Shown here in pieces: positions 1 through 64,000 of a stretch of 64,000 nucleotides of DNA. The translations under genes and the position numbers were made by a program. The notes under the pieces are model-generated. The model was not told the DNA's origin and ran no database searches. It worked only from the letters and a program-made list of their open reading frames with translations. Position 1 is the first letter of the stretch, and each line of letters begins with the position of its first letter. Origin of the DNA: Pseudofrankia coriaricola (GTDB lineage Bacteria > Actinomycetota > Actinomycetes > Frankiales > Frankiaceae); NCBI RefSeq assembly GCF_001854805.1, contig NZ_MBLO01000069.1, positions 1-64,000 on the forward strand, written 5' to 3'.

Positions 1-365
1 CCCCCTGTGGGCGGCCGGGCTGGCCTACGTGGTCCGGGCTGGCCTACGTGGGCCGGGTGGGCCGGGTGGGTCCAGGCTGCCCGCCCGGCGGCCAGGTTAA
101 GTCACCGGCCGGCTTCCTCAATTTTTTCTCAGGCAACGGGACCGCCGGGCACGGGGTTCCCTATGGTCTCGACAACACCACCGCGGCCCGCCGGATCCTT
201 TCTCCATCCCACCTGGGGACGAGGTCCCGGGCCATCGCCGAGAGGACGATGGGATGGCTACTCTCGCGGGCCGTTCCCGACGGTCCGAAAAACGACTCGA
301 CCATGCCGTGAACGCTCGTTTTCGCATGCCCTGGCACGTCATTCGGAAAGGAGGTCAGGACAGCC
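1..365. other. Upstream region of the gluA-like gene, no gene seen
   Basis: No reading frame with convincing protein character was found here. The first 60 bases are GC-rich and hold two near copies of GGCTGGCCTACGTGG. An AT-rich patch, AATTTTTTC, begins at 120, and the same 9-mer recurs before the binding-protein gene at 1215. The operon promoter presumably lies between about 110 and 340, but no clear -10/-35 pair could be assigned. A strong Shine-Dalgarno sequence, AAAGGAGGT, sits at 347-355. Confidence 0.4.
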
Positions 366-1145
366 ATGTCTTTGGCACCGCAGGCACCGGCTCCATCGGC
401 CTCGACCAGCCAGCCACTGATAGTGCTGGACAAGGTCTGCAAGTCGTTCGGTGCCCACCAGGTTCTCCACGATATCGACCTGACCGTCGACCGCGGCGAG
501 GTCGTGGTGATCATCGGCCCGTCCGGGTCCGGGAAGTCGACGCTGTGCCGCTGCATCAACCGGATGGAAGCGATCAACTCGGGCAGCATCACCATCGACG
601 GTGCCCCCCTGCCCGCGGAAGGCCGGGCCCTGGCCCGGCTGCGGGCGCAGGTGGGCATGGTTTTCCAGTCCTTCAACCTGTTCAGCCACCGCAGCGTGCT
701 CGACAACGTCACCCTGGCCCCGGTCAAGGTCCGGGGAATCCCGCGCCGGCAGGCCGAGGCGACGGCGCGTGAGCTCCTCGACCGGGTGGGCATCGGGGAC
801 AAGGCGGACCAGCTGCCGGCCCAGCTGTCGGGCGGCCAGCAGCAGCGGGCCGCGATCGCCAGGGCGCTGGCGATGGAGCCCAAGATCATGCTCTTCGACG
901 AGCCCACCTCAGCCCTCGACCCGGAGATGATCAACGAGGTTCTCGACGTGATGCGCGAGCTCGCGGCGTCCGGAATGACGATGGTGGTCGTCACCCACGA
1001 GATGGGGTTCGCCCGCACCGTCGCGAACCGCGTGGTCTTCATGGACGAGGGCCGGATCGTCGAGACGGCGCCGCCCGCCGAGTTCTTCGCGAGCCCGAAG
1101 TCCGAGCGCGCCCGTGACTTCCTCGGCAAGATTCTCAGTCACTGA
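366..1145 (+). CDS. gluA: Glutamate-type polar amino-acid ABC transporter, ATP-binding subunit
   Basis: This 259-aa cytoplasmic ATPase should energise uptake of glutamate or a similar polar amino acid. Visible motifs are Walker [10 protein letters not shown] (residues 51-59), the Q-loop at Q101, the signature LSGGQ (154-158), Walker B IMLFDEP (174-180) and the switch histidine H211. Length and motif order match the GlnQ/GluA family. The ATG is set by AAAGGAGGT at 347-355. It is the first gene of a four-gene cluster with a solute-binding lipoprotein and two permeases, the gluABCD order of actinobacteria. The substrate is inferred from family and gene order and could be glutamine or aspartate. 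Confidence 0.93.
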
Positions 1146-1170
1146 TCGCCCGCATCGCCGCTCTCGACGC

Positions 1171-1194
1171 CGCGGGCGTATTGCCGGGCCCGCG
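1171..1194 (+). other. Stem-loop between gluA and gluB
   Basis: CGCGGGC at 1171-1177 can pair with GCCCGCG at 1188-1194 across a 10-nt loop in the gap between the ATPase and binding-protein genes. A run of six T begins 23 nt further on (1217-1222), too far for a textbook terminator. Such hairpins often adjust the ratio of ATPase to binding protein through partial termination or mRNA protection; that role is inference here. Confidence 0.35.
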
Positions 1195-1267
1195 GCCAGC
1201 CGAACGGCCCACGAAATTTTTTCACCCGCCGCGGCTCCGCGCGGGGAGACAGCAGGAAGGGAATCCC

Positions 1268-2206
1268 ATGTTCAGACGATCCCGCCTCTCGGCCCGCCTG
1301 TCATCCGTCACGGTCGGCCTGGCCGCCGCGCTGGCGTTGACGCTCGCCGCGTGCGGCGACGACGACGGCAGCGGCCCGGGACCGGCCGCCGCCAGCGGCG
1401 CCACGCCGGCCGGCGGCTACAAATTGACCCAGGCCACGGACTTCCCGGCGAGCCCGACGCTGGACAAGATCCGCCAGCGCGGAGAGATCATCGTCGGCAC
1501 CAAGTTCGACCAGCCGCTGTTCGGGCTACAGAACCCGACGAACGACAAGATCGAGGGATTCGACACCGAGATCGCGAGGCTGCTGTCGATCCGGATCTTC
1601 GGCAGCCCCGACAAGATCCAGTTCCTGCAGACCGTCTCGAAGAACCGCGAACCGTTCATCCAGCAGGGCAAGGTCGACATCGTCATCGCCACCTACACGA
1701 TCAACGACGCACGCAAGAAGCTCGTCGACTTCGCCGGGCCCTACTACACCGCCGGCCAGGACATCATGGTCAAGTCGGACAACACCGCGATCCGCGGCGT
1801 CGCCGACCTGAACGGCAAGAAGGTCTGCACCGTCGAGGGCTCCACCTCGGAGAAGAACCTGCGAGAGAAGGCCCCCACCGCCGACGTCGTCCTCGTCGAC
1901 ACCTACAGCTCCTGCGCCGAACAGCTCATCGACGGCCGAGTCGAAGCGGTCACCACCGACAACGTCGTCCTGCTCGGACTGATCTCACAACACAAGGACG
2001 ACCTCAAGCTCGTCGGCACGACGTTCACCACGGAACCGTACGGAATCGGCCTGACCAAGGGCGACGACGCGTTCCGCACCTTCGTCAACGACACCCTCGA
2101 GGAGGCCTACCAGAACGGCGACTGGGCGAAGGCCTTCCAGTCGACCGTCGGCAAGGTGGCACCCACCGTCCCCACCACACCCACCATCGACCGCTACACC
2201 GCCTGA
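1268..2206 (+). CDS. gluB: Amino-acid ABC transporter substrate-binding lipoprotein
   Basis: This 312-aa protein is the extracellular receptor of the importer. It opens with a positively charged n-region, a hydrophobic stretch and a lipobox ending LAAC at C29, so the mature protein should be lipid-anchored to the outer face of the membrane. The remainder matches the SBP_bac_3 fold of glutamate/glutamine receptors, for example the segments GFDTEIAR and YYTAGQDIMV. The ATG at 1268 was chosen because AGGAAGGG lies just upstream and the signal peptide starts cleanly there; an in-frame start at 1181 would bury the signal sequence. The C-terminal end is Thr/Pro-rich. Confidence 0.93.
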   Translation: MFRRSRLSARLSSVTVGLAAALALTLAACGDDDGSGPGPAAASGATPAGGYKLTQATDFPASPTLDKIRQRGEIIVGTKFDQPLFGLQNPTNDKIEGFDTEIARLLSIRIFGSPDKIQFLQTVSKNREPFIQQGKVDIVIATYTINDARKKLVDFAGPYYTAGQDIMVKSDNTAIRGVADLNGKKVCTVEGSTSEKNLREKAPTADVVLVDTYSSCAEQLIDGRVEAVTTDNVVLLGLISQHKDDLKLVGTTFTTEPYGIGLTKGDDAFRTFVNDTLEEAYQNGDWAKAFQSTVGKVAPTVPTTPTIDRYTA

Positions 2207-2263
2207 CAGCCATAGGCCCGGCCCGCTGACCGCCGCACCACCAGCTTTCGTTCGGAGCCCATC

Positions 2264-2908
2264 GTGAACGTCGTCCTCGACAACCTCGACGTGTTCGGGT
2301 CGGGGCTGTGGACCACCCTCAAGCTCACCGCGCTGTCGTTTCTGCTCGCGCTGGGTGTGGGTGTGGTAGTCGCGACGGCGCGGGTCTGCCCGGCCGCCCC
2401 CCTCCGGGCGGCCGGGCTGGCCTACGTCGAAACGGTCCGCAACACGCCCCCCCTCGTCCTGCTCTTCCTGTTCGTCTACGGACTGCCGAAGACCGGCGTC
2501 CGCTACTCGCTGTTCGTCTCGGCCGTCCTGGTGCTGGGCGGCTACACCGGCGCCTTCGTCGCCGAGGCGCTGCGGTCCGGCATCAATGCGGTGCCCATCG
2601 GCCAGGCGGAGGCGGCCCGCTCGCTCGGCCTGACCTTCACCAAGACGCTGCGGTATGTCGTGCTTCCGCAGGCGTTCCGCACGGTGGTGCCGCCGCTGGG
2701 CGCGTTGCTGTCCGCCCTGGTCCGTAACACCTCGCTGGCCGCCCCGATCGGACTGCTGGAGCTCACCGCGCGGGCTGGGCAGCTCAACACCTCCGACCCC
2801 AACCCCATCTGGATCTACCTCGCGGCCGCCGTGGCCTACATGGTCGTGACCTTGCCGCTCGGCGCGGTCACCCGCCTCGTCGAACGCCGCGTGGCGGTGG
2901 CCCGGTGA
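2264..2908 (+). CDS. gluC: Amino-acid ABC transporter permease, first subunit
   Basis: This 214-aa integral membrane protein has about five hydrophobic helices. The coupling motif EAARSLGLTFTKTLRYVVLP (about residues 110-129) contacts the ATPase. Length and motif fit the HisM/GluC family of polar amino-acid permeases. It begins at a GTG 57 bases after the binding protein; no strong Shine-Dalgarno sequence is visible, only GGAG at 2255-2258. It should pair with the longer permease downstream as a heterodimeric channel. Confidence 0.9.
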   Translation: MNVVLDNLDVFGSGLWTTLKLTALSFLLALGVGVVVATARVCPAAPLRAAGLAYVETVRNTPPLVLLFLFVYGLPKTGVRYSLFVSAVLVLGGYTGAFVAEALRSGINAVPIGQAEAARSLGLTFTKTLRYVVLPQAFRTVVPPLGALLSALVRNTSLAAPIGLLELTARAGQLNTSDPNPIWIYLAAAVAYMVVTLPLGAVTRLVERRVAVAR

Positions 2909-3010
2909 CCGCCGCCGGCTGGCTCTCGCCACGCGGCGAGCGGCCGCGGCGCCCGGCCCGCCCGGGAACCGCCACCGCCGGGACGACCCGCGCCAGGAAA
3001 GGACGCCACT

Positions 3011-3916
3011 GTGAGCGCCACTGTTCTCTATGACGAGCCTGGGCCGCGGGCACGAATCTGGATCGCGGCGGCCACCGTCGTCGGCGTCGGGCTCGTCGGC
3101 CTCGCGGTCGCCGTCGCGGTCGTGCGGCTGGCCGGGCACCACCAGCTCGACCGCGCCCGCTGGACCTTCGTCACCGACCCCGCCATCCTGCGGTTCCTCG
3201 CGTTCGGGCTGCTCAACACCCTGAAGGTGGCCGCCGTCGCCGGTGCGCTCTCGCTGGCGATCGGTTGCCTGCTGGCGATCTGCCGGCTGGCCCCGGTGGC
3301 GGCGCTGCGGGGCGCCGCGGCGACGTACACGCACTTCTGGCTGGCGATCCCGGTCCTGCTGCTGATCTACTTCATCGGGTTCGGGCTGCCGACGCTGGGC
3401 GTGGACCTGCCGGTCTTCTGGTTCCTCGTCCTGGGTCTGACCCTGTACAACAGCGCCGTCTTCGCGGAGATCTTCCGGACCGGCATCGTCTCGCTGCACA
3501 GCGGCCAGCGCGAGGCCGCGGAGGCGCTCGGCCTCGGCTTCTGGCAGACGATGCAGCTGGTCCTGCTGCCGCAGGCGGTCCGCCGGATGGTGCCGTCCCT
3601 GGTCAGCCAGTTTGTGGTGCTGCTCAAGGACAGCTCGCTCGGCTTCGTCCTGCCCTACGAGGAGCTGCTGCACCGCGGGCAGATAACCGGGCAGTACGCG
3701 CAGTCCGTCCTGCAGGCCTACGTCGTCGTCGCGGTGGTCTACGTCGCGGTGAACGCCAGCCTGTCCTACCTGGCGCGACGGCTCGAGGCCAGGCAGCGCC
3801 GGCCAGGCGCGCGGGTGGCCGCCGAGGCGCCGACCGCGCTGAACCCGCTGATCGTCGGCGCCGGGCTCGCCGGCGCCGCCGTGATCGGGGTTGGGACGGA
3901 CGCGCCAGCGGGCTGA
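3011..3916 (+). CDS. gluD: Amino-acid ABC transporter permease, second subunit
   Basis: This 301-aa membrane protein carries an extra N-terminal helix (VVGVGLVGLAVAVAVVRLAG) before the usual permease core, as is typical of GluD. The coupling loop reads REAAEALGLGFWQTMQLVLL. The GTG start at 3011 is preceded by AGGAAAGGA at 2994-3002. It ends the transport operon; a GC hairpin follows the stop. The last 40 residues are Ala/Gly-rich and hydrophobic and could be an additional membrane segment. Confidence 0.9.
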   Translation: MSATVLYDEPGPRARIWIAAATVVGVGLVGLAVAVAVVRLAGHHQLDRARWTFVTDPAILRFLAFGLLNTLKVAAVAGALSLAIGCLLAICRLAPVAALRGAAATYTHFWLAIPVLLLIYFIGFGLPTLGVDLPVFWFLVLGLTLYNSAVFAEIFRTGIVSLHSGQREAAEALGLGFWQTMQLVLLPQAVRRMVPSLVSQFVVLLKDSSLGFVLPYEELLHRGQITGQYAQSVLQAYVVVAVVYVAVNASLSYLARRLEARQRRPGARVAAEAPTALNPLIVGAGLAGAAVIGVGTDAPAG

Positions 3917-3968
3917 CAGACGGCGGATCCCGCTCCCCGGCCCTGGCCATTACCCCTGCCCTGCCCTG

Positions 3969-3989
3969 CCCTGCCCCGGCCGGGCAGGG
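3969..3989 (+). terminator. Hairpin downstream of the importer operon
   Basis: CCCTGCCC (3969-3976) pairs perfectly with GGGCAGGG (3982-3989) over a 5-nt loop, 52 bases after the permease stop. The left arm is the last unit of a short CCCTG tandem run. No T-tract follows, so this is an intrinsic terminator of the GC-only kind seen in actinobacteria, or merely a stable hairpin. Confidence 0.45.
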
Positions 3990-4196
3990 GCGGCCGCGAA
4001 CGGCGAGCCCATCGCCGCCGGCGCGCCCTCGTCCGCGCGAGGCGGCACGGAACTGGGGAATACCCCCCGCGGCGGCGGAGTCGCCGTCGATCTCGTGTTT
4101 TCTCCCAGTGCTACGTTCTGCCCGACAGGGATTTTTCATGAATCGCGCGACGGGGGTACGGGGAAGCTCGGGCGGCGCCGACTGGCGGAGGCAGCG

Positions 4197-4997
4197 ATGC
4201 TGTTACTGGTAGTGGAGGACGACGACCGGGTGGCGGGCGCGCTGGCCGGCAGTCTTCGCCGGCACGGGTTCGACGTGGTCCGCGCCCGAACGGGCACCCT
4301 CGCGCTGGACATGCTGAACAGCGCCCAGCCGGATCTCGTGCTGCTCGACCTGGGTCTTCCGGACCGCGACGGCTTCGACATCTGCACCCGCATCCGACTG
4401 ATATCCACGGTACCGATCATCATGGTGACCGCCCGCGCGGAGCAGGCCGACCGGCTGCGCGGCCTCTACACCGGGGCCGACGACTACGTCGTCAAGCCTT
4501 TCGACGTCCTCGAACTCATCGCGCGCATTCACGTGGTGACCAGACGTTCCCACCAGCGCGGCGACGCGTCCGGTTCCCGCCCCGAGCCGGGCCCAGGCGG
4601 GCCAAGGCCCGCCTGGGCCCGCGCCTGGCCACCGCCGGCTCCGGTGCCCACCAGGCCCGGCCAGCACGGGCCCGGCACGCTCGGGAGCGACGGCGACCAG
4701 GTGCTGTCCGTCGGGAGGATCTCCATAGACCTGCGGGCGCGGGAGGTCACCGTCGCCGGGCGGGAGACCGCGCTCACCCGCAAGGAGTTCAACCTGCTCG
4801 CCCAGCTCGCGGGCGCCCCGGGCGTGGTGTTCCGGCGCGAGCAGATATTCGCCGAGGTGTGGGGATACAGCTCGGAAGGCGCCTCGCACACATTGGAGGT
4901 CCATATTGCGTCACTGCGCGCAAAGCTAGGACTGCCCGGGGTGATCGAGACCGTCCGCGGTATCGGCTACCGGCTGAGCACAAAGGCCGTCGGCTAA
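4197..4997 (+). CDS. OmpR/PhoB-family response regulator
   Basis: This 266-aa two-component regulator has a receiver domain at residues 1-115, with acidic pocket E7/D8/D9, phospho-acceptor D51 in LLDLGLPDRDG, T78 and K100. A winged-helix DNA-binding domain spans about 175-266, with the family sequences LTRKEFNLLAQLAG and ETVRGIGYRLS. Start: ATG 4197 follows GGAG at 4187-4190 and begins directly with MLLLVVEDD; longer in-frame starts add only low-complexity residues. The linker (about residues 118-170) is unusually long and Pro/Gly-rich and contains a 16-bp DNA palindrome. No cognate kinase adjoins it. The following TAXI protein gene may be co-transcribed. Confidence 0.9.
   Translation: MLLLVVEDDDRVAGALAGSLRRHGFDVVRARTGTLALDMLNSAQPDLVLLDLGLPDRDGFDICTRIRLISTVPIIMVTARAEQADRLRGLYTGADDYVVKPFDVLELIARIHVVTRRSHQRGDASGSRPEPGPGGPRPAWARAWPPPAPVPTRPGQHGPGTLGSDGDQVLSVGRISIDLRAREVTVAGRETALTRKEFNLLAQLAGAPGVVFRREQIFAEVWGYSSEGASHTLEVHIASLRAKLGLPGVIETVRGIGYRLSTKAVG
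4588..4621. repeat. Perfect 16-bp inverted repeat inside the response-regulator gene
   Basis: CGGGCCCAGGCGGGCC at 4588-4603 is followed by AA and then its exact reverse complement at 4606-4621. It encodes part of the Pro/Gly-rich linker between the receiver and DNA-binding domains. A hairpin of this strength in mRNA is unusual within a coding region. Confidence 0.85.
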
Positions 4998-5120
4998 ACG
5001 CACAGGCCGTCGTTTACATATCGGTAATCTTTCCGTCCGGCCTTCGGCCCGGCCTCGGCCCATGCCCGCGCACAACCGCGCCGCCTGACGTTCCCGGACG
5101 TCGGCGTGCGAGGATAAAGC

Positions 5121-6146
5121 ATGAGAGTCACCGTGGGCCGGGCGCGCCCGTCCGGCCTGCCGCCGTGGCGTCGACTGGTCGTGCTGGCCGTCGTTCCGGC
5201 GGTTGTTCTGGTGACGGCCGGGGTGCTCGCCTGGATTCGGTTCGACGGCGGCGGCCCGCAATATCGACGGGGACCCGTCACGGTCTTCACCGGAGGCACC
5301 GGGGGCATCTACTACCGGTACGGCACGGCGCTGTCGGCCTCGATCAACGGCTCGCTGCCGGGGGTAAGGGCGACGACCATGATCACGGGCGCCGCGGTGG
5401 ACAACCTGCGGAGGGTAGCCGCCGAGCCGAACACCTTCGGCTTCTCGACGATGGACGCGGCGACGGCCGCGGTGCGCGGACAGGACCCCTTCAAGAAGGC
5501 CGCCCTGCCCGTCCGGGCTGTCGCGCGGATCTACGACGAGTACATCCACCTCATCGTGCCGCGCGACTCCCCCGTCCGGACCCTCGCGGACCTGCGCGGC
5601 CGGCGGGTCTCGACCGGCGCCCCCGGCTCGGGCACCGACCTGGTCGCCACCCGGCTGTTCACCGTCGACCCGGCGATCGACCTGGCCGACGTGACCCAGC
5701 GGAGGCTCGGTGTCGACGAGTCGGCGAAGGCGCTGGCCGACGGCACCATCGACGCGTTCTTCTGGCAGGGCGGGCTGCCCACCATCACGGTCGCGGACCT
5801 GGCCAGCCGGTTCCCCGTCTGGTTCGTCCCTCTCGACGGGCTGGTGGGCAGGCTGGACGACGTCCAGGAGTGGGGCGCCGAGTACCGGCGCGGCGTCATC
5901 CCCGACGGCGCCTACGCCGGCGTCGGCGCGACCCCGACCGTGGCGATGGCCGACCTGCTCGTCACCAGCGTCGACACCGACCCGGGACTCGTCCGCGAGG
6001 TGACCCGGATTCTCTTCGACGCGCGGGAGACGATCGCCCGGGTGGTGCCGGTCGCGTACTCGCTGGACCCGCGCAGCGCCGTCGCGACCGGGCCGGTGCC
6101 GCTGCACGAGGGGGCGGCCAGGTACTACCGGGCAACCAAGGTCTAG
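5121..6146 (+). CDS. TAXI-family solute-binding protein with N-terminal membrane anchor
   Basis: This 341-aa protein belongs to the TAXI branch of TRAP-transporter receptors. The family hallmark after the membrane segment is VFTGGTGGIYYRYG (about residues 54-67), followed by ATTMITGAAVDNLRRV and the segment GAPGSGTD. A basic N-terminus and one hydrophobic helix (about residues 16-36) suggest membrane anchoring with the domain outside. No TRAP membrane subunits are nearby. Actinobacterial TAXI proteins are often linked to two-component genes and may act as sensors, so the response regulator 123 bases upstream is a plausible partner; that is inference. Confidence 0.83.
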   Translation: MRVTVGRARPSGLPPWRRLVVLAVVPAVVLVTAGVLAWIRFDGGGPQYRRGPVTVFTGGTGGIYYRYGTALSASINGSLPGVRATTMITGAAVDNLRRVAAEPNTFGFSTMDAATAAVRGQDPFKKAALPVRAVARIYDEYIHLIVPRDSPVRTLADLRGRRVSTGAPGSGTDLVATRLFTVDPAIDLADVTQRRLGVDESAKALADGTIDAFFWQGGLPTITVADLASRFPVWFVPLDGLVGRLDDVQEWGAEYRRGVIPDGAYAGVGATPTVAMADLLVTSVDTDPGLVREVTRILFDARETIARVVPVAYSLDPRSAVATGPVPLHEGAARYYRATKV

Positions 6147-6337
6147 GGCCGTCACCGGCCTGGTCCACCCGCCGTAGGCCGCTCAGGGCGAGTGCCACGC
6201 CACGGAGAGTGGGAATGTTGGTTCGCCGCCGCGCAGGGTAGGGCAAGGTCGTCAGATCTTGGAGGGCCAGCGGCGGGGTCACCCGCCCCGACCCCGCGCC
6301 GGCCCCGCCGCTCGGGCCACGCCACGAAGGGAGACCG

Positions 6338-7204
6338 ATGAGTACCACGATCAAGGACCGGCTCTCGCACGTCACCGAGGCCGTCCCGGTGAGCGGGATT
6401 CCCGACGCGGCCCGCACCGCCGCCGACCGCGCCGGGCACGCCGTCGCCGACGCCACGGCCAAGGCCAGCCATGGGGTGGCCCAGGCGGGGCACACCGCCG
6501 CGACCGCCACCCGGGACGCCGGCAGCGCGCTGGCCAGCAAGGTGGCCGAAGCCTCGAGCGCCGGCGCCGACTCGGTCAGCCGGCAGGCCGGCAAGGTGGC
6601 GAAGGTCCCGGCCCGGACGGCATCCAGGGCCGCGGCCGTCTCCGGTCGCGCCGGCCGGCGGATCGAGAAGGCGCGCGGCGCGGCGGAGCTCTCGGCTGAG
6701 CGCGCCCGCGCGACCACCGAGCTGCGGATCGAGAAGGCCCGGTCCGGCCGCGCCGTCCGGTCCGAGCGCAAGGCCCGGCAGCGGGCCGACAGGGCCCAGC
6801 TGGTGCTGGAGAACCGGCTCGCGAAGGCCGAGCGGAAGCTGGCCCGGGCGCACCAGCGCCGCCGCCGCGGCATGGTCACCGTGCTGCTGCTGGGCGGCGG
6901 CGCGGCGGCGACCGTCGCGGCCCGCAAGTACCTGCCCGGCTCCGGCCAGCAGGGCAAGGCGGACACGCTGGCGGGCGGCGGTCGCGACGAGGACCTGACC
7001 GGCTCGACACCGACGCCGCCGGTGACCGCCAGCGCGGGGACACCGGCCGGAGCCGAAACTGGGACGTCCGGTCGTCCGTCGTCGGCCTCGTCCACGCCCG
7101 CCACCGGCTTCCCGGCGTCGATGAACGAGGAGATGGCCTCGGAGGCCACCGCTGGCCGGCTGGAGGAGATGCCCGGCCTCGACTCCACGCCACGCCGCTT
7201 CTGA
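6338..7204 (+). CDS. Ala-rich coiled-coil protein with one membrane helix, function unknown
   Basis: I do not recognise a family with confidence. The 288-aa product has an Ala/Arg/Lys-rich, heptad-like region (about residues 1-185, with RIEKARG and RIEKARS repeats) resembling apolipoprotein- or LEA-like helical bundles. One hydrophobic segment follows (VTVLLLGGGAAATVAARKYL, about 187-206), then a disordered Thr/Ser/Pro-rich tail. The start at 6338 has GAAGGGAG at 6326-6333. A strong terminator lies 53 bases past the stop, so it is probably a separate unit. A structural or envelope-stress role is possible but unsupported. Confidence 0.75.
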   Translation: MSTTIKDRLSHVTEAVPVSGIPDAARTAADRAGHAVADATAKASHGVAQAGHTAATATRDAGSALASKVAEASSAGADSVSRQAGKVAKVPARTASRAAAVSGRAGRRIEKARGAAELSAERARATTELRIEKARSGRAVRSERKARQRADRAQLVLENRLAKAERKLARAHQRRRRGMVTVLLLGGGAAATVAARKYLPGSGQQGKADTLAGGGRDEDLTGSTPTPPVTASAGTPAGAETGTSGRPSSASSTPATGFPASMNEEMASEATAGRLEEMPGLDSTPRRF

Positions 7205-7256
7205 CCACACGCCTCTGACGAGGTGACGTCCGCCGGCCACGGCGACTGGGCACGCC

Positions 7257-7290
7257 CGACCGGCCGGGTGCACGCGCACCCGGCCGGTCG
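7257..7290 (+). terminator. Strong intrinsic terminator
   Basis: A perfect 15-bp stem is formed by CGACCGGCCGGGTGC (7257-7271) and GCACCCGGCCGGTCG (7276-7290), with loop ACGC, followed by TTTCG. It closes the upstream + strand gene and could also stop read-through from the opposite strand. Confidence 0.85.
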
Positions 7291-7660
7291 TTTCGCGTTC
7301 GAAGCCGCGCGACGACGCACCCCTATGGCTTGACGCGCCGGGCTGAGCCGCCCGCCGCCGTCGCTCACGCACCCGCGGTCCTGGGCGTGAGGGTGCCGTT
7401 ACCAGCGGCCACCTGTTCAGGCGTGGCTACGGCGTGCTGCCGCTGTCGGCCTGCGCCGCCGAGATCGAGGCGAAGCGGCTGCGTCACGCGCCGCTGCGGG
7501 AGCCGGCTCTCACCCAGCAGCTGGGCACCGCCGTCACCGGGCATCTCGAACTGCCGCGTGGCTTCGCGATCAGAGTCAGCGAGATCATCCGGGAGGAGGC
7601 CGTGCGGCTGGTCGAGTCCGGTGTCTGGAACGCGCGGCTGTGCCCGCCACGCCGCGGCAG
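7291..7660. other. Gene-free gap between convergent units
   Basis: This stretch lies between the terminator and the end of the - strand kinase gene. A + strand frame at 7434-7745 (103 codons) has some protein-like composition (for example the segment RVSEIIREEAVRLVESG) but lacks a ribosome site and runs into the kinase gene, so it may be a decayed fragment. No other element was seen. Confidence 0.3.
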
Positions 7661-9250
7661 CTACGTCGCCGCCCCTGGCGAGCTCGGGCTGGCCGGAGGC
7701 AGCCGCAGCGTCACCACGAGGCCGGCCGGCTCGCCAAGCGCGTAGCGGATGTCGCCGCCCGAGGCGGCCAGCAGGGTCGTCGCGATGCTGAGCCCGAGGC
7801 CGGAGCCGCCGATGTTGACGTTGCGCCGGCTGCGCCAGAAACGGCGCCCGATGCTCGCCAGCTCGTCGACGGTGACTCCGGGTCCCTGGTCGCTCACCCG
7901 GATGAACACGTCACCCGCCGGCTCACCCAGGTGACGCGCCACGGGGCGGGTGGCGGCGACGGTGGGGAGGTGGGCGGCGAGCAAGGTGGCGTCGCGGGCG
8001 GTCTGGCCGCCGCCGTCGCGCGCGGCGTCCGGGCCGGGTGCGTCACCGGCGGCGCCCGGCCCGCCGGGACCGTCGGGACCGTCGGGACCGTCGGGACCGT
8101 CGGGACCGTCGGGACCCAGGCTCACGGTCACTGTGACGGTCGAGTCCAGCGGGGAGAACTTCAGCGCGTTGTCGAGTACCGCGTCCAGCGCGCCCTCAAG
8201 GGCGTCGACGTCGGTCACCGCCGACACGCTGGTCAGCCCGGTCACGTCGACGCTGACGCCGCGGGCGTCGCCCATCGGCCGCCACGCGGCGACCCGCTCG
8301 TCGACGACGGCACGGACGTCGATCTTCTCCGGGCGCGCCACGTGGTGCTCGGCCCTGGCCAGCGCGAGCATCTCGTCGAGGACCCGGACCAGCCGGCGCG
8401 CCTCCACCCGGGTCTCCCCCACCTCCTCCTGCCACTGGTCCGGCAGGTCCATCGCGAGGTTCTCGATCCGCAGCAGCAGCGCCGACAGCGGGTTGCGCAG
8501 CTGGTGGGAGGCGTCCGCGACGAACGCGCGCTGCGCCTCGACGGCGTCCTCCACGTGGCCGGCCATCTCGTTGAACGACAGGGTCAGCCGGCGCAGCTCC
8601 AGCGGCCCGGCGCTGCCCAGCACCCGGGCCGAGAGCCGGCCCGTCGCGATCTCGTGGGTGACCAGGCCCAGGTCGTGCACCGGGCGCAGCACCCAGCGCG
8701 TCAGCCGCACGGCGGCTCCCACCCACAGGCAGGTGACGACGACGGCGGCGGCCAGCAGCCACAGCCACCAGCGCAGGATCCGGCCGGACAGCCGGCCCGT
8801 CGGGGAGATCGTCACCGCCGCGCCGACGACGTCCCTGCCGGAGACGACCGGTTCGGCCACCACCAGCGGGCGGTCCTGCCAGGGCCAGATCTGGCCGGGG
8901 TCGCTGGACCGGCGGCCTCGCAGGGCGCCCTGCAGAGCGGGGCGCAGCTCCTCCACGCGCGCGTCGACTCCCGGGCTCGACGCGGCGCGCACGTCCTCGT
9001 TCAGGTCGACGACCACCGCGGCGATCCCGTACAGCTGCTCGTAGTGGGTCAGCTCGTCCCGCAGCTCCTGGTCCCCGTCGCCCGCCGGCGCCTGGCCGGC
9101 GATGCCCGCGAACCGCGAGGTGTCCGCGAGCCGGTCGACGAACATCTGCTGCTGCTGGCTCTGCGCGACGCTGCGCCCGAGGGGCACACCCAGCGCGGCC
9201 AGCGTCGCCGTCATGAACGCGAGCAGGATCGTGAGCAGCCTCGTGCGCAT
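7661..9250 (-). CDS. Membrane sensor histidine kinase
   Basis: This 529-aa kinase has an N-terminal membrane helix (about residues 5-22), an extracytoplasmic sensor segment (about 30-158), a second helix (about 162-181) and a HAMP-like linker. The dimerisation/phospho-acceptor box is ASHQLRNP with H249. The N-box is LDNALKF (N361), G1 is DQGPG (454-458) and G2 is GGSGLGLS (481-488). Between the N-box and G1 there is a long Gly/Pro/Asp insert of about 70 residues containing a GPD tandem repeat, which is atypical. The gene follows an ECF sigma factor on the same strand with a 55-base gap and has no adjacent response regulator, so its partner is unknown. Confidence 0.9.
   Translation of the reverse strand: MRTRLLTILLAFMTATLAALGVPLGRSVAQSQQQQMFVDRLADTSRFAGIAGQAPAGDGDQELRDELTHYEQLYGIAAVVVDLNEDVRAASSPGVDARVEELRPALQGALRGRRSSDPGQIWPWQDRPLVVAEPVVSGRDVVGAAVTISPTGRLSGRILRWWLWLLAAAVVVTCLWVGAAVRLTRWVLRPVHDLGLVTHEIATGRLSARVLGSAGPLELRRLTLSFNEMAGHVEDAVEAQRAFVADASHQLRNPLSALLLRIENLAMDLPDQWQEEVGETRVEARRLVRVLDEMLALARAEHHVARPEKIDVRAVVDERVAAWRPMGDARGVSVDVTGLTSVSAVTDVDALEGALDAVLDNALKFSPLDSTVTVTVSLGPDGPDGPDGPDGPDGPGGPGAAGDAPGPDAARDGGGQTARDATLLAAHLPTVAATRPVARHLGEPAGDVFIRVSDQGPGVTVDELASIGRRFWRSRRNVNIGGSGLGLSIATTLLAASGGDIRYALGEPAGLVVTLRLPPASPSSPGAAT
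8066..8110. repeat. 9-bp tandem repeat in the kinase gene
   Basis: Five exact copies of GGGACCGTC run from 8066 to 8110, followed by a partial copy (GGGACCCAG). On the coding strand they give Gly-Pro-Asp triplets inside the ATPase domain insert. The unit is a multiple of three, so copy-number change would lengthen or shorten the insert without a frameshift. Confidence 0.9.
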
Positions 9251-9305
9251 GCTGGTGCCCTGGCCTTCTGTCAGTGCCCCGCGGCGGCCCCGGGGCCTAG
9301 TCCGG

Positions 9306-9884
9306 TCAACGGGCCGCGGGGCGAGCGCCGGTGACGCCTCGGGCGGTCAGGGCGGTACGCAGCTCGCGGACGGCGACGTGGTGGCGCGACTTGACCGTGC
9401 CGGTCGGGATGCCGAGCGCGGCGGCGACCTCCGCGTGGGAGCGGTCGAGCCAGTGCAGGTGCACCAGGGTCGCCCGCTGCGGCGCGGACAGCGTCTCGAG
9501 CGCGGTGGCGAGGATGAGGCGCAGCAGCACCGCCTCGAGCTGGTCCTGCCCGGCCGGATCGGACAGGACGGGCAGGTTGTCGGTCAGTTCGAGCGGGCGG
9601 GTGGCCCGCCGGCGCAGCCAGTCGACGGCCACGTTGTGGGCGACGCGGAACAGCCAGCGCCGCAGCTCCTCGTCGCAGGTCAGGCCGGTGAGCAGGTCGG
9701 CGTGCCGCCAGGCGCGCAGGAACGTCTCCTGGACGATGTCCTCGGTGCGCCCCGGGTCGCCCGGCAGCAGCCGGGACACATAGCGCTCCAGGGCGGGGCC
9801 GCAGTCACGGACCAGGTGCTCGCCGAAGTGCCGCCGCCGGGCCGCGTCGGCCCGTTCTGGAGCGGGCGCGGGCACGCTCGTCAT
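9306..9884 (-). CDS. ECF-type RNA polymerase sigma factor
   Basis: This 192-aa sigma-70 family factor of the extracytoplasmic-function class has region 2 around residues 30-95 (DIVQETFLRAWRHA; RRWLFRVAHNVAVDWLRRR) and region 4 around 130-185 (HAEVAAALGIPTGTVKSR). It lacks regions 1 and 3, as ECF factors do. A GGAGGG ribosome site lies before the ATG. The next gene on the same strand is a membrane histidine kinase rather than an anti-sigma factor, so control may be through that sensor or a distant partner. The AT-rich stretch at 10000-10015 may hold its promoter; autoregulation is typical of the class but was not shown. Confidence 0.92.
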   Translation of the reverse strand: MTSVPAPAPERADAARRRHFGEHLVRDCGPALERYVSRLLPGDPGRTEDIVQETFLRAWRHADLLTGLTCDEELRRWLFRVAHNVAVDWLRRRATRPLELTDNLPVLSDPAGQDQLEAVLLRLILATALETLSAPQRATLVHLHWLDRSHAEVAAALGIPTGTVKSRHHVAVRELRTALTARGVTGARPAAR

Positions 9885-10076
9885 GGGCAGTCCCTCCGCC
9901 GGGCGTCCGGTGTCAACGGTGGCCGAGCTGACGCCACGTCAGGCTACGGTCACGCCGCCGGGCGCGGACCGATTTGAGAGGGATTTGAAGCTCTTACGCC
10001 GAATATTTACCTGTTGGCCAAGAGAGGGCCCGGCCAGCAGCGCGTCGGCCGGTGAAGAGCCGGCCAGCGGCGCCTG

Positions 10077-12980
10077 TCAGTTCGACGGGACGTCGTCGGG
10101 GACGAGCCGCAGCAGGTCGTCGGTGCTCGGGTCCGTCAGGTCCGCGACCCGCTGGGCCTGGATCTCGGTCATCCGCTGGAACACCTGCCTGGCGAGCCGG
10201 CCGTTGCCGAAGCCGCGTACCCGAGGGACCCGGGAAAAGTACTCGACGACCGCCGCGCGCGCCGGCTCGGTCAGCTCGTACTCGTGCTGGGCGCACTGCG
10301 CCGTGACGATGCCGGTCAGCTCCTCGTCGGCGTAGTCGTCGAAGGTGATCGTGCGGGTGAACCGGGACGCGAGACCCGGGTTCGAGTCGATGAACCCGGA
10401 CATCTCGCCGGGATAGCCGGCGACGATGACGACGGCCCTGTCACGGTGGTCCTCCATCAGCTTCACCAGGGTGGCGACCGCCTCCTGGCCGAAGTCGTTG
10501 CCCACCCCCGGCGGGACCAGCGCGTAGGCCTCGTCGATGAACAGCACCCCGCCGAGGGCCCGGCGGAACACCGCCGTCGTCTTCGGCGCCGTGTGGCCGA
10601 TGTACTCGCCGACCATCGCCGACCGGTCGGCCTCGACGAGGTGGCCGCGCTCGAGCATCCCGAGCGCGGTCAGCAGCCGGCCGTAGAGGCGGGCCACGGT
10701 CGTCTTGCCGGTGCCCGGGTTGCCCGCGAAGATCAGGTTTCGGGACAGCGGCGGCGCGGCGAGCCCGGCCTCCTGCCTGCGGCGCACCGTCTGCATGAGC
10801 TTCACCTGCGCGCCGACGTCCCGCTTCACGCGCTCCAGGCCGACCAGGCCGGCGAGCTCCGCCAGCAGGTCGTCGAGCGACTCGACCGGGGGCGCGTCCG
10901 GCAGGTCGTCCGCCTCTCCGTCGGCCCCGGTGCCGCCCCGGCCACCCGCCGCGGCCGTCGCCGGCCCCGTCCCGCCAGGGCCCTCGGCCGCGCCGTCCCG
11001 GCCGGACGCGGGGATGTTGACGGTCCGCACCCGGGTGACCGTGCAGCGCTCGAACGTCGGCGCGCCGCCGTCGGCGAGGCTCAGGTCGGTGTCCGTGTCG
11101 TGGATACGCAGGCCGGCGACGCGGGGCGTGGCCCGGGCGCCGACGTGCAGCGCGGGGAACGCGGCCGCCGTGATCTCGCCACCCTCGAACGCGCCGGCGG
11201 CGTCGTCGCCGACGAAGACGCCGTTCTTGCCGGTGCGCGCCACCCGCAGGCCGCTGACGGTCGGGGCGGCCGCGCGCCAGACAACCAGGCCGGAGCCGGT
11301 CGCGTCCGCGATCTGGCAGTCGGTGATCTGGGCCTCGCCGCGCTCGGCGACCACCACACCGGCGGCGCCGGTGCGCTCGACCCGGCATCCGGTGAGCGTC
11401 GCCTTCGCGCCCGAGCCGATCCGGATGCCCACGTCGGCGCTGTCGGTGACGACGCAGCCGGTCGCCGTCGCGGTGGCCGGCGCCGCCGCGTTCGCGCTGA
11501 TCCCGACGCCGTTGCCGGCCAGCTCACAGCCGTGCGCGGTCAGCGTCGCGTCCTGCTCGGCGTGCAGCGCCGACATGGCCGCGCCGCTGACCCGGCCACC
11601 CTCGACGCGGACCGCGGCCCGGCCGACCGCGTGCACCCCGTGCTCGGGAGTGGTCCGCAGGTGCGCGTCGACGAGGGTGACCGACGAGGCGCCGGCCGCG
11701 TGGACCGCGCTGTAGCCGGCCTCCTCGATGGCCAGGCCGCGAAGGGTGGCCAGGCCCGCGTCGGCGACGAACACCCCGTTGGCCGCCGGCCGGAACACCC
11801 GGCCGCCGTCGGCCGTGATGACCGCCGAGCCGCGCGCCACCAGGGCGGAGGTGCCGACGCGCTCCAGCACGCAGCCGGTGAGCGTCACGACGGACGCCCC
11901 GGCCGCGACGACGCCGGCGCGGGCGGGCGAGCGCAGCCGGCAGCCGGACAGTGTCACCGTCGCGGCGCCCTCGACGAGCAGCCCGTCCGTGCCGACAGCC
12001 TCCAGCTCGCAGTCGTCGGCGACCACCTCGGGCCCCGGCCGCGCGGCGGTGCCATCCGTCTCTCCGGAGCCGTTCGCGTCTCCTCGGCCATGGACGTCCC
12101 CTGAGCCGCTCCCGCCGGTGGTGGGGCCGGGGGCGGCGGCCGCGGCGCTCGCGCCCGCCGCCGCGCCCACGCCGGGCGCGCCGGGGAGCCCCGGCGAGGA
12201 GCCGAGAACGCGGACGCCCTCGGTACCGGCGCCGCGCACGGAGCAGCCGCGCAGCCGGACCGTCGCCGTGTCCTCGACGAGCACGCCGCTGCGGCCGGTC
12301 CCGGTGATCTCGCAGCCGTCGGCGCTCGCGGTGGCCTGGCCGCGGGCGCGCAGGCCGGAACCGGTGGTCCGGGAGATCCGGCAGCCCCGCAGGGTGACGG
12401 CCGCGCCGGCGCTGGCGACGACACCGGTGCCGTCCACGTCAGTGACGACGCAGCCTTCCAGGGTGGGCCCGCCGGTGCCCGCGGCATGCGCGCCGGCCAG
12501 CTGGGCGCCGCTGATCCGGCAGTCGCGCAGCGTCGGCGAGGCGTCGCCGACGATCTCCACCCGGCCGTTGACGATCTCGCACCCTCGCAGGGTCGGCGCT
12601 CCCCCGTCGATGACGACCGCGGGCAGCGACGGGTCGGTGCCCACGATGACCAGACCGGACAGCACCGCCGAGCCGCGCAGGACGAGCGGGCCTCCGCCCG
12701 CGAGCCACACGGTGCCGCCGCCGGCCGCCGCGGCGAGCGTGACATCCCCGTCGATCAGGAGGTTCTCGGCGTAGCGGCCAGGCGGGAGCGTCACGGTCTG
12801 GCCGGGCGCGGCCGCCTCGAGCGCGGCGGACAGAGGCCCCGACACAGGCCCCGGCCCCGGTACAGGCCCCGGCACGGGCGGCGGGCCGAACGGGGCTGGC
12901 GCCGCCCATCCGCCGGCTCCCGCCGGGGGAGCCTGCGGGGGGCTCGCCGCCGGCGCCGCCTGCTGTCGTGGCCTTCGCAT
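10077..12980 (-). CDS. Right-handed beta-helix protein fused to a CbbX/EccA-type AAA+ ATPase
   Basis: This 967-aa protein starts with a Pro-rich segment (residues 1-50). About 600 residues of parallel beta-helix-like repeats follow, with recurring LRGCRI, VTLTGC and GVFV-type rungs. An acidic/Gly-rich linker precedes a C-terminal AAA+ domain (about 720-967): Walker A GNPGTGKT (753-760), Walker B VLFIDEAYAL (812-821) and the SRFTRTITFDDY region. The AAA+ part resembles SpoVK/CbbX and EccA, the T7SS chaperone ATPase, but EccA normally has a TPR N-terminus. Next to T7SS genes, an EccA-like role in handling secreted substrates is plausible. GGAAGGA precedes the ATG with a long (14-nt) spacing. 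Confidence 0.85.
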   Translation of the reverse strand: MRRPRQQAAPAASPPQAPPAGAGGWAAPAPFGPPPVPGPVPGPGPVSGPLSAALEAAAPGQTVTLPPGRYAENLLIDGDVTLAAAAGGGTVWLAGGGPLVLRGSAVLSGLVIVGTDPSLPAVVIDGGAPTLRGCEIVNGRVEIVGDASPTLRDCRISGAQLAGAHAAGTGGPTLEGCVVTDVDGTGVVASAGAAVTLRGCRISRTTGSGLRARGQATASADGCEITGTGRSGVLVEDTATVRLRGCSVRGAGTEGVRVLGSSPGLPGAPGVGAAAGASAAAAAPGPTTGGSGSGDVHGRGDANGSGETDGTAARPGPEVVADDCELEAVGTDGLLVEGAATVTLSGCRLRSPARAGVVAAGASVVTLTGCVLERVGTSALVARGSAVITADGGRVFRPAANGVFVADAGLATLRGLAIEEAGYSAVHAAGASSVTLVDAHLRTTPEHGVHAVGRAAVRVEGGRVSGAAMSALHAEQDATLTAHGCELAGNGVGISANAAAPATATATGCVVTDSADVGIRIGSGAKATLTGCRVERTGAAGVVVAERGEAQITDCQIADATGSGLVVWRAAAPTVSGLRVARTGKNGVFVGDDAAGAFEGGEITAAAFPALHVGARATPRVAGLRIHDTDTDLSLADGGAPTFERCTVTRVRTVNIPASGRDGAAEGPGGTGPATAAAGGRGGTGADGEADDLPDAPPVESLDDLLAELAGLVGLERVKRDVGAQVKLMQTVRRRQEAGLAAPPLSRNLIFAGNPGTGKTTVARLYGRLLTALGMLERGHLVEADRSAMVGEYIGHTAPKTTAVFRRALGGVLFIDEAYALVPPGVGNDFGQEAVATLVKLMEDHRDRAVVIVAGYPGEMSGFIDSNPGLASRFTRTITFDDYADEELTGIVTAQCAQHEYELTEPARAAVVEYFSRVPRVRGFGNGRLARQVFQRMTEIQAQRVADLTDPSTDDLLRLVPDDVPSN

Positions 12981-13292
12981 CCTGTGGTCCGCTGTCCTTC
13001 CGCGTATCCGCGGCCGTCGCGTCGTCCGCGTGCCGCCTACTGGGTGCCGACCGGGAGTTCAGGCCCTTCGCCGAGCGCCGGGCCATAACCGCCTGAACCT
13101 CATTGTGGTCCCCGGCGCGCGGGAAGCGCGGGCCGGGGCGCCGGCAATCCGCATGGCGGCGCACGGCGCGCCAAACCGCCGGCCGTATAATCGGGTCGAA
13201 CGGGCGTGACGTCCAGCCGGAGCACCCTCGTCTGAGCGGGCGACGGCGGCTCCCGGCGGGTGAGAATCGCTGGCGAATGACGGGTTGGTGAC
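12981..13292. other. Divergent intergenic region
   Basis: These 312 bases separate the - strand beta-helix/AAA+ gene from the + strand small gene at 13293 and must hold both promoters. No clear promoter boxes, repeats or RNA gene were recognised. Confidence 0.4.
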
Positions 13293-13628
13293 GTGGTGGA
13301 GCAGCTCGACGGGTGGCTGCGGCTGGCGAATCTGAAAGGGTTCCTGGTCGCGCTGTCAGAAATAGTCGACTATCGGTTCGGCGAGCTGGACTGGGGCGCC
13401 GTCGAGACCGGTCTGGAGGCTGGGCCGGATGACGACGAGTGGTTCACCTATCCGCTCGTCGGCCGCATTGCCCTGGAGATCGCCGTCTCCCGGACCCAAG
13501 AAGAGGGCGATATCGACGTCAGGCTGCTGTTCCCCGCCGACGAACCTTGTCTCGGGAAACAGATCGAGGTCGCCTGGATGATTTTCAACCGTTTCGAGAT
13601 CTCACCGACCTTCGAAATGATCGACTGA
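13293..13628 (+). CDS. Small acidic protein of unknown function beside giant T7SS protein
   Basis: This 111-aa product begins at GTG 13293; a second GTG directly follows. It is acidic, with predicted alternating strand and helix and a Trp-rich core (WFTYPLVGRIALEIAVS; VAWMIFNRFEISP). No family was recognised with certainty. It lies 71 bases from, and convergent with, the 3' end of the giant secreted-protein gene. A small, soluble, acidic protein at the 3' end of a large secreted-protein gene is where immunity genes often sit in polymorphic-toxin loci; that reading is only positional. Confidence 0.6.
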   Translation: MVEQLDGWLRLANLKGFLVALSEIVDYRFGELDWGAVETGLEAGPDDDEWFTYPLVGRIALEIAVSRTQEEGDIDVRLLFPADEPCLGKQIEVAWMIFNRFEISPTFEMID

Positions 13629-13699
13629 GGTCGTCGTGTAACGCCGCGCGGGCGGCCGCCGGGGGCGCCGTGCCACGGTTCGGGCGTCCACCGCGGGAG

Positions 13700-16600
13700 T
13701 CACCCGAGAAGGGCCAGCGCGGCCTCCAGGTACGGATTCTCTGCGTCGGGCGCGGCCGTCCAGGACGCCAGCCGCGCCTCGTCGGGCGCCGACGCGCCGC
13801 TTGGGACCGGCGCCGGTGTCGCGGTCGGGGTCGGGCTCGGGGGCTCCGTCGATGATGGCGTGGCCGTGGGAGTGGGAGTCGGGGCCGCCGTCGGGCTCTG
13901 GGTGGACGTCGGGGTCGGAGTCGGGGTCGTCGTGGACGTGGGAGTCGGCGTCGGGCCTGGGGTCGCGGTCGGGCTGAGCGTCGAGGTCGGAGTCAGGGTC
14001 GGGATCAGCGTTGAGGTCGGGATCAGCGTCGGTGCTGGGACTGAGGTCAAGGTCGGCACCGGCTGCGGTGGGACCGAGGTATGCCCGGACGTCGGGGGCG
14101 GCTGTGTGTTCCCGGGATGCGGAGCCGTGGACGGCGTCACGGTCGGCGCCGGCGCGGGCGGGCTGGTCGGCGACGGGGTCCCGGGAGGCGTCGGCGGCAC
14201 GGACTGTGAAGGGGACACCGACGGGGAAGGCGACGGCACGGGGGAAGGCGGGGGTGGGGGCGGGGCGCTCGGCTCCTCGAGCAACCAACGCTTGAGGAAC
14301 AGGCTCAGCGTGCGGTCGGCGACCCGCTCCCCCGCGATCCAGCCGACCTCGGCTAGGCCGCCGACGTGGAAGAACCGCCCCGAGGCGTAGCCGTGGACGA
14401 GGCTGCGCCCGAGGCCGATCGGGAGGCCGGTGATGAGTGTGCTCGCGGCGCTCTCCCCGGGGCTGGCCCACTGCCACTCGTCGCCGAACAGGCCCCCCAC
14501 CGTCCAGCTGCTCGCCGCCGAGAGAAGCGGGTTGAAGACGGCTCCGTACGCGCCGGTGTCATAGGTGAGGCCGCGCCACCGCGGCGCGTACTCGTTGCCA
14601 GCGAACTCCGTCTCCCAGTCGTCCCTGGGAATGTGCCGGTTGTAGGGGAAGCCGTTGTCGACGTTGCCGAAGCCCTGGCGCCACCGGCCGAGGCCGCCGA
14701 TCTGGTGCAGCGTCGTCGCGCCGGTCCGGAACGCCCCGCCGACCAGTGAGTTCAGCACGGTCTTCTCGACCCACTTCCAGCTGAACGGGTCGTCCTTGTG
14801 CTCGCCGGCCATCCCGTTGAACACCAGCTGGCTGGCGAACCGGGCCGGGAAGTCCAGGAGGACGTCCTGCGTGTAGTCCAGGAGCGCCCGGCGCGCGACC
14901 AGCAGGCTCCGCGGGATGAACTCGCCGACCAGCCCGTCCCCGGCCCGGTACTGCCGCATGTTGAGGTACCGGTTGACCCGGTTCCAGCCCCTGATCTCGT
15001 TGAGCGCGCCCCGGTAGTCCATCTCGCGGCCGGCCAGGTCCCAGTGTCCCTGCGGGGTGGCGACGACGCGTCGCCGTCCCAGCGGGTCACGCTCCCAGAC
15101 CCGGCCGGAGAGGGTGCGGATCCGTAGCAGATCGCCGTTCTCGTTCGTCTCCCGCCACTGCCCGTGGAAGGTCTCGGTCTCGCGGTACCGGCCGGGGAGG
15201 TTGACCCGCTCCCGGATGACCTGGCCCTGGTCGAGCTCCCGCCAGGTGCCAAAGCCCGTCTTCGCGGCGGTCGGCCGGCCCACCGGGGGCGGCGGGGGCG
15301 GCGGGGCCCCCGGCGTGCCGGGGTCGGGTGGCCTGGGCGCCGTGTACTCGAGGACCCTGCCCGCGTTCGACTCGCGCAGCACTCGCTGGCCATCGACGCT
15401 GAGGTCCTGCCAGACAGGGGCGCGCGCCGGGATGCGGCCCATCCCCGCGACCGGCTCGGTTCCCCAGACAGGTTTCCCATCGGCGCCGGTTCCGTGCCCC
15501 CATTGCCGCGTGGCCTCGGTGCGGCCCACCGGGGCGCCGTCGCCGTCGAACACCTGCGAGCGCCAGCCGGTGCCGTCGTGGAAGGTGCGCAGGGTGGTGC
15601 CCTGGTCGAGGGCCCGGCTGTCCCGCACGAGGACCCAGACGTTCTCGTCCTTGCCACCGTTCCTGACGGTCACCTCGAGGTAGTCCCGGAAGGACTCGTC
15701 GAAGTGGTCGGCGAATCGCCGGTCGAGGTAGCTGGTCGGGCGCGTGTTGCGCGCGCTGATCCGCGTCCCGGCGAACTCCTTCGCGTCGACGGCGAGATCC
15801 TGTCCGTTGACCCGGACCCTCAGCTGGATGCCGTCCTGGTCGATCTTCCAGGCCCATCTTCCCCGGCTCGGGTGGCCGTGACCGGTGACCGTCACCGTGA
15901 TCGGGTTGCCGCCGGCGTCCTGGACTCGCCACGCGTCGGTCCGGCCGACCAGCTCGCCGTTCGTGTCCCGGGTGACCGAGACGGTGCCTGGGCTGTCGAG
16001 GTTGACCGCGGTGTGCGACGCGCCCTCGGCGAGACCCAGGTCGTACACCGGCCGGTGCCCGGGCAGGTAGGTGACGACGTCGCCCGCGTCGCCGACCGTC
16101 TGGCGGACGACGACCTCCACGCCGTTCTCCGTGACGGTGTCGACCCAGTGCGGCCCGCCGCTCGGGAAATGGCGCGCCCCGGCCGCCAGCACCGTGCCGC
16201 CGGGCGCCGTGCCGTCCAGCTCCTGCCAGAACAGGTCGCGCCGGCCGGCGTAGACACTTGGATCGGGGTGTGCCATCCAGCGCGTGCCGCCGGCCTGGCC
16301 GACCACCCCCGCGTCGGCGCGGCCGATCTCCAGGACGTTGCCGTTCTCCAGCCTCCAGGTCCCGCGCGCGAAGTGGCCGTCGTGGGTGAAGTCGGAGAAG
16401 GTGCCGTTCGTCCGGTCCCGCACCGTCCGCACCCCGCTGGCGACCTGGTTGCCCTGGGCGTCGCGCTCGATCCAGCGAAACGCCCGGAAGCGGCTGTCAC
16501 CGATGTCCCAGCCGGGCGCTGGATCGCCGGGGGCGCCCCGGCGGAGCCGGATGTCGCTCGGCCTGGGGAAGTCGACGTCGCCGATATCGCGACGAACCCG

Positions 16601-19600
16601 CCACCAGCCCGGTTCGTCCGCCGGGCCGACCGCGCCCAGATCCTGCCTGGCCGTCCAGAGCTGTCGCGGCGGGCGCAGCTCGGCGTACCGCTGCAGGTCC
16701 AGCGCGTGGCCGCCGCTCATCGCCTCGCTGCCGCGGGTCAGCTCGCTCTGCGGGGAGAACTGCGCGAAGCGGTCCGTCGGCCGGCCGGCGGCGTCCAGCT
16801 CGTGGACCAGGTAGTCGAACGCGTCGCGCGGGCGGTGCGCGCCGACGAAGGGGAAATGGCCTTTCCCGAACACGGCGGGGTAGTACCGCTGCGCGACCTC
16901 GCCCGTCGTAGCCCGGTCGACCCAGCCACGGCCGTACCGGACCCGCTCACCTTCCGCGACGAGGCTGTGGTCGGCGCCGAAGCGGTGCCAGCCCCACCGG
17001 CCGGACACCTCCTGCTCGGCGCGCACCAGGCCGCCGTCGGGCAGGTTCAGGTACTCGCGCACCCGCGGCCCCGTCGGCCCGAGCAGGCCCGCCTGATGGT
17101 CCCACCACATGCCGTCCGGGATCTCGTCGTACGTGCGGTAGCCGCGCCTGGCCTCGAAGTGGTCGAGGCTGCGCCCGGTGTCACGCCACTCGATCCAGTG
17201 GTGCCGGCCCCTGGCCCTGCCGAAGACCTCCAGCAGGTTGCCGTTCGAGAGCCGTTCGCGGACGTAGGCGGCCGTCCTGTACCGCGAGAGCGGGTCGACC
17301 AGCCGCAGCTCGCCGGCCCGGCCGGTCACGACCTCGCCCCTGCCGCCGTAGTCGGGTGTCCGGGTCGCGCCGCTGGCGTCTCCCGGGATCGGTTCGCGCC
17401 GTTCCCAGGTCCGCCCGGCGTGGTCGATCTCGAACGTCGCCCCGGACCGGTCGCCGCCGCGGGCGAACGCCGACACGCGCTCGCGGCTCAGCGTCCCGTC
17501 CAGGTCGTACAGCCGGAAGTCGCCCCCGTGGCGGCCCGCGGTGGTCGTGACCCGGACATGGGTACCGTCCCAGGCCGCCTCGGCCCCGCGGACCTGGACG
17601 AACCTCGCGGGCCCGGTCCCGCCCTGGAGGCGCGCGAGCACCTCGACGTCGAGGTCACCCGTCGTCGCGTTGCGCGCCGCCCGGATGACCAGGCCGCTGT
17701 CCTGCCCGTGGGCCGGCCCCAGCCGGATGTTGTCCAGCCGCGCCGGCTGGCCGTCAGCGCGCAGGACGATCGTCATGTCGCCGTTGGTGAGCTCCCGGCC
17801 GCCGCCCGGAAGGGCCTGGGCCTGCCAGCCCGGCGGGGCGGTGTGGGCGGCGGCCCCGGGGCCGCCAGGCCCGTGACCGGAGGGCGGCGCGCCGCCGGCG
17901 GACGCCAGGTGCTGCTGCTGGGGCTGATGGTGCCAGCCGGCGCCGCCAGCCGGGGGCTGCGCGGGGGCGGTGGGGTGACTGCCGGCCGTGGGGTGACTGC
18001 CGCCCGCAGGCGTGGGGTGACTGCTGCCGGTCGGCGCGGGATGGCTGGCGCTGGTCGGCGTGGGGTGACTGGCGCTGGTCGGCGCGGCATGACTGGCATT
18101 GGTCGGCGCGGGTGGAGGGTGGGCCACCGTGCCGTCGGCGGCGTAGCGGTAGGAGGTGCCGTCGGCGCGGGTGATCGTGCCGCCGCGCTCGGCGGCGGCG
18201 TGGGCCAGGCCTTCCTCGACGGTGCCGTCCACGTGGCGGAGGGTCGCCGTGCCGGCGGCGTGGTCGACGGTGAGGTGGGCGTAGAGGTGGTGGCCGGGGT
18301 CCTGGAGGAACCTCCCGCTGCCGGTGAGCTGGCCGGCGCCGTCGAACTCCCGGAAGTCCGCGACGCGGGCGCCCGACCCGTCCAGCAGCACGACGTCCTC
18401 GAAACCGGTCACGTCGGCGAGGTCGTCCGTGGTCAGCGCCGTGACACGGACGCCGTCGCCCTCGATCTCCTCGAAGGCACCACGGTAGACGTCACGGGCA
18501 CCCGGATCGATGATCCGCCCGAGCCGGCCCTCGGCCGCGGTGGTGACCGTCAGGTGACGCCCATCCGCCAGGAACCGCGCCTCCGTGCCCGCCCAGGTCA
18601 CCGGCGAGGCCGCGAGCGCGTGCGGCGGCCTGGAGGGCCAGGCGTGGACCATCCGCCCTCGCCGGGTGACCTGGACCCAGTGGGTGAGCTCGCCAGTGTT
18701 GCCGCGGACGCCGACGGGTCCGCCCTCGATGAGAACCCGGGCCTTGTTGCCGACCCACAGGCCGGCGGCGTCCGCGTAGGCCGCGGCGTCAAGCGTGACC
18801 CTCTCGGCGTCGACGTGGCGCAGGAAGAGGCTCTTGAGCTCCGGGCCCGGAGAGTTGGCGAGGTGCGGCGCCATCTTCGCCGGGCTGACGGTGTAGACGC
18901 CGTTGGTCCAGTGCCCCTCCGGGCTCATGCGCGGAACGGGCAGGCTGTGGCTGAAGGTGGTGAGGGCGACCGGCGCGTGGGCGCCGTCGGCGGAGACGAG
19001 GTGGTAACCGCCGTGCGGGTCGGCGGCGAGCCGCAGGTCGCCGGTGACGCCGCCGTCGGCGTGGTGCCAGACCGCGGAACCGTCGGCCGCGACCTCGACA
19101 TGCCCAAGCGGCGTCCCGTCCGCGGCGGCATGGGTGATATGGGCCTCGGTGAGCGTCCCGCCAGCGTCGAGAGAGAGATGCGTGCCGTCGGGCCGGTGCA
19201 GGTGGAACCCGCCGTCGCCGTGCGGGGTGTAGCGCAGGTCGCTGCTGACGGCCTTGCCGTTCGGCTCGAACCAGGTGGTCGTCCTGTCGGACCTGATCCG
19301 GGTACGGCCGAGGGCGTCCCCGTTCTCGAGGGTGTGACGCAGGTTCGCGTGCAGGATCTTGCCGTCGGCGTCGAGCTTCATCCGGTTCCGGCCCGCGGTG
19401 AGGGTCACCGATCCGTCGGCGTCGCGCGTGACGGCCCAGGGGCGAGGGTGGCCGGCGATCCGGGCGGTGCCGTCGGCGTGCAAGAACACGTCGAACGCCG
19501 GGTCACTGCCCACCGACGCCACCAGCCGGCGTGGCTGGGCCGAACCGCCACCCCCGGGCACGCCTTCGGAGGGATCCGGCGCCGAGGAGGGCACCGGGCG

Positions 19601-22567
19601 CGGTGGCTCGCCGGGCGGCTTCTCCCCACCACCCCCCGAGCCCGCCTGGGGCCGTTCGCCCGCGGGCGGCTCCGTGACTGCGGAGTGCTCGGCGCCACCG
19701 GGCGACCCGGCGGCGCCTTCAGCCGTTCCCGGGGGCGGGTCGGCGCGCGCGACGGCGCCGGCGGACGGCGCCTCCGCGGCGGTGCGGGCGGCCGGCGCCT
19801 CTGCGGCGGTATGGGCCGCCGGCACGTCCGCGGCGGTCACGGCCCGTGCCGCGTCGCCGCCCGTTGCTGGGCCTGGCGTCGTCAGCTCGGCGTGGGCCAG
19901 GCGCGTCTCGGCCGCGCGCCGGTCGACCATCGCCGTGATCATCGCGTCGGGGTCGCGCGCGCCGGCGACCACCGCGGCATCGAAGGCGGCGTGCGCCTGT
20001 GACACCTCCTCGGCGGCGCGCTGGTGCGCCGTCGCCGCGTCCACCAGCTCACCCGGCTCGCCAGCCGCGGCGTCCTGCCGTGCCCAGTGCCGTTGCTGGG
20101 GCTGCTGATGCCAACCGGCCCGGCCATCGGACGTCGACGCGCCCGCGCCCACCAGCGGCCGTTCCGACGTGCCGGCCCCGGCCGGCGGCCGGAACTCGGG
20201 CCGGACCGGTAGGCCGACCCCGTCGGTCGACGCCGTGGCGGCGGCGGGCCGCGCGCCGTGGCGCTGGGCGGCGACGCCGGCGGCCTCCGGGCGGCGCGCG
20301 GCCTCGTCCAGACCGGCCCCGCCGTGGCCGGCGCTGGCCGCGTCAACCAGGTGCCGGCTGCCGGCCGGCCCGGTCTCGGCGAGCAGTTCGGAGGTGTCCG
20401 GCGTGTGCGGAGCCGGCTCCGCGAGCCCCCGGTCCGCCGCCGACGACGTGCCATGCGCCCGGGCCGGCGTCTCGTCACCCGCGTGGAGACCCTCGCGAAC
20501 TCGATCCGGCGTGGTGGCCGTTCGGCTGGCGCCGTCGGGCAGGCCCCCCAGGTCGTGGGCGGCCCCGGGGCCGATCCGTACCTCCGCGCCGTCGAACGCC
20601 ATGTCCCGGCCCGTCGCGGCGGCGGGAACTGACGAGGCCGCGCGGGCCTCGGCCGGCAGCCTCGGCGCCGCGTCGAGCGGGGCCGTACGCGCCGCGCCGA
20701 GCGTGCCCGTGCGGGGCGCGTCGAGCGCGGCCCGCGCGCCGGGCGCCGACACGGCCGTGTCGGCGCCAGTGGCCCGGGTGACGGGCGCGGCGGTCTCGGC
20801 GCGGGAGAAGTCGATCGCGAAGGTGTCGCCGCCGGTGCGCAGGGCGGTGACGTGTTCCGCGTTGGTGATGAGCTTGTGCTCCAGCGGTCTGAAATCCGCG
20901 AGCGCCTCCCCGAGGCGCCTCGCGGCGTGCACCTGCCCGAGCAGGTCCACCGCGTGCGTGGGTGCCAGGTGCGCCGCCCCGAACACCGCCGCGCCGCCCG
21001 CGGGAAGCGACATACGCCCCGTGGCCGCGAGCGCGCCGGTGTCGGCGAACGCCCGCGCGCCGGCATGGCTCATCGGGCTCGCGAGCTGGCCCGCCGCGGC
21101 CGCGGCGCCGTGCGGGAGGATCAGGCCGGACGCACCCGTGGCGAGCGACGCGGACGCTCCGGCGGGTTCGAGCAGCGTCGCCGCGCTCGGGCCGAGGAGC
21201 GAGTTGTGGCCATATCCGAATCCGAGCCCCGATCCCGTCACGTGTCCGCCGGCCGCCGAGAGTGCGTGCTCCATCCCCGCGCCTGGGTACGGGCCGGCCG
21301 GGGAGTGGATGCTGAGCAGCGCGTCGCCGAGGTGCGCGCCGGTGTGGGTGGCGGCCCCGGCGGCGCCGGGGAGATAGTCGGCTAGGCCCAGGTACTTCGG
21401 GATCTGGAAGCCGCGGCCCAGGATGGCGAGGTCGTGAGCGCCCCAGACCCCGAGAGCCCCGATCTCGTTGGCTTCGAGCGGGGTGAAGATCCGTAGCCAT
21501 TTCAGGTCGTGGAACTGGTTGGCGAAGCCCGCTTTCGTGCTCTGCCATGGGTGCAGTGCCTTGAGCTGGGCGAGCTGTTTGGCGGCGCCTGCCTTCAGGC
21601 CCTGCCAGGGGTGCATCGCCGTCAGCGCCTGCCAGGGGTGCAGCGCCCGCAGCGTCTTCGGCAGTTCGACGAGGGTCACGAAGCCGCGCAGGGCGAGCAC
21701 GCGGGCGGCGTCGGCGGCCTTGCCGAGGATCGCGACGACGTCGTACGCCTTGACGACCAGGAACGGCAGCGTCAGCGCCCGGGAGAAGTCCCAGGCGCTG
21801 ATGGCGACCTTGCCCGCGCCCTTCAGCAAGTCCAGCGCCCCGGAACCAAGGGCCTTCCACGTCTTCAGCGCCATGAGCGGCTTCGTCGTCGGCGCCACCG
21901 CCATCAACAGGCCGAACAACAAACCCCAGCCATTCGTGTCACCGTTGGCGTAGTCGACGACCGCCTTCGCCGCGAGCACCACGTTCAGCGCGAACGCGAG
22001 CAGCCCGAGCGGGCCACCGACGACGAGCGCGACCAACGTGATCACGATCGCGACCTCGTTGAACGCATCCCAGAACTGCTGACACCCCGTCTTCGGCGAA
22101 ACAATCGCCCTCGCCGCCTCGCGGATCGCACTCGTCGCCGACGACGCGGCCTTACCCAGATCCGCCTGCGCGTTGATGGCGTCCGTACGCAACCCCGCAA
22201 GCGCCGGATCATCCGGCGCCAACCCCTCCGCCTGCGCATGCGCCGCATCCGCACGACCCTGCGCGTCACGCATCGCCCGGATATAACTACGCACAGCCGG
22301 CTCTGCCTGCTCAAACGCACTATGCACACCGGCGATGAAATTACGGATCGCACCGTTCACCGTATCCCGCAGATAATCCGCGGTCTTACCGACGAACGCC
22401 CCGTCGCCGGTACTGCGGACAACCGCGGTCAACTCGTCATGAACCCTCGACGCCTGCCAACGCATCTTCCACATGAAATCCGCGACACCCACCAACGCAT
22501 CCGGATCACCCGGCGTCGGATCCCGCTCCAGGTGGAGCCGCGACCAGTCGGTCGGCCGACCACCCAC
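13700..22567 (-). CDS. Giant T7SS-associated repeat protein 1 (2955 aa)
   Basis: N-terminal residues 1-160 form a helical WXG-like region with the sequence DWSRLHLERDPTPGDPDALV, typical of actinobacterial proteins believed to be exported by T7SS. Hydrophobic segments follow (about 170-203), then three HPWQ repeats (about 310-342) and long Ala-rich stretches. Short beta-repeat units occupy about 1010-1240. A tandem His/Ser/Pro linker (about 1483-1555), a large beta-rich module and a hydrophobic C-terminal domain (about 2550-2765) come next, then a Pro/Thr/Ser tail and the final motif DAENPYLEAALALLG. The GTG start has GGGGAGG at 22573-22579, identical in its paralogue upstream. No catalytic toxin motif was recognised; a cell-surface or effector role is inference. 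Confidence 0.85.
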   Translation of the reverse strand: MGGRPTDWSRLHLERDPTPGDPDALVGVADFMWKMRWQASRVHDELTAVVRSTGDGAFVGKTADYLRDTVNGAIRNFIAGVHSAFEQAEPAVRSYIRAMRDAQGRADAAHAQAEGLAPDDPALAGLRTDAINAQADLGKAASSATSAIREAARAIVSPKTGCQQFWDAFNEVAIVITLVALVVGGPLGLLAFALNVVLAAKAVVDYANGDTNGWGLLFGLLMAVAPTTKPLMALKTWKALGSGALDLLKGAGKVAISAWDFSRALTLPFLVVKAYDVVAILGKAADAARVLALRGFVTLVELPKTLRALHPWQALTAMHPWQGLKAGAAKQLAQLKALHPWQSTKAGFANQFHDLKWLRIFTPLEANEIGALGVWGAHDLAILGRGFQIPKYLGLADYLPGAAGAATHTGAHLGDALLSIHSPAGPYPGAGMEHALSAAGGHVTGSGLGFGYGHNSLLGPSAATLLEPAGASASLATGASGLILPHGAAAAAGQLASPMSHAGARAFADTGALAATGRMSLPAGGAAVFGAAHLAPTHAVDLLGQVHAARRLGEALADFRPLEHKLITNAEHVTALRTGGDTFAIDFSRAETAAPVTRATGADTAVSAPGARAALDAPRTGTLGAARTAPLDAAPRLPAEARAASSVPAAATGRDMAFDGAEVRIGPGAAHDLGGLPDGASRTATTPDRVREGLHAGDETPARAHGTSSAADRGLAEPAPHTPDTSELLAETGPAGSRHLVDAASAGHGGAGLDEAARRPEAAGVAAQRHGARPAAATASTDGVGLPVRPEFRPPAGAGTSERPLVGAGASTSDGRAGWHQQPQQRHWARQDAAAGEPGELVDAATAHQRAAEEVSQAHAAFDAAVVAGARDPDAMITAMVDRRAAETRLAHAELTTPGPATGGDAARAVTAADVPAAHTAAEAPAARTAAEAPSAGAVARADPPPGTAEGAAGSPGGAEHSAVTEPPAGERPQAGSGGGGEKPPGEPPRPVPSSAPDPSEGVPGGGGSAQPRRLVASVGSDPAFDVFLHADGTARIAGHPRPWAVTRDADGSVTLTAGRNRMKLDADGKILHANLRHTLENGDALGRTRIRSDRTTTWFEPNGKAVSSDLRYTPHGDGGFHLHRPDGTHLSLDAGGTLTEAHITHAAADGTPLGHVEVAADGSAVWHHADGGVTGDLRLAADPHGGYHLVSADGAHAPVALTTFSHSLPVPRMSPEGHWTNGVYTVSPAKMAPHLANSPGPELKSLFLRHVDAERVTLDAAAYADAAGLWVGNKARVLIEGGPVGVRGNTGELTHWVQVTRRGRMVHAWPSRPPHALAASPVTWAGTEARFLADGRHLTVTTAAEGRLGRIIDPGARDVYRGAFEEIEGDGVRVTALTTDDLADVTGFEDVVLLDGSGARVADFREFDGAGQLTGSGRFLQDPGHHLYAHLTVDHAAGTATLRHVDGTVEEGLAHAAAERGGTITRADGTSYRYAADGTVAHPPPAPTNASHAAPTSASHPTPTSASHPAPTGSSHPTPAGGSHPTAGSHPTAPAQPPAGGAGWHHQPQQQHLASAGGAPPSGHGPGGPGAAAHTAPPGWQAQALPGGGRELTNGDMTIVLRADGQPARLDNIRLGPAHGQDSGLVIRAARNATTGDLDVEVLARLQGGTGPARFVQVRGAEAAWDGTHVRVTTTAGRHGGDFRLYDLDGTLSRERVSAFARGGDRSGATFEIDHAGRTWERREPIPGDASGATRTPDYGGRGEVVTGRAGELRLVDPLSRYRTAAYVRERLSNGNLLEVFGRARGRHHWIEWRDTGRSLDHFEARRGYRTYDEIPDGMWWDHQAGLLGPTGPRVREYLNLPDGGLVRAEQEVSGRWGWHRFGADHSLVAEGERVRYGRGWVDRATTGEVAQRYYPAVFGKGHFPFVGAHRPRDAFDYLVHELDAAGRPTDRFAQFSPQSELTRGSEAMSGGHALDLQRYAELRPPRQLWTARQDLGAVGPADEPGWWRVRRDIGDVDFPRPSDIRLRRGAPGDPAPGWDIGDSRFRAFRWIERDAQGNQVASGVRTVRDRTNGTFSDFTHDGHFARGTWRLENGNVLEIGRADAGVVGQAGGTRWMAHPDPSVYAGRRDLFWQELDGTAPGGTVLAAGARHFPSGGPHWVDTVTENGVEVVVRQTVGDAGDVVTYLPGHRPVYDLGLAEGASHTAVNLDSPGTVSVTRDTNGELVGRTDAWRVQDAGGNPITVTVTGHGHPSRGRWAWKIDQDGIQLRVRVNGQDLAVDAKEFAGTRISARNTRPTSYLDRRFADHFDESFRDYLEVTVRNGGKDENVWVLVRDSRALDQGTTLRTFHDGTGWRSQVFDGDGAPVGRTEATRQWGHGTGADGKPVWGTEPVAGMGRIPARAPVWQDLSVDGQRVLRESNAGRVLEYTAPRPPDPGTPGAPPPPPPPVGRPTAAKTGFGTWRELDQGQVIRERVNLPGRYRETETFHGQWRETNENGDLLRIRTLSGRVWERDPLGRRRVVATPQGHWDLAGREMDYRGALNEIRGWNRVNRYLNMRQYRAGDGLVGEFIPRSLLVARRALLDYTQDVLLDFPARFASQLVFNGMAGEHKDDPFSWKWVEKTVLNSLVGGAFRTGATTLHQIGGLGRWRQGFGNVDNGFPYNRHIPRDDWETEFAGNEYAPRWRGLTYDTGAYGAVFNPLLSAASSWTVGGLFGDEWQWASPGESAASTLITGLPIGLGRSLVHGYASGRFFHVGGLAEVGWIAGERVADRTLSLFLKRWLLEEPSAPPPPPPSPVPSPSPSVSPSQSVPPTPPGTPSPTSPPAPAPTVTPSTAPHPGNTQPPPTSGHTSVPPQPVPTLTSVPAPTLIPTSTLIPTLTPTSTLSPTATPGPTPTPTSTTTPTPTPTSTQSPTAAPTPTPTATPSSTEPPSPTPTATPAPVPSGASAPDEARLASWTAAPDAENPYLEAALALLG

Positions 22568-22719
22568 CCGCGCCTCCCCACCGCGTCGGCGTCCGGTCCC
22601 CTCGCGTTCACCGCGAGGTCGCCAGAAGTTCCGCTATGGTCAACGCAGCCGAGCCGGCCGAGGTTCATTCGCCGGCCAGCGTGGGTTCACCCTGGCGGCC
22701 GGGTTTCACCGTGACCCGG
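22568..22719 (-). promoter_or_regulatory. Upstream region of giant gene 1
   Basis: This 152-bp gap lies between the two tandem giants. On the + strand it holds ATGGTCAAC (22636-22644) and GCCGAGGTTCAT (22657-22668). Both have counterparts upstream of giant 2: ATGGTCAAC at 34476-34484, and the inverse ATGAACCTCGGC twice at 34519-34544. The two regions look like copies of one ancestral promoter. The ribosome site GGGGAGG is at 22573-22579 on the - strand. Confidence 0.5.
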
Positions 22720-25700
22720 TCAGACGAGCAGCGCGAGCGCGGCCTCCACGTGCGGGTCCTCGGAGTCGGCCGCTATGGGCCGGATCACCGGGTGCGGCCG
22801 GCCGGGGGGCGCCGGTGACGCGCCGCTCGGCGTCGGGGCTGGTCCTGTCTGCGACGGGCTCGACGTCGGCGTCGGGGTGGACGGGGACGTCGGCGTCGGC
22901 GTCGGCGGGGTGCTGGGCCCGGACGTGGCACTGGCGGTTGGGGTCGGTGAGGGCGTCGGGGGTGGAGCTGGGCTCGAGGTTGGTGTCGGCATCGGGCTCG
23001 ACGTGGGAGTCGGGGTCGGGGTGGGTGCCGGAGTTGGGGCAGCGTGCCGGGCCGGGTCGAAGTACTGGTCGTAGAGGTACCGCCCGGCGAGGCGTTCGAA
23101 GGTGCGCTCCCCCAGAATGAAACCGATGTCGGCCAGGCCGCCGCGGTGGAAGAACCGGCCGGAGGAGTACGCGTGGGCGCCGGTGCGCACGGAGCCGATC
23201 GTGCCGCCCACCGCGAGCGAGCTCAGGGCGTAGGCCCCGCCCTCCCGCAGGGACTTACCGAAGTCGCCGTTCGACGTCACCAATGCGACGCCGGTGTTGG
23301 CCAGGAACGAGATGGCCGGGCTCGCGAGCAGCGTCGACGTCGTGTAGTCGTAGGTGATGGTCCGCCAGCGCGGCGGGTTCTCGTTGCCCGCCCACTCGTT
23401 CGACCAGTTCTTGTCCTGGTTGTACGGGTTGCGGGTGTAGTGCTTGCCGCCGTCGACGTTGGCCAGGCCGTCGCGGTATCCCTTGAGCGGGCCGGGCTCG
23501 TGCAGTGCCGTCACGCCGCCCTTGAGCACGCTGTTGATGCCCGCGCCCAGAACGCCGCCGCGCAGGAACTCCTCCAGGGTCATGTCCCGGTGCTCGGTGG
23601 CCTGGAAGTAGATCTCCTGGGAGAGGGTGCGGGCCGTGAGGTCGATGGTGAACTCCTGCGCCCAGTCGAGCGCCAGCTTCGTCCAGACCCGCTGGGAGAC
23701 GGGGATGAACTCGCCGGCGAGCCCGTCCGTCGCGACGAACTGGCGGCGGTTGGCCTCTCGCAGGTAACGGTTCACGCCGCGGAACTCGTTGGTCGCGCCG
23801 CGGAAGTCGATCTCGCGACCGACGATCTCCGTCCGCTCGCCGCCGGTGATGCGGTGCCGGCCGAGGGCGTCGCGTTCGTAGATCCGCCCGCTCAGCGTGC
23901 GATGGCGCAGCAACTTCCCGTCGGCGTCGGTCTCCCGCCACTGGTGGTGGAAGTTCTCGGTCTCCCGGAAGATCCCCGGCCGGTTCGCGACCTCGAGCCG
24001 CTGGCGGAACACCCCGCCAAGGTCGAACTCCCGCCACTGGCCCCAGCCGGACGGCATGTCGGGCGGGCGGGGCGTGAGGTACTCGCGGACGCGGCCCCCG
24101 GCCGACTCCCGCAGCACCTGGCCGTTCGCGTCGACGTCGCGCCAGTCGGCCGCGGCGCGGCCCGCCGGCGCCTCGGCGGACCAGCGGCCGGACGGGTCCG
24201 AGGAGCCCCACGGCCGGAACTCACGGGTGGCGGCGGAGGCGGCGTCCTCGACCCCGTCGGCGTCGTAGCGCGCCGAGTGCCAGACGCCGGCGTCGTCGCG
24301 GTGGGCCCGCAGCGTCGTGCCCTTGTCGAGCGAGCGCAGGTCGCGGACCAGCTGGAGCTGGCCGTCCGCGCCGGCGACGAAGTCGCGGTACGAGTCGTCC
24401 CAGGCGCCGGTCCAGCGCTCGGCCCGGCCGCTCACCCGTAGCCCCGCCGTCCCGTCGGCGTGTTCCCAGGCCCAGTCGGGCCTCAGCGGGTCGCCGTGCC
24501 CGGCGACGACGGCCCGGCCGCCGCTGCCTGGCCAGGTGTCGGAGCGGGCCACGACCTGGCCCATCGTGTTGTGGGTGACCGAGACCGCGTCGGGGTCGCG
24601 CGGGAGGGGCCGCCCGTCCACGAGAAGCGACGGATCGTGGGCCGGCCGGCCGCCGGGGGCGTAGGTGACGACGTCGCCGTTGTCGGCCGCGGTGTGGCGG
24701 ACGACGACCGTGCGGTCGCCGCCCGGCGCGTGCTCGGTCATCGTGTCGACCCAGTGGTGGCCCCTCTCGGCGAAGTGCCGCTCGCCGGTCGCCACGACGT
24801 TCCTGTTCCCGTCGAGCTGGCGCCAGCTCAGCGCGCGGCCGCCCTCGCCGGGGACGCCGCCGGAGACGGACTCCCAGGTGCCGTCGGCGCGGCGGCCGAT
24901 CTCCACCGTGTGGCCGTTGTCCAGCTTGAGGGTGCCGCGCACGAGGTAGCCGTCGACGGTGTAGTCCGAGAACGACCCGTCCGGCCGAACGGTGCGCGCG
25001 CCGGAGGCGGCGCGCTCGTCGACGACCAAGGGGTCGCCGCCCGGCAGCCGCTCCGTCCAGCGGTACACCTGGAAACGGCTGTCCCCGCGCAGGAAGCCGG
25101 CGTTCGGGAAGTCGACCGCGCCGTAGTGGCCGAACCAGGCGAGCCGGGACACGAACCTGCTGCCCCGGCCATCGAGACCCTCCGGCGTCTTCCACAGCTG
25201 GTGGGGCGGGCGCTGCTCGGTGAAGCGGGTGAGTTGAAGCCCGTTGCCGTTCGCCAGCCGTTCGAGGGACGCGGTCTCCTTGCTCTGTGGGGAGAACTGG
25301 GTGAACTCGTCGCGCAGGTGGCCGGCGTCGTCCAGGTGGTACTCGACGTAGTGGAAGGCGTCGCGCGTCCGGTGCATGAAGTAGCGGTACCGCTGCGCGA
25401 CCTGGTCGGTCCCGTCCGTGTGGTCGACCCAGTCGCCCATTCGCCCGTGCCAGTGCCGGACGCGCCGTCCCATGAGCACCTCGTTGCCGGTGCTGTCATA
25501 GCGGTGCCAGCGCCAGCCCTCGCCTGGGTGCCGGTCGGCGCGCACGATCCCGCCGTCGGACATGTGCAGGTACTCACGCTCCTTGCGGCCGAACACGTTG
25601 ATGTCCCACCACATGCCGTCGATCTCGTCGAACCGGCGCAGGCCCCGGCCGGCCAGGTCGCCGAGCAGGCCCTTACCGAGCCGGTCCCACTGAAGCCAGT

Positions 25701-28700
25701 GCAGCCGCCCGCTGACGTCGCCGATGTGGCCGCCGCGCTCGGCGAACAGCTCGAGGTAACGGTTGCCGAGCCCCCTGTCGGCGGGCAGCGTCGCACGGAT
25801 GTAGAACGTCGTCCCGTCCGCTCCGGCGAGGACGAGCTCCCCGGCCCGGCCGCGCGCGACCACGCCCTCGGCGCCGTAGGCGACCTTGCCGCTCGGCCCG
25901 GACAGCCGAACGCCGTGCTCGTCGACCCGCCTCCAGGTCCCGGCGGCGTGGTCGATCTCGAACCGGGTGCCGTCCGGGCGGCCGCGGCGATCGAGCCAGC
26001 TCACCCGCTCGGACAGCGGTTGGCCGCCGCGGTCGTAGACCCGGACGTCGCCGTGGTGAGGACCGCCGGTCGTGTCGGTCACGCGGTACCTGTCGCCGGC
26101 CCGCGTGACGTCGACGCCGTCGATCGGCCGGCCGTTGCCGTCGTGGTAGCGGGGCGTCGGTGGGCCGCTCGGGTTCGGGTGTTCCCGGATGTGCCCGTCG
26201 CCGAACTCGCGCTGGGCGCCACGGGGTGCGTGGCTGGCGCCGGCCGCGGCCGAGCCCGTCGAGCCGTGCGCGCTGGCCGACGCCGTGGCGTGCCCCGGCA
26301 CGGACGCCGAGCCGTGCGCCCCACCCGGTACCGAGGGATGCGCCCCACCCGGTGCCGAGCCGTGCGCCCCGCCTGGCGCCGAGGGGTGCGTCGAGGTCGG
26401 CGGGTGCCCCGCGCCTGACGCCGGAGCATGCGTGGACGTCGAGCCATGACTCCCGGACGAGGTTTGGCTATGCGCCTGTACGGGCCCCGAACCGTGCCCG
26501 CCGGCCGACGCGGGGGCATGCGCCTGCCCTGGCGTCGAGCCATGGGTCGCTGGCTCCGGCGCGAGGTGCCGGAGGGGTTCGGGGCGCGCGGCCGGGTCGA
26601 GGTGCGGGGCCCTCGGGTGGCCCAGTGCCGCCGCGCGCCGGCGCAGCAGCGCGTCCCGCAGGTCGAACAGGCCGTCGCGCAGATCGAACAGGGCGCCGAG
26701 CTGCACCGCGCCGGCGTCGCCGCGCATCGCCTCCAGTCGCGGGAAGAACTCGTGGGCCCAGTCGCGGGCCGCCTGCATCCGCTCGACGCGCGTCGAGGCC
26801 GGGATGAACTCGCCCATGAGCCCGTCCGTCGCGAGCAGCTGCCCGCGGCCCGGGCCGCCCGGGGACGGACCCCGGCCCGGGAGCCCACCGGATGGGCCGG
26901 ACGGGCCGGGCTCGCGGCCGACGATCCGCGACCGCCCGAACGGGTCACGGTCCCAGATCCGCCCGCTCATCGACCGGTAGCGCAGCAGTCTCCCGTCGGG
27001 ATCGGTCTCCCGCCACTGGCCGTGCCCGCGCTCCGTCTCCCGGAAGATGCCCGGCTCGGTCTCCCTGCGTTCACGCAGCACCGTTCCCAGGTCATGCTCG
27101 CGCCACTCGCCCCACCCGGACGGCGCGTCCACTGGCCGGGGCAGACCGCGTTCGACGAGACGCTCCGCTCCCGGGTTAAGCAGGTCGTCCAGCTTCTCCC
27201 GCTCGTGCCAGCTGTACTCCAGGATCCGGCCGTCGGCGGACTCGCGGACGACCAGCAGGCCGTCCTCCGTCGGCACGACGTCGCGCCAGTCGGCCGCCGC
27301 CCGGCCCGGGGGCGCGTCGGCCGCCCAGCGGTCGCCCGGCGCGAGACCGTCGTCGGCCCGCCTCCACTGGCGGGTGGCCACCCGCCCGGGCTCCGCGACG
27401 CCGTCGGCGCCGAACCGCGCCGAGCGCCAGGCGCCGTCCGCGTCGCGGTAGGCCCGCAGTGTGGACCCGTCCTCCAGTGAGCGCAGGTCGCGAACCAGGC
27501 GGAGCTCGCCGTCGGCGCCGGCGACGTAGTCGCGGTAGGACTCGTCCCAGGCGCCCGTCCACCGCTCGCCGCGTCCGCTGACCCGCGGACCGGTCGCGCC
27601 GTCGGCCTCCCACATCCAGTCGCCCTGGCGAGGCTCGCCGTGCCCCCTGACCATCGACAGCCTGTCGTCCACCGCCCAGTGGTCGGTGCGGGCGATGACC
27701 TGGCCCATCGGGTCGCGGGTGACGGAGACCGCGTGGGGATCCTGGGGATGCGGCCCGGTGTGGGTCCCGGTGGAAGGCGGCTCATACCGGGGCCGGTCCC
27801 CGTGGGCGTAGGTGACGACGTCGCCGCTGTCGCCCGAGGTGTGGCGGACGACCACCGTGCGCTCGCCGCCCGGCCCGGGTTCGGTCGCCGTGTCGACCCA
27901 GTGGCGGCCGTCGTCGGCGAAGTGCCGCTGGCCCGTCGCCAGCTCCGTCTCGCCGTCGAGCTCACGCCAGCGCAGCGGCGCGCGCCCACCGTCGCCGGTC
28001 CGGCCGTCGAGGACCGACGCCCACCGGCCGTCGGCGTCGCGGCCGATCTCCAGGAGGTGGCCGTCGTCCAGCCGGTGCGTCCCGCGCACGAGATAGCCGC
28101 CGGCGAAGTCGGAGAACGACCCGTCGGGCCCGACGACCCGCACGCCGCTGGCGAGGGCCTCGCCGCCGGCGGGTCGCTCCGTCCAGCGGAACACCTGGAG
28201 GCTGCCGTCGCCGCGCAGCCAGGCCGCGCTCGGGAAGTCCACCGCCTCGTGCCGGATCCCGCCGGTGGCCCGTGCGACGAGCCGGTCGGCCTGCCGCTCC
28301 AGTTGCTCCGGGGTCGTGCCCGCAGGGCCGGGCGGCCGCCACTCGGCGACGTGCCGGATCCCGAGCTCGCGGCCCCCGGCCACCTCCTCGAGACGCTCGG
28401 TCATCGAGCCTCGAGCCGAGTACTGGGTGTAGGCGTCGCCGACACGGTGATCGCGGGCCATGCTGTAGACCGAGTGGTCGATGGTCAGGTCGTGTTCGAG
28501 ATAGTGGAACGCGTTCCTGGGCGAGTTCGCCCAGCCGAAGTACCGCTGAGCGAATGCCCCCGAATCGGCGTGCCGGTCGGCCCAGCCGCCCCAGCTCCAG
28601 TAACGCCGCCCGTCCATGACCTCGATGCCGTCCTGGTAGCGGGTCCAGAACCAGTGCCTGCGCGTGTACCAGTGGTCGCGCGGGCCGCTGTCCGCGCGGA

Positions 28701-31700
28701 CGATGCCGCCGTCGTGCGTCTCGACGTAGGAGCGGACCTTCCGGCCGAGGCCGCCGACGTCCGACCACATGCCGTCGATGTTGCTGTCCACGCGCATGCC
28801 GCGATCGACCAGGCGGCCACCCAGCTCGCCGTAGTACAGCTCGCCGGGGCGCGCCAACCCGCCGGGGCGCACGAAGTCCTCGGGGCGCATCGACTCGCGG
28901 ATCTGCCGCAGGTCGCCGCTGCGCAGCAGCTCGTCGAGTCGCCGCTCCGCGCCGGGGAGCCGCTCCTGGGGGATGCGCTGCAGATCGCCCGCTCGTTCCC
29001 ACTCGAGCCAGTGCAGCCGCCCGCTGACGTCACCGAGACGGCCACCGCGCTCGCCGAACAGCTCCAGCCAGCGGCTGTGCGCCACCTCCCCCTCCCAGCG
29101 ATCGGGAAGCGCGGCGCGGACGTAGAAGAGTGTCCTGTCGGCGTCTCCGTCCCCCCGCAGGATGAGCTCGCCCTGGCGGCCGCGGTCCACGAAGCCCTGG
29201 GAGCCGTACGCCGCTCGACCGCCCTCGCCGACGAGCTGGTCGCCGCGCGAGTCGAGGCGGGTCCAGCGCCCGGCCTGGTGGTCGATGTCAAACCAGGTGC
29301 CGTCGGGCCTGCCCCGGCGGCTCAGCCAGCTCACCCGTTCGCGGGCGAGTCCGCCGTCGAGGCCGTGGACCCGGTAGTCGCCGTCATGCGGGCCGCCGGA
29401 GATGTCGGTGACGCGGTACCCGTCGTGGTCGCGCACGATGGCGAAGTCGTCCGGCGGCAGGCCGAGGTCGGCGTGGCCGCGCGGGATCGGCTCGCCGGCG
29501 CCCGGATCCGGGGCCCGCCCGTCGCGCGACGCCGGGACATGACCCTCTGACGAGACATGGCCCTCGGACGGGACATGACCCTCCGCCGGGACATGACCCC
29601 CGGACGGGCCGTGGCCCTCCGCCGGGACGTGGCCCCCGGCCGGACCGCCGTCGCCCGGCTGTGACGTCCCGTCCGCGGACGCCTGGTGCTGTTGCAGAGG
29701 CTGCTGACGCGGGCCGAGGTCCTCGCCCCCGGGGTGCGCGGGGCCGGCGGAGTGGGCACCCGCGGCCGGATGGGCGGCGTCGGCGGGCATGGGTGGCGGG
29801 TGCGCGACGGTGCCGTCGGCCGCGTACCGGTACTCGGCGCCGTCGGCGCGGGTGATCGTGCCGCCGCGTTCGGCCGCGGCGTGGGCCAGGCCCTCCTCGA
29901 CGGCGCCGTTCGCGTAGCGGATGGTCGCCGTGCCGGCGACGTGGTCGACGGTCAGGTGGGCGTACAGGTGGTGGCCGGTGTCCTGCAGGAACGTGCCGCT
30001 GTGGGTGAGGTTGCCGGCCGGGTCGAACTCGCGGAAGTCGGCGATCCGCGCGCCCGGCGCGTCCAGGAGGACGACGTCCTCGAAGCCGGTGACGTCGGCG
30101 AGGTCGTCGGCGGTGAGCGCGGTGACGCGGGTACCGCCGCGGTCCAGCTCCTCGAACGTGCCCCGGTAGACCTCCCGGGCCTCGGGGTCGATGATCCTGG
30201 CGAGCCGGCCCTGGTCGGTGGCCGTGACGGTGAGGTGGCGCCCGTCCGCGAGGAAACGCGCCTCGACGCCGGCCCAGGTCACGGGCGAGGCCGCGAGGGC
30301 GAGCGGCGGCCGGGAGGGCCAGGAGTGCAGCGTCTGCCCGTGCCGGGTGACCTGGATCCAGCTGGTGAGCTCGCCGGTCTGGCCGCGGACGCCGACGGGT
30401 CCGTTGTCGATGAAGACCCGGGCCTTGTTGCCCACCCACAGCCCGGCGGCGTCCGCGTAGGCCGCGGCGTCGAGCGTGATCTTCTCGGCCTCGATGTGGT
30501 ACAGGAAGGTGCTCTTCAGCTCCGCGCCCGCGGACCCGGCCATGTGCGGCGCCATCTTCGCCGCGCTGATGGTGTAGCGGCCGTTGGTCCAGTGCCCCTT
30601 CGGGCTGATGTACGGGCGGGGCAGGTCGTGGCTGAAGGCGGGAAGGGGCACGGGCGCCTGGACGCCGTCGGCGAACACGAGGTGGAAGCGGCCGCGCGGG
30701 CCCGTGGCGAGGCGCAGGTCGCCGGTGACGTGGCCGTCGACGTGGTGCCAGGCGGCGGTGCCGTCGGGGGCGACCGTGACGTGGCCGAGCGGCGTCCCGT
30801 CCGGGGCGGCGTGCGTCAGGTGCGCTCCGGTGAGCGTGCCGTCCGCGGCCAGGTCAAGGCGGGTTCCGTCGGGCCGGGTCAGGTGGAACCCGCCGTCGGG
30901 GTGGGCGGTATAGTGCAGGTCGCTCGTGATCGGCCGGCCGTCGGGGTGGAACCAGGCGGTCGAGCCGTCGGCCCTGATCCGGGTACCGCCGATGGCGTCC
31001 CCGTTCGCCAGGGTGTGGCGCAGGTCCGCGCGGACGAGCGCGCCGTCGGCGCCGAGGATCATTCGGTTCGGGCCCTCGGTGAGGGTCAGCGTGCCGTTGG
31101 CGTTGTGCGTGACGGCCCAGGGCCGGGGATGGCCGGCGACCCGGGCCGTGCCGTCGGCGTGCAGCGTGACCTCGAACGTGGCGGAGCGGTCGGCGCTGAC
31201 CGAGACCGCGAGCCGGCGCGGCTGGGCGGCCCCGCCACCGCCCGGCACCCCGTCGGAGGGGTCCGGGGACGCGGGGTGGACCGAGCGCGGCGGGCCGCCG
31301 GGCGGCTTCGCGCCGCCGCCACCCGCGCTTGCCGCGGGCTGATCGCCTTTGGGCGCCCCCGGGGCGGCCTGATGCTCGGCACCGCCGTGCGTCCCGGCCT
31401 GGCCGTCGCCGGCCGGCGTGCGCGGCTCGTCGCCGGCCGACGCGTGCGGCTCGGCGTGCGCGGCGGCGCGGGCCGGCGGCGGGTCGGCGTGCGCGGCGGC
31501 ATGGGCCCGCGGCGGGTCGGTGGCTGTCAGGGCGCGTGCCACGTCGTCGCCCGTACCCGCGCCGGCGCCCGCGCCGCGGCCCAGCGCCGTCAGGTCCGAC
31601 TCGGCCTGGGCTAGGCGCGCCTCGGCGGCGCGCCTGCCGACCAGCGCGTCGAGGAGCGCGTCCGGGTCGTGCGCGCCGGTGACCAGCGCCGTGTCGAAGG

Positions 31701-34353
31701 CGGTGTGTGCCTGGGTGACCTGCGCGGCGGCCCGCCGGTGCGCCGCGGCGGCGTCCGCCGCCTCGCCATGACCGCCGTCCCCCGCCGCGGGCGCCGCCCG
31801 GTGCTGCTGCTGGGGCCGCGGATGCCAGCCGTCAGCCGCGGTCGTGTTCGCGGCTGTCATGGACTGCTCTGGCAGGTCGGCTCCGCTCGACGCCCGGAAC
31901 TCCGGGCGGACCGGGACGCCGACGAGGTCTGAGGCGCCGGTGGTGGCGGCCGTCTCGGCGCCGCGGGGCTGAGCGGCGGCGCCGGCGGTCTCCGGGCGGC
32001 GCGCCGCGGCGTCGAGACCGGCCTCACCTCGGCCCGCGCTGGCCGAGTCCACCCGGTGCGAGGCCCCGGCCGACCCGGCTGTCCCGGCCTCGTCGAGCGA
32101 GCCACCCGGCGCGCGCGCCGCCGGCTCGGCGAGCCCACGCTCGGTGAGCCCATGGTCGGCGAGCGCATGCTCGGCGGTCGGCGTACCCGGTGACGGGGCG
32201 GACGCCGTCCCGGCCGCGGCTGGATCGCCGTGAGCCCGGTCGAGCTCGCCGGCGGGGGCGGTTCCCCCGTGCGCGCCGGGCAGGCCCTGGACGTCGCGGG
32301 TGCCGGCCGGGCCGATCCGCACCTCGGCGCCGTCCATGGTGATCTCCCGGCTCACCGCCGAGCCTCGCGGCCCGGGCGCGGTGGCCGCCGGCGGCCGCGA
32401 CGCCGCCGTGTCGACCGGGGAGGACCAAGGGGGCTCGGCGTGGGCGGTCGAGCCAGGTGCCGACAGCCGCGAGTCCGTGGCGGCGGTGTGCGCGGCCGAC
32501 GTCGCCGGTTCGGCGTCGGTGAAGGTGAACGCGATGCGGTCACCCCCGCCTCGGGTCACGGCGACGGGCACGTCGCCCGTCAGGATCGCCCGCTGCTCGA
32601 TCGGCCGGAAGCCCGCCAGGCTGTCGCCCAGGTGCCCCGCCACCCGGGTGGAGCCGAGCAGGTCGACCATCCCGGTCGCCCGGGCCATGTGCGCCGGCGC
32701 GAACGCCGACAGCGCGCCCGCGTGGGCGGGCAGCACTCCGGCGGCGGCGAGCCCGCCGGCGCCGGCGACCATCGGGACCCCGGCCTGGTCCACCAGGCCC
32801 ATGAACCCGCCCGCCATGCCGGCGTGCGGCAGGATCAGGCCAGAGGCGCTGGTCGAGTACGCGGCGGACGCGCCAGCTGGTTCGAGCAGTCCCGACAGGC
32901 CCGGCTCGAAGTTGAGCCCGTGGCCGGACGCGCCGAACAGGCCGCCCGAGCCGAGCGGGCTGGTGGAACCGAGCAGACCGGTGGAACCGAACGGGCTGGT
33001 GGAACCGAACGGGCTGGTGGAACCGAACGCGTGGCTGCCGGGCAGGAACAGCCCATGATCCATCCCGCCGGCTCCCGACAGACCGACCGGACCGTGCCCG
33101 CCGAACAGCGGATGCCCACCGAACGGCAGGAGGCCAGTGGACGGCGAGTAGACACCGGACGGCGGGTGGCCGCCGAGGCCACCGGCGACGTGGGCCCCGC
33201 CCGCGATGCCGTCGACGACGTAGTGGGCCGGGTTCAGGTACTCCGGTATGCGCAGCCCGCGTCCCAGGACCGACAACTTGAACGCGCCCCGCAGGCCGTA
33301 GACCCCGATCTCGTTGGCCTCCAGCGGCGTGAAGATCCGCAGCCACTTCCCATGGAGGAACTGGTTGCCGAAACCCGCCTTCAGGCTCTGCCACGGGTGC
33401 ATCGCCGTCAGTGCCTGCCAGGGGTGGAGGGCCATCAGCGTCTTCGGCAGCTGGACCAGGGTGATGAAGCCGCGCAGAGCGAGCACCCGGGAGGCGTCGG
33501 CCGCCTTGCCGAGTACGGCGACGACGTCCCACGCCCTGCCCATCACGATCGACAGCGTCATCACCCGGGAGAAGTCCCAGGCGGTGATGGCCACCTTGCC
33601 CGCGCCCTTCAGCAGCCCCAGCGCTCCCTCGCCGAGCGCCTTCCACGTCTTCAACGCCATGAGCGGCTTGGTCGTCGGCGCCACCGCCATGAGCAGGCCG
33701 AACAGCAGGCCCCAGCCGTCCGTCTTGCCGGTGGAGTAGTCGACGACGGCCTTGACGGCGAGCACCGCGTTGAGCGCGAACGCCAACAACCCGAGCGGGC
33801 CACCGACGACGATCGCGACCAGCGTGACCACGATCGCGACCTCGCTGAACGCGTCCCAGAACTGCTCGCACCCCGTCTTCGGCGAGACAATCGCCCTCGC
33901 GGCCTGCCGGATCGTCTCCGTCGCCGCCGACGCTGCCCTGCCCAGATCCGCCTGCGCGTTGGTAGCGTCCGTGCGCAGCCCCGCGAGCGCCGGATCATCC
34001 GGCGCCAGCCCCTCGGCCTGCGCATGCGCCGCGTCCGCACGACCCTGCGCGTCACGCATCGCCCGGATATAGCCACGAACAGCCGGCTCCGCCTGCTCGA
34101 ACGCGCTGTGCACACCGCCGATGAAGTTACGGATCGCACCGTTCACCGTGTCCCGCAGATAGTCCGCGGTCTTCCCGACAAACGCCCCATCACCCGTGCT
34201 CGCGACGACACTTGTCAACTGGTCGTGAACGGTCGTGGCCTGCCAGCGCATCTTCCACATGAAGTCCGCGACACCCACCAGCGCATCCGGATCACCCGGC
34301 GTCGGATCCCCATCCAGGTGCAGCCGCGACCAGTCAACCGGCCGACCACCCAC
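22720..34353 (-). CDS. Giant T7SS-associated repeat protein 2 (about 3877 aa)
   Basis: This is a paralogue of the giant immediately downstream, with a nearly identical first 350 residues (RPVDWSRLHLDGDPTPGDPD; two HPWQ units). The start is set at GTG 34353, because GGGGAGG and the first codons match its paralogue exactly; a TTG 123 bases upstream would add 41 unrelated residues. It carries two tandem copies of the large beta-rich module (about residues 1640-2520 and 2750-3550), where protein 1 has one. His-containing tandem linkers (EGHVPS-, GGAHPS- and FGSTSP-type) separate parts. The hydrophobic C-terminal domain, Pro/Thr tail and last residues DSEDPHVEAALALLV parallel protein 1. Probably secreted or surface-exposed through T7SS; activity unknown. 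Confidence 0.85.
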   Translation of the reverse strand: MGGRPVDWSRLHLDGDPTPGDPDALVGVADFMWKMRWQATTVHDQLTSVVASTGDGAFVGKTADYLRDTVNGAIRNFIGGVHSAFEQAEPAVRGYIRAMRDAQGRADAAHAQAEGLAPDDPALAGLRTDATNAQADLGRAASAATETIRQAARAIVSPKTGCEQFWDAFSEVAIVVTLVAIVVGGPLGLLAFALNAVLAVKAVVDYSTGKTDGWGLLFGLLMAVAPTTKPLMALKTWKALGEGALGLLKGAGKVAITAWDFSRVMTLSIVMGRAWDVVAVLGKAADASRVLALRGFITLVQLPKTLMALHPWQALTAMHPWQSLKAGFGNQFLHGKWLRIFTPLEANEIGVYGLRGAFKLSVLGRGLRIPEYLNPAHYVVDGIAGGAHVAGGLGGHPPSGVYSPSTGLLPFGGHPLFGGHGPVGLSGAGGMDHGLFLPGSHAFGSTSPFGSTSPFGSTGLLGSTSPLGSGGLFGASGHGLNFEPGLSGLLEPAGASAAYSTSASGLILPHAGMAGGFMGLVDQAGVPMVAGAGGLAAAGVLPAHAGALSAFAPAHMARATGMVDLLGSTRVAGHLGDSLAGFRPIEQRAILTGDVPVAVTRGGGDRIAFTFTDAEPATSAAHTAATDSRLSAPGSTAHAEPPWSSPVDTAASRPPAATAPGPRGSAVSREITMDGAEVRIGPAGTRDVQGLPGAHGGTAPAGELDRAHGDPAAAGTASAPSPGTPTAEHALADHGLTERGLAEPAARAPGGSLDEAGTAGSAGASHRVDSASAGRGEAGLDAAARRPETAGAAAQPRGAETAATTGASDLVGVPVRPEFRASSGADLPEQSMTAANTTAADGWHPRPQQQHRAAPAAGDGGHGEAADAAAAHRRAAAQVTQAHTAFDTALVTGAHDPDALLDALVGRRAAEARLAQAESDLTALGRGAGAGAGTGDDVARALTATDPPRAHAAAHADPPPARAAAHAEPHASAGDEPRTPAGDGQAGTHGGAEHQAAPGAPKGDQPAASAGGGGAKPPGGPPRSVHPASPDPSDGVPGGGGAAQPRRLAVSVSADRSATFEVTLHADGTARVAGHPRPWAVTHNANGTLTLTEGPNRMILGADGALVRADLRHTLANGDAIGGTRIRADGSTAWFHPDGRPITSDLHYTAHPDGGFHLTRPDGTRLDLAADGTLTGAHLTHAAPDGTPLGHVTVAPDGTAAWHHVDGHVTGDLRLATGPRGRFHLVFADGVQAPVPLPAFSHDLPRPYISPKGHWTNGRYTISAAKMAPHMAGSAGAELKSTFLYHIEAEKITLDAAAYADAAGLWVGNKARVFIDNGPVGVRGQTGELTSWIQVTRHGQTLHSWPSRPPLALAASPVTWAGVEARFLADGRHLTVTATDQGRLARIIDPEAREVYRGTFEELDRGGTRVTALTADDLADVTGFEDVVLLDAPGARIADFREFDPAGNLTHSGTFLQDTGHHLYAHLTVDHVAGTATIRYANGAVEEGLAHAAAERGGTITRADGAEYRYAADGTVAHPPPMPADAAHPAAGAHSAGPAHPGGEDLGPRQQPLQQHQASADGTSQPGDGGPAGGHVPAEGHGPSGGHVPAEGHVPSEGHVSSEGHVPASRDGRAPDPGAGEPIPRGHADLGLPPDDFAIVRDHDGYRVTDISGGPHDGDYRVHGLDGGLARERVSWLSRRGRPDGTWFDIDHQAGRWTRLDSRGDQLVGEGGRAAYGSQGFVDRGRQGELILRGDGDADRTLFYVRAALPDRWEGEVAHSRWLELFGERGGRLGDVSGRLHWLEWERAGDLQRIPQERLPGAERRLDELLRSGDLRQIRESMRPEDFVRPGGLARPGELYYGELGGRLVDRGMRVDSNIDGMWSDVGGLGRKVRSYVETHDGGIVRADSGPRDHWYTRRHWFWTRYQDGIEVMDGRRYWSWGGWADRHADSGAFAQRYFGWANSPRNAFHYLEHDLTIDHSVYSMARDHRVGDAYTQYSARGSMTERLEEVAGGRELGIRHVAEWRPPGPAGTTPEQLERQADRLVARATGGIRHEAVDFPSAAWLRGDGSLQVFRWTERPAGGEALASGVRVVGPDGSFSDFAGGYLVRGTHRLDDGHLLEIGRDADGRWASVLDGRTGDGGRAPLRWRELDGETELATGQRHFADDGRHWVDTATEPGPGGERTVVVRHTSGDSGDVVTYAHGDRPRYEPPSTGTHTGPHPQDPHAVSVTRDPMGQVIARTDHWAVDDRLSMVRGHGEPRQGDWMWEADGATGPRVSGRGERWTGAWDESYRDYVAGADGELRLVRDLRSLEDGSTLRAYRDADGAWRSARFGADGVAEPGRVATRQWRRADDGLAPGDRWAADAPPGRAAADWRDVVPTEDGLLVVRESADGRILEYSWHEREKLDDLLNPGAERLVERGLPRPVDAPSGWGEWREHDLGTVLRERRETEPGIFRETERGHGQWRETDPDGRLLRYRSMSGRIWDRDPFGRSRIVGREPGPSGPSGGLPGRGPSPGGPGRGQLLATDGLMGEFIPASTRVERMQAARDWAHEFFPRLEAMRGDAGAVQLGALFDLRDGLFDLRDALLRRRAAALGHPRAPHLDPAARPEPLRHLAPEPATHGSTPGQAHAPASAGGHGSGPVQAHSQTSSGSHGSTSTHAPASGAGHPPTSTHPSAPGGAHGSAPGGAHPSVPGGAHGSASVPGHATASASAHGSTGSAAAGASHAPRGAQREFGDGHIREHPNPSGPPTPRYHDGNGRPIDGVDVTRAGDRYRVTDTTGGPHHGDVRVYDRGGQPLSERVSWLDRRGRPDGTRFEIDHAAGTWRRVDEHGVRLSGPSGKVAYGAEGVVARGRAGELVLAGADGTTFYIRATLPADRGLGNRYLELFAERGGHIGDVSGRLHWLQWDRLGKGLLGDLAGRGLRRFDEIDGMWWDINVFGRKEREYLHMSDGGIVRADRHPGEGWRWHRYDSTGNEVLMGRRVRHWHGRMGDWVDHTDGTDQVAQRYRYFMHRTRDAFHYVEYHLDDAGHLRDEFTQFSPQSKETASLERLANGNGLQLTRFTEQRPPHQLWKTPEGLDGRGSRFVSRLAWFGHYGAVDFPNAGFLRGDSRFQVYRWTERLPGGDPLVVDERAASGARTVRPDGSFSDYTVDGYLVRGTLKLDNGHTVEIGRRADGTWESVSGGVPGEGGRALSWRQLDGNRNVVATGERHFAERGHHWVDTMTEHAPGGDRTVVVRHTAADNGDVVTYAPGGRPAHDPSLLVDGRPLPRDPDAVSVTHNTMGQVVARSDTWPGSGGRAVVAGHGDPLRPDWAWEHADGTAGLRVSGRAERWTGAWDDSYRDFVAGADGQLQLVRDLRSLDKGTTLRAHRDDAGVWHSARYDADGVEDAASAATREFRPWGSSDPSGRWSAEAPAGRAAADWRDVDANGQVLRESAGGRVREYLTPRPPDMPSGWGQWREFDLGGVFRQRLEVANRPGIFRETENFHHQWRETDADGKLLRHRTLSGRIYERDALGRHRITGGERTEIVGREIDFRGATNEFRGVNRYLREANRRQFVATDGLAGEFIPVSQRVWTKLALDWAQEFTIDLTARTLSQEIYFQATEHRDMTLEEFLRGGVLGAGINSVLKGGVTALHEPGPLKGYRDGLANVDGGKHYTRNPYNQDKNWSNEWAGNENPPRWRTITYDYTTSTLLASPAISFLANTGVALVTSNGDFGKSLREGGAYALSSLAVGGTIGSVRTGAHAYSSGRFFHRGGLADIGFILGERTFERLAGRYLYDQYFDPARHAAPTPAPTPTPTPTSSPMPTPTSSPAPPPTPSPTPTASATSGPSTPPTPTPTSPSTPTPTSSPSQTGPAPTPSGASPAPPGRPHPVIRPIAADSEDPHVEAALALLV
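29540..29645. repeat. 18-bp tandem repeats encoding GH-type linker
   Basis: Degenerate 18-bp units containing GGGACATGACCCTC-like sequence run through 29540-29645. On the coding strand they encode about six repeats of the pattern GHVPAE/GHVPSE in a linker of giant protein 2. Confidence 0.7.
32960..33031. repeat. Four 18-bp tandem repeats in giant gene 2
   Basis: Four head-to-tail copies of an 18-bp unit (consensus CTGGTGGAACCGAACGGG) at 32960, 32978, 32996 and 33014 encode FGSTSP repeats. The two central copies differ at a single base, which suggests recent slippage. Confidence 0.85.
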
Positions 34354-34684
34354 CCGCGCCTCCCCACCGCCTCGGACCGATGCCGCCCGCGACCAGGGCG
34401 GCCGGGATCCCGCCCTGGTCCTCGGGTTGGATCCGGTCCGCGACGCCGCTCCCGCGCCGCGAACCTCCACCCTCAATGGTCAACATGTCCGGTTCGACTG
34501 AGATTCATCGAATTTTTGATGAACCTCGGCCGATGAACCTCGGCGGTATCGCCCGCGTTGTATTGAATGGCAGCTGGCGCGGGCCGGGCACCGCGCGAGG
34601 AGGGACGGGCCACATGCGGCTGCGGGATATGCCGGCCTCCGACCGGCGGCGGCTGCCGCGGGCCTCGCGGGCGGGTGGCGCGTC
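34354..34684. promoter_or_regulatory. Divergent control region of the T7SS island
   Basis: These 331 bases lie between giant gene 2 (-) and the WXG operon (+). Two direct copies of GATGAACCTCGGC occur at 34518-34530 and 34532-34544. The first overlaps an imperfect palindrome, TTCATCGAATTTTTGATGAA (34504-34523). The core ATGAACCTCGGC occurs inverted upstream of giant gene 1. The ribosome site of giant 2 is at 34359-34365 on the - strand. These sites are good operator candidates for one regulator controlling both directions; the regulator is not identified. Confidence 0.5.
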
Positions 34685-35671
34685 ATGAGCCGGCCGGCAG
34701 ACGGCGGGGGCGGCAGCGGCCCGCCCGACCTGGTCATCGACTACTCGCTGCTGCACCGGCTCGCCGGCAACATGAAGACGCTGCGCACGAACGTCGAGTC
34801 CGACCTGCGCATGTCGGGTGGCATGACGGTCGCCAGCGAGGCCGGGCCGGTGAGCACCGGGCACGTCGGCGACTCGTACCTGTACGGCGCCCTCCTCGCC
34901 TTCTACCGGGCCACGCAGGGGCCGTTCAGCGACGCGCTCGACGCGCTGGACCAGCTGTCCAACCTGTTCGGCGGCATCGCCGACGCGTACTTCAACGTCG
35001 ACGCGGACCTGAAGTCGAGCGGGCTGGACACCCTGGCGCAGATGGCCGGTGGCGACTGGCAGTCGCAGAAGGCGGCCTACGACGACTACCTGAAGCGCAA
35101 GGCCGACGGGACCTGGCCGGACGACCAGCCACCGCCGCCGAAGCCGGCGGACAACCCGTCCGGGACGCCCGCGCCGGGCACCCAGGTGACCTACGACGAC
35201 CAGGGCCGGGTCCTGACGCAGACGACGACCGTCACCACCTCGGACGGCCAGAGCTACACCAAGACGGTCACCTATGACTACGGCGACGGCAAAACGTCCC
35301 CCGAGTACAGCGCCACGGTCACCTACGCCGGCGGCGAGACCATGACCCTCAACAAGCACAACAACGCGGACGGCTCCTACACGGTCACCAGCGTCACGGA
35401 CGGAAAGACATCGACGTCGACGGTCATGCCTGTCGGAACCGACGGCTCCTACAGCCAGCGTGACGTCAACCCGGACGGCGCCGTCACCAGCACCGTCGTC
35501 GGCAACGACGGGTTCGGCAGCTTCATGAAGGTGGTCACCAACCCGGACGGCAGCATGGACATCTACACCGGCGACCCGAACACGAACTCCTGGAGCCAGC
35601 CGGCGCACGTGGATCCCCCGACCCCCGCGCCCGCGGACAGCGACCCGAACCTGCAGTGGACCGGGCCGTAG
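34685..35671 (+). CDS. WXG/LXG-like T7SS protein with C-terminal YD-type repeats
   Basis: The N-terminal half (residues 1-135) of this 328-aa protein is helical with a WXG/LXG-like pattern (HRLAGNMKTLRTNVESDLR; LDALDQLSNLFGGIADAYF). A Pro-rich hinge (about 142-162) follows, then Thr/Asp/Gly-rich beta repeats (YDDQGRVLTQTTTVTTSDG; NPDGAVTS; NPDGSMDIYTGD) like the YD/RHS-type repeats of secreted proteins. It heads a three-gene operon with two WXG100-size proteins and is divergent from the giants, so it is probably a T7SS substrate or a substrate-linked partner. The start ATG 34685 has only a weak GGGTGG upstream. Confidence 0.75.
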   Translation: MSRPADGGGGSGPPDLVIDYSLLHRLAGNMKTLRTNVESDLRMSGGMTVASEAGPVSTGHVGDSYLYGALLAFYRATQGPFSDALDALDQLSNLFGGIADAYFNVDADLKSSGLDTLAQMAGGDWQSQKAAYDDYLKRKADGTWPDDQPPPPKPADNPSGTPAPGTQVTYDDQGRVLTQTTTVTTSDGQSYTKTVTYDYGDGKTSPEYSATVTYAGGETMTLNKHNNADGSYTVTSVTDGKTSTSTVMPVGTDGSYSQRDVNPDGAVTSTVVGNDGFGSFMKVVTNPDGSMDIYTGDPNTNSWSQPAHVDPPTPAPADSDPNLQWTGP

Positions 35672-35724
35672 ACCGCTCGCATTCCTCGAACCGTTCCGCA
35701 CATCGAAACCTCGAAGGAGGCCCA

Positions 35725-36021
35725 GTGGCCGACATCAGTGTCAACTACGAAGCCGCTCAGCTGGTGGCGGGCAGCCTCAACGGCGCCGTCGAGAACATCG
35801 TGCCGCAGCTGGTCGCCCTGCAGGGCGCGGTGAACGCCCTGCTGACCAGCGACGGCGGGCTGTGGATGCAGAAGTCCAGCCCGGTGCTCGCGCAGAACTA
35901 CCAGACGTTCAACACCTCCGCGACGAACGCGGTGACGAGCATCAACAGCTTCGCGGCGCAGTTCAACGGCATCGTCGCGAGCCTGCAGACGATGGACACC
36001 CAGCTGTCCGGCGCCAAGTAG
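35725..36021 (+). CDS. WXG100-family ESAT-6-like protein A
   Basis: This 98-aa helical-hairpin protein has the size and W position (W47) of EsxA/EsxB-type proteins. The turn reads GGLWMQKSSP, so the canonical W-x-G is not met: the third position is Q. The GTG start at 35725 is fixed by AAGGAGG at 35714-35720; a longer frame from 35656 adds 23 unrelated residues. It is followed 45 bases later by a second protein of the same type, the usual arrangement for a heterodimer. No C-terminal YxxxD/E export signal is visible. Confidence 0.85.
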   Translation: MADISVNYEAAQLVAGSLNGAVENIVPQLVALQGAVNALLTSDGGLWMQKSSPVLAQNYQTFNTSATNAVTSINSFAAQFNGIVASLQTMDTQLSGAK

Positions 36022-36066
36022 CCGACGACCGACCGACCGGACCGCGGACAGCGAGGAGGCCGAACC

Positions 36067-36375
36067 ATGGCGGACGTCAAGATCGACTACGCGCAGGTGA
36101 ACGGGGTCGCGAACCAGCTGCAGACCCAGGGCGGCGACATCCAGGTCCAGCTTGGCGCGCTGCAGCGGCAGGTCGCCTCCCTGCTCACGCCCGAGGGCGG
36201 GCTGTGGATGGCGCTGTCCAGCCCGGTGCTGAACGCCAACTACGAGAACTTCAACACGTCGCTGACGCAGGTCATCGCCAGCATCGGCCAGTTCGCCACG
36301 ACCTTCCAGACGATCGCGCAGAACTTCCAGCAGATGGACCAGAGCATCGCCACCCCGGGCGCCGCGGACAGCTGA
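36067..36375 (+). CDS. WXG100-family ESAT-6-like protein B
   Basis: This 102-aa protein is a paralogue of the preceding one. It shares GGLWM-x-x-SSPVL followed by NY-x-x-FNTS, with W at residue 47 in both. Here the residue two after W is A, again not G. GAGGAGG lies at 36053-36059 before the ATG. It is probably the heterodimer partner of protein A and a substrate or cofactor of the T7SS ATPase. Typical export tail motifs are absent. Confidence 0.85.
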   Translation: MADVKIDYAQVNGVANQLQTQGGDIQVQLGALQRQVASLLTPEGGLWMALSSPVLNANYENFNTSLTQVIASIGQFATTFQTIAQNFQQMDQSIATPGAADS

Positions 36376-36399
36376 GCGGCCGAGCTTTGCCGGCCGGTG

Positions 36400-37254
36400 T
36401 CACCCTGCCGGGAGTCGGGCGACGCGTCGTTGGACGGCGTCGATTCCTGGCACTGGTGGGCGGCCGATGAGGTTCGCCAGCGTGGCTGTGGGTGTGCCTG
36501 CCCAGTCGCCTCGGAAGTCGGCGTACAGGTCGATCAGCTGCTGCCTGGCTGCTGGCCGCAGACTGGAATGGGTCAGGTAGTTGCGATACTCGTCGCTGCT
36601 TACCGCCTGGAAGGGCACGCCGGCCAGCTCGGCAAGCTGGTCCCAGGTGACCTGGTCCGGGCCGGTGAGTTCGTGGACGAGGTGGTCGTGCCCGGGCCGG
36701 GTGAGAACGACCGCCGTCGCCACGGCCAGGTCGGTGACGGCCGCGGGGGTGGCCGAGGCTCCGGCCGCGGGTGCGACCAGCGCGCCGCCGGCCTTGCCCC
36801 AGATGACGTCGCGGGCCAGCGCGTCAGCCAGGCCATAGCCCAGGCGCAGGATCGTCCACGCCGTCCCCATGGTCGGTGCGATCGCTTCGAGGTTCTTGTA
36901 GTCCTGGATGACGGGCACCGTGGCGCGGTCGAGGTCGGGCCAGCTGGTCAGCACGATCCGGCCGACACCGGCATCGGCGGCGGCGCGGAGAGCGGCGGTG
37001 ACGCGCGGGAGCCGGAGGGCCGGATCCGCGCCGAAGAAGGTCGCGTTGACCAACACCGTGTCGACACCGGCGAGGGAGGCGCGCAGCGTATCCGGGTTGT
37101 CGAAGTCCCCTGACCGGTAATCCACACCCGGCAGAGGCTGGACCCTCGCGAGCTCGCGGACCGTCCCCACGATCGGCTCACGGGTCTGTGTGCCGAGTGC
37201 TTCGAGGACGGCGCGGCCGAACTCGCCATTGCCGCCGGTCACGGCGATCGTCAT
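36400..37254 (-). CDS. NmrA/QorB-like NAD(P)-dependent reductase
   Basis: This 284-aa Rossmann-fold protein has the nucleotide motif GGNGEFG near the N-terminus (residues 7-13) and the atypical-SDR layout of the NmrA/QorB group (segments YRSGDFDNPDTLRASLAGVD and RIVLTSW). Such proteins reduce quinones or sense NAD(P). The start ATG 37254 leaves an 85-bp divergent gap to a TetR gene, the common arrangement for a detoxifying reductase under its own repressor. The pair seems unrelated to the surrounding secretion genes and may be an insertion into the island. Confidence 0.85.
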   Translation of the reverse strand: MTIAVTGGNGEFGRAVLEALGTQTREPIVGTVRELARVQPLPGVDYRSGDFDNPDTLRASLAGVDTVLVNATFFGADPALRLPRVTAALRAAADAGVGRIVLTSWPDLDRATVPVIQDYKNLEAIAPTMGTAWTILRLGYGLADALARDVIWGKAGGALVAPAAGASATPAAVTDLAVATAVVLTRPGHDHLVHELTGPDQVTWDQLAELAGVPFQAVSSDEYRNYLTHSSLRPAARQQLIDLYADFRGDWAGTPTATLANLIGRPPVPGIDAVQRRVARLPAG

Positions 37255-37273
37255 GGTGCCTCCTACGATGTAA

Positions 37274-37314
37274 CCGGGGTGCGTGCCCCGGAAATATACG
37301 GGGCGATTGCCCCG
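37274..37314. promoter_or_regulatory. Candidate TetR operators
   Basis: Two palindromes lie in the reductase/TetR gap: CCGGGGTGCGTGCCCCGG (37274-37291) and CGGGGCGATTGCCCCG (37299-37314). All four half-sites share CGGGG. The spacing between divergent genes is what is expected for a TetR repressor controlling both. Confidence 0.65.
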
Positions 37315-37339
37315 CTTACAAGGAGGCGAGGAGACGGTC

Positions 37340-37888
37340 ATGGCCGAGCGGGCCCTGCGCGCCGACGCCCTGCGCAACCGCGCGAAGATCCTCGCGGCCG
37401 CCAGCGAGGCGTTCGCCAGGCATGGCGCGGACGTGCCCCTGGACACGATCGCCAGCCAGGCCCGGGTCGGCCCGGGCACGGTGCATCGGCACTTCCCGAC
37501 CAAGGAGTCGTTGCTCGCCGCGGTCGTCACCGCTCGTCTCGACCGCCTCGCAGACCATGCCGAGACGCTCCACGGCGATCCGGCGGCCGACTTCTTCGAC
37601 TTCCTCACCGAGCTCGCCGCCGAGGCACGGCACAACCTCGTGCTGACCTCGGCGTTGGGCGGCACCCTTGGCGCCGAGGGCGACAAGGCCGCCAGCCGTC
37701 TGTCACGCGAGCTCGAATCACTGCTCCAGGCCGCCCAGCGAGCGGGCGCGGTTCGCCGTGACCTGACCACCGCCGAGCTACACGCGGTCATCAGCGGCGC
37801 GCTGGCCATCGAGCAACGCCTACCGGCCGACCGCCAAGGACTTGGGCTACAGGTCGTCCTCGCCGGACTGCGCCCAGCGGACCAGTAG
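37340..37888 (+). CDS. TetR-family transcriptional repressor
   Basis: This 182-aa regulator has an N-terminal helix-turn-helix (about residues 10-56; LDTIASQARVGPGTVHRHFPTKESLL), matching TetR/AcrR repressors. The C-terminal ligand domain is helical. ATG 37340 follows AGGAGG at 37321-37326; an earlier in-frame start at 37283 lies in the operator region and is less likely. It is divergent from the NmrA-like gene, which it probably represses until a quinone or electrophile binds. Confidence 0.9.
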   Translation: MAERALRADALRNRAKILAAASEAFARHGADVPLDTIASQARVGPGTVHRHFPTKESLLAAVVTARLDRLADHAETLHGDPAADFFDFLTELAAEARHNLVLTSALGGTLGAEGDKAASRLSRELESLLQAAQRAGAVRRDLTTAELHAVISGALAIEQRLPADRQGLGLQVVLAGLRPADQ

Positions 37889-37917
37889 CAACGGATCCCC
37901 GGGCTGTTGGTCGATGG

Positions 37918-40900
37918 TCAGCGCAGGACGGTGTGCGGGATGGTGATGGTACGTAGCGCGCCCATCGCGTCGACGACGTGGCCGCGGCCGGGGCGGATGC
38001 CGGTGCGCAGCAGGCTTTGCGGGATCCGGGTGCCGATCAGGTCGCCGTCGACGGAGCTCTGCGGCGAGAGCAGCACACCCTGACGGGAGCGCTTCGCCTC
38101 GGCGAGCCAGCCGCCGAGCGCCTGGCCGAGCGTCTCACCGCTGCCGGCATAGGCCAGCCCAACACGGCGGTCGCGACCGGTCGCGACGACGGCGCGCAGC
38201 GGCGGCTCCAGCGGGTTGTTGTACCCGAGCAGGTCGACGTCGTCGACGAGCACGGCAACGGGCCGTCCGCCCCCGGTCCCGCCGGTCGTCGCCGCTCCGA
38301 TCTCCGCGAGCGCCGCGGTGAGGTCGTCACCGCTGAAGACCGGCCCGGTGAGCAACCGGACGTCGGCGTGCGCCGCGAGCCGGCGCAGCGGCGACTCGCG
38401 CGGCGTCACGACCACCAGCGCGGTGCCGCCGGCCAGCAGCGACACACCCAGTGTCGCCAGCGTCGTGCTGCGGCCCGAGCCGGGCGGCCCGACGACCAGG
38501 AAGGTGTGCGACCGGCCGGCGAAGTCGACGACCACCGGCCCGGCGTCGTCGCCGCCCAGGCCGAGCAGCGCGCGCAGCGGCCGCCGGTCAACCTCGGCGA
38601 CCTGCCCGAACGCCTCGGCGAACGTCACCGTCTCGGGCAGCGCCGCGACCGGGAACGGCACCCGACCGGACGGCGCTCCGCCAGCCCTGGCCACCCCGGC
38701 CTGGACCCCGCCAGTCCTGGCCGTGCCCGCCTCGGCGGCGCGCGCGGCGACCCCGATCCGGCGCAGCGCGTCGGCCTGCGCCTGCCCGGTCGGGTCGGGG
38801 GCCAGCAGGGCCACCTGCACCTCGGCCTGGTCCTCGGCACGCCAGCCGCGGCCCGGCGGGACGACCGCCGGCACCCGGGCCGACTGGAGGTGGATCGTCG
38901 AGTAGTCGGAGCGCTCGGTCATCCGCAGGACCAGCTTGCTGTCGACGAGTGGGGCCGCCCGGCCGGTGAGCAGCGCGCGCTCGGAGGTCGCGACGACGTG
39001 GACGCCGACGCCCGTGCCCTCCCGCAGCAGTGCCAGCAGCAGCTCGTAGAGCCGGCCGCCGTCGTGCTCCCCGAGCGTCGCGGTCAGCGAGTCCCAGCCG
39101 TCGATGAACAGCACCAGGTGCGCCGGCCGCTCGGCCGCCGGCAGCACGCCGCGCAGCTCCGCGAGCCCGGCGCAGGAGTGCTTGCCCAGCAGGGCCTGGC
39201 GGCGGGACACCTCGGCGGCGAGCCGGTCGAGCAGCCGGGCGAGCCGTTCGAGGTCGCTCGCGGGCACGACGGCGCCGGTGTGTGGCAGCTCCGCGAGCAC
39301 CGCGAGCGCCCCGCCCCCGGCGTCGACGCCGTAGAAGTGGACGTCCGCGCTGGAGACCGCCCCGGCGAGCGCGCCCGCAAGGGTGCGCAGCACCTGCGAG
39401 CGGCCGGCGCGCGGCGTGCCGATGACGCAGAGATGCCCGAACGTGGCGAGGTCGCACATCACCGGGGCCTGCCGCTGCCGCGCGGGGACGTCCGCGAGCG
39501 CGTAGGGCACGGCGGGCAGCGCGCCGGTGCGCGCGGTCGTCGCGCGGTCCGGCCCGGTGTAGCCGAGGGCGCGCACCCGCTCGGCCAGCTCGTCGACGAG
39601 CAGCCTGGTGCCCAGCGGCGGCAGCCACGGGCTCGGCCGGGCGGCGGCGCCCTCCTCGTCGCCGGCGAGCACCGCCGCGGCGCCGATGGCGTCGACCAGG
39701 ACGTCCAGGTCGGTCGCGGCCGCGTCCTCGTCCAAGGCGGCGACCGGCTCGGCGGCCGTGAACGGCAGCGGCCGGCCCAGGCCGATCCAGCGCAGCGGCA
39801 CGGCCTCGACCGGCCAGCTCCCGGGCACCAGGGCGGAGCCACCAGCGGCGCCCTCAGCCCCGGCAGTCGCGCCAGCGCCGCCCGTCCCAGCGGCCGCGGA
39901 CACGCCGGCCGCCCCAGCGGCTCCAGCGGCCCCAACCGTGCCGACCGCCCTGGGAGCCCCAGCAGTCCCAGCCAGGGCCGGCGGCCCTGCCGGGGCGGGC
40001 AACGAGGCCGTCGTGTCCACCTGCTCGCCGCCGGTCGACGCGGGCCGTGGCCAGGCAGCGGTACCGGCCTTCGCCGGCTGAGGCTGAGCACCGATGTCGG
40101 TACCGGCCGGGACGCGGGCGGGCATCGGCCCGTCGTAGCGACCGCCCGCGTAGGCCGTCTGGAACGGCACCGACGACCGCGCCGCGAGCCGGACGAGCGC
40201 CCGGCCGGGGATCGCGGCCGGCACGAACGCGGCGTCCTGGGTGTCGATGACGTCGGAGCTCTCGTGGGTGTCGGTGACCCGCAGCGCGATCCGCAGGTTC
40301 GTGTTCGCCCGGATGTCGGCGGTGACCGCGCCCCCCGGGCGCTGGGTGGCGAGCACCAGGTGCACGCCCAGCGACCGGCCCCGCTGGGCGAGGCTGACGA
40401 GGCCGGGAACGAACTCGCGCACCTCGCTGACGAGCGTCGCGAACTCGTCGATGACGATGACGAGGCGGCCGAGTGACGGCAACGAGGAGTCCTTGGCGCG
40501 CAGCATCCGGTAGTGCGCGAGATCCTTGGCCGCGGTCGCGGCCAGCACCTCCTCGCGGCGGCGCAGCTCGGCCCCGAGGGACTCCAGGGCGCGGACGGCG
40601 AGCGCCGCGTCCAGGTCGGTGACCATCCCGAGGGTGTGCGGCAACCGGACACAGCTGTGGAACGCGCTGCCGCCCTTGTAGTCGACCAGGACGAAGCCCA
40701 GCTCGTCCGGGTGGTTGCGGGCCGCGAGCGACGCGACGAGGGTCTGCAGCAGCTCGGACTTGCCGGCGCCGGTGGTCCCGGCGACCAGGGCGTGCGGACC
40801 GTCGCGGACGAGGTCGAGCACGAAGGGCCCGTCGAACCCGGTTCCCAGCGGGAACGCGGTCGTCGCGGGGCGGGCGCCCCAGGCGCCGGCGATCCGCCTG

Positions 40901-43236
40901 GCCATCTCGTCCGGCCCCGCGTCGGCGAGGCCGAGCAGGTCCAGCAGCCGGACCTCGGGGGGCAGGCCGCCGGAGTCGTCCGGGGTGACGTCGCGCAGCG
41001 GGCACATCGCCCGGCCCACCTGGTCGCACCAGGCCGGCGTGACCAGGTCCTGGCGCACCCCGCGAAGCTCCGGGGCATCCGACTGGCGGACGGTCAGCCC
41101 GTCGCCGTCCACCCGCACGACCGCGGCGCACTCCTCCGGCAGCAGCCGCTCGTCCGCGTCCAGGCACAGGGCGAACACTCGGACCGCCGGGCCCTCCTTG
41201 AGCACCTGCACCACGCCGGGAACGTCGCGCAGCCGCCGGGCGCCGTCGAGGACGACGACCACGTCCGGCTCCCGGAACAGCACCTGGCCCATCGTCGACC
41301 CGCGTGCCTTCGTCCGCGCCTTGACGAGCGCGACGAGCTCGGAGACGCGGTGCGCCACCGTCTCCGGGTCGGTGCCGACGAACGCGTACGGCGCCCCGGC
41401 CGCCGAGCCGTCGGCGGGGTTCGGCCGGGCGTGCGGCAGCCAGCGCACCCAGTCCCAGCGGGCCTCCCCCAGCACGTCGGCGAGAATCTCGACGCGTACG
41501 TCCCGGGGGCTGTGCAGGACGCAGGCCTGCGCGACCAGCCAGCGGGCCAGCCCGCCCACTGTCCCGGCGGGGCCGGCGACGCCGATGACCCCCCGGCCCG
41601 CCAGGTCAACGAGCACGGGGACGTCGGGGACGGTCCAGCGCACCTCGCGGGAGTAGCCGTCGACCGTCGGGTCATCGACCTCGATCAGGGACGGCTGGTC
41701 GGCGGTCCCGACCCGGAGCACCAGATGGTCCGGGTCGGCGCGGCGGCGTTCCCACAGCCGCCCGCCCGGCCCGGTCGCCGTGAGCCACGCGGTCGCCGGG
41801 TCGGGCGCCGCCAGGCCCCTGGCCTGCTGCTCGGCGGCGACGGCCGCGGCGAGTTCGCGGTCCACCTCGGCCCGTCGGGCGCGGTAGCGGGCGGCCGCGA
41901 CGCGGAACTGGCGGCGCCCGCCGCGCCGGTCGGTGTACCAGTTCGCCACGCCCATGAGAGGCGCCATCGCCATGATGATCAGGAAGTACGTCGACCCGAA
42001 GAGCCAGACGAACGCCACGCCCATCACCAGTGGCGACAGCATCATCACCATCGGGATCGGCCGGCGCGTCGGCGTCGACGGCGGCGACGGGTAGCGCTGC
42101 CGGGAGTAGAGCAGCGGCGGCACGATCCGCGGCGGCCGGTTGAAGTCACGCCCCACGACGTCGAGCGAGGGGGTCACGGCGGCGTCCGGCTCGAACGGGT
42201 CGACGAGCCGCAGCAGGGTGTCACCCACGGCGAGGTCCATGCCGACCGGCCACGGCGACGAGGACGACGGGCGACCGGCGCCGCCCCGACGGGCGGTCGC
42301 TCGGCCGGCGGTCTTGACGCCCGGACTGTGCTCGCTCGCGGCGGTGGTGACGCCGTCGGGCGCGGCCGCTGAGCCGGCCCGGCCGGCCGAGCGCCCGGGC
42401 TTGCGGCGGGGGTCGCCGTGGTGGTTGACGTTCGTCGCGAGGTGGTGCTCGTCGGTCCGGCGGACCGGTGGCGCGAACGGCCGGGCGAGCCGCGTGGCGT
42501 GCCGGCGAGAGTCACCGGCCGAAGCCGGGGTTGGGGCCGGGGCCGGTGGGCCGTCGGGAGCCAGCCAGCTCACCCAGGTGTCGCCGGTGTGGCCGACGTG
42601 CAGCGTCGGCCCCCGCTCGGGCAGCCCGTCGAGCCGGATCGCGCAGTCGGCCGCCGAGCCGATGCCATGCACGCCCGGACCCACGGCCCACACCTGGCCG
42701 GCGTACGGACCGCCGACCGCGCGCACCTCGTACCAGTGCGCGTCGGAGGCCGCGAGCGGCTCGCCGCCCGCAGCGGGGCGCGCGGCGTCCCGCCACGGCG
42801 GCGCGGGCCCGACGGGCCGGGCCGGGCCGCCGACGCCGAGCCGGGCGCCACCGGCCAGACCGGACTCGCGCAGGGTCGCCCGCGGATCGAGTGGCGCACC
42901 GTCAAGGTAGAGGTCAAGCCCGCGAGGGCCCGCCGTGGCGCCCGGGACGGCCTGGTGGTCTGGGGCGGCCTGACTCGGAGTGGCGCGGTCCTGAGCTGTC
43001 GGCTCCGGACGGGCCGTGTCCGAAGTGGCCTCATCCAGAGACCAGCGATCCGGAAAGGCATCGTCGGCTGGCGGGGGCGGCGGGCCCGCGGCGAGATCGT
43101 CGCCGAGGTCCCGGGCGAGCCCGGCGGCGACCGTCGCGATGGTGCTCGACGGCCGGGCCGCCAGCGCCACGTCGAGCTCGGCGCCGGACGGGAGGGTGAC
43201 GGTCAGCGGCACCGAGCCCACAGACGACGTCGTCAT
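37918..43236 (-). CDS. eccC: T7SS motor ATPase, EccC/EssC type, with FHA domain
   Basis: This 1772-aa membrane ATPase drives type VII export. It has an N-terminal ubiquitin-like/FHA-type region (FHA signature about residues 168-225), two membrane helices (about 395-431) and three FtsK/SpoIIIE-like ATPase domains. D1 has intact Walker A GTTGAGKS (820-827) and Walker B VIVIDEFA (926-933). In D2 (GTPRAGRS, 1273-1280) and D3 (GPPGSGRS, 1583-1590) the P-loop Lys is replaced by Arg. One active and two degenerate sites, and N-terminal FHA, recall EssC of Firmicutes more than mycobacterial EccCa/CaB. An Ala/Gly-rich linker sits at about 1076-1136. GGGAGG precedes the ATG, and the upstream gene overlaps by 4 bases (ATGA). 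Confidence 0.9.
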   Translation of the reverse strand: MTTSSVGSVPLTVTLPSGAELDVALAARPSSTIATVAAGLARDLGDDLAAGPPPPPADDAFPDRWSLDEATSDTARPEPTAQDRATPSQAAPDHQAVPGATAGPRGLDLYLDGAPLDPRATLRESGLAGGARLGVGGPARPVGPAPPWRDAARPAAGGEPLAASDAHWYEVRAVGGPYAGQVWAVGPGVHGIGSAADCAIRLDGLPERGPTLHVGHTGDTWVSWLAPDGPPAPAPTPASAGDSRRHATRLARPFAPPVRRTDEHHLATNVNHHGDPRRKPGRSAGRAGSAAAPDGVTTAASEHSPGVKTAGRATARRGGAGRPSSSSPWPVGMDLAVGDTLLRLVDPFEPDAAVTPSLDVVGRDFNRPPRIVPPLLYSRQRYPSPPSTPTRRPIPMVMMLSPLVMGVAFVWLFGSTYFLIIMAMAPLMGVANWYTDRRGGRRQFRVAAARYRARRAEVDRELAAAVAAEQQARGLAAPDPATAWLTATGPGGRLWERRRADPDHLVLRVGTADQPSLIEVDDPTVDGYSREVRWTVPDVPVLVDLAGRGVIGVAGPAGTVGGLARWLVAQACVLHSPRDVRVEILADVLGEARWDWVRWLPHARPNPADGSAAGAPYAFVGTDPETVAHRVSELVALVKARTKARGSTMGQVLFREPDVVVVLDGARRLRDVPGVVQVLKEGPAVRVFALCLDADERLLPEECAAVVRVDGDGLTVRQSDAPELRGVRQDLVTPAWCDQVGRAMCPLRDVTPDDSGGLPPEVRLLDLLGLADAGPDEMARRIAGAWGARPATTAFPLGTGFDGPFVLDLVRDGPHALVAGTTGAGKSELLQTLVASLAARNHPDELGFVLVDYKGGSAFHSCVRLPHTLGMVTDLDAALAVRALESLGAELRRREEVLAATAAKDLAHYRMLRAKDSSLPSLGRLVIVIDEFATLVSEVREFVPGLVSLAQRGRSLGVHLVLATQRPGGAVTADIRANTNLRIALRVTDTHESSDVIDTQDAAFVPAAIPGRALVRLAARSSVPFQTAYAGGRYDGPMPARVPAGTDIGAQPQPAKAGTAAWPRPASTGGEQVDTTASLPAPAGPPALAGTAGAPRAVGTVGAAGAAGAAGVSAAAGTGGAGATAGAEGAAGGSALVPGSWPVEAVPLRWIGLGRPLPFTAAEPVAALDEDAAATDLDVLVDAIGAAAVLAGDEEGAAARPSPWLPPLGTRLLVDELAERVRALGYTGPDRATTARTGALPAVPYALADVPARQRQAPVMCDLATFGHLCVIGTPRAGRSQVLRTLAGALAGAVSSADVHFYGVDAGGGALAVLAELPHTGAVVPASDLERLARLLDRLAAEVSRRQALLGKHSCAGLAELRGVLPAAERPAHLVLFIDGWDSLTATLGEHDGGRLYELLLALLREGTGVGVHVVATSERALLTGRAAPLVDSKLVLRMTERSDYSTIHLQSARVPAVVPPGRGWRAEDQAEVQVALLAPDPTGQAQADALRRIGVAARAAEAGTARTGGVQAGVARAGGAPSGRVPFPVAALPETVTFAEAFGQVAEVDRRPLRALLGLGGDDAGPVVVDFAGRSHTFLVVGPPGSGRSTTLATLGVSLLAGGTALVVVTPRESPLRRLAAHADVRLLTGPVFSGDDLTAALAEIGAATTGGTGGGRPVAVLVDDVDLLGYNNPLEPPLRAVVATGRDRRVGLAYAGSGETLGQALGGWLAEAKRSRQGVLLSPQSSVDGDLIGTRIPQSLLRTGIRPGRGHVVDAMGALRTITIPHTVLR

Positions 43237-45038
43237 CGCGCCGCCTCCCTCACCGGCGGCGTCGCCGACGCCGCTGTCGCCGTCGTGATGGCCGGGTCGG
43301 CGGCGTCCGGTGTCGCGTCGGGTTCGGCGAAGTCGGACGCGTCGACCGGGACGGCCACCCCACGGTCTCGTCCGGGCCTGGCCGTACCGGAGCCCGGCGG
43401 CGCGTAGTGGCGCGGATCCGGCGTCGCCGCCGGCACGGCCGGAGCCGCCGGCACGGCCGGAGCAGCGACGGGCGGCGGTGACGTGGACGGGGACGGCGCG
43501 CGGAACGGTCCCGGCGGGACCGGCGGCGCGGCCGGAGCCGCTGGCACGGCCGGGGCAGCGGCGGCCGGCCGTGACATGGGTGGCGGCGCGTGGAAGGGGC
43601 CCGGCGGCGCGGAAGGCGCCGGTACGGGAGCCGGCCACGCCCCCGGAGCGCGCCCCGCCGCGGGAGCCTGCGGTGGCCCGGGGAACGGAGGCATCGGCAA
43701 CGGCGGCATGGGCACCGGGCTTCCCGTCGGCGCCGGCCAGGAGTGTGGAACCGAAGGCGCGGGAACCGGCCCGGCCCAGGCGGGCGGCGACGGCGCGTGC
43801 AGGGGCGCGGCGGGGGCCTGCTCCCCCGCGGGCGGCGTCCAGGAGCCCGGAGGGACCTGGCCAAGGGGCGCGGGGCCTGGTTCCGTCGTGGTCTTCCGCG
43901 CCGGCGCGGCCGTGGTCATCGCTCGCCGGCGCACGGCCGCGGGGCGTAGCACCCGCGCGACCGCGCGCTCGAGCGGCGCCGAGTCCACGGTGATGCCGAA
44001 CTCCGGTGCGGTCAGCCCCCCCACGTCGTCAAGCACCAGCCGGAAGCCGGCGCCGGACCAGGCGCCGGCGACCAGCACCCGCACCGCCGGGTCCCGCCGG
44101 GCCGCGGCGGCGAGCAGGCCGGCCTCGGCGTCGTCGGGCCGGGCGCAGACCAGCACGATGAGCGAGGAACGGCTGGGAGTGTCCGTCTCCGGCCGCGGGC
44201 CGGCACCGGTCGATGTGCTCGGGAGCTCGCCGAGCGCCACGGCGAGCGTCGGACCGCCGTAGCCGGGCAGCACGTCATCGGTGACGACCAGCCGCGCCGG
44301 GCGGCCGGTGGCCGGCAGGCCGGCGGCGAGCTGCGCGGCGATCATCGCGGCGAGGCGCCGGCCGGCCTCGGGCGGACCCTCGATGGCACCGACAGCGGGA
44401 AGCGCGGCGAGGTCGAGCAGGACGAGCGCCCGCTGCCTGCCCCGCCCGGACACGCCGACGGCGACCAGGACGCCCGGCGCGGGCTCGTCCGGCACGCCGC
44501 GGCCAGTAGCCAGCAGCTCTGCGCGGCCGGCCGTCCATCGACCGGGGCCGGCCGGGCGCCAGGGCGAGCCCAGGCCACGCCTGGCATCCCGCGAGGACGG
44601 GTCATCGTGGCCTCGCGCCGCTGCGCCCGGACCAGGCCGGGCGGGCCGCAGCGTCGCGCCGACAGTCACCTGCGCCGGACCGGCGGCCAGCAGATACGCC
44701 CGGCCAGGCGTCCGCGCGCCGGCCACCGCGGCGAAAGAACGATCCCGCAGCGCAGGCACCTCGGCGTCGAGCAGCGCGGCCGCGGCGAACCGTACCCGCA
44801 GCCAGTAGCGTGCCGGCCGCCAGGCCGCGGCAGCGAGGCCGACGACGGCGCCGCGCAGCGAGCGGGCGAGCCAGGCGACGGCCCGCTTCCAGCCGACCGC
44901 CCTGGAGAATGCCTGGGCTCCGACCAGCGCCAGCACGACCGCCACCGCGACGGTCAGGCCGACAAGGATCGCGTGCCGGTGGGTGGTGAACAGCCCGGCC
45001 GGGCCGAACAGCGCCGCGCCGGCGGTCACGGTCGTCAC
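43233..45038 (-). CDS. T7SS-associated membrane protein, possibly EccE-like
   Basis: The product has one or two N-terminal membrane helices (HAILVGLTVAVAVVLALVGA and a second weak one), a globular cytoplasmic domain (about residues 100-400) and a long Pro/Ala-rich tail. Its stop overlaps the ATPase start as ATGA, so the two are translationally coupled. This layout suits a T7SS core component such as EccE, but no diagnostic motif was found. The start is uncertain: GTG 45038 is proposed (601 aa) because the membrane helix follows soon after; the frame stays open to 45653, but that extension is Arg-rich and unconvincing. Confidence 0.65.
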   Translation of the reverse strand: MTTVTAGAALFGPAGLFTTHRHAILVGLTVAVAVVLALVGAQAFSRAVGWKRAVAWLARSLRGAVVGLAAAAWRPARYWLRVRFAAAALLDAEVPALRDRSFAAVAGARTPGRAYLLAAGPAQVTVGATLRPARPGPGAAARGHDDPSSRDARRGLGSPWRPAGPGRWTAGRAELLATGRGVPDEPAPGVLVAVGVSGRGRQRALVLLDLAALPAVGAIEGPPEAGRRLAAMIAAQLAAGLPATGRPARLVVTDDVLPGYGGPTLAVALGELPSTSTGAGPRPETDTPSRSSLIVLVCARPDDAEAGLLAAAARRDPAVRVLVAGAWSGAGFRLVLDDVGGLTAPEFGITVDSAPLERAVARVLRPAAVRRRAMTTAAPARKTTTEPGPAPLGQVPPGSWTPPAGEQAPAAPLHAPSPPAWAGPVPAPSVPHSWPAPTGSPVPMPPLPMPPFPGPPQAPAAGRAPGAWPAPVPAPSAPPGPFHAPPPMSRPAAAAPAVPAAPAAPPVPPGPFRAPSPSTSPPPVAAPAVPAAPAVPAATPDPRHYAPPGSGTARPGRDRGVAVPVDASDFAEPDATPDAADPAITTATAASATPPVREAAR

Positions 45039-45612
45039 CGGCGTCCCACCGGCCCCTTCGCCATCGGCGGCGCGTGCGGCCCGGGCGGCGTCGGGTTGGT
45101 CGTCAGCGGACGGATCGTCGGCGCCGGGACGGTGGGTGACGGGACGTGGCTGTCGGAAAGGCTCGCGTCGTCGACGCCGCCCTGCCTGCCGTCGTCCACG
45201 ATGGTCCGCCGCCCTGGGAGATGTCCGTTCCAGTAGGGCCGTCCAGGTGGCCGGCCCTGTCACGGGGCGGCCGGGAGGGGGCCGCTCCTCGGCGGGCCGG
45301 CAGCCTGGGTGCCGCGCCCAGCGGGCTCGACGGCCAAGGTCACGACCAAGCGCCTCAATCTGGACAATACCGAGCCGGCCTCGGCCTGTCCGTCTGCGTC
45401 GCAAAGCCCTTGGGTGAACGTTGGCGCGCGTCAGAGCTTTACGCCCGCTACCGGCCTCCGGGGTGCCGCCGCGGTGGCGACCGGAACCTGATGGCACGGC
45501 CCGCGACGGCGAACGGCCGGCCCGCCGCGTTTCTGCCCGGCTCGCGGGCGCTGTCGCCGCGCCCCCCGTAAACGACTCGTCGCAGTGGGCGTGGACTGGT
45601 TGGCTGTCCGCT
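45039..45612. other. Divergent intergenic region, partly open on the - strand
   Basis: These 574 bases lie between the T7SS membrane-protein gene (-) and the epimerase gene (+). The - strand stays open through most of it with an Arg-rich composition typical of non-coding GC-rich DNA. No repeats or promoter boxes were recognised. Confidence 0.35.
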
Positions 45613-46485
45613 GTGCGGGTTCTGGTGACCGGGGACCGGGGGCTGGTGGGCACGGTGGTGACGGCCGCGTTGACGGCGGCTGGGCACCGGACAGTGGGTT
45701 TCGACCTGGCGGACGGTCATGACGTGCGCGACGCGGCGGATCTCGAGCGGATGGCCGCGGGCTGCGACGGGATCGTCCACCTGGCCGCCGTCGACGAGCC
45801 GGTCGACGATCCGGATCTGGCGGAGTTCGGGCCCGCCACCACCGGAACGGACGCGGTGGTGTTCGAGACCAACGCGCTCGGGACCGGCAATGTGCTGCGG
45901 GCCGCCGAGCGGCGGGGTGTCCCCCGGGTGGTCGTCCTGAGCAGCGTGGACGTGCTGGGGTGCTTCGGCGGCCGAGGCAGGCCCGACTACCTTCCGCTCG
46001 ACGACCGGCATCCCACCCGCCCGGCGGGGGCGTACGGGATGTCGAAGTGGCTCGCGGAGCGGATGTGCGCGGCGGCCACCGCCGCGACCGGTGTGTGCAC
46101 GGTGTGCCTGCGCCCACCAGGGGTGTTCACCGAGGAGATCTACGCCGGGATACGGCGGGCCAGACGCGACCATCCCGACTTCGAGTGGTCCCCGTACTGG
46201 GAGTACGGCGCCTTCCTCGACGTGCGGGATCTCGCGTCCGCGGTGGAACGGGCGCTGACCGCGCCGCTTGCCGGCCATCACCGGCTGCTGCTGTGCGCGG
46301 CGGACATCTCCTCGTCGAACGACCACGCCCGCACCTTGGCCGAACGGCTGCTCCCCGACGTCGAGTGGCGGGGCGGGCCGGAATACGAGACCGACCCGTT
46401 CCGGGCACTGGTCGACGCGTCCGGCGCCCGCGCCCTGCTGGGCTGGGCACCGCGGCACCGCTGGCGTCCTCCCCACAGGGTGTAG
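45613..46485 (+). CDS. NAD-dependent epimerase/dehydratase family protein
   Basis: This 290-aa extended-SDR protein has the nucleotide motif GDRGLVG (residues 8-14), the catalytic YGMSK (YxxxK) and an upstream Ser in VLSSVDVLG. The family acts on nucleotide sugars or similar substrates; the real substrate cannot be told. GTG 45613 is chosen because the Rossmann strand VRVLVTG begins there. It stands alone on the + strand before a SRPBCC gene. Confidence 0.85.
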   Translation: MRVLVTGDRGLVGTVVTAALTAAGHRTVGFDLADGHDVRDAADLERMAAGCDGIVHLAAVDEPVDDPDLAEFGPATTGTDAVVFETNALGTGNVLRAAERRGVPRVVVLSSVDVLGCFGGRGRPDYLPLDDRHPTRPAGAYGMSKWLAERMCAAATAATGVCTVCLRPPGVFTEEIYAGIRRARRDHPDFEWSPYWEYGAFLDVRDLASAVERALTAPLAGHHRLLLCAADISSSNDHARTLAERLLPDVEWRGGPEYETDPFRALVDASGARALLGWAPRHRWRPPHRV

Positions 46486-46642
46486 AACGCCGCCAACAGA
46501 ACGACGCTCGACCGGCTCGTCGTCGGGCGGGGTCCGCCGACGCGACCGATGAGTTCCGCCTCGTCGCGTCGTCTGCATGGTGGGAACGTCCCATTCCGCG
46601 CCTGCGAGAGTCCCGAGCTGAGACGACAGGAGCGTGCACACC

Positions 46643-47122
46643 ATGGCCGAGGAGAACGTGAGCGCCACCCTGACTGTCGCCGTGCCCGCCGCGAGGGTGT
46701 TCGCGGTGCTGGCGGACCCGACGACCCATTCCGCGATCGACGGCACCGGCTGGGTTCAGGAAGCCGCCGACCAGGCGCCGCTGACCGAGGTGGGGCAGAT
46801 CTTCCGGATGGGCATGTATCACGCCGACCATCCAGACGGTGACTACCGGGTGGTCAACAAGGTCCAGGTGCTCGACCCGCCGCGCGCCATTGGCTGGCTG
46901 CCGGGGACGGAGAAGGGCGACGGTCACCTGGACTTCGGCGGCTGGATCTGGCGTTACGACCTGGCGTCACTCGGCCCGTCCGAGACCGAGGTCACGCTCA
47001 CCTACGACTGGTCAGCGGTGCCGCGGTTCATCCGGGAGTACCTCCAATTCCCGCCGTTCGGCCCCGAACATCTCACCAACTCGCTGCACCACCTGGCCGA
47101 GCTTGCCGCACCGACGGTCTGA
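46643..47122 (+). CDS. SRPBCC (START/polyketide-cyclase-like) protein
   Basis: This 159-aa protein has the SRPBCC pattern, with an N-terminal strand VSATLTVAVPAARVFAVLAD and a C-terminal helix after FPPFGPEHL. The family binds hydrophobic ligands; a specific role cannot be assigned. ATG 46643 is favoured because AGGAG at 46628-46632 is correctly spaced for it but too close to the in-frame GTG at 46634. Confidence 0.8.
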   Translation: MAEENVSATLTVAVPAARVFAVLADPTTHSAIDGTGWVQEAADQAPLTEVGQIFRMGMYHADHPDGDYRVVNKVQVLDPPRAIGWLPGTEKGDGHLDFGGWIWRYDLASLGPSETEVTLTYDWSAVPRFIREYLQFPPFGPEHLTNSLHHLAELAAPTV

Positions 47123-47400
47123 GCCGCTGCGGCCGCGGCGATATCCCTATCCCAACCCCTGAACCGCCCGAGTCGCCGCCGCGGCCGGAAACCGGCATGG
47201 TGACCATGGCGCGACACCTCAAGATTTCACCAGTTGGGCGGACCTGCGGGGAACACGCGCGGATAGCGGATGTTTTCCACAGCCTGCGGTTACCACTACG
47301 CTCCGCTGCGCCGGTTACACCTGAGTAGTCCCTGTCAGATTTCCCTTCGGAGACACGTCAAACATCGCGAACATTCGACGACCGCCATGACTCCGTCACC

Positions 47401-47586
47401 GTGACAGGTGGTGCCCCGTCGGGCGAGCACCGTCGACGCCATCAGGCCATCGGTTTTCTGATTATGGCGACCGCGGTGACGTCCGGCGGTCTCCTGACTG
47501 GTTGCCAACCAATGCCGGGAGTTCCCCTCCCCATCGACCAGCGACAAGCACGACCGCCCGTCGCAACCTCCGACCCTCCCTGTGAG
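47401..47586 (+). pseudogene. Lipoprotein fragment interrupted by the IS256-type element
   Basis: From GTG 47401 a basic n-region and hydrophobic core (GFLIMATAVTSGGLLTGC) form a lipoprotein signal with a lipobox Cys. The frame then enters the left inverted repeat of the IS256-type element at 47587 and ends within it at 47691. It was probably a small lipoprotein gene cut by the insertion; its downstream half is not clearly recognisable past 49588. There is no strong ribosome site, so a chance frame is possible. Confidence 0.35.
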
Positions 47587-47611
47587 GAGCCATCGTCAAT
47601 ACCTGTGGATC
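47587..47611 (+). repeat. Left inverted repeat of the IS256-type element
   Basis: This 25-bp repeat ends in ACCTGTGGATC toward the element interior. It matches the reverse complement of 49564-49588 at 21 of 25 positions. Confidence 0.7.
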
Positions 47612-47633
47612 TGGCGTGCTCGTCGTTTGCCAA

Positions 47634-48215
47634 TCAGTTACTTCGGAGCAGCCGTGCGGCGGTCTGGGCGGGAGTCTCGTTGCGGGTGTAGATCGTCCGT
47701 GTCGCGACCAGCTCGGTGCCGCGGTCGTCGAGCCAGTGGGCGAGGAAGTCGTGCCCGTCGACGATCCAGGATCGGCCTTTGCTCGCTGTGCAGCGTCGCC
47801 GTAGCACGGTCAGTGAGCCCTTGCGCTCAGGGGAGGGAAGGAGACGGACCACATCTCGGCAACGGCTCAGTGCGGTGCGGACCGTGACCAGGTGCCGGTG
47901 ATCGGTGTAGCTAGTGTGGCCTGCGCCCAGTGCAATGACGGCGTCGGGATGATCTGCGGCAGCACGGGCCACGGCATGTGCTCGGGCCGGTTCCCATTCC
48001 ACTTCGGCCGCAAGGCGTCCGACCGCGGCGATGCGCTCGCGGAGTTTGGCGATGCTCCATCCCACCTCCGCGTAGTACCCGTCCGCGGTGGCGTCCAGAT
48101 CGACGAACGGTTTGTGCGTCCTCGCTGCAAGCTCTCGGCCGAGGGTGGTTTTCCCAGCGCCGGCCGGACCGACCAGAACCATCCAGGGTGCCTCAGTGGC
48201 CGCCGGTCGGCTCAC
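47634..48215 (-). CDS. Shikimate-kinase-like P-loop kinase, passenger of IS256 element
   Basis: This 193-aa protein has Walker A GPAGAGKTT (16-24), an acidic DLDATAD segment at the position of the shikimate-kinase DxD motif, and an IALGAGH segment like the family GGG motif. It is probably a small-molecule or nucleoside kinase rather than the aromatic-pathway enzyme; substrate unknown. The GTG at 48215 overlaps the transposase TGA (GTGA), so translation is coupled. It lies inside the inverted repeats of the element, making it a passenger gene rather than a host neighbour. Confidence 0.75.
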   Translation of the reverse strand: MSRPAATEAPWMVLVGPAGAGKTTLGRELAARTHKPFVDLDATADGYYAEVGWSIAKLRERIAAVGRLAAEVEWEPARAHAVARAAADHPDAVIALGAGHTSYTDHRHLVTVRTALSRCRDVVRLLPSPERKGSLTVLRRRCTASKGRSWIVDGHDFLAHWLDDRGTELVATRTIYTRNETPAQTAARLLRSN

Positions 48216-49465
48216 GCGGCGATCACCTCATCGCGTTCTACGAGGCGACCCCGTTCGAAGCGCGCTCCGGCGCGGACGAGGGCGACGAGGTGGGGCGCGT
48301 TCACGGCCCGCCACCGCTGCTGGGCGGACTCCACCAGCTTGAAGACCATGGCCAGGGCGGCGGTGCGGGAGCCGGCCCCGCGGGTGACCTTGGTCCGCAG
48401 CCTCACGGTGGAGAAGGTGGACTCTATGGGGTTCGTGGTGCGCAGGTGGATCCAGTGCTCGGCGGGGAAGTCGTAGAACGCCAGCAGCTGGTCCTGGTCG
48501 GCGGTGATCTTCTTGACGGCTTTGGGGAACTTCACGCCGTAGAGCTGGGCGAACGTCTTGATCGCCGCCTCGGAGCGGTCGCGGTCCTCGGCGTTGTAGA
48601 TGTCCTGGATCGCTTTCTTCGCTCCGGGCTGCGCGGACTTCGGCAGGGAGTCGAGGACGTTGGCCGTTTTGTGAACCCAGCACCTCTGCTCGCGGGTGGT
48701 GAGGAACACGTCGGCCAGAGCCTTCCAGAAACCGAGCGCGCCGTCACCAACCGCGAGGACGGGGGCACGCATGCCCCGGCGGGCGCAGTCGCGCATCATG
48801 TCGGCCCAGGATTCGGCGGATTCGCGGTAGCCGTCGGCGAGGGCGACCAGTTCTTTGGAGCCGTCGGTGCGGACCCCGACGAGGACCAGAACGCAGCCTT
48901 TGGCCTCCTCCAGACGGATGTTGAGGTGGATGCCGTCGGCCCACACGTACACGTAGTCGGCCTGGGAAAGGTCACGGTTCATGAACGCGACGTGATCGGC
49001 CTGCCACTGCTGGGTGAGCCGGGTGACCGTGGCCGGTGAGAGCCCGGCCGCCGAGCCGAGGAACTGCTCCAGCGCCGGGACGAAGTCCCCGGAGGACAGC
49101 CCGTGCAGGTAGAGCAGCGGCAGCACCTCGCTGACCTTCGGGGACTTGCGGCACCACGGCGGCAGGATCGCCGAGGAGAATCGCTTGCGCTCGCCCGTGG
49201 TCTCGTCGACCCGCTTGTCGTTCACCCGCGGCGCCTTCACCTCGACCGCCCCGGCCGCGGTAGTGACCTTCCGGGGCTGGTGGTAGCCGTTGCGCACCAC
49301 CAGCCGCCGACCTTTGCCGTCTTGCTGGTCGGCCAACTCGGCTATGTAGGCGTTGACTTCGGCTTCCAGGGCCGCCGCGAGCATCCGCCGGGCGCCCTCC
49401 CGAACGATCTCGTCTATCAGGGAGCTGTTCGGCATGGTGCCGTCGTCGTTGACTACGCTGAGCAC
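48212..49465 (-). CDS. IS256-family (mutator-type) transposase
   Basis: This full-length 417-aa DDE transposase has its acidic catalytic residues in WADGIHLNIR, VGDGALGFWKAL and TTNPIESTFSTVR, and the conserved N-terminal NSSLIDEIVREGARRML. The GTG 49465 has GGGAAGG at 49473-49479. No frameshift or stop interrupts it, so the element could be active. Its stop overlaps the start of the kinase-like gene by four bases. Confidence 0.93.
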   Translation of the reverse strand: MLSVVNDDGTMPNSSLIDEIVREGARRMLAAALEAEVNAYIAELADQQDGKGRRLVVRNGYHQPRKVTTAAGAVEVKAPRVNDKRVDETTGERKRFSSAILPPWCRKSPKVSEVLPLLYLHGLSSGDFVPALEQFLGSAAGLSPATVTRLTQQWQADHVAFMNRDLSQADYVYVWADGIHLNIRLEEAKGCVLVLVGVRTDGSKELVALADGYRESAESWADMMRDCARRGMRAPVLAVGDGALGFWKALADVFLTTREQRCWVHKTANVLDSLPKSAQPGAKKAIQDIYNAEDRDRSEAAIKTFAQLYGVKFPKAVKKITADQDQLLAFYDFPAEHWIHLRTTNPIESTFSTVRLRTKVTRGAGSRTAALAMVFKLVESAQQRWRAVNAPHLVALVRAGARFERGRLVERDEVIAA

Positions 49466-49563
49466 GGACGTGCCTTCCCGACCGGTGCTGCGAACACCGG
49501 CCTACTCGATGACCATCAGTCGATCACTCGGGAAGGTACGCCCTTCGCACGCTTCCCGAGCTC

Positions 49564-49588
49564 GATCCACAGGTCTTGAGCATGTCTC
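49564..49588 (-). repeat. Right inverted repeat of the IS256-type element
   Basis: GATCCACAGGT at 49564-49574 begins the 25-bp inner-to-outer repeat. It lies 98 bases upstream of the transposase start. Confidence 0.7.
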
Positions 49589-49632
49589 GCGGACTCCCGC
49601 TGCCCTCCCCTCCTCTGGTGGCTGGCCGGGGT

Positions 49633-49649
49633 CCGGGGCAGCGCCCCGG
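49633..49649. other. GC stem-loop beside the IS element
   Basis: CCGGGGC (49633-49639) and GCCCCGG (49643-49649) form a 7-bp hairpin with a 3-nt loop between the IS element and the next gene. No T-tract follows. Confidence 0.4.
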
Positions 49650-49734
49650 TGCGTAGTAGGCACTACTCCTTATGTCGTGCGCCTTGTTCGGTAGGGACCG
49701 TGACTGTCTGAGGTGGTACCGGCAGGATGGGCGG

Positions 49735-50229
49735 ATGACGCGGCGGTGGGTGCAGTCGGCACATCATCGACCTGGGCGGCGGCGTTCCGGTCACCGCCCA
49801 CGAGCGACAGTGCGGGGCCTGGTAGCGGGAGCGCTCATCCTCGGAGTGGTTGTGTTTGTCGGGTTCCTGATCGCGGCCCAGGTAAGGATGGATCGAGCTG
49901 GCTGCGGCGCGGTCGATCCGACGGACCCAGGCAACTACAGCGCGGTGTTTCTCGCCAACGACACCCCGCGGTTGGTCGTCGTCGACGACTGCCAGGGCGG
50001 CTATTGCAGATCCGATCAAGGGTCGATGCCGCTGGCGCCAGGCGAGCGAGTCGGGGTCGACGCCGCATGCGCGGCCAGCGGCGACGCCATGACGTCGTGG
50101 CGGGTAGCAAGCGCTGACGGGACCGTTCTGGGCTACGTCGCGGTCGACACCCCCAGGAAGCGCGACGGCCTTGTCTACCCCATCTCCCGCGTGAGCCACA
50201 ATCGGTTCACCGCAACCCCTTCGCTCTGA
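49735..50229 (+). CDS. Single-pass membrane protein of unknown function
   Basis: The 164-aa product has an Arg/His-rich N-terminus, one membrane helix (GLVAGALILGVVVFVGFLIAAQV, about residues 29-51) and an extracytoplasmic domain with four Cys (CGAV, CQGGYC, CAASG) that could form disulphides. No family was recognised. ATG 49735 is preferred over GTG 49672 because the extra N-terminal residues look non-coding. Confidence 0.6.
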   Translation: MTRRWVQSAHHRPGRRRSGHRPRATVRGLVAGALILGVVVFVGFLIAAQVRMDRAGCGAVDPTDPGNYSAVFLANDTPRLVVVDDCQGGYCRSDQGSMPLAPGERVGVDAACAASGDAMTSWRVASADGTVLGYVAVDTPRKRDGLVYPISRVSHNRFTATPSL

Positions 50230-51025
50230 CCCCCAAAGGTGCACGGTCGGACCACTCAGGTCGCCGACGTCCACACTCCAGGTCGAGCGTCGGGCCGACG
50301 CCCCGACGCGCGCGGGTGGGGTGGCAGTCCCGACGCGCCGGGGCCCCGGGGCGCAGCGGGACTGACGGGGCCCCGCCCGTGCGTGGCGCGCGTGGCGGAC
50401 CGACGCGGCGGCCGAAGGCCGCCCTTGAACCTGAAAGGATTTAAAAACCTGAAAGGACTTTCTACGACAGCGATCTTCGCTCGACGATCTTCGCCCGCGC
50501 TGCCAGGCGGAACCACGACGCGGAGATCGACACTGACGACCTCGGCGCCCATGACGGCTCGGGAGTGCCGTCGCAGACCGACGCGCCTACCCGGCCGACA
50601 CGGCGTCCCAAGACCGACGTCCAAGTAGCAACCGCTCCGGCGGGACGGACGGACCCTGAGAGGAGAGGGCAACCGGTCCACCGACGTTCACACCGGCCCG
50701 TGCCGCCCGCTCGCTCAGCTGATCGATACCGACGGCGTCCACCACCGTCCGGCGCCGTCCGCCGGCTCGGGTACACCGTTGGGTGCACTGGCACCCGCCC
50801 TGGCCAACGTCGTTCCCTCACGCTCGGCACGATCGGCGACCGTCCCGGACGCCCGGCCGACACGGAGATCATGAGATCATTCGTGGTCCGTCCGCGTATG
50901 TCCGTGGCCGTCGGCTGGTCCAGGTCGCGCGGCTGGCGGCGTCCACGGACGTCCACCTTCGTCCGCCGTCGTTCGCCGGCCTGGCTGCCGGCACCGTACT
51001 GACCACGGCGGTCCGTGAGCTCTTC
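50230..51025. other. Gene-poor region with repeat copies
   Basis: No convincing gene is seen in these 796 bases. It holds two copies of the dispersed repeat family (about 50680-50795 and 50865-50995). A short AT-rich island (50428-50462) has two direct copies of AACCTGAAAGGA at 50428 and 50446, an 18-bp spacing; their role is unknown. Confidence 0.4.
50865..50995 (+). repeat. Dispersed GTCC-rich repeat, copy
   Basis: Starts GGAGATCATGAGATCAT and continues with GTCC-rich sequence and CAGGTCGCGCGGCTGGCGGC, ending GGCCTGGCTGCC. A shorter related copy precedes it at 50680-50795 and ends in paired GGGTACAC/GGGTGCAC. Confidence 0.6.
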
Positions 51026-51301
51026 CTAGTCGCCGTGCCGGCCTGTTGGACGCGGTTGGTCCCCTACTGGGGAAGTGCTTTCATCGGATCGCACATCCGC
51101 CTTTGTTTCCTGGACCTTTAGGCGATGCAGTTGTTGCCCAATCGCCGAACTCACGAAAATGCTCGGCAGCACGAAATAGCGTTCTAGAAGCCTCAGCTCT
51201 CCGAAGGGCCAGAGAAATAGAGCGACAGCTCCGTAGGCTACGACGAGGTAGAGCACCCAGCGAAGAATGAGTGCCGGGTGAGCCCGAAGAAGCCGCAGCA
51301 T
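51026..51301 (-). CDS. Small two-helix membrane protein, unknown
   Basis: The 91-aa product has two hydrophobic helices (ALILRWVLYLVVAYGAVALF and YFVLPSIFVSSAIG) joined by an acidic turn, and a charged C-terminus. Local GC is lower than the surroundings. The ATG 51301 begins MLRLLRAHPAL; ribosome site weak. It lies between two repeat copies. No family recognised. Confidence 0.45.
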   Translation of the reverse strand: MLRLLRAHPALILRWVLYLVVAYGAVALFLWPFGELRLLERYFVLPSIFVSSAIGQQLHRLKVQETKADVRSDESTSPVGDQPRPTGRHGD

Positions 51302-51995
51302 TGTACGAGGCCCTATCGCCTTCTTTAGGTCATCTCTAAGCCATCCGACAGGCGTCCGACGCCCTCGTTGCTCGCGATGCCGACCCGCGGGAGGTTCCGT
51401 GAAACTCGCACGATTGTGGGTACGGCGTCCGCGGCCTCTCATAACGCGAGCGTCCCACAGACGCGGAAGGTTCGTGGAGTTGCGGACGATGCTGCCTTGC
51501 AAAGTCACTCTCGCCTGTCCGTCGATGTCCGGGCTCGTCCGTGACCGTCGTCCGACGCGGCCACCGGTTCCGGCGGAGTCCCGCGCCATCCGCCCCAGTC
51601 CGCCGGCTCAGCGACACGGTGGCTACACATGCACCTCCCGCCGGCCGGTCGGGCGACCCGGGGATCATGAGATCATCCAGGGCTCGTCCGCCGACGTCCG
51701 TGGACGTCCCTCGCTGCAGGTCACGCGCTCGGCGGCGTCCTTAGACGTTCGTAGTCGTCCACTGTCGTCCGCGGGCTTAGCTGCCACCGTGGCTGCCGCT
51801 GCGCCCTTGGCGTGGTCGGAGAGGCCGGGCCATCCCACCGACCCGACGCTCCCCCACCGTCCACAACGTCCGCAGTCGTTGCTACATCGGGCTGAACGCC
51901 AGTGGGCGGCGGAGGTCGGCTCGTTCGATCATCCGTCGGCGATCCGTCCAAGCTTCAGCGGCACCGAAACGCCGCTGCGTCTAACCTCGCAGGAC
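51302..51995. other. Gene-poor region with repeat copies
   Basis: About 700 bases without a convincing gene. The + strand is open through it in frame with the next gene but encodes Arg/Pro/Ser-rich sequence. It holds a partial copy (about 51510-51632) and a full copy (51655-51800) of the dispersed repeat. Confidence 0.4.
51655..51800 (+). repeat. Dispersed GTCC-rich repeat, copy
   Basis: Begins GGGGATCATGAGATCAT, contains CAGGTCACGCGCTCGGCGGC and ends GGGCTTAGCTGCC. It aligns by eye over most of its length with 50865-50995 and with 55070-55165. Confidence 0.65.
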
Positions 51996-52673
51996 GTGAC
52001 GAACCGCCCCGAGGGCTCAGACAAGCGTCGCCGGCCAACCCGGACGATCCCGCTCCAGTACCTGTGGGGCCGCGCTCCCCGGATCGACCTCTACGCGGAT
52101 CGCCTCCGCCTGATCCTCCCGATCTACTTCGGCCGCAAGGCCATCGAGGTCCCGCTCGACCAGGTGGCGGTCACGCCGGTATACCTGTCCTCCGAGAAGC
52201 CCTCGATCATCGCGGATCAGGGAATCACCGAGGACGGGCTGTCTATCCCCTACCTGTTCACTCGCTTCACAACGCTGCTTCGCGACATCCCGGGCATCAG
52301 GCCGCCGAACCTGATGCTCGTCTTCGCCACGCCGGCACGGGTCCCGCCACTGCGCAAGCTCGAGTACACCCGGGTGTCGCTACCGTTCGGTTACATCTCG
52401 TCACGAGCCGAGAATGGGGTAACGATCGACGGTGCGCTGCTATGCGTCACGAGCCCAGACGCTCTCCACCAGTTGGCAGCCAGCGGCGTCGAGGCCGTCT
52501 CCGACTGGCGGACCTGGCTACGTGCTCACCCCAGAAACGACGTCGCCATCCGCCAGGACCGAAAGGCGGCCGACCAGCACTTCGTGGACCTGACCCGAAA
52601 CCTTCTCGTCGTCTGGGTCCTCTTCCTGGCCGCCGTCGTCGCCGCCATCGTCATCTACAGCCTGGCAACCTAA
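51996..52673 (+). CDS. Tail-anchored membrane protein, unknown
   Basis: The 225-aa product (from GTG 51996; start uncertain) has a mixed globular domain (DLYADRLRLILPIYFGRKAI; VTPVYLSSEKPSIIADQG) and a single C-terminal membrane helix (LLVVWVLFLAAVVAAIVIYS), so it is probably tail-anchored. The region upstream in frame is repeat DNA, which argues for the short form. No family recognised; it resembles a membrane-protein type common in Frankia-like genomes but that cannot be verified here. Confidence 0.6.
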   Translation: MTNRPEGSDKRRRPTRTIPLQYLWGRAPRIDLYADRLRLILPIYFGRKAIEVPLDQVAVTPVYLSSEKPSIIADQGITEDGLSIPYLFTRFTTLLRDIPGIRPPNLMLVFATPARVPPLRKLEYTRVSLPFGYISSRAENGVTIDGALLCVTSPDALHQLAASGVEAVSDWRTWLRAHPRNDVAIRQDRKAADQHFVDLTRNLLVVWVLFLAAVVAAIVIYSLAT

Positions 52674-52809
52674 CCATCTGAGCACGACCCCTGTCCGTAC
52701 GGCTACCGCTGAATGCACACGATGATCGAGTGGATACTCCGGAGTGAACCGACCTCTCCGCGCACGAGCCATCGCTCGACGCAATTGCCCTCGGCTGACG
52801 GCAGGGCGG

Positions 52810-52965
52810 ACCGCGACCAGCCCCCCGATTACAAGATCGGTCCGGACGGTCCGTTGATGTCCACGCTCGTCCGTCGGTCCTGCTCACAGCCATGCCGCGT
52901 CCACCGCCGTCCGCTCCCGTCGGCCGGTGTCCGTGGGCTTGGCTGTACGGATGGATGCACCAGCT
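52810..52965 (+). repeat. Dispersed GTCC-rich repeat, copy
   Basis: Begins CCCGATTACAAGATCGG, contains CTGCTCACAGCCATGCC and ends GGGCTTGGCTGTACGGATGG. It is closely similar to the copy at 57115-57265. Confidence 0.65.
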
Positions 52966-53125
52966 GGCCATCTCGGCGTGGCACGCCTCTGGTTCAGCAG
53001 AACGTCTCGAATCGCAGGAGGTCCATCCGCACCGGCGCGCGACAGGTCCGGAACCCAGCACCTGGGCGAGCACCTGGACAACGGCCACCCGGTCCCATCA
53101 TGGTTGCCACCGGGTGTCGGTCATC

Positions 53126-53632
53126 ATGGCGCCTATGCCCCGTACGCGGCGGTCCCCGGGAACGCAGACCGTCCTGGACGTGCTGCGCAGCGGGTTTCGA
53201 CGACCTGACCCGGACGCCGTGACCAAGCTCATCGACGAGATGGACGCCGGCCGGCTCGCCACACAGCCCGTCGCGGTCTCCTGTTACCTCCGCGGCACCG
53301 CGAGCGCCCTCCCGCGCCGCTGGCAATACGGCGTTCTGATACTCGACGGCCACAGCCTGACCTGGAGGCGGTACATCACAGGTCAGCGCGCCCCCAGACG
53401 CGTGCCATCCCACCTCGACGTGGAGCAGGTACGCGACGTCAGCGGCGTCGAGGGCCTTCACCTCAAGGCCGAGCTGTTCCAGATCATCGTCGGCAGTCGT
53501 CCGCCATACCTGGTCACGGTCCTGCCCACGTCCGCCGGCGGCGACGCTCGTCCGTCGGTGCCCGCGGGCTTGGCTGTATCAGCCGATCGTCCAGGAGCCT
53601 CACAGAAGCTGGGACTCGCCAGGGGCATGTAG
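53126..53632 (+). CDS. Hypothetical protein whose 3' end carries the dispersed repeat
   Basis: The 168-aa product (ATG 53126) has a compact mixed domain (VAVSCYLRGTASALPRRWQYGVLILDGHSLTWRRY; VEQVRDVSGVEGLHLKAELFQIIVG). Codons for its C-terminus (SRPPYLVTVLP onward, from about 53488) lie inside a copy of the dispersed repeat, so either the repeat inserted into the gene or the repeat descends from this gene's 3' end. Family not recognised. Confidence 0.55.
   Translation: MAPMPRTRRSPGTQTVLDVLRSGFRRPDPDAVTKLIDEMDAGRLATQPVAVSCYLRGTASALPRRWQYGVLILDGHSLTWRRYITGQRAPRRVPSHLDVEQVRDVSGVEGLHLKAELFQIIVGSRPPYLVTVLPTSAGGDARPSVPAGLAVSADRPGASQKLGLARGM
53478..53580 (+). repeat. Dispersed GTCC-rich repeat, copy overlapping a gene end
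   Basis: Contains CAGTCGTCCGCC, CTGGTCACGGTCCTGCCC and GGGCTTGGCTGTA in the same order as the copy at 57115-57265, but is read through as coding sequence. Confidence 0.6.
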
Positions 53633-53663
53633 AGCCGATCCGACCGTCCCGTACCCTGTCGCC

Positions 53664-54164
53664 GTGAGCATGATCGGGGAGTACCTGCGAGTCACACCGA
53701 GCCAGCTGGACCAGGCCGTCAAGGATCCCGAATGGGCACTCGATCTCGCCGAAACGATTCGCGATTCACAGGACGAGAGCAAGCCAACGCCAGCTGAGGC
53801 ACTACATTTCAGTACCTACAAGACATGGGATCTGCTCGCATTTTTGTTGCGGCGATCATCTTTCCCCGTAGATATCATCCACGGCGAGGAATGTTTCGCC
53901 GAAGATGAAGACTGGGGTTATGGACCTCCACGGTATCTGCCAGTAGAGCGGGTCAGGCTAGCGGCAGAGATCCTGCAGCAGACCACCTATGACCAGCTGA
54001 TTCGGACGGTCACCCCCTCAGAAATTGCCGATGCCGACATTTACCCAAAAAGCGCGAACTCCGCAGACTCCCTAGAATGGGGGCGTGACTATTTCATTCC
54101 CCTGACGGCCTTCTTCCAAGGCGCAGCCGCGGCCGGCCACGCGGTACTGGCCTGGCTCGACTGA
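53664..54164 (+). CDS. DUF1877-family protein (YfbM-like)
   Basis: The 166-aa protein opens MSMIGEYLRVTPSQLDQAV and has the conserved DWGYGPPRYLPVERV segment of the DUF1877/YfbM family, of unknown function. GTG 53664 is given; ATG 53670 is an alternative. GC content is lower than average in its second half. Adjacent to it are other single-gene units between repeats. Confidence 0.8.
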   Translation: MSMIGEYLRVTPSQLDQAVKDPEWALDLAETIRDSQDESKPTPAEALHFSTYKTWDLLAFLLRRSSFPVDIIHGEECFAEDEDWGYGPPRYLPVERVRLAAEILQQTTYDQLIRTVTPSEIADADIYPKSANSADSLEWGRDYFIPLTAFFQGAAAAGHAVLAWLD

Positions 54165-54323
54165 CCAGGCATGCGAAAGGCCTGCGTTACAGCTCAGGCC
54201 CACCGGGTGTGAAGTTGCCACTCATCCGACGAGCTCCCACGGCGGCCCCGAAGCATCCGGTCCGAAGTCCTCGGCGAGCCGCCCACTTCTCCTTGCTCGA
54301 GTGCCGCGACCGCCGATGGGCCC

Positions 54324-54896
54324 CTAGCGCCCGCTCTCATGATGTAGATCCGGGGCCTGCGCGAGTGCTGCCGCTACCCAGGTGAGCCATCGGTGGAGGG
54401 TGCTGAAGTCGGCGTCGGTCAGGCCGTGGCGGGGGTCGACTCGGTGGAGCAGGGCCGGTCCTCGATGGTGTGCCATGACCCACGTCCGGTCGGGGGAGGT
54501 GATCTCATCGTCGACCCAGGCGAACGGGCGGCCTGCAGCCCAGGTGACCAGGGCGCGGGTTTTCCAGTGCAGGCCGTGGCGTTCATCCCATGCGTCGAAT
54601 TCGGAGGGTTCTGGCCAGGTCACGACGGCCAGTTCAGGCAGTCCGAGCCGCGGCGCGACGTAGTCGTTGGCGTCGGCCATCCACGTGGTGGCCCAGACAA
54701 GCTCACCCGGCAGGGCTGCCAGCCGGGACCCGTGGCCGGAGTTGATCCTCGCAAGCAGCGGGTTCGCCTCCGATGACGCTGATCCGCAGCCGGGTCCGTG
54801 GTTCGGATAGGCGCCCGCCGGGGCGCCGAAGGGAATGAGTGGCCCGTCCACATCAAGGAAGATCAGCGGCTCGCCTACGGAGCTGTCCACGCTCAC
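54324..54896 (-). CDS. HAD-like hydrolase
   Basis: The 190-aa product has HAD motif I near its start (IFLDVDGPLIPFG, residues 12-24) and an acidic WVDDEITSPD segment as motif IV. This matches small HAD-domain proteins of actinobacteria with phosphatase-type chemistry; substrate unknown. It starts at GTG 54896 and lies antiparallel to the DUF1877 gene. Confidence 0.75.
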   Translation of the reverse strand: MSVDSSVGEPLIFLDVDGPLIPFGAPAGAYPNHGPGCGSASSEANPLLARINSGHGSRLAALPGELVWATTWMADANDYVAPRLGLPELAVVTWPEPSEFDAWDERHGLHWKTRALVTWAAGRPFAWVDDEITSPDRTWVMAHHRGPALLHRVDPRHGLTDADFSTLHRWLTWVAAALAQAPDLHHESGR

Positions 54897-55248
54897 ACCA
54901 TAGGGCTGATCGATGCGTCGAAGCCCCGAGCGGTAGGCCGTGGCTCGGGCTCCGATCTGCTTCAGCCAGGCTCTCGCTCCCAGGGAGTCGACCCTGGCGC
55001 GCCGGCTCGGTCAGACGGTGACGTTGGCGGTCAGGAAGTCGTTGAGGAGGCACCCGATCCGTAGACCTCGGCGGGCCGTCCACGAGCGTCCATCGGTGTC
55101 CATCGGTGCAGGTGACGGGCTCGGCGACGTCCACCGTCGTCCACTGACGTCCACCCCCGTTGCGGTACAACTGCCGTACTTCTCGACCCCGTGCCTCGGG
55201 CTACCTACGGTGACATCCGGAGGGCAGGGATCCGCGCGGCGATCCTTT
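54897..55248. other. Gene-free region with repeat copy
   Basis: No gene is seen. The stretch 55070-55165 is a copy of the dispersed repeat, with CAGGTGACGGGCTCGGCGAC matching the central block of the copies at 51655 and 50865. Confidence 0.5.
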
Positions 55249-55599
55249 CTAGGTTCGGATGGGGGAGCCGAAGCGGAGGACGTTCCCTTCAGGGTCGATG
55301 ACGGCGCCTTCGCGTTGGCCCCAGTCGGTGTCCTCCGGGGAATGGATCTCGACTCCGGCGGAGCGCCACTCGGCGGCCAGGTCGTCGGCGTCGTCGACGA
55401 ACAGGTACGCGCTGCCGCGAAATTCCGGATGGTGATCTGTGACGACGCCGAGGTGGATTTCGACGCCGTCGCGCGTGGCGTAGCCATAGCCGCCGCCCTC
55501 GTACCGCCGAGTCGTGAAGCCAAGTCGTTGGTAGTGCGCCAAGGTGGTGGCCAGGTCGCGGACGGGGAAGATCGGCGCTATGCGCTTCAGGCTGCCCAC
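55249..55599 (-). CDS. VOC-superfamily (glyoxalase/bleomycin-resistance-like) protein
   Basis: The 116-aa protein matches the single-domain VOC fold: IAPIFPVRDLATTLAHYQRLGF at the start, metal-site candidates H67 in EIHLG and E103 in the DPEGNVLRF end. It may bind a drug or act as a dioxygenase-like enzyme. GTG 55599 is chosen because it starts just before the conserved first strand and gives the usual family length. Confidence 0.8.
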   Translation of the reverse strand: MGSLKRIAPIFPVRDLATTLAHYQRLGFTTRRYEGGGYGYATRDGVEIHLGVVTDHHPEFRGSAYLFVDDADDLAAEWRSAGVEIHSPEDTDWGQREGAVIDPEGNVLRFGSPIRT

Positions 55600-55964
55600 G
55601 GGACGAAGGGTAGCCACCTTCGTATCGAGGCCGAGCTGCGGCCGGCCGCCAACCGCCACACGTCGCGACCTGGTGCAGGCCGGGAATCAGATCCGTAGCT
55701 TGATCCGGATCTTCCGGGGACGTCCGTGGATGTTCGCCGTGTCCGGTGAGCAGGGAGGCGCCGTCCGCCGACGTCCGCCAGTCTCCGCGCTCGTCCGCCG
55801 GCTCGGCTGTCAGCTTGGCTGTCACTCCAGGCGGTCACGGTTTGGCCCGGGGATGTACTGCGTCTCGCCTCAGGGGCGCCGCAGTTAGCGCCGTCCGCCG
55901 GTATTTGGTCCCATGCGACGACTACGATCCCGCGCGGAGGCTTGAAGCGGGCTGCGCGTCGGTC
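55600..55964. other. Gene-free region with repeat copy
   Basis: A copy of the dispersed repeat occupies about 55705-55830, ending CGGCTGTCAGCTTGGCTGTC. The rest holds nothing recognisable, though the frame of the following gene stays open back to 55746. Confidence 0.45.
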
Positions 55965-56909
55965 GTGGAAGGTAAGGTGCCGCGCGGGGTGACGGGCGGC
56001 GAGTACGTGGCACCGGCGGAAGACGTGTTCGAACGTCAGCATTCGGGGTCGCTGTCGAACCCGCAGTTCGCTGGGCTGGTGGGCCAGGTCGGGCTGCATG
56101 CGCGGAGGGGTGCACCGTGGGCCTGCCGGCTGCTGTACCGATGGCTGGCAGTGGAGGAGTCCGACACCCGGCGGGTCATCCTACTGAAGACGATGATCGA
56201 GGTGGGCTGCCGGGACTGCCCGCTCGACATGCTGACGAGGCTGGTCGCGGTCCCACACACGGACGTGTGCCAGGAAGCCGCGCACCTGCTCGTGCTCGCC
56301 GGCCCTTCCGGGGAACGTGCGCTGCTCGCGACGCTGGGCCGGCTCCGCGGCTATCTACTGGCCATCTCGCTCGGCCAACTCGCATCCGGCAACGGGCCGC
56401 TCGACGTCGCCACGGTCGCCAGCTACGCCAACCACCCCAACCAGCACGTCCGCCTGGGCACGCTCGGGACCCTCGCGGTCCGCGGCGACGGCACCTGCAC
56501 CGGGAAACTCGCCGCGGCAATCGACCGCTCCGACATACCAACCCGGGACGCGGCCCTGACGGCGCTCGTCACCATCGGCGGCCCGGACGCCGTCGACGCG
56601 GTCTTGAAACGGCTGTCCATCGACGCAGCGCGCCGGTCCCGACCGGAAACCCTGACCGTCGAACTCGCGCTGAACTACCTCGGCCAGCACGCCCAGACCC
56701 GCCCCGACGCGCTCACCCACGCCCGCACCCTCATCGTCGACCACTGGCACCGACGCGACGAAGCAGAAATCGCCTGGATCCGCAAGAATCTCCCGCAGGT
56801 CGCCCCGGAGACTCCGGAACCGATCAGCCCACCCTCATCCCAAGCCGCCGCTGGTATGCGCCGCCCGGTCCTCGCCCGCCTCCATCGGATGATGCAGGAC
56901 AGCATGTAA
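55965..56909 (+). CDS. HEAT-repeat-like alpha-helical protein, unknown
   Basis: The 314-aa product (GTG 55965; start uncertain) is built of paired helices with HEAT-like spacing (QFAGLVGQVGLHARRGAPWA; VASYANHPNQHVRLGTLGTL; DAALTALVTIGGPDAVDAVL). Such proteins are scaffolds or binding platforms. The C-terminus is Pro/Ser-rich, then basic. It is flanked by repeat copies on both sides. Confidence 0.65.
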   Translation: MEGKVPRGVTGGEYVAPAEDVFERQHSGSLSNPQFAGLVGQVGLHARRGAPWACRLLYRWLAVEESDTRRVILLKTMIEVGCRDCPLDMLTRLVAVPHTDVCQEAAHLLVLAGPSGERALLATLGRLRGYLLAISLGQLASGNGPLDVATVASYANHPNQHVRLGTLGTLAVRGDGTCTGKLAAAIDRSDIPTRDAALTALVTIGGPDAVDAVLKRLSIDAARRSRPETLTVELALNYLGQHAQTRPDALTHARTLIVDHWHRRDEAEIAWIRKNLPQVAPETPEPISPPSSQAAAGMRRPVLARLHRMMQDSM

Positions 56910-57370
56910 CGGCGGGCACCTCACCCCGCGAGCAAACGGCTTGATTGTCTCGCAGCGCCGACGGTCGAACACTTGGATCCAAATAACGACCGTTGCTGCG
57001 GGCACGCACGGGTGGAGGCCCGACCGCCGACCCACTCCTGGTCCGGCGCTCCGCCATACCGTTCGCCACCGTCGTGAGTCCTTGCTTCACGGAGTGCTAC
57101 ACGGCCCGGCCCGCCAACCGCCCGACTACGAGATCGTCCCGCGTAGTCCATGGACGTCCACAGTCGTCCGCCGAGCCTGGTCACAGCCCTGCCCGTGTCC
57201 ATCGGCGTCCACGCTCGTCCACCGGTGTCCGGGGGCTGGGCTGTACGAATGGCTGTACAACCGGCGGTGTCCGGTTGCCGCACGACCCGCTGCTGGCCGC
57301 CAGTCGCGGAGCGTCGACAAGCGCGACAACCGCAGCGGGCCGTCATGCGTCAGAACCCTCGACGTCGATT
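56910..57370. other. Gene-free region with repeat copy
   Basis: Apart from a full copy of the dispersed repeat at 57115-57265, nothing is recognised in these 461 bases. Confidence 0.45.
57115..57265 (+). repeat. Dispersed GTCC-rich repeat, copy
   Basis: Begins CCCGACTACGAGATCGT, contains CTGGTCACAGCCCTGCCC and GTCCACGCTCGTCC and ends with two direct GGCTGTAC units 12 bp apart (57238-57257). Confidence 0.65.
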
Positions 57371-57913
57371 TTATCGAGGCCGAAGCCGAGGCCGCAAAAG
57401 CCGGCGCCGTATATTTGAAGGGGAGTCCACAAGCTTGCATTTCTCGCCGTTCGCGGCCACGGCCTTCACGAGACTGCTTGCAAGAAACGTCAGAGCCTCG
57501 TTCACAATCATTTGCGATCGGCGAGGGGAAAGCTCCTTCCGGATGGCATAGTGCAGATTTTCAAGGCTCATGCAGCCTTCGCCGATAGGATCTTCGTCGT
57601 TTGCCTCCCGATAGAGAAGTGCTACGATCTTCGCGATGAGTGCGACGGAATTCTCGGCGGCGTCGTAGAGTTCATCTATCTCGGCCAGGCTATTACCGGG
57701 ATGCTCAAATAGACCCTTCAGATCAAGCAAGGTCAGAGGGGTGCGTTGGTGCCGTTCAAGGAGCCCTATCAGTTCTTCAACCGTTAGCAGTGCATCGCCC
57801 GCATGACCGCCACGGCGGGCGAGATAGATGCTGCCCATGCCGCCATCACCAAGACGACCGAGCACGGCGTAGGGGCCCAGAACGCTAGGGTCGGACTCGT
57901 CGAGCGGCGCCAC
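57371..57913 (-). pseudogene. Chimera: Ser/Thr kinase N-lobe joined to unrelated helical domain
   Basis: From GTG 57913 the frame encodes the start of an actinobacterial Ser/Thr kinase: SDPSVLGPYAVLGRLGDGGM and the glycine loop GRLGDGGMGSIYLARR. The VAIK lysine and everything beyond are missing. It continues directly into about 140 residues of lower-GC, helical sequence (LTVEELIGLLERHQRTPLTL; NSVALIAKIVALLYREAND) of no known family. This looks like a deletion or recombination joint. The fused product could still be made, but it cannot be an active kinase. Confidence 0.55.
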
Positions 57914-58358
57914 GTCCGACAGCCCGATCAACGTTACCCCCCGACCGGAAGACCCAGGTCCGATTCTTTCCCCAGACTGAAGGGCTTCTTCTGTATAGGC
58001 AGTTATATCCCATGGAAAACGGCCCACGAGCGCCCATGGGCGATGCCCATGGCGTGCCTGTCTCTGAGCTGGGGCGTTGTGACAACCACTAGCCTCGAGC
58101 TTTCGCGGCCTGGGCTTGGGCGATCGTGGGCTGTCCTCCGAGCCTCGTCGATGTTGAGTTGTGGTGTTCGGCCGGGTTGGTCCGTGGCCGAGTGTCCCGC
58201 TGTCGCGCGGGGTGGGCGCTCGGTCCACGTCCGGGAGTTCTTCCAGGTCGGTGGGGCAGGGAGGTCGCTCCGGTTATCCGGGGGTGGGCAGGGCGCGCAG
58301 CCGGCTGATCGCCTCGACGGCCAGCGGCGCGAAGGGGTGGTGCGCGGCTGGTGCCGCT
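57914..58358. other. Gene-poor stretch
   Basis: No convincing gene is seen in these 445 bases. The - strand at about 58277-58360 encodes a short protein-like end (APLAVEAISRLRALPTPG then stop) that might be the C-terminus of a decayed gene. Confidence 0.3.
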
Positions 58359-58628
58359 TCAGGCAACGTTGGCCCGGTCGACGATCCGGCGTAACCGCTG
58401 ATCTTGGGCGTGCTGGTTCCGCCAGATGATGTAGCGGCGGATCATGGATGCCTGGGCGCGGTGGTTGCGGTGGTCGGTGCCGTCCAACGGGAAATAGCGC
58501 AACGCGGTGAACTGGGCCTCGATCCGGTTGAGCCAGGACGAGTAGGTCGGGGTGTAGGCGATCTCGACGTTGGCAGCCTGGGCCCAGTCACCCACCCGGC
58601 TGTCGGTCTTCGTGGTCAGGTGCGGCGA
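58359..58628 (-). pseudogene. IS630-family transposase remnant (C-terminus)
   Basis: About 89 codons encode the C-terminal part of an IS630/Tc1-type transposase: HLTTKTDSRVGDWAQAANVE, then EIAYTPTYSSWLNRIEAQFT, which carries the last catalytic acidic residue. An in-frame TAG at 58629-58631 and loss of all upstream sequence show it is a dead fragment. Confidence 0.85.
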
Positions 58629-58746
58629 CTAGCCAATGGCAGTGCCCGCGAACAGAGGGCCGCCGGCTGGCCAGGTGGGCAGGTAGGCAGCCCCCTGCGC
58701 TGCCGGCGCTGTGTCGGGCACTGTCTGCCCACCCGCCACCGCTGAA

Positions 58747-58819
58747 GATCGCCAGATCTGTAGCCGAATCCGAACTACGAGCCTTCGTTAGTTCGGATTG
58801 CCATACAGATCTGGCGATC
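58747..58819. repeat. 31-bp inverted repeat
   Basis: Arms 58747-58777 and 58789-58819 are separated by 11 bp. The outer 16 bp (GATCGCCAGATCTGTA) and inner 10 bp (ATCCGAACTA) are perfect, with a 5-bp block between that matches only at one position. It lies beside the IS630 remnant and could be fused transposon ends, a MITE-like palindrome or a large operator. Confidence 0.85.
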
Positions 58820-58940
58820 AAGCGCACTCACCACTGTCTGGTGGGCGCGGGCGTCGGCGTCAGCGTGGTCCAGCGGCCAGCTGTGCTGTGACCTGAGCCA
58901 CCATTCGCTATATGGCTCGCCGTTTTACTGCGGGCACTGG

Positions 58941-59192
58941 TTGTCGAAGTCGCGGCAGTATTCCACGACGTTCGGCGCGGTGCGCTTGGTCCGGCGCCGG
59001 TGGGCGCGGCTGTTGGCCGCCGCGCTGTCGGGCCGTCCGCTGGGCCTGGACGGCGATGGCGGGCCGTTGGTGCTCGATGAGTTCGGCCGTCCCGACGGGG
59101 ACGAGCGCACGCTCATTGTCGGGCAGTGGCGCTACGTCGGACGGGGCCGTGATCCTGCTGGGGCGGAGGATGCGCCCGGGGCGGGGCCGTGA
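58941..59192 (+). CDS. Small hypothetical protein, first of a coupled pair
   Basis: The 83-aa product (TTG start at 58941) is basic at the start, then LLAAALSGRPLGLDGDGGPL and RTLIVGQWRYVGRG. It overlaps the next gene by four bases (GTGA), a sign of real coupled translation. No family recognised; the setting beside transposon remnants suggests a mobile-element gene. Confidence 0.5.
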   Translation: MSKSRQYSTTFGAVRLVRRRWARLLAAALSGRPLGLDGDGGPLVLDEFGRPDGDERTLIVGQWRYVGRGRDPAGAEDAPGAGP

Positions 59193-59659
59193 GTCGGCGG
59201 CGCGGGTCGGGGCCGTTGGCTGGACAGATCGTGCTGCCCTTCGACGACCACGAAGAGACGACCGGCGCAGCGAACCTGGCGGGGCTTATGGCCGCCGAGA
59301 GGACGAGTACCGCAGGTTCCGGCTCGTTGTCTGTCCCTGCTGCGGCGGTCGCGGAAGACTGCGCGCGACCGGTGGGGGTGGGCGGGTGGGACCGCCTCCC
59401 GCCCAGATCCGAAACGGCCCGTCAATGCGGTGCGGACAGAGTAGCGGCGGCGGGGCTCGGTTCCGCGGAACCGGACGGCGCGCAGGTGACGGTTCCGGAC
59501 TGGGTGCCTGCCTCGGCACGGGCGGACTATCTGGCGGGCTGGCTGGCAGGTCGTCGGGCTGCGGTTGCGGCGGGTCCGCTGACGGATGAGGTGGCCCGGG
59601 ACGTGGTAGCGATCATCGACGGGGTCAGTCGGCCGGTCCAAGCTGCGGATGCGGCCTGA
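59189..59659 (+). CDS. Small hypothetical protein, second of a coupled pair
   Basis: The 156-aa product begins at the GTG shared with the preceding stop. Recognisable features are an N-terminal GQIVLPFDDHEE and a C-terminal helix-rich region (ARADYLAGWLAGRRAAVAAG). Middle residues are low-complexity. Unknown function, probably accessory. Confidence 0.5.
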   Translation: MSRRRGSGPLAGQIVLPFDDHEETTGAANLAGLMAAERTSTAGSGSLSVPAAAVAEDCARPVGVGGWDRLPPRSETARQCGADRVAAAGLGSAEPDGAQVTVPDWVPASARADYLAGWLAGRRAAVAAGPLTDEVARDVVAIIDGVSRPVQAADAA

Positions 59660-59938
59660 CGCACATCCGGTCCTCTGCCGGTAGGTGATGATCCGCCATG
59701 ACGTCGATGCGTTCCATCACCCGGGCCAACAGGCGTCGCCGCTGCGCCAGCGTCATGTCCGGCCACTCCTGCGCAAGCTGGAGCAGCCGCTCATCGTCAC
59801 CAGGTTTTCCCTTTATTCCGCTGGTGACTGTCCCGGCTGCGGACGTGCGTAGTCCGGTCGGATGCCCAGGCGCTGTTCGTCGGGGAGCACCGGGTCGAAG
59901 ACGATGGCGGCATCGATCCTGCGGCCGTCTTTCGGCAT
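59625..59938 (-). other. Two short overlapping reading frames, possible frameshifted remnant
   Basis: The - strand has a 41-codon frame from ATG 59938 to TAA 59813-59815 (MPKDGRRIDAAIVFDPVLPD) and then, shifted by one base, a frame to TGA 59625-59627 containing DERLLQLAQEWPDMTL and RRRLLARVMERIDV. Both look protein-like. They may be one decayed mobile-element gene split by a frameshift, or two tiny genes. Confidence 0.3.
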
Positions 59939-59990
59939 CAGGGGCAGCGGGACGCGGCCGGGTAAGGCGATCGCGCAGGCGTCAGCAGGG

Positions 59991-60761
59991 TCAGAGGGAG
60001 CTCGCGTAGCCGGCGGTAACGCGCATCGTCTCGCCGGTGACGAAGCGGGCCTTGTCGGAGCAGAGGTAGAGCATCGCGTCGACGATGTCCTGCTCGGTGC
60101 CTTCGAGGTCGAGGAACTGGTGGTGCCGGTGGCCCTCGATCATCTGCGGGGTGAACTCGTTCCGGATCGTGTCGGTGACGTGCAGGCCCGGTGCCAGCGC
60201 GTTCACGCGGATTCCGCTGGGCCCGAGCTCGCGCGCCCAGGCGAGCGTGAGCGCGCGTACGGCAGCCTTCGTCGCCCTGTAGGCGCCCATGCCGTTGAAC
60301 GCGGCCGACGAGGAGATGTTGAGGATGTTGGCGCCTAGCCGGCCCTGCAGGTGCGGTCGCGCGGCGAGGGTCCCGATCATCACGCCCATCACGTTCACGT
60401 CGAAGAGGCGACGCAGCTTGGATACAGGGAGCTGCGCCCAGTTGACGCCGTACTCGAGCGAGTGCAGGCCGGCGTTGTTGATGAGGATGTCGACGCCACC
60501 GCCGTGCAGGGCGGCGACGTCGGTGAGCACCGCGTCCCAGGCCGCGTCGTCCGCGACGTCGAGGCGGTGGGCGGATGCCGCCTGGCCACCCGCCTCGGTG
60601 ATCTCGCGAGCGGCCTTGTCGACCTCGGCTTTATCGACATCGGTCAGGACCGCGTGCGCGCCGAGCTCGGCGAGCGCCCGACCGAACGCGCGACCGAGGC
60701 CGCGCGCGCCGCCGGTGATGAGCGCGACGCGTCCCTCGAACTGGGTGACCCGATCAACCAC
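59991..60761 (-). CDS. Short-chain dehydrogenase/reductase
   Basis: The 256-aa classical SDR has cofactor motif GGARGLG (about residues 17-23), NNAG, active-site Ser in NISSSAAFNG and YRATK (Y/K catalytic pair), and a typical C-terminal GETMRVTAGY. It reduces or oxidises a hydroxyl/carbonyl with NAD(P); substrate unknown. It starts at GTG 60761. No operon partner on its strand. Confidence 0.92.
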   Translation of the reverse strand: MVDRVTQFEGRVALITGGARGLGRAFGRALAELGAHAVLTDVDKAEVDKAAREITEAGGQAASAHRLDVADDAAWDAVLTDVAALHGGGVDILINNAGLHSLEYGVNWAQLPVSKLRRLFDVNVMGVMIGTLAARPHLQGRLGANILNISSSAAFNGMGAYRATKAAVRALTLAWARELGPSGIRVNALAPGLHVTDTIRNEFTPQMIEGHRHHQFLDLEGTEQDIVDAMLYLCSDKARFVTGETMRVTAGYASSL

Positions 60762-61035
60762 GACCGCCTCCGCAAGCCAGCATATTTGAACTCAGTCGAG
60801 ATATTGATTAGGTGGTGATCGCACAATCCCGCCTAGGCGTGCGGACAGGGCTGAAGACCATGTCCCGATCGGGGACGGTCTGGCTCGGAGCGCCAGCCCG
60901 CGCTCATGGGCTCGACGCCGCCGGCCGCGGGACGGCGCGCCACCGCATCGCCGGAGAGGCGGTCGATCCAGATGCCGCGATCATTCCCTATCGTTACTCA
61001 AACAACCCTCGACGAGGTCATGTTAAGGTGCGTTT

Positions 61036-61458
61036 GTGGAACGTCTCTACTCGGTGGATCGGGTCGCCGACCTGCTGGGCCTCCATGTGCGGACCGTGCG
61101 CGGCTACGTGCGTGACGGACGGCTGAAGGCGGTGCGGATCGGCAAGCAGTACCGGATCGCGCACGAGGACCTCGAGGTCTTCACCGGCCGTTCGGTGTCG
61201 ACACCCACCCCGGAGACGGCCGCGCGCCAGCGGCACGTCGAGGTGTCGAGCATCGTCGAGGTCGAGGCGATCAGCGTCGACACGGCGAGCCGGGTGAGCA
61301 CCCTGCTCACGGGCGTCGCGGTGCATCGGGGAGACGCGCCCGTACGGATCGAAACGGTCTACGACGAGGAGCGGGCTCGCATGAAGATCGTCGTTCTGGC
61401 TGACATCGACGACACCGTGCGGCTGCTCGAGTACGTCAAGGCGGTACTCGAGTCATGA
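61036..61458 (+). CDS. Excisionase/MerR-type HTH regulator with C-terminal ligand-like domain
   Basis: The 140-aa protein has an HTH_17-type DNA-binding domain at residues 1-50 (YSVDRVADLLGLHVRTVRGY, then GKQYRIAHEDLEVF). Residues 60-140 look like an alpha/beta ligand-binding fold (VEVEAISVDTASRVSTLLTG; RMKIVVLADIDDTVRLLEYV). It starts at GTG 61036. The YqeY-like gene downstream may be a target or partner. Confidence 0.8.
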   Translation: MERLYSVDRVADLLGLHVRTVRGYVRDGRLKAVRIGKQYRIAHEDLEVFTGRSVSTPTPETAARQRHVEVSSIVEVEAISVDTASRVSTLLTGVAVHRGDAPVRIETVYDEERARMKIVVLADIDDTVRLLEYVKAVLES

Positions 61459-61592
61459 GCGCCACCTACAAGGCCGGCGACGTCGGTCGGTTTTCGTTGT
61501 CCACTCGCACGCATCGCGAGTAGGCGTTCACTGGGCTGGCCACCTGTGGACGTGTCTTCTCCAGAGAATTCGGTACCTCGAGAGGGAGAGAT

Positions 61593-61967
61593 ATGCCCGC
61601 GCACGATGGACGGCTGATGAGAGCAGCGCTCCGTGAAGATCTCGTCACCGCGATGAAGGCACGGAATCGCGATGCCGTCACCGCGCTTCGCACGGCCATC
61701 GCCGCCATCGACAACGCGGAGGCGGTGGACGCGCCCGGTCACGGCCAGCCGTGGGCCGGTGAGCACGTCGCGGGCGCGCGGGCGGGAGTCGGCGCGACCG
61801 AAGCGGAACGTCGTGACCTGACCGCGGGCATCGTGATCGCCATTCTGCGCGCGCAGGTCGGCGAACGTATCACCGAGGCCGAGCGTTACGAGGCACACGG
61901 ACAAACGGATGCGGCCGACCGGCTCCGCCGGGAGGCAAAAACGCTCATGAAGTACGTGCGGGAATAG
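61593..61967 (+). CDS. GatB/YqeY-domain protein
   Basis: The 124-aa protein matches the YqeY group: LREDLVTAMKARNRDAVTAL at the start and ITEAERYEAHGQTDAADRLR, then ETLMKYV-like ending. The domain is related to the tail of the tRNA amidotransferase GatB; function of stand-alone members is unclear. GAGAGGGAGAG at 61579-61589 precedes the ATG. Confidence 0.8.
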   Translation: MPAHDGRLMRAALREDLVTAMKARNRDAVTALRTAIAAIDNAEAVDAPGHGQPWAGEHVAGARAGVGATEAERRDLTAGIVIAILRAQVGERITEAERYEAHGQTDAADRLRREAKTLMKYVRE

Positions 61968-62009
61968 CGGAAGCGTCGAGCACCCGGCCCGGCCGCCAGG
62001 TGCGGGGAC

Positions 62010-62957
62010 TCACCCGACGCGGACGACGCTCTTGCCGCGGGTGGCACCCCCCGCCAGGTTCGCGATCGCGGTCTCGACGTCGCCCAGTTCGTATTCCGCG
62101 GTGATGTCGATGCGCACCGCCCCGTCGGCGACCAGGCTCATGGCGCGGGTGGCGCTGTCGGCCAGCTTCTTCGGGCTGGTCTGGCTGGCCAGGTTGCTGT
62201 TGTACGTCATCAGCGACTGCCCCCGGGTCAGCAGGTCGTTGGTCGAGACGGTGACCGGTTCGAAGGTGGCGATGTTGCCGTAGGCCACGATCCGGCCGTG
62301 CGGGGCCAGCCGCTCCAGGTTCGCGAGGCGGGTGGGGCCGCCGATCGGATCCAGGATGGCGTCGAACGTCTCCCCGTCCAGGGCGTCGGGGAACTCGTCA
62401 CGCACCAGCACCTGGTGGTAGCCGAACTGGTGGGCGTAGTCGACCTGGTCGGCGTTGCCGACCACCCCGACGATGCGGGCCGCGCCCGCCGCGGTGGCGA
62501 ACTGCGCGGCCTGCGACCCGACTCCGCCGGCGGCGGCATGGATCAGCACACTGTCCCCGGGCTGAACGGCGGTGACGGAGTTGATCAGGTCGTAGGCGGT
62601 CGGCGTGACCCATCCGAACCCGGCCGCCGCACGTGGGTCGACTCGGTCGGCGTTGATCGCCAGCACCGCGGGCGCGGTCACGACCTCGGCGAAGCCACCG
62701 CCGCCGATCAGCGCGGCGACCTGTTCGCCCAAGCGGGCGTCCGCCACGCCCTCCCCCACCGCGACGATCTCGCCTGCCGCCTCGAAACCCGGCACGAACG
62801 GGCGTTCGACGGGGAAATGACCCGCGCGCACGAGTACATCGCCGTACTGCACTCCCGCATAGGCGACCCGGATCGCGACCTCGCCCGCGCCAGGCACAGG
62901 TTCGGCCACCTCGACGACCCGGAAGCAATCATCGACGCCCAGAACGACGGCCTTCAT
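62010..62957 (-). CDS. Zinc-type alcohol dehydrogenase/quinone oxidoreductase-like protein
   Basis: The 315-aa MDR-superfamily enzyme has an N-terminal GroES-like domain (GEVAIRVAYAGVQYGDVLVR) and a nucleotide-binding motif AAAGGVGSQAAQ. It lacks the structural and catalytic zinc cysteines, as quinone-oxidoreductase types do. ATG 62957 is favoured as it begins MKAVVL, the family start; GTG/TTG codons upstream lie in the operator region. It is divergent from a MarR gene that probably controls it. Confidence 0.88.
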   Translation of the reverse strand: MKAVVLGVDDCFRVVEVAEPVPGAGEVAIRVAYAGVQYGDVLVRAGHFPVERPFVPGFEAAGEIVAVGEGVADARLGEQVAALIGGGGFAEVVTAPAVLAINADRVDPRAAAGFGWVTPTAYDLINSVTAVQPGDSVLIHAAAGGVGSQAAQFATAAGAARIVGVVGNADQVDYAHQFGYHQVLVRDEFPDALDGETFDAILDPIGGPTRLANLERLAPHGRIVAYGNIATFEPVTVSTNDLLTRGQSLMTYNSNLASQTSPKKLADSATRAMSLVADGAVRIDITAEYELGDVETAIANLAGGATRGKSVVRVG

Positions 62958-62978
62958 CACATCAAGCCCCTGTCTCAA

Positions 62979-63024
62979 CTCAGTATCCTGACACTTGGAA
63001 CCCAATCTGTATCAGATACCTGAG
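62979..63024. promoter_or_regulatory. Candidate MarR operators
   Basis: Related inverted half-sites, CTCAGTATCCTGA (62979-62991) and TCAGATACCTGAG (63012-63024), face each other in the divergent gap. The second overlaps a perfect palindrome, GTATCAGATAC (63009-63019). These are likely sites of the adjacent MarR protein. Confidence 0.6.
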
Positions 63025-63044
63025 TCAACTAAGAGGTCTGTGAC

Positions 63045-63506
63045 ATGGCCGACGTACCGGTCGAGGAATATCTGTGCACCCGCATCCGGCGCGCCGAGCA
63101 GGCCCTGATCGGCCACCACGAAGCGGTGCTCCGCGGCTACGGGCTGACCATGCCCCAGTACACGGTGCTGCTGGCCCTCTCCCGCGAGGAGGCCATGTCC
63201 GGAGCACAGTTGGCCCGCGCGTGCGGGGTGACCCAGCAGAGCATGGCCAGCGTGCTGACCGGCCTCCAGAACAAGGGGCTCCTCGACCGCCGGCCGTCGC
63301 CCGTGCACGCGAAGGTCCTCATCGCGACCCTCACCGACGCCGGCCACGACATCCTCGACCGCGCCTACCAGGAGGTGATCGTGCTGGAACGCGCCCTCAC
63401 CGACCGGTTCACCCCGGCGGAACACCGGCAGTTCTGCGACCTTCTCGACCGCGCCACCGCCACCCTCGTCGAGCAGACCCCCGAGCGCGGCGGAAGAACC
63501 CAGTAG
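63045..63506 (+). CDS. MarR-family transcriptional regulator
   Basis: The 153-aa winged-helix protein has the MarR layout: dimer helix, HTH (MSGAQLARACGVTQQSMASV), wing (DRRPSPVHAKVLIATLTDAG) and C-terminal dimer helices. AAGAGG at 63031-63036 precedes ATG 63045. It should repress itself and the divergent quinone oxidoreductase gene, being released by a phenolic or oxidant signal; inducer unknown. Confidence 0.9.
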   Translation: MADVPVEEYLCTRIRRAEQALIGHHEAVLRGYGLTMPQYTVLLALSREEAMSGAQLARACGVTQQSMASVLTGLQNKGLLDRRPSPVHAKVLIATLTDAGHDILDRAYQEVIVLERALTDRFTPAEHRQFCDLLDRATATLVEQTPERGGRTQ

Positions 63507-63528
63507 ATCGGACCGCCTCTCGGCTCGG

Positions 63529-63558
63529 CCGTGGCTACTCCAGCCGTGGCTACTCCAG
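63529..63558. repeat. 15-bp tandem duplication at the Fic gene end
   Basis: CCGTGGCTACTCCAG occurs twice head to tail at 63529-63543 and 63544-63558, spanning the stop codon of the Fic gene. Confidence 0.85.
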
Positions 63559-64000
63559 CCGAGGCTCGATGGCCGGAGCGAGGAGTCTGATCAGCGCGTG
63601 CGGCCTGGAGGTCCTGAGGTACTCCCCACAGGCTTTGTCGTTCGCGCGTCGTTCCAGCGACTGCCAGGCGACTGTCCAGCCAGCGTGCGCGGCGAGCTGG
63701 CGCAGGAACGCGCGCTGGGTCCGCCCGTTGCCCTCCCGGAACGGGTGGATGGCGTTCAGCTCGCCGTAGAGCGAGGCGAAGGACATGACGAAACCGTCCC
63801 ACTCCAGCGGGACCAGGAACCTGCGCACGGCCAGCTTGGCGAACAGCTGGTCGAGCCGCTCGGGGACGAGCTGCGCGTCGCAGAACGACACGTCGCCCTT
63901 CGAGATGTTGCCCGTGCGTAGCTGACCCGCCCAGTCGTAGACGTCGCGGAACAGCAGGCGGTGGAACCTCAGCAGATGCGCCGTGTCGTACGCGCCGGGA
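63550..64000 (-). CDS. Fic/DOC-family protein, partial at window edge
   Basis: The visible 149 codons contain the Fic signature HPFREGNGRTQR with catalytic His and the ATP-contacting GNGR loop, preceded by YDWAGQLRTGNISKGD and FCDAQLVPERLDQLFAKL. Fic enzymes AMPylate target proteins and in bacteria often form toxin-antitoxin pairs; the inhibitory (S/T)xxxE(G/N) helix is not in the visible part. The frame stays open to base 64000, so the start lies beyond the window. Confidence 0.9.
   Translation of the reverse strand, partial: PGAYDTAHLLRFHRLLFRDVYDWAGQLRTGNISKGDVSFCDAQLVPERLDQLFAKLAVRRFLVPLEWDGFVMSFASLYGELNAIHPFREGNGRTQRAFLRQLAAHAGWTVAWQSLERRANDKACGEYLRTSRPHALIRLLAPAIEPRLE

Follow-up and report, generated by a model that had tools for sequence, protein, structure and literature searches.

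A putative passenger-carrying IS256-family element with a kinase gene in Pseudofrankia coriaricola, and its actinobacterial relatives with exchangeable cargo

A 2002-bp unit in the genome of Pseudofrankia coriaricola is, with a probability that we put at roughly 0.87, a passenger-carrying insertion sequence (transporter IS, tIS), which belongs to an actinobacterial clade of the IS256 family and holds its cargo in one slot. The unit occupies positions 47587-49588 of the window, by which we mean the whole stretch of DNA analysed (assembly GCF_001854805.1, contig NZ_MBLO01000069.1, positions 1-64,000, forward strand), and consists of one transposase gene and one cargo interval. Insertion sequences are usually defined as coding for their own movement alone. 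The tIS kind is itself known; what sets the present case apart is a clade that specialises in interchangeable, mostly single-gene cargo. Beyond this, we lean towards the view that the IS256 clade of Streptomyces, met here in Frankia, may act as a minimal system for gene capture and exchange, which would take host genes repeatedly into one slot, fit many of them flush, swap them and spread them, much as integrons do, by means of one transposase and two 25-bp ends. The features of the unit are as follows:

49564..49588, minus strand: IRL, the transposase-proximal terminal inverted repeat (GAGACATGCTCAAGACCTGTGGATC on the minus strand; a consensus for the clade was drawn from 68 elements)
49466..49563, minus strand: leader, from IRL to the transposase start
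48212..49465, minus strand: IS256-family transposase, 417 aa, open throughout (NF033543, PF00872)
48212..48215, minus strand: GTGA overlap of transposase stop and kinase start, a geometry of translational coupling
47634..48215, minus strand: passenger P-loop kinase of the shikimate-kinase-like superfamily, 193 aa (PF01202)
47612..47633, minus strand: 22-bp spacer, from the kinase stop to the right end
47587..47611, minus strand: IRR, the right terminal inverted repeat; the match with the second Frankia copy extends to its outer base and no further

The arms of the inverted repeat (47587-47611 and 49564-49588) match at 21 of 25 positions and enclose both genes, as the original prediction had stated, and the overlap that it had described between the kinase GTG (48215-48213) and the transposase TGA (48214-48212) was likewise confirmed, as the GTGA at 48212-48215. 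When random pairs of 150-bp stretches were drawn from the window at the same spacing, a match of at least 21/25 arose in 1 of 300 draws. These ends recur in related elements and are conserved in 68 elements; the outer edge of the right end lies 47 bp beyond the kinase stop. The transposase scores 286.2 bits with NF033543 (cut-off 150) and 211.3 bits with PF00872 (cut-off 21), and D177, D241 and E348, positions computed from the motif, are its putative DDE residues. Composite transposons also move accessory genes by means of a transposase; here, only one IS is present, whose cargo lies inside its ends next to IRR, and this candidate was rejected because the genome contains one full-length copy instead of two that flank the cargo. 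Three other transposase matches in the genome are partial or distant and lie on other contigs. Short C-terminal fragments of related IS256 transposases are found in the same genome at G000:C254 22267-22446 and G000:C279 11706-11786, and they look like the remains of older copies that have since decayed.

A second copy, in Frankia nepalensis (L001), shares 96.7% DNA identity over 1137 bp and has a different flank. It matches the window exactly to base 47587, the outer base of IRR, and diverges beyond. As the match reaches precisely this edge while the flank differs, the kinase lies within the mobile unit, which had been predicted and which also agrees with the cargo that relatives carry between the same ends, with exact target duplications. 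No target duplication was found at the window copy, and in L001 the beginning of the transposase is missing, so that this copy is truncated on the transposase side. Mobility of the window's exact unit is for these reasons something we infer, and it is two Frankia sites, one of them truncated, that bear on movement of the kinase unit as a whole. With the flanking gene at 49672-50229 as a probe, no empty site could be defined for the window copy in three other genomes of the genus, since the matches there are only 32-36% identical.

A search with the transposase detected members of the clade in 66 of 392 Streptomyces genomes, at no fewer than 84 places (E <= 1e-180, best 4 candidates per genome), and across the phylum in 5 of 396 genomes, the window's own included (best 4 candidates per genome). 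We extracted 77 loci, namely 74 of the 84 places and three from two other genera, which together with eight plasmid loci and the window gave 86 rows; exclusion of the outside rows L132-L134 and of the duplicate L072 leaves the 82 elements compared. The sample was picked by transposase similarity alone, blind to cargo, and is not fully independent, as genomes G727 and G772 give four copies each. The right end was located in 78 of the 82 elements (not in L065, L083, L093 and L125), and in 10 of these 78 the left end was not found. In six of the 78, the bare elements, only 34-38 bp separate the transposase stop from the right end, whereas the other 72 carry 335-2576 bp in this place (median 547). 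Where both ends were located (70 rows), the distance from the start of IRL to the transposase is 113-147 bp throughout, and hence cargo lies on the right side and none on the left in these rows. The transposases of elements whose slot holds unrelated genes or none are 73-91% identical. The right end (window 47587-47611 and 68 related elements) includes a conserved, outward-reading TTGAC, which is absent from the left end and is found in bare and cargo-bearing elements alike. We take it to be the core of a -35-like hexamer, from which a junction promoter might arise in a circular form.

Exact target duplications of 8-9 bp flank 23 of the 68 elements for which both ends and flanks are available, one of which (L132) is an outgroup element, and 28 of the 68 when one mismatch is allowed; 45 of the 68 are without an exact duplication. 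At shifted positions, the control gave 0 of 1496. Among the cargo-bearing elements, 21 of 62 have an exact duplication. Moreover, the four copies in G727 and the four in G772 carry the same cargo at different sites within each genome, several with duplications. The duplications and the multi-copy genomes provide in silico support for the view that in these relatives the whole unit moves together with its passenger.

To describe the cargo, 50 ORFs from the cargo intervals were scanned with Pfam. The DNA is GC-rich and many of its competing ORFs are spurious, so the cargo ORFs were picked by a rule that took account of length, position and family match; cargo labels were assigned by us from ORF clusters. 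Above the curated cut-offs we found VOC/glyoxalase proteins, at least six clusters of GNAT acetyltransferases, HAD_SAK_2 and HAD hydrolases, RibD-type reductases (one with an adjoining AHSA1 gene), an alpha/beta hydrolase, an SDR, DUF899, a mycothiol-dependent isomerase-like protein, a methyltransferase, an AAA_33 kinase and a MerR regulator beside a GNAT gene, as well as a PLP-enzyme, which is nearest to threonine dehydratases, below their cut-offs. About 12 cargo types gave no Pfam match, and a few matched below the cut-off only (DUF2773, bPH_6, MTHFR and a second methyltransferase). One of 20 cargo proteins compared with NCBIfam exceeded a curated cut-off, through the mycothiol-dependent enzyme domain of L129. 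Most of the sampled copies carry one or two small cargo genes.

The fit of the cargo to the slot is often tight. In 43 of the 64 cargo rows (the duplicate L072 counted), the transposase stop holds a possible start codon (NTGA), and in 29 of the 64 the cargo is flush, that is, the ORF that starts at this overlap fills 0.90-0.99 of the interval to the right end. Fill values between 0.58 and 0.90 do not occur among ORFs with an NTGA start, and 24 flush cargos are left when repeat copies within a genome are counted once. In other elements, the cargo has its own upstream region and lies in either orientation. Inspection by eye revealed no sequence beside the cargo that is common to unrelated cargos beyond the transposase stop and the right end. 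In L106, near-identical copies of CCTCAACTGA flank the cargo, one after the transposase stop and one before the right end (CCTCACTGA on the right), possibly as the trace of a capture event.

On a transposase tree of 74 rows, with cargo labels on 71 tips in 37 states (bare included), 48 cargo changes were counted as compared to 55-62 in 200 shuffles. The labels are thus non-random on the tree, and part of the cargo pattern is inheritance; some inheritance and much replacement both seem to be present. Where elements with distant backbones share a cargo, it is often more similar than the transposase: 89.6% versus 77.0% identity in L081/L124, 87.7% versus 76.2% in L067/L128 and 91.9% versus 83.5% in L019/L078, while L105 and L106 have 1166 bp of cargo in common at 93.2%, in opposite orientation, and transposases of 83.6% identity. 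The reverse is seen in L111/L127 (cargo 75%, transposase 88%), and because the cargo of some pairs diverges more than the transposase, such identity comparisons are not a clean clock. On these comparisons, cargo appears to have been swapped between transposase lineages.

The direction of change can be read to some extent from relatives outside Streptomyces. Among the six plasmid loci from other actinobacterial genera (L147-L152), the right end lies 33-34 bp after the transposase stop in L147, L149 and L150; in L148 and L152 the same end sequence was recognised at the bare place by reading, and L151 has an early stop, with the end present where the full-length gene would finish. L132-L134 are also bare. 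Bare relatives occur in Rhodococcus, Mycolicibacterium and Gordonia. Given such bare relatives, the comparison with these actinobacterial elements suggests that in the Streptomyces clade the carriage of cargo is a derived state. In the tree, the window transposase falls among the Streptomyces sequences, in a set of 9 rows with an SH-aLRT of 99, and the Frankia element for this reason probably came from Streptomyces.

The kinase itself matches PF01202 with 29.9 bits (cut-off 22.1), covering model positions 2-81 of 159, and has a GPAGAGKT sequence and a VDLDA sequence, which we take to be Walker A and a DxD motif. It resembles AroK/AroL in its P-loop, its VDLDA (DxD), its size and its PF01202 score above the cut-off, but it remains far below the cut-offs for shikimate kinases: with the best NCBIfam shikimate-kinase model (AroL) it reaches 31.2 bits against a cut-off of 161, short of an equivalog-level match. 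The host, in addition, possesses a separate SKI-family gene with 145.8 bits. An ordinary shikimate kinase was rejected on these scores, and the earlier label 'shikimate-kinase-like' is appropriate at the level of the superfamily but not at that of the family. A structure model from 4 sequences was weak (mean pLDDT 61), and a PDB fold search with it returned nothing at E <= 0.001, with weak matches to NMP, shikimate and gluconate kinases. Our guess is that the protein is probably a small-molecule kinase.

Kinase-bearing loci are rare in the samples, since a search of 396 actinobacterial genomes (E <= 1e-20, best 8 candidates per genome) returned the window's own genome only and 3 of 392 Streptomyces genomes matched; within the genus of the window, the kinase is present in 2 of 8 genomes, its own included. 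Seven Streptomyces kinase loci were compared (L002, L003, L004, L012, L025, L026 and L027), and four of them bear remnants of the same element. In L012, the last transposase codons overlap the start of the kinase, which reads in two frames, and a 23/25 right end follows ~48 bp past the gene. A match to transposase residues 173-205 lies just upstream of the kinase in L025, residues 1-45 and a 19/25 left end are retained in L026, and in L004 a left end (18/25) is joined to the 3' end of the kinase. These four loci suggest that the pairing of kinase and element probably predates the arrival in Frankia. The stretch of L004 from 4850 to 5150 looks like a short MITE-like derivative, from which nearly all of the transposase has been deleted. 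At L002, L003 and L027, neither ends nor a transposase were found within the scanned stretch, and the kinase thus appears to exist also alone; a distant relative (L013, 30% identity) on a Synechocystis plasmid is likewise without IS ends. With the original prediction, two outcomes had been named as speaking against it, namely element copies whose ends exclude the kinase and a kinase found stably without the transposase at a conserved locus. Both occur in some form, in related elements and at L002, L003 and L027; they rule out an obligate pairing but leave the passenger reading intact.

What, then, is the kinase doing in the element? It had been suggested to play a role in transposition or to benefit the host, and for the former one could imagine a working part of the transposition machinery (a regulator, an ATP-driven helper or a target selector) in an operon with the transposase, in keeping with the stop-start overlap of the two genes and with the age of a pairing that left remnants at four Streptomyces loci. 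Such a role remains unsupported and we give it hardly any credence, because in related elements the same slot is filled by GNAT, VOC, HAD, RibD, SDR and other unrelated genes or by nothing, many of these elements having exact target duplications. It is equally hard to see the kinase as an old chromosomal gene that happens to have a transposase on one side and an inverted repeat, accidental or decayed, on the other. The lack of a target duplication at the window copy and the IS-free homologues at three loci would fit, but the right end agrees with the clade consensus, the second Frankia copy stops at the same base in another flank, and L012 holds its kinase between a C-terminal relic of the transposase and a right end; we therefore regard this explanation as very improbable, and a chance inverted repeat as such is ruled out by the second copy and the clade consensus. 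That cargo might stabilise the element as an addiction or defence module, instead of conferring a catalytic benefit, could be argued from the small size of the cargo genes and from the types without a family match above the cut-off. This, too, is quite unlikely: PADLOC gave weak, partial matches for 2 of the 10 proteins tried, the window kinase among them, and most of the cargos that can be named are enzymes, encoded mostly by single genes rather than pairs. For the kinase, a benefit to the host is our better guess.

Under the preferred passenger reading, the transposase would act on the outer ends and move the unit in its entirety, by the circle-type mechanism that has been described for IS256. 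Cargo would enter through recombination events in which DNA downstream of the transposase stop, as far as the right end, is exchanged or added. Cargo that is translated from the transposase message via stop-start re-initiation would be favoured and trimmed to a flush fit, and cargo would be retained for its help to the host, not as an aid to transposition. Replacement is seen once in detail, in L105, which has an 8-bp target duplication. Here, the middle of a HAD cargo has given way to a segment of ~1.31 kb, and of the HAD cargo the first ~40 bp and the last ~50 bp are kept. The segment matches L155, L157 and L160 at 93.5-95.6% over the same length, and these three loci showed no transposase or ends within 1.5 kb; shorter parts match other loci, one of which, L161, lies in a one-contig genome (95.4% over 1148 bp). 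Among ten loci that match the L105 cargo, only L154 (96.6%) has a transposase nearby. We infer that the direction was from genome to element. In L154, a copy of the L105/L106 cargo gene adjoins an IS256 transposase that matches in two pieces. In L106, the sequence that follows the transposase stop in its bare relative L092 is kept to the edge of the right end and is then followed by cargo.

Alternatively, still within the passenger reading, cargo might for the most part enter when a second right end farther out, provided by a solo end or a neighbouring copy, comes into use, with the original end decaying later. Indeed, end-like sequence (at least 15/25) is present at the bare position in 5 of 64 cargo rows as compared to 10 of 1847 in the background (Fisher p 8e-5), and L077 and L070 retain much of the end core, which suggests this route in a few cases. 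Yet in L104, one of the five, the sequence falls inside the cargo gene, in L105 the replacement took place inside an older cargo while end-proximal DNA was kept, and 59 of the 64 cargo rows have no such match at the bare position, which is why we do not take a distal end as the sole route. As the main route it is a tentative proposal, less likely than not, and both routes may operate.

Passenger-carrying IS are mentioned as exceptions in earlier work (PMC3942029, PMC3129680, PMC9330008, PMC7986276), and the name transporter IS is used there for IS copies with passenger genes (PMC3129680, PMC9330008, PMC7986276); several families have tIS members, with a single one listed for the IS6 family (PMC7986276). 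The present unit shares with them a single IS with one transposase, two ends and an enclosed gene unrelated to transposition, but differs in that cargo of many kinds is found across an entire clade, in a single fixed slot and in many cases flush with the stop of the transposase. With the IS256 family, it shares the transposase family, ends of ~25 bp and, in relatives, target duplications of 8-9 bp. In the 2014 survey (PMC3942029), this family is p-MULT 1, transposes through a circular intermediate, and is represented by 109 elements said to have IS organisation. The claim that most IS256 elements carry only a transposase thus stands for that survey, but not for this clade, in which cargo is the rule and 72 of 78 elements carry extra DNA. 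Section 11 of the survey lists 12 elements of the ISAzba1 group (p-MULT 4) with between one and three additional ORFs, as well as four ISKra4 elements with different genes of unknown function (PMC3942029). These are Mutator-type relatives with passenger ORFs but belong to another transposase family, and a fixed slot, coupling or exchange between lineages is not described for them in that section. In the open-access literature, to which our search was directed, no passenger genes were described in IS256 elements of Streptomyces or Frankia, and such elements may possibly have been described elsewhere.

Integron gene cassettes are single small accessory genes that are swapped in one slot of a vector. 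The elements described here resemble them in the functional mix and in one-slot swapping; unlike in integrons, no integrase-like ORF was seen in the ORF list between the ends of the window element, and it is usually one gene that is moved, by a transposase with its own ends. The GNAT, VOC, RibD and kinase families include resistance and detoxification enzymes, and several cargos belong to such families, their functions being predicted from the family. These tiny transposons appear to take up single genes, exchange them and pass them on. In the annotated records examined, the cargo is listed as a separate gene beside an IS256 transposase, so that annotation probably overlooks part of the mobile gene pool. 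Since the clade includes bare and cargo-bearing elements as well as decayed ones and possible donors, the step from IS to gene carrier can be studied directly in it. Elsewhere in the window, a very long ORF on the minus strand (37918-43638) contains several ATPase-like Walker motifs and resembles an EccC/FtsK-type protein of type VII secretion.
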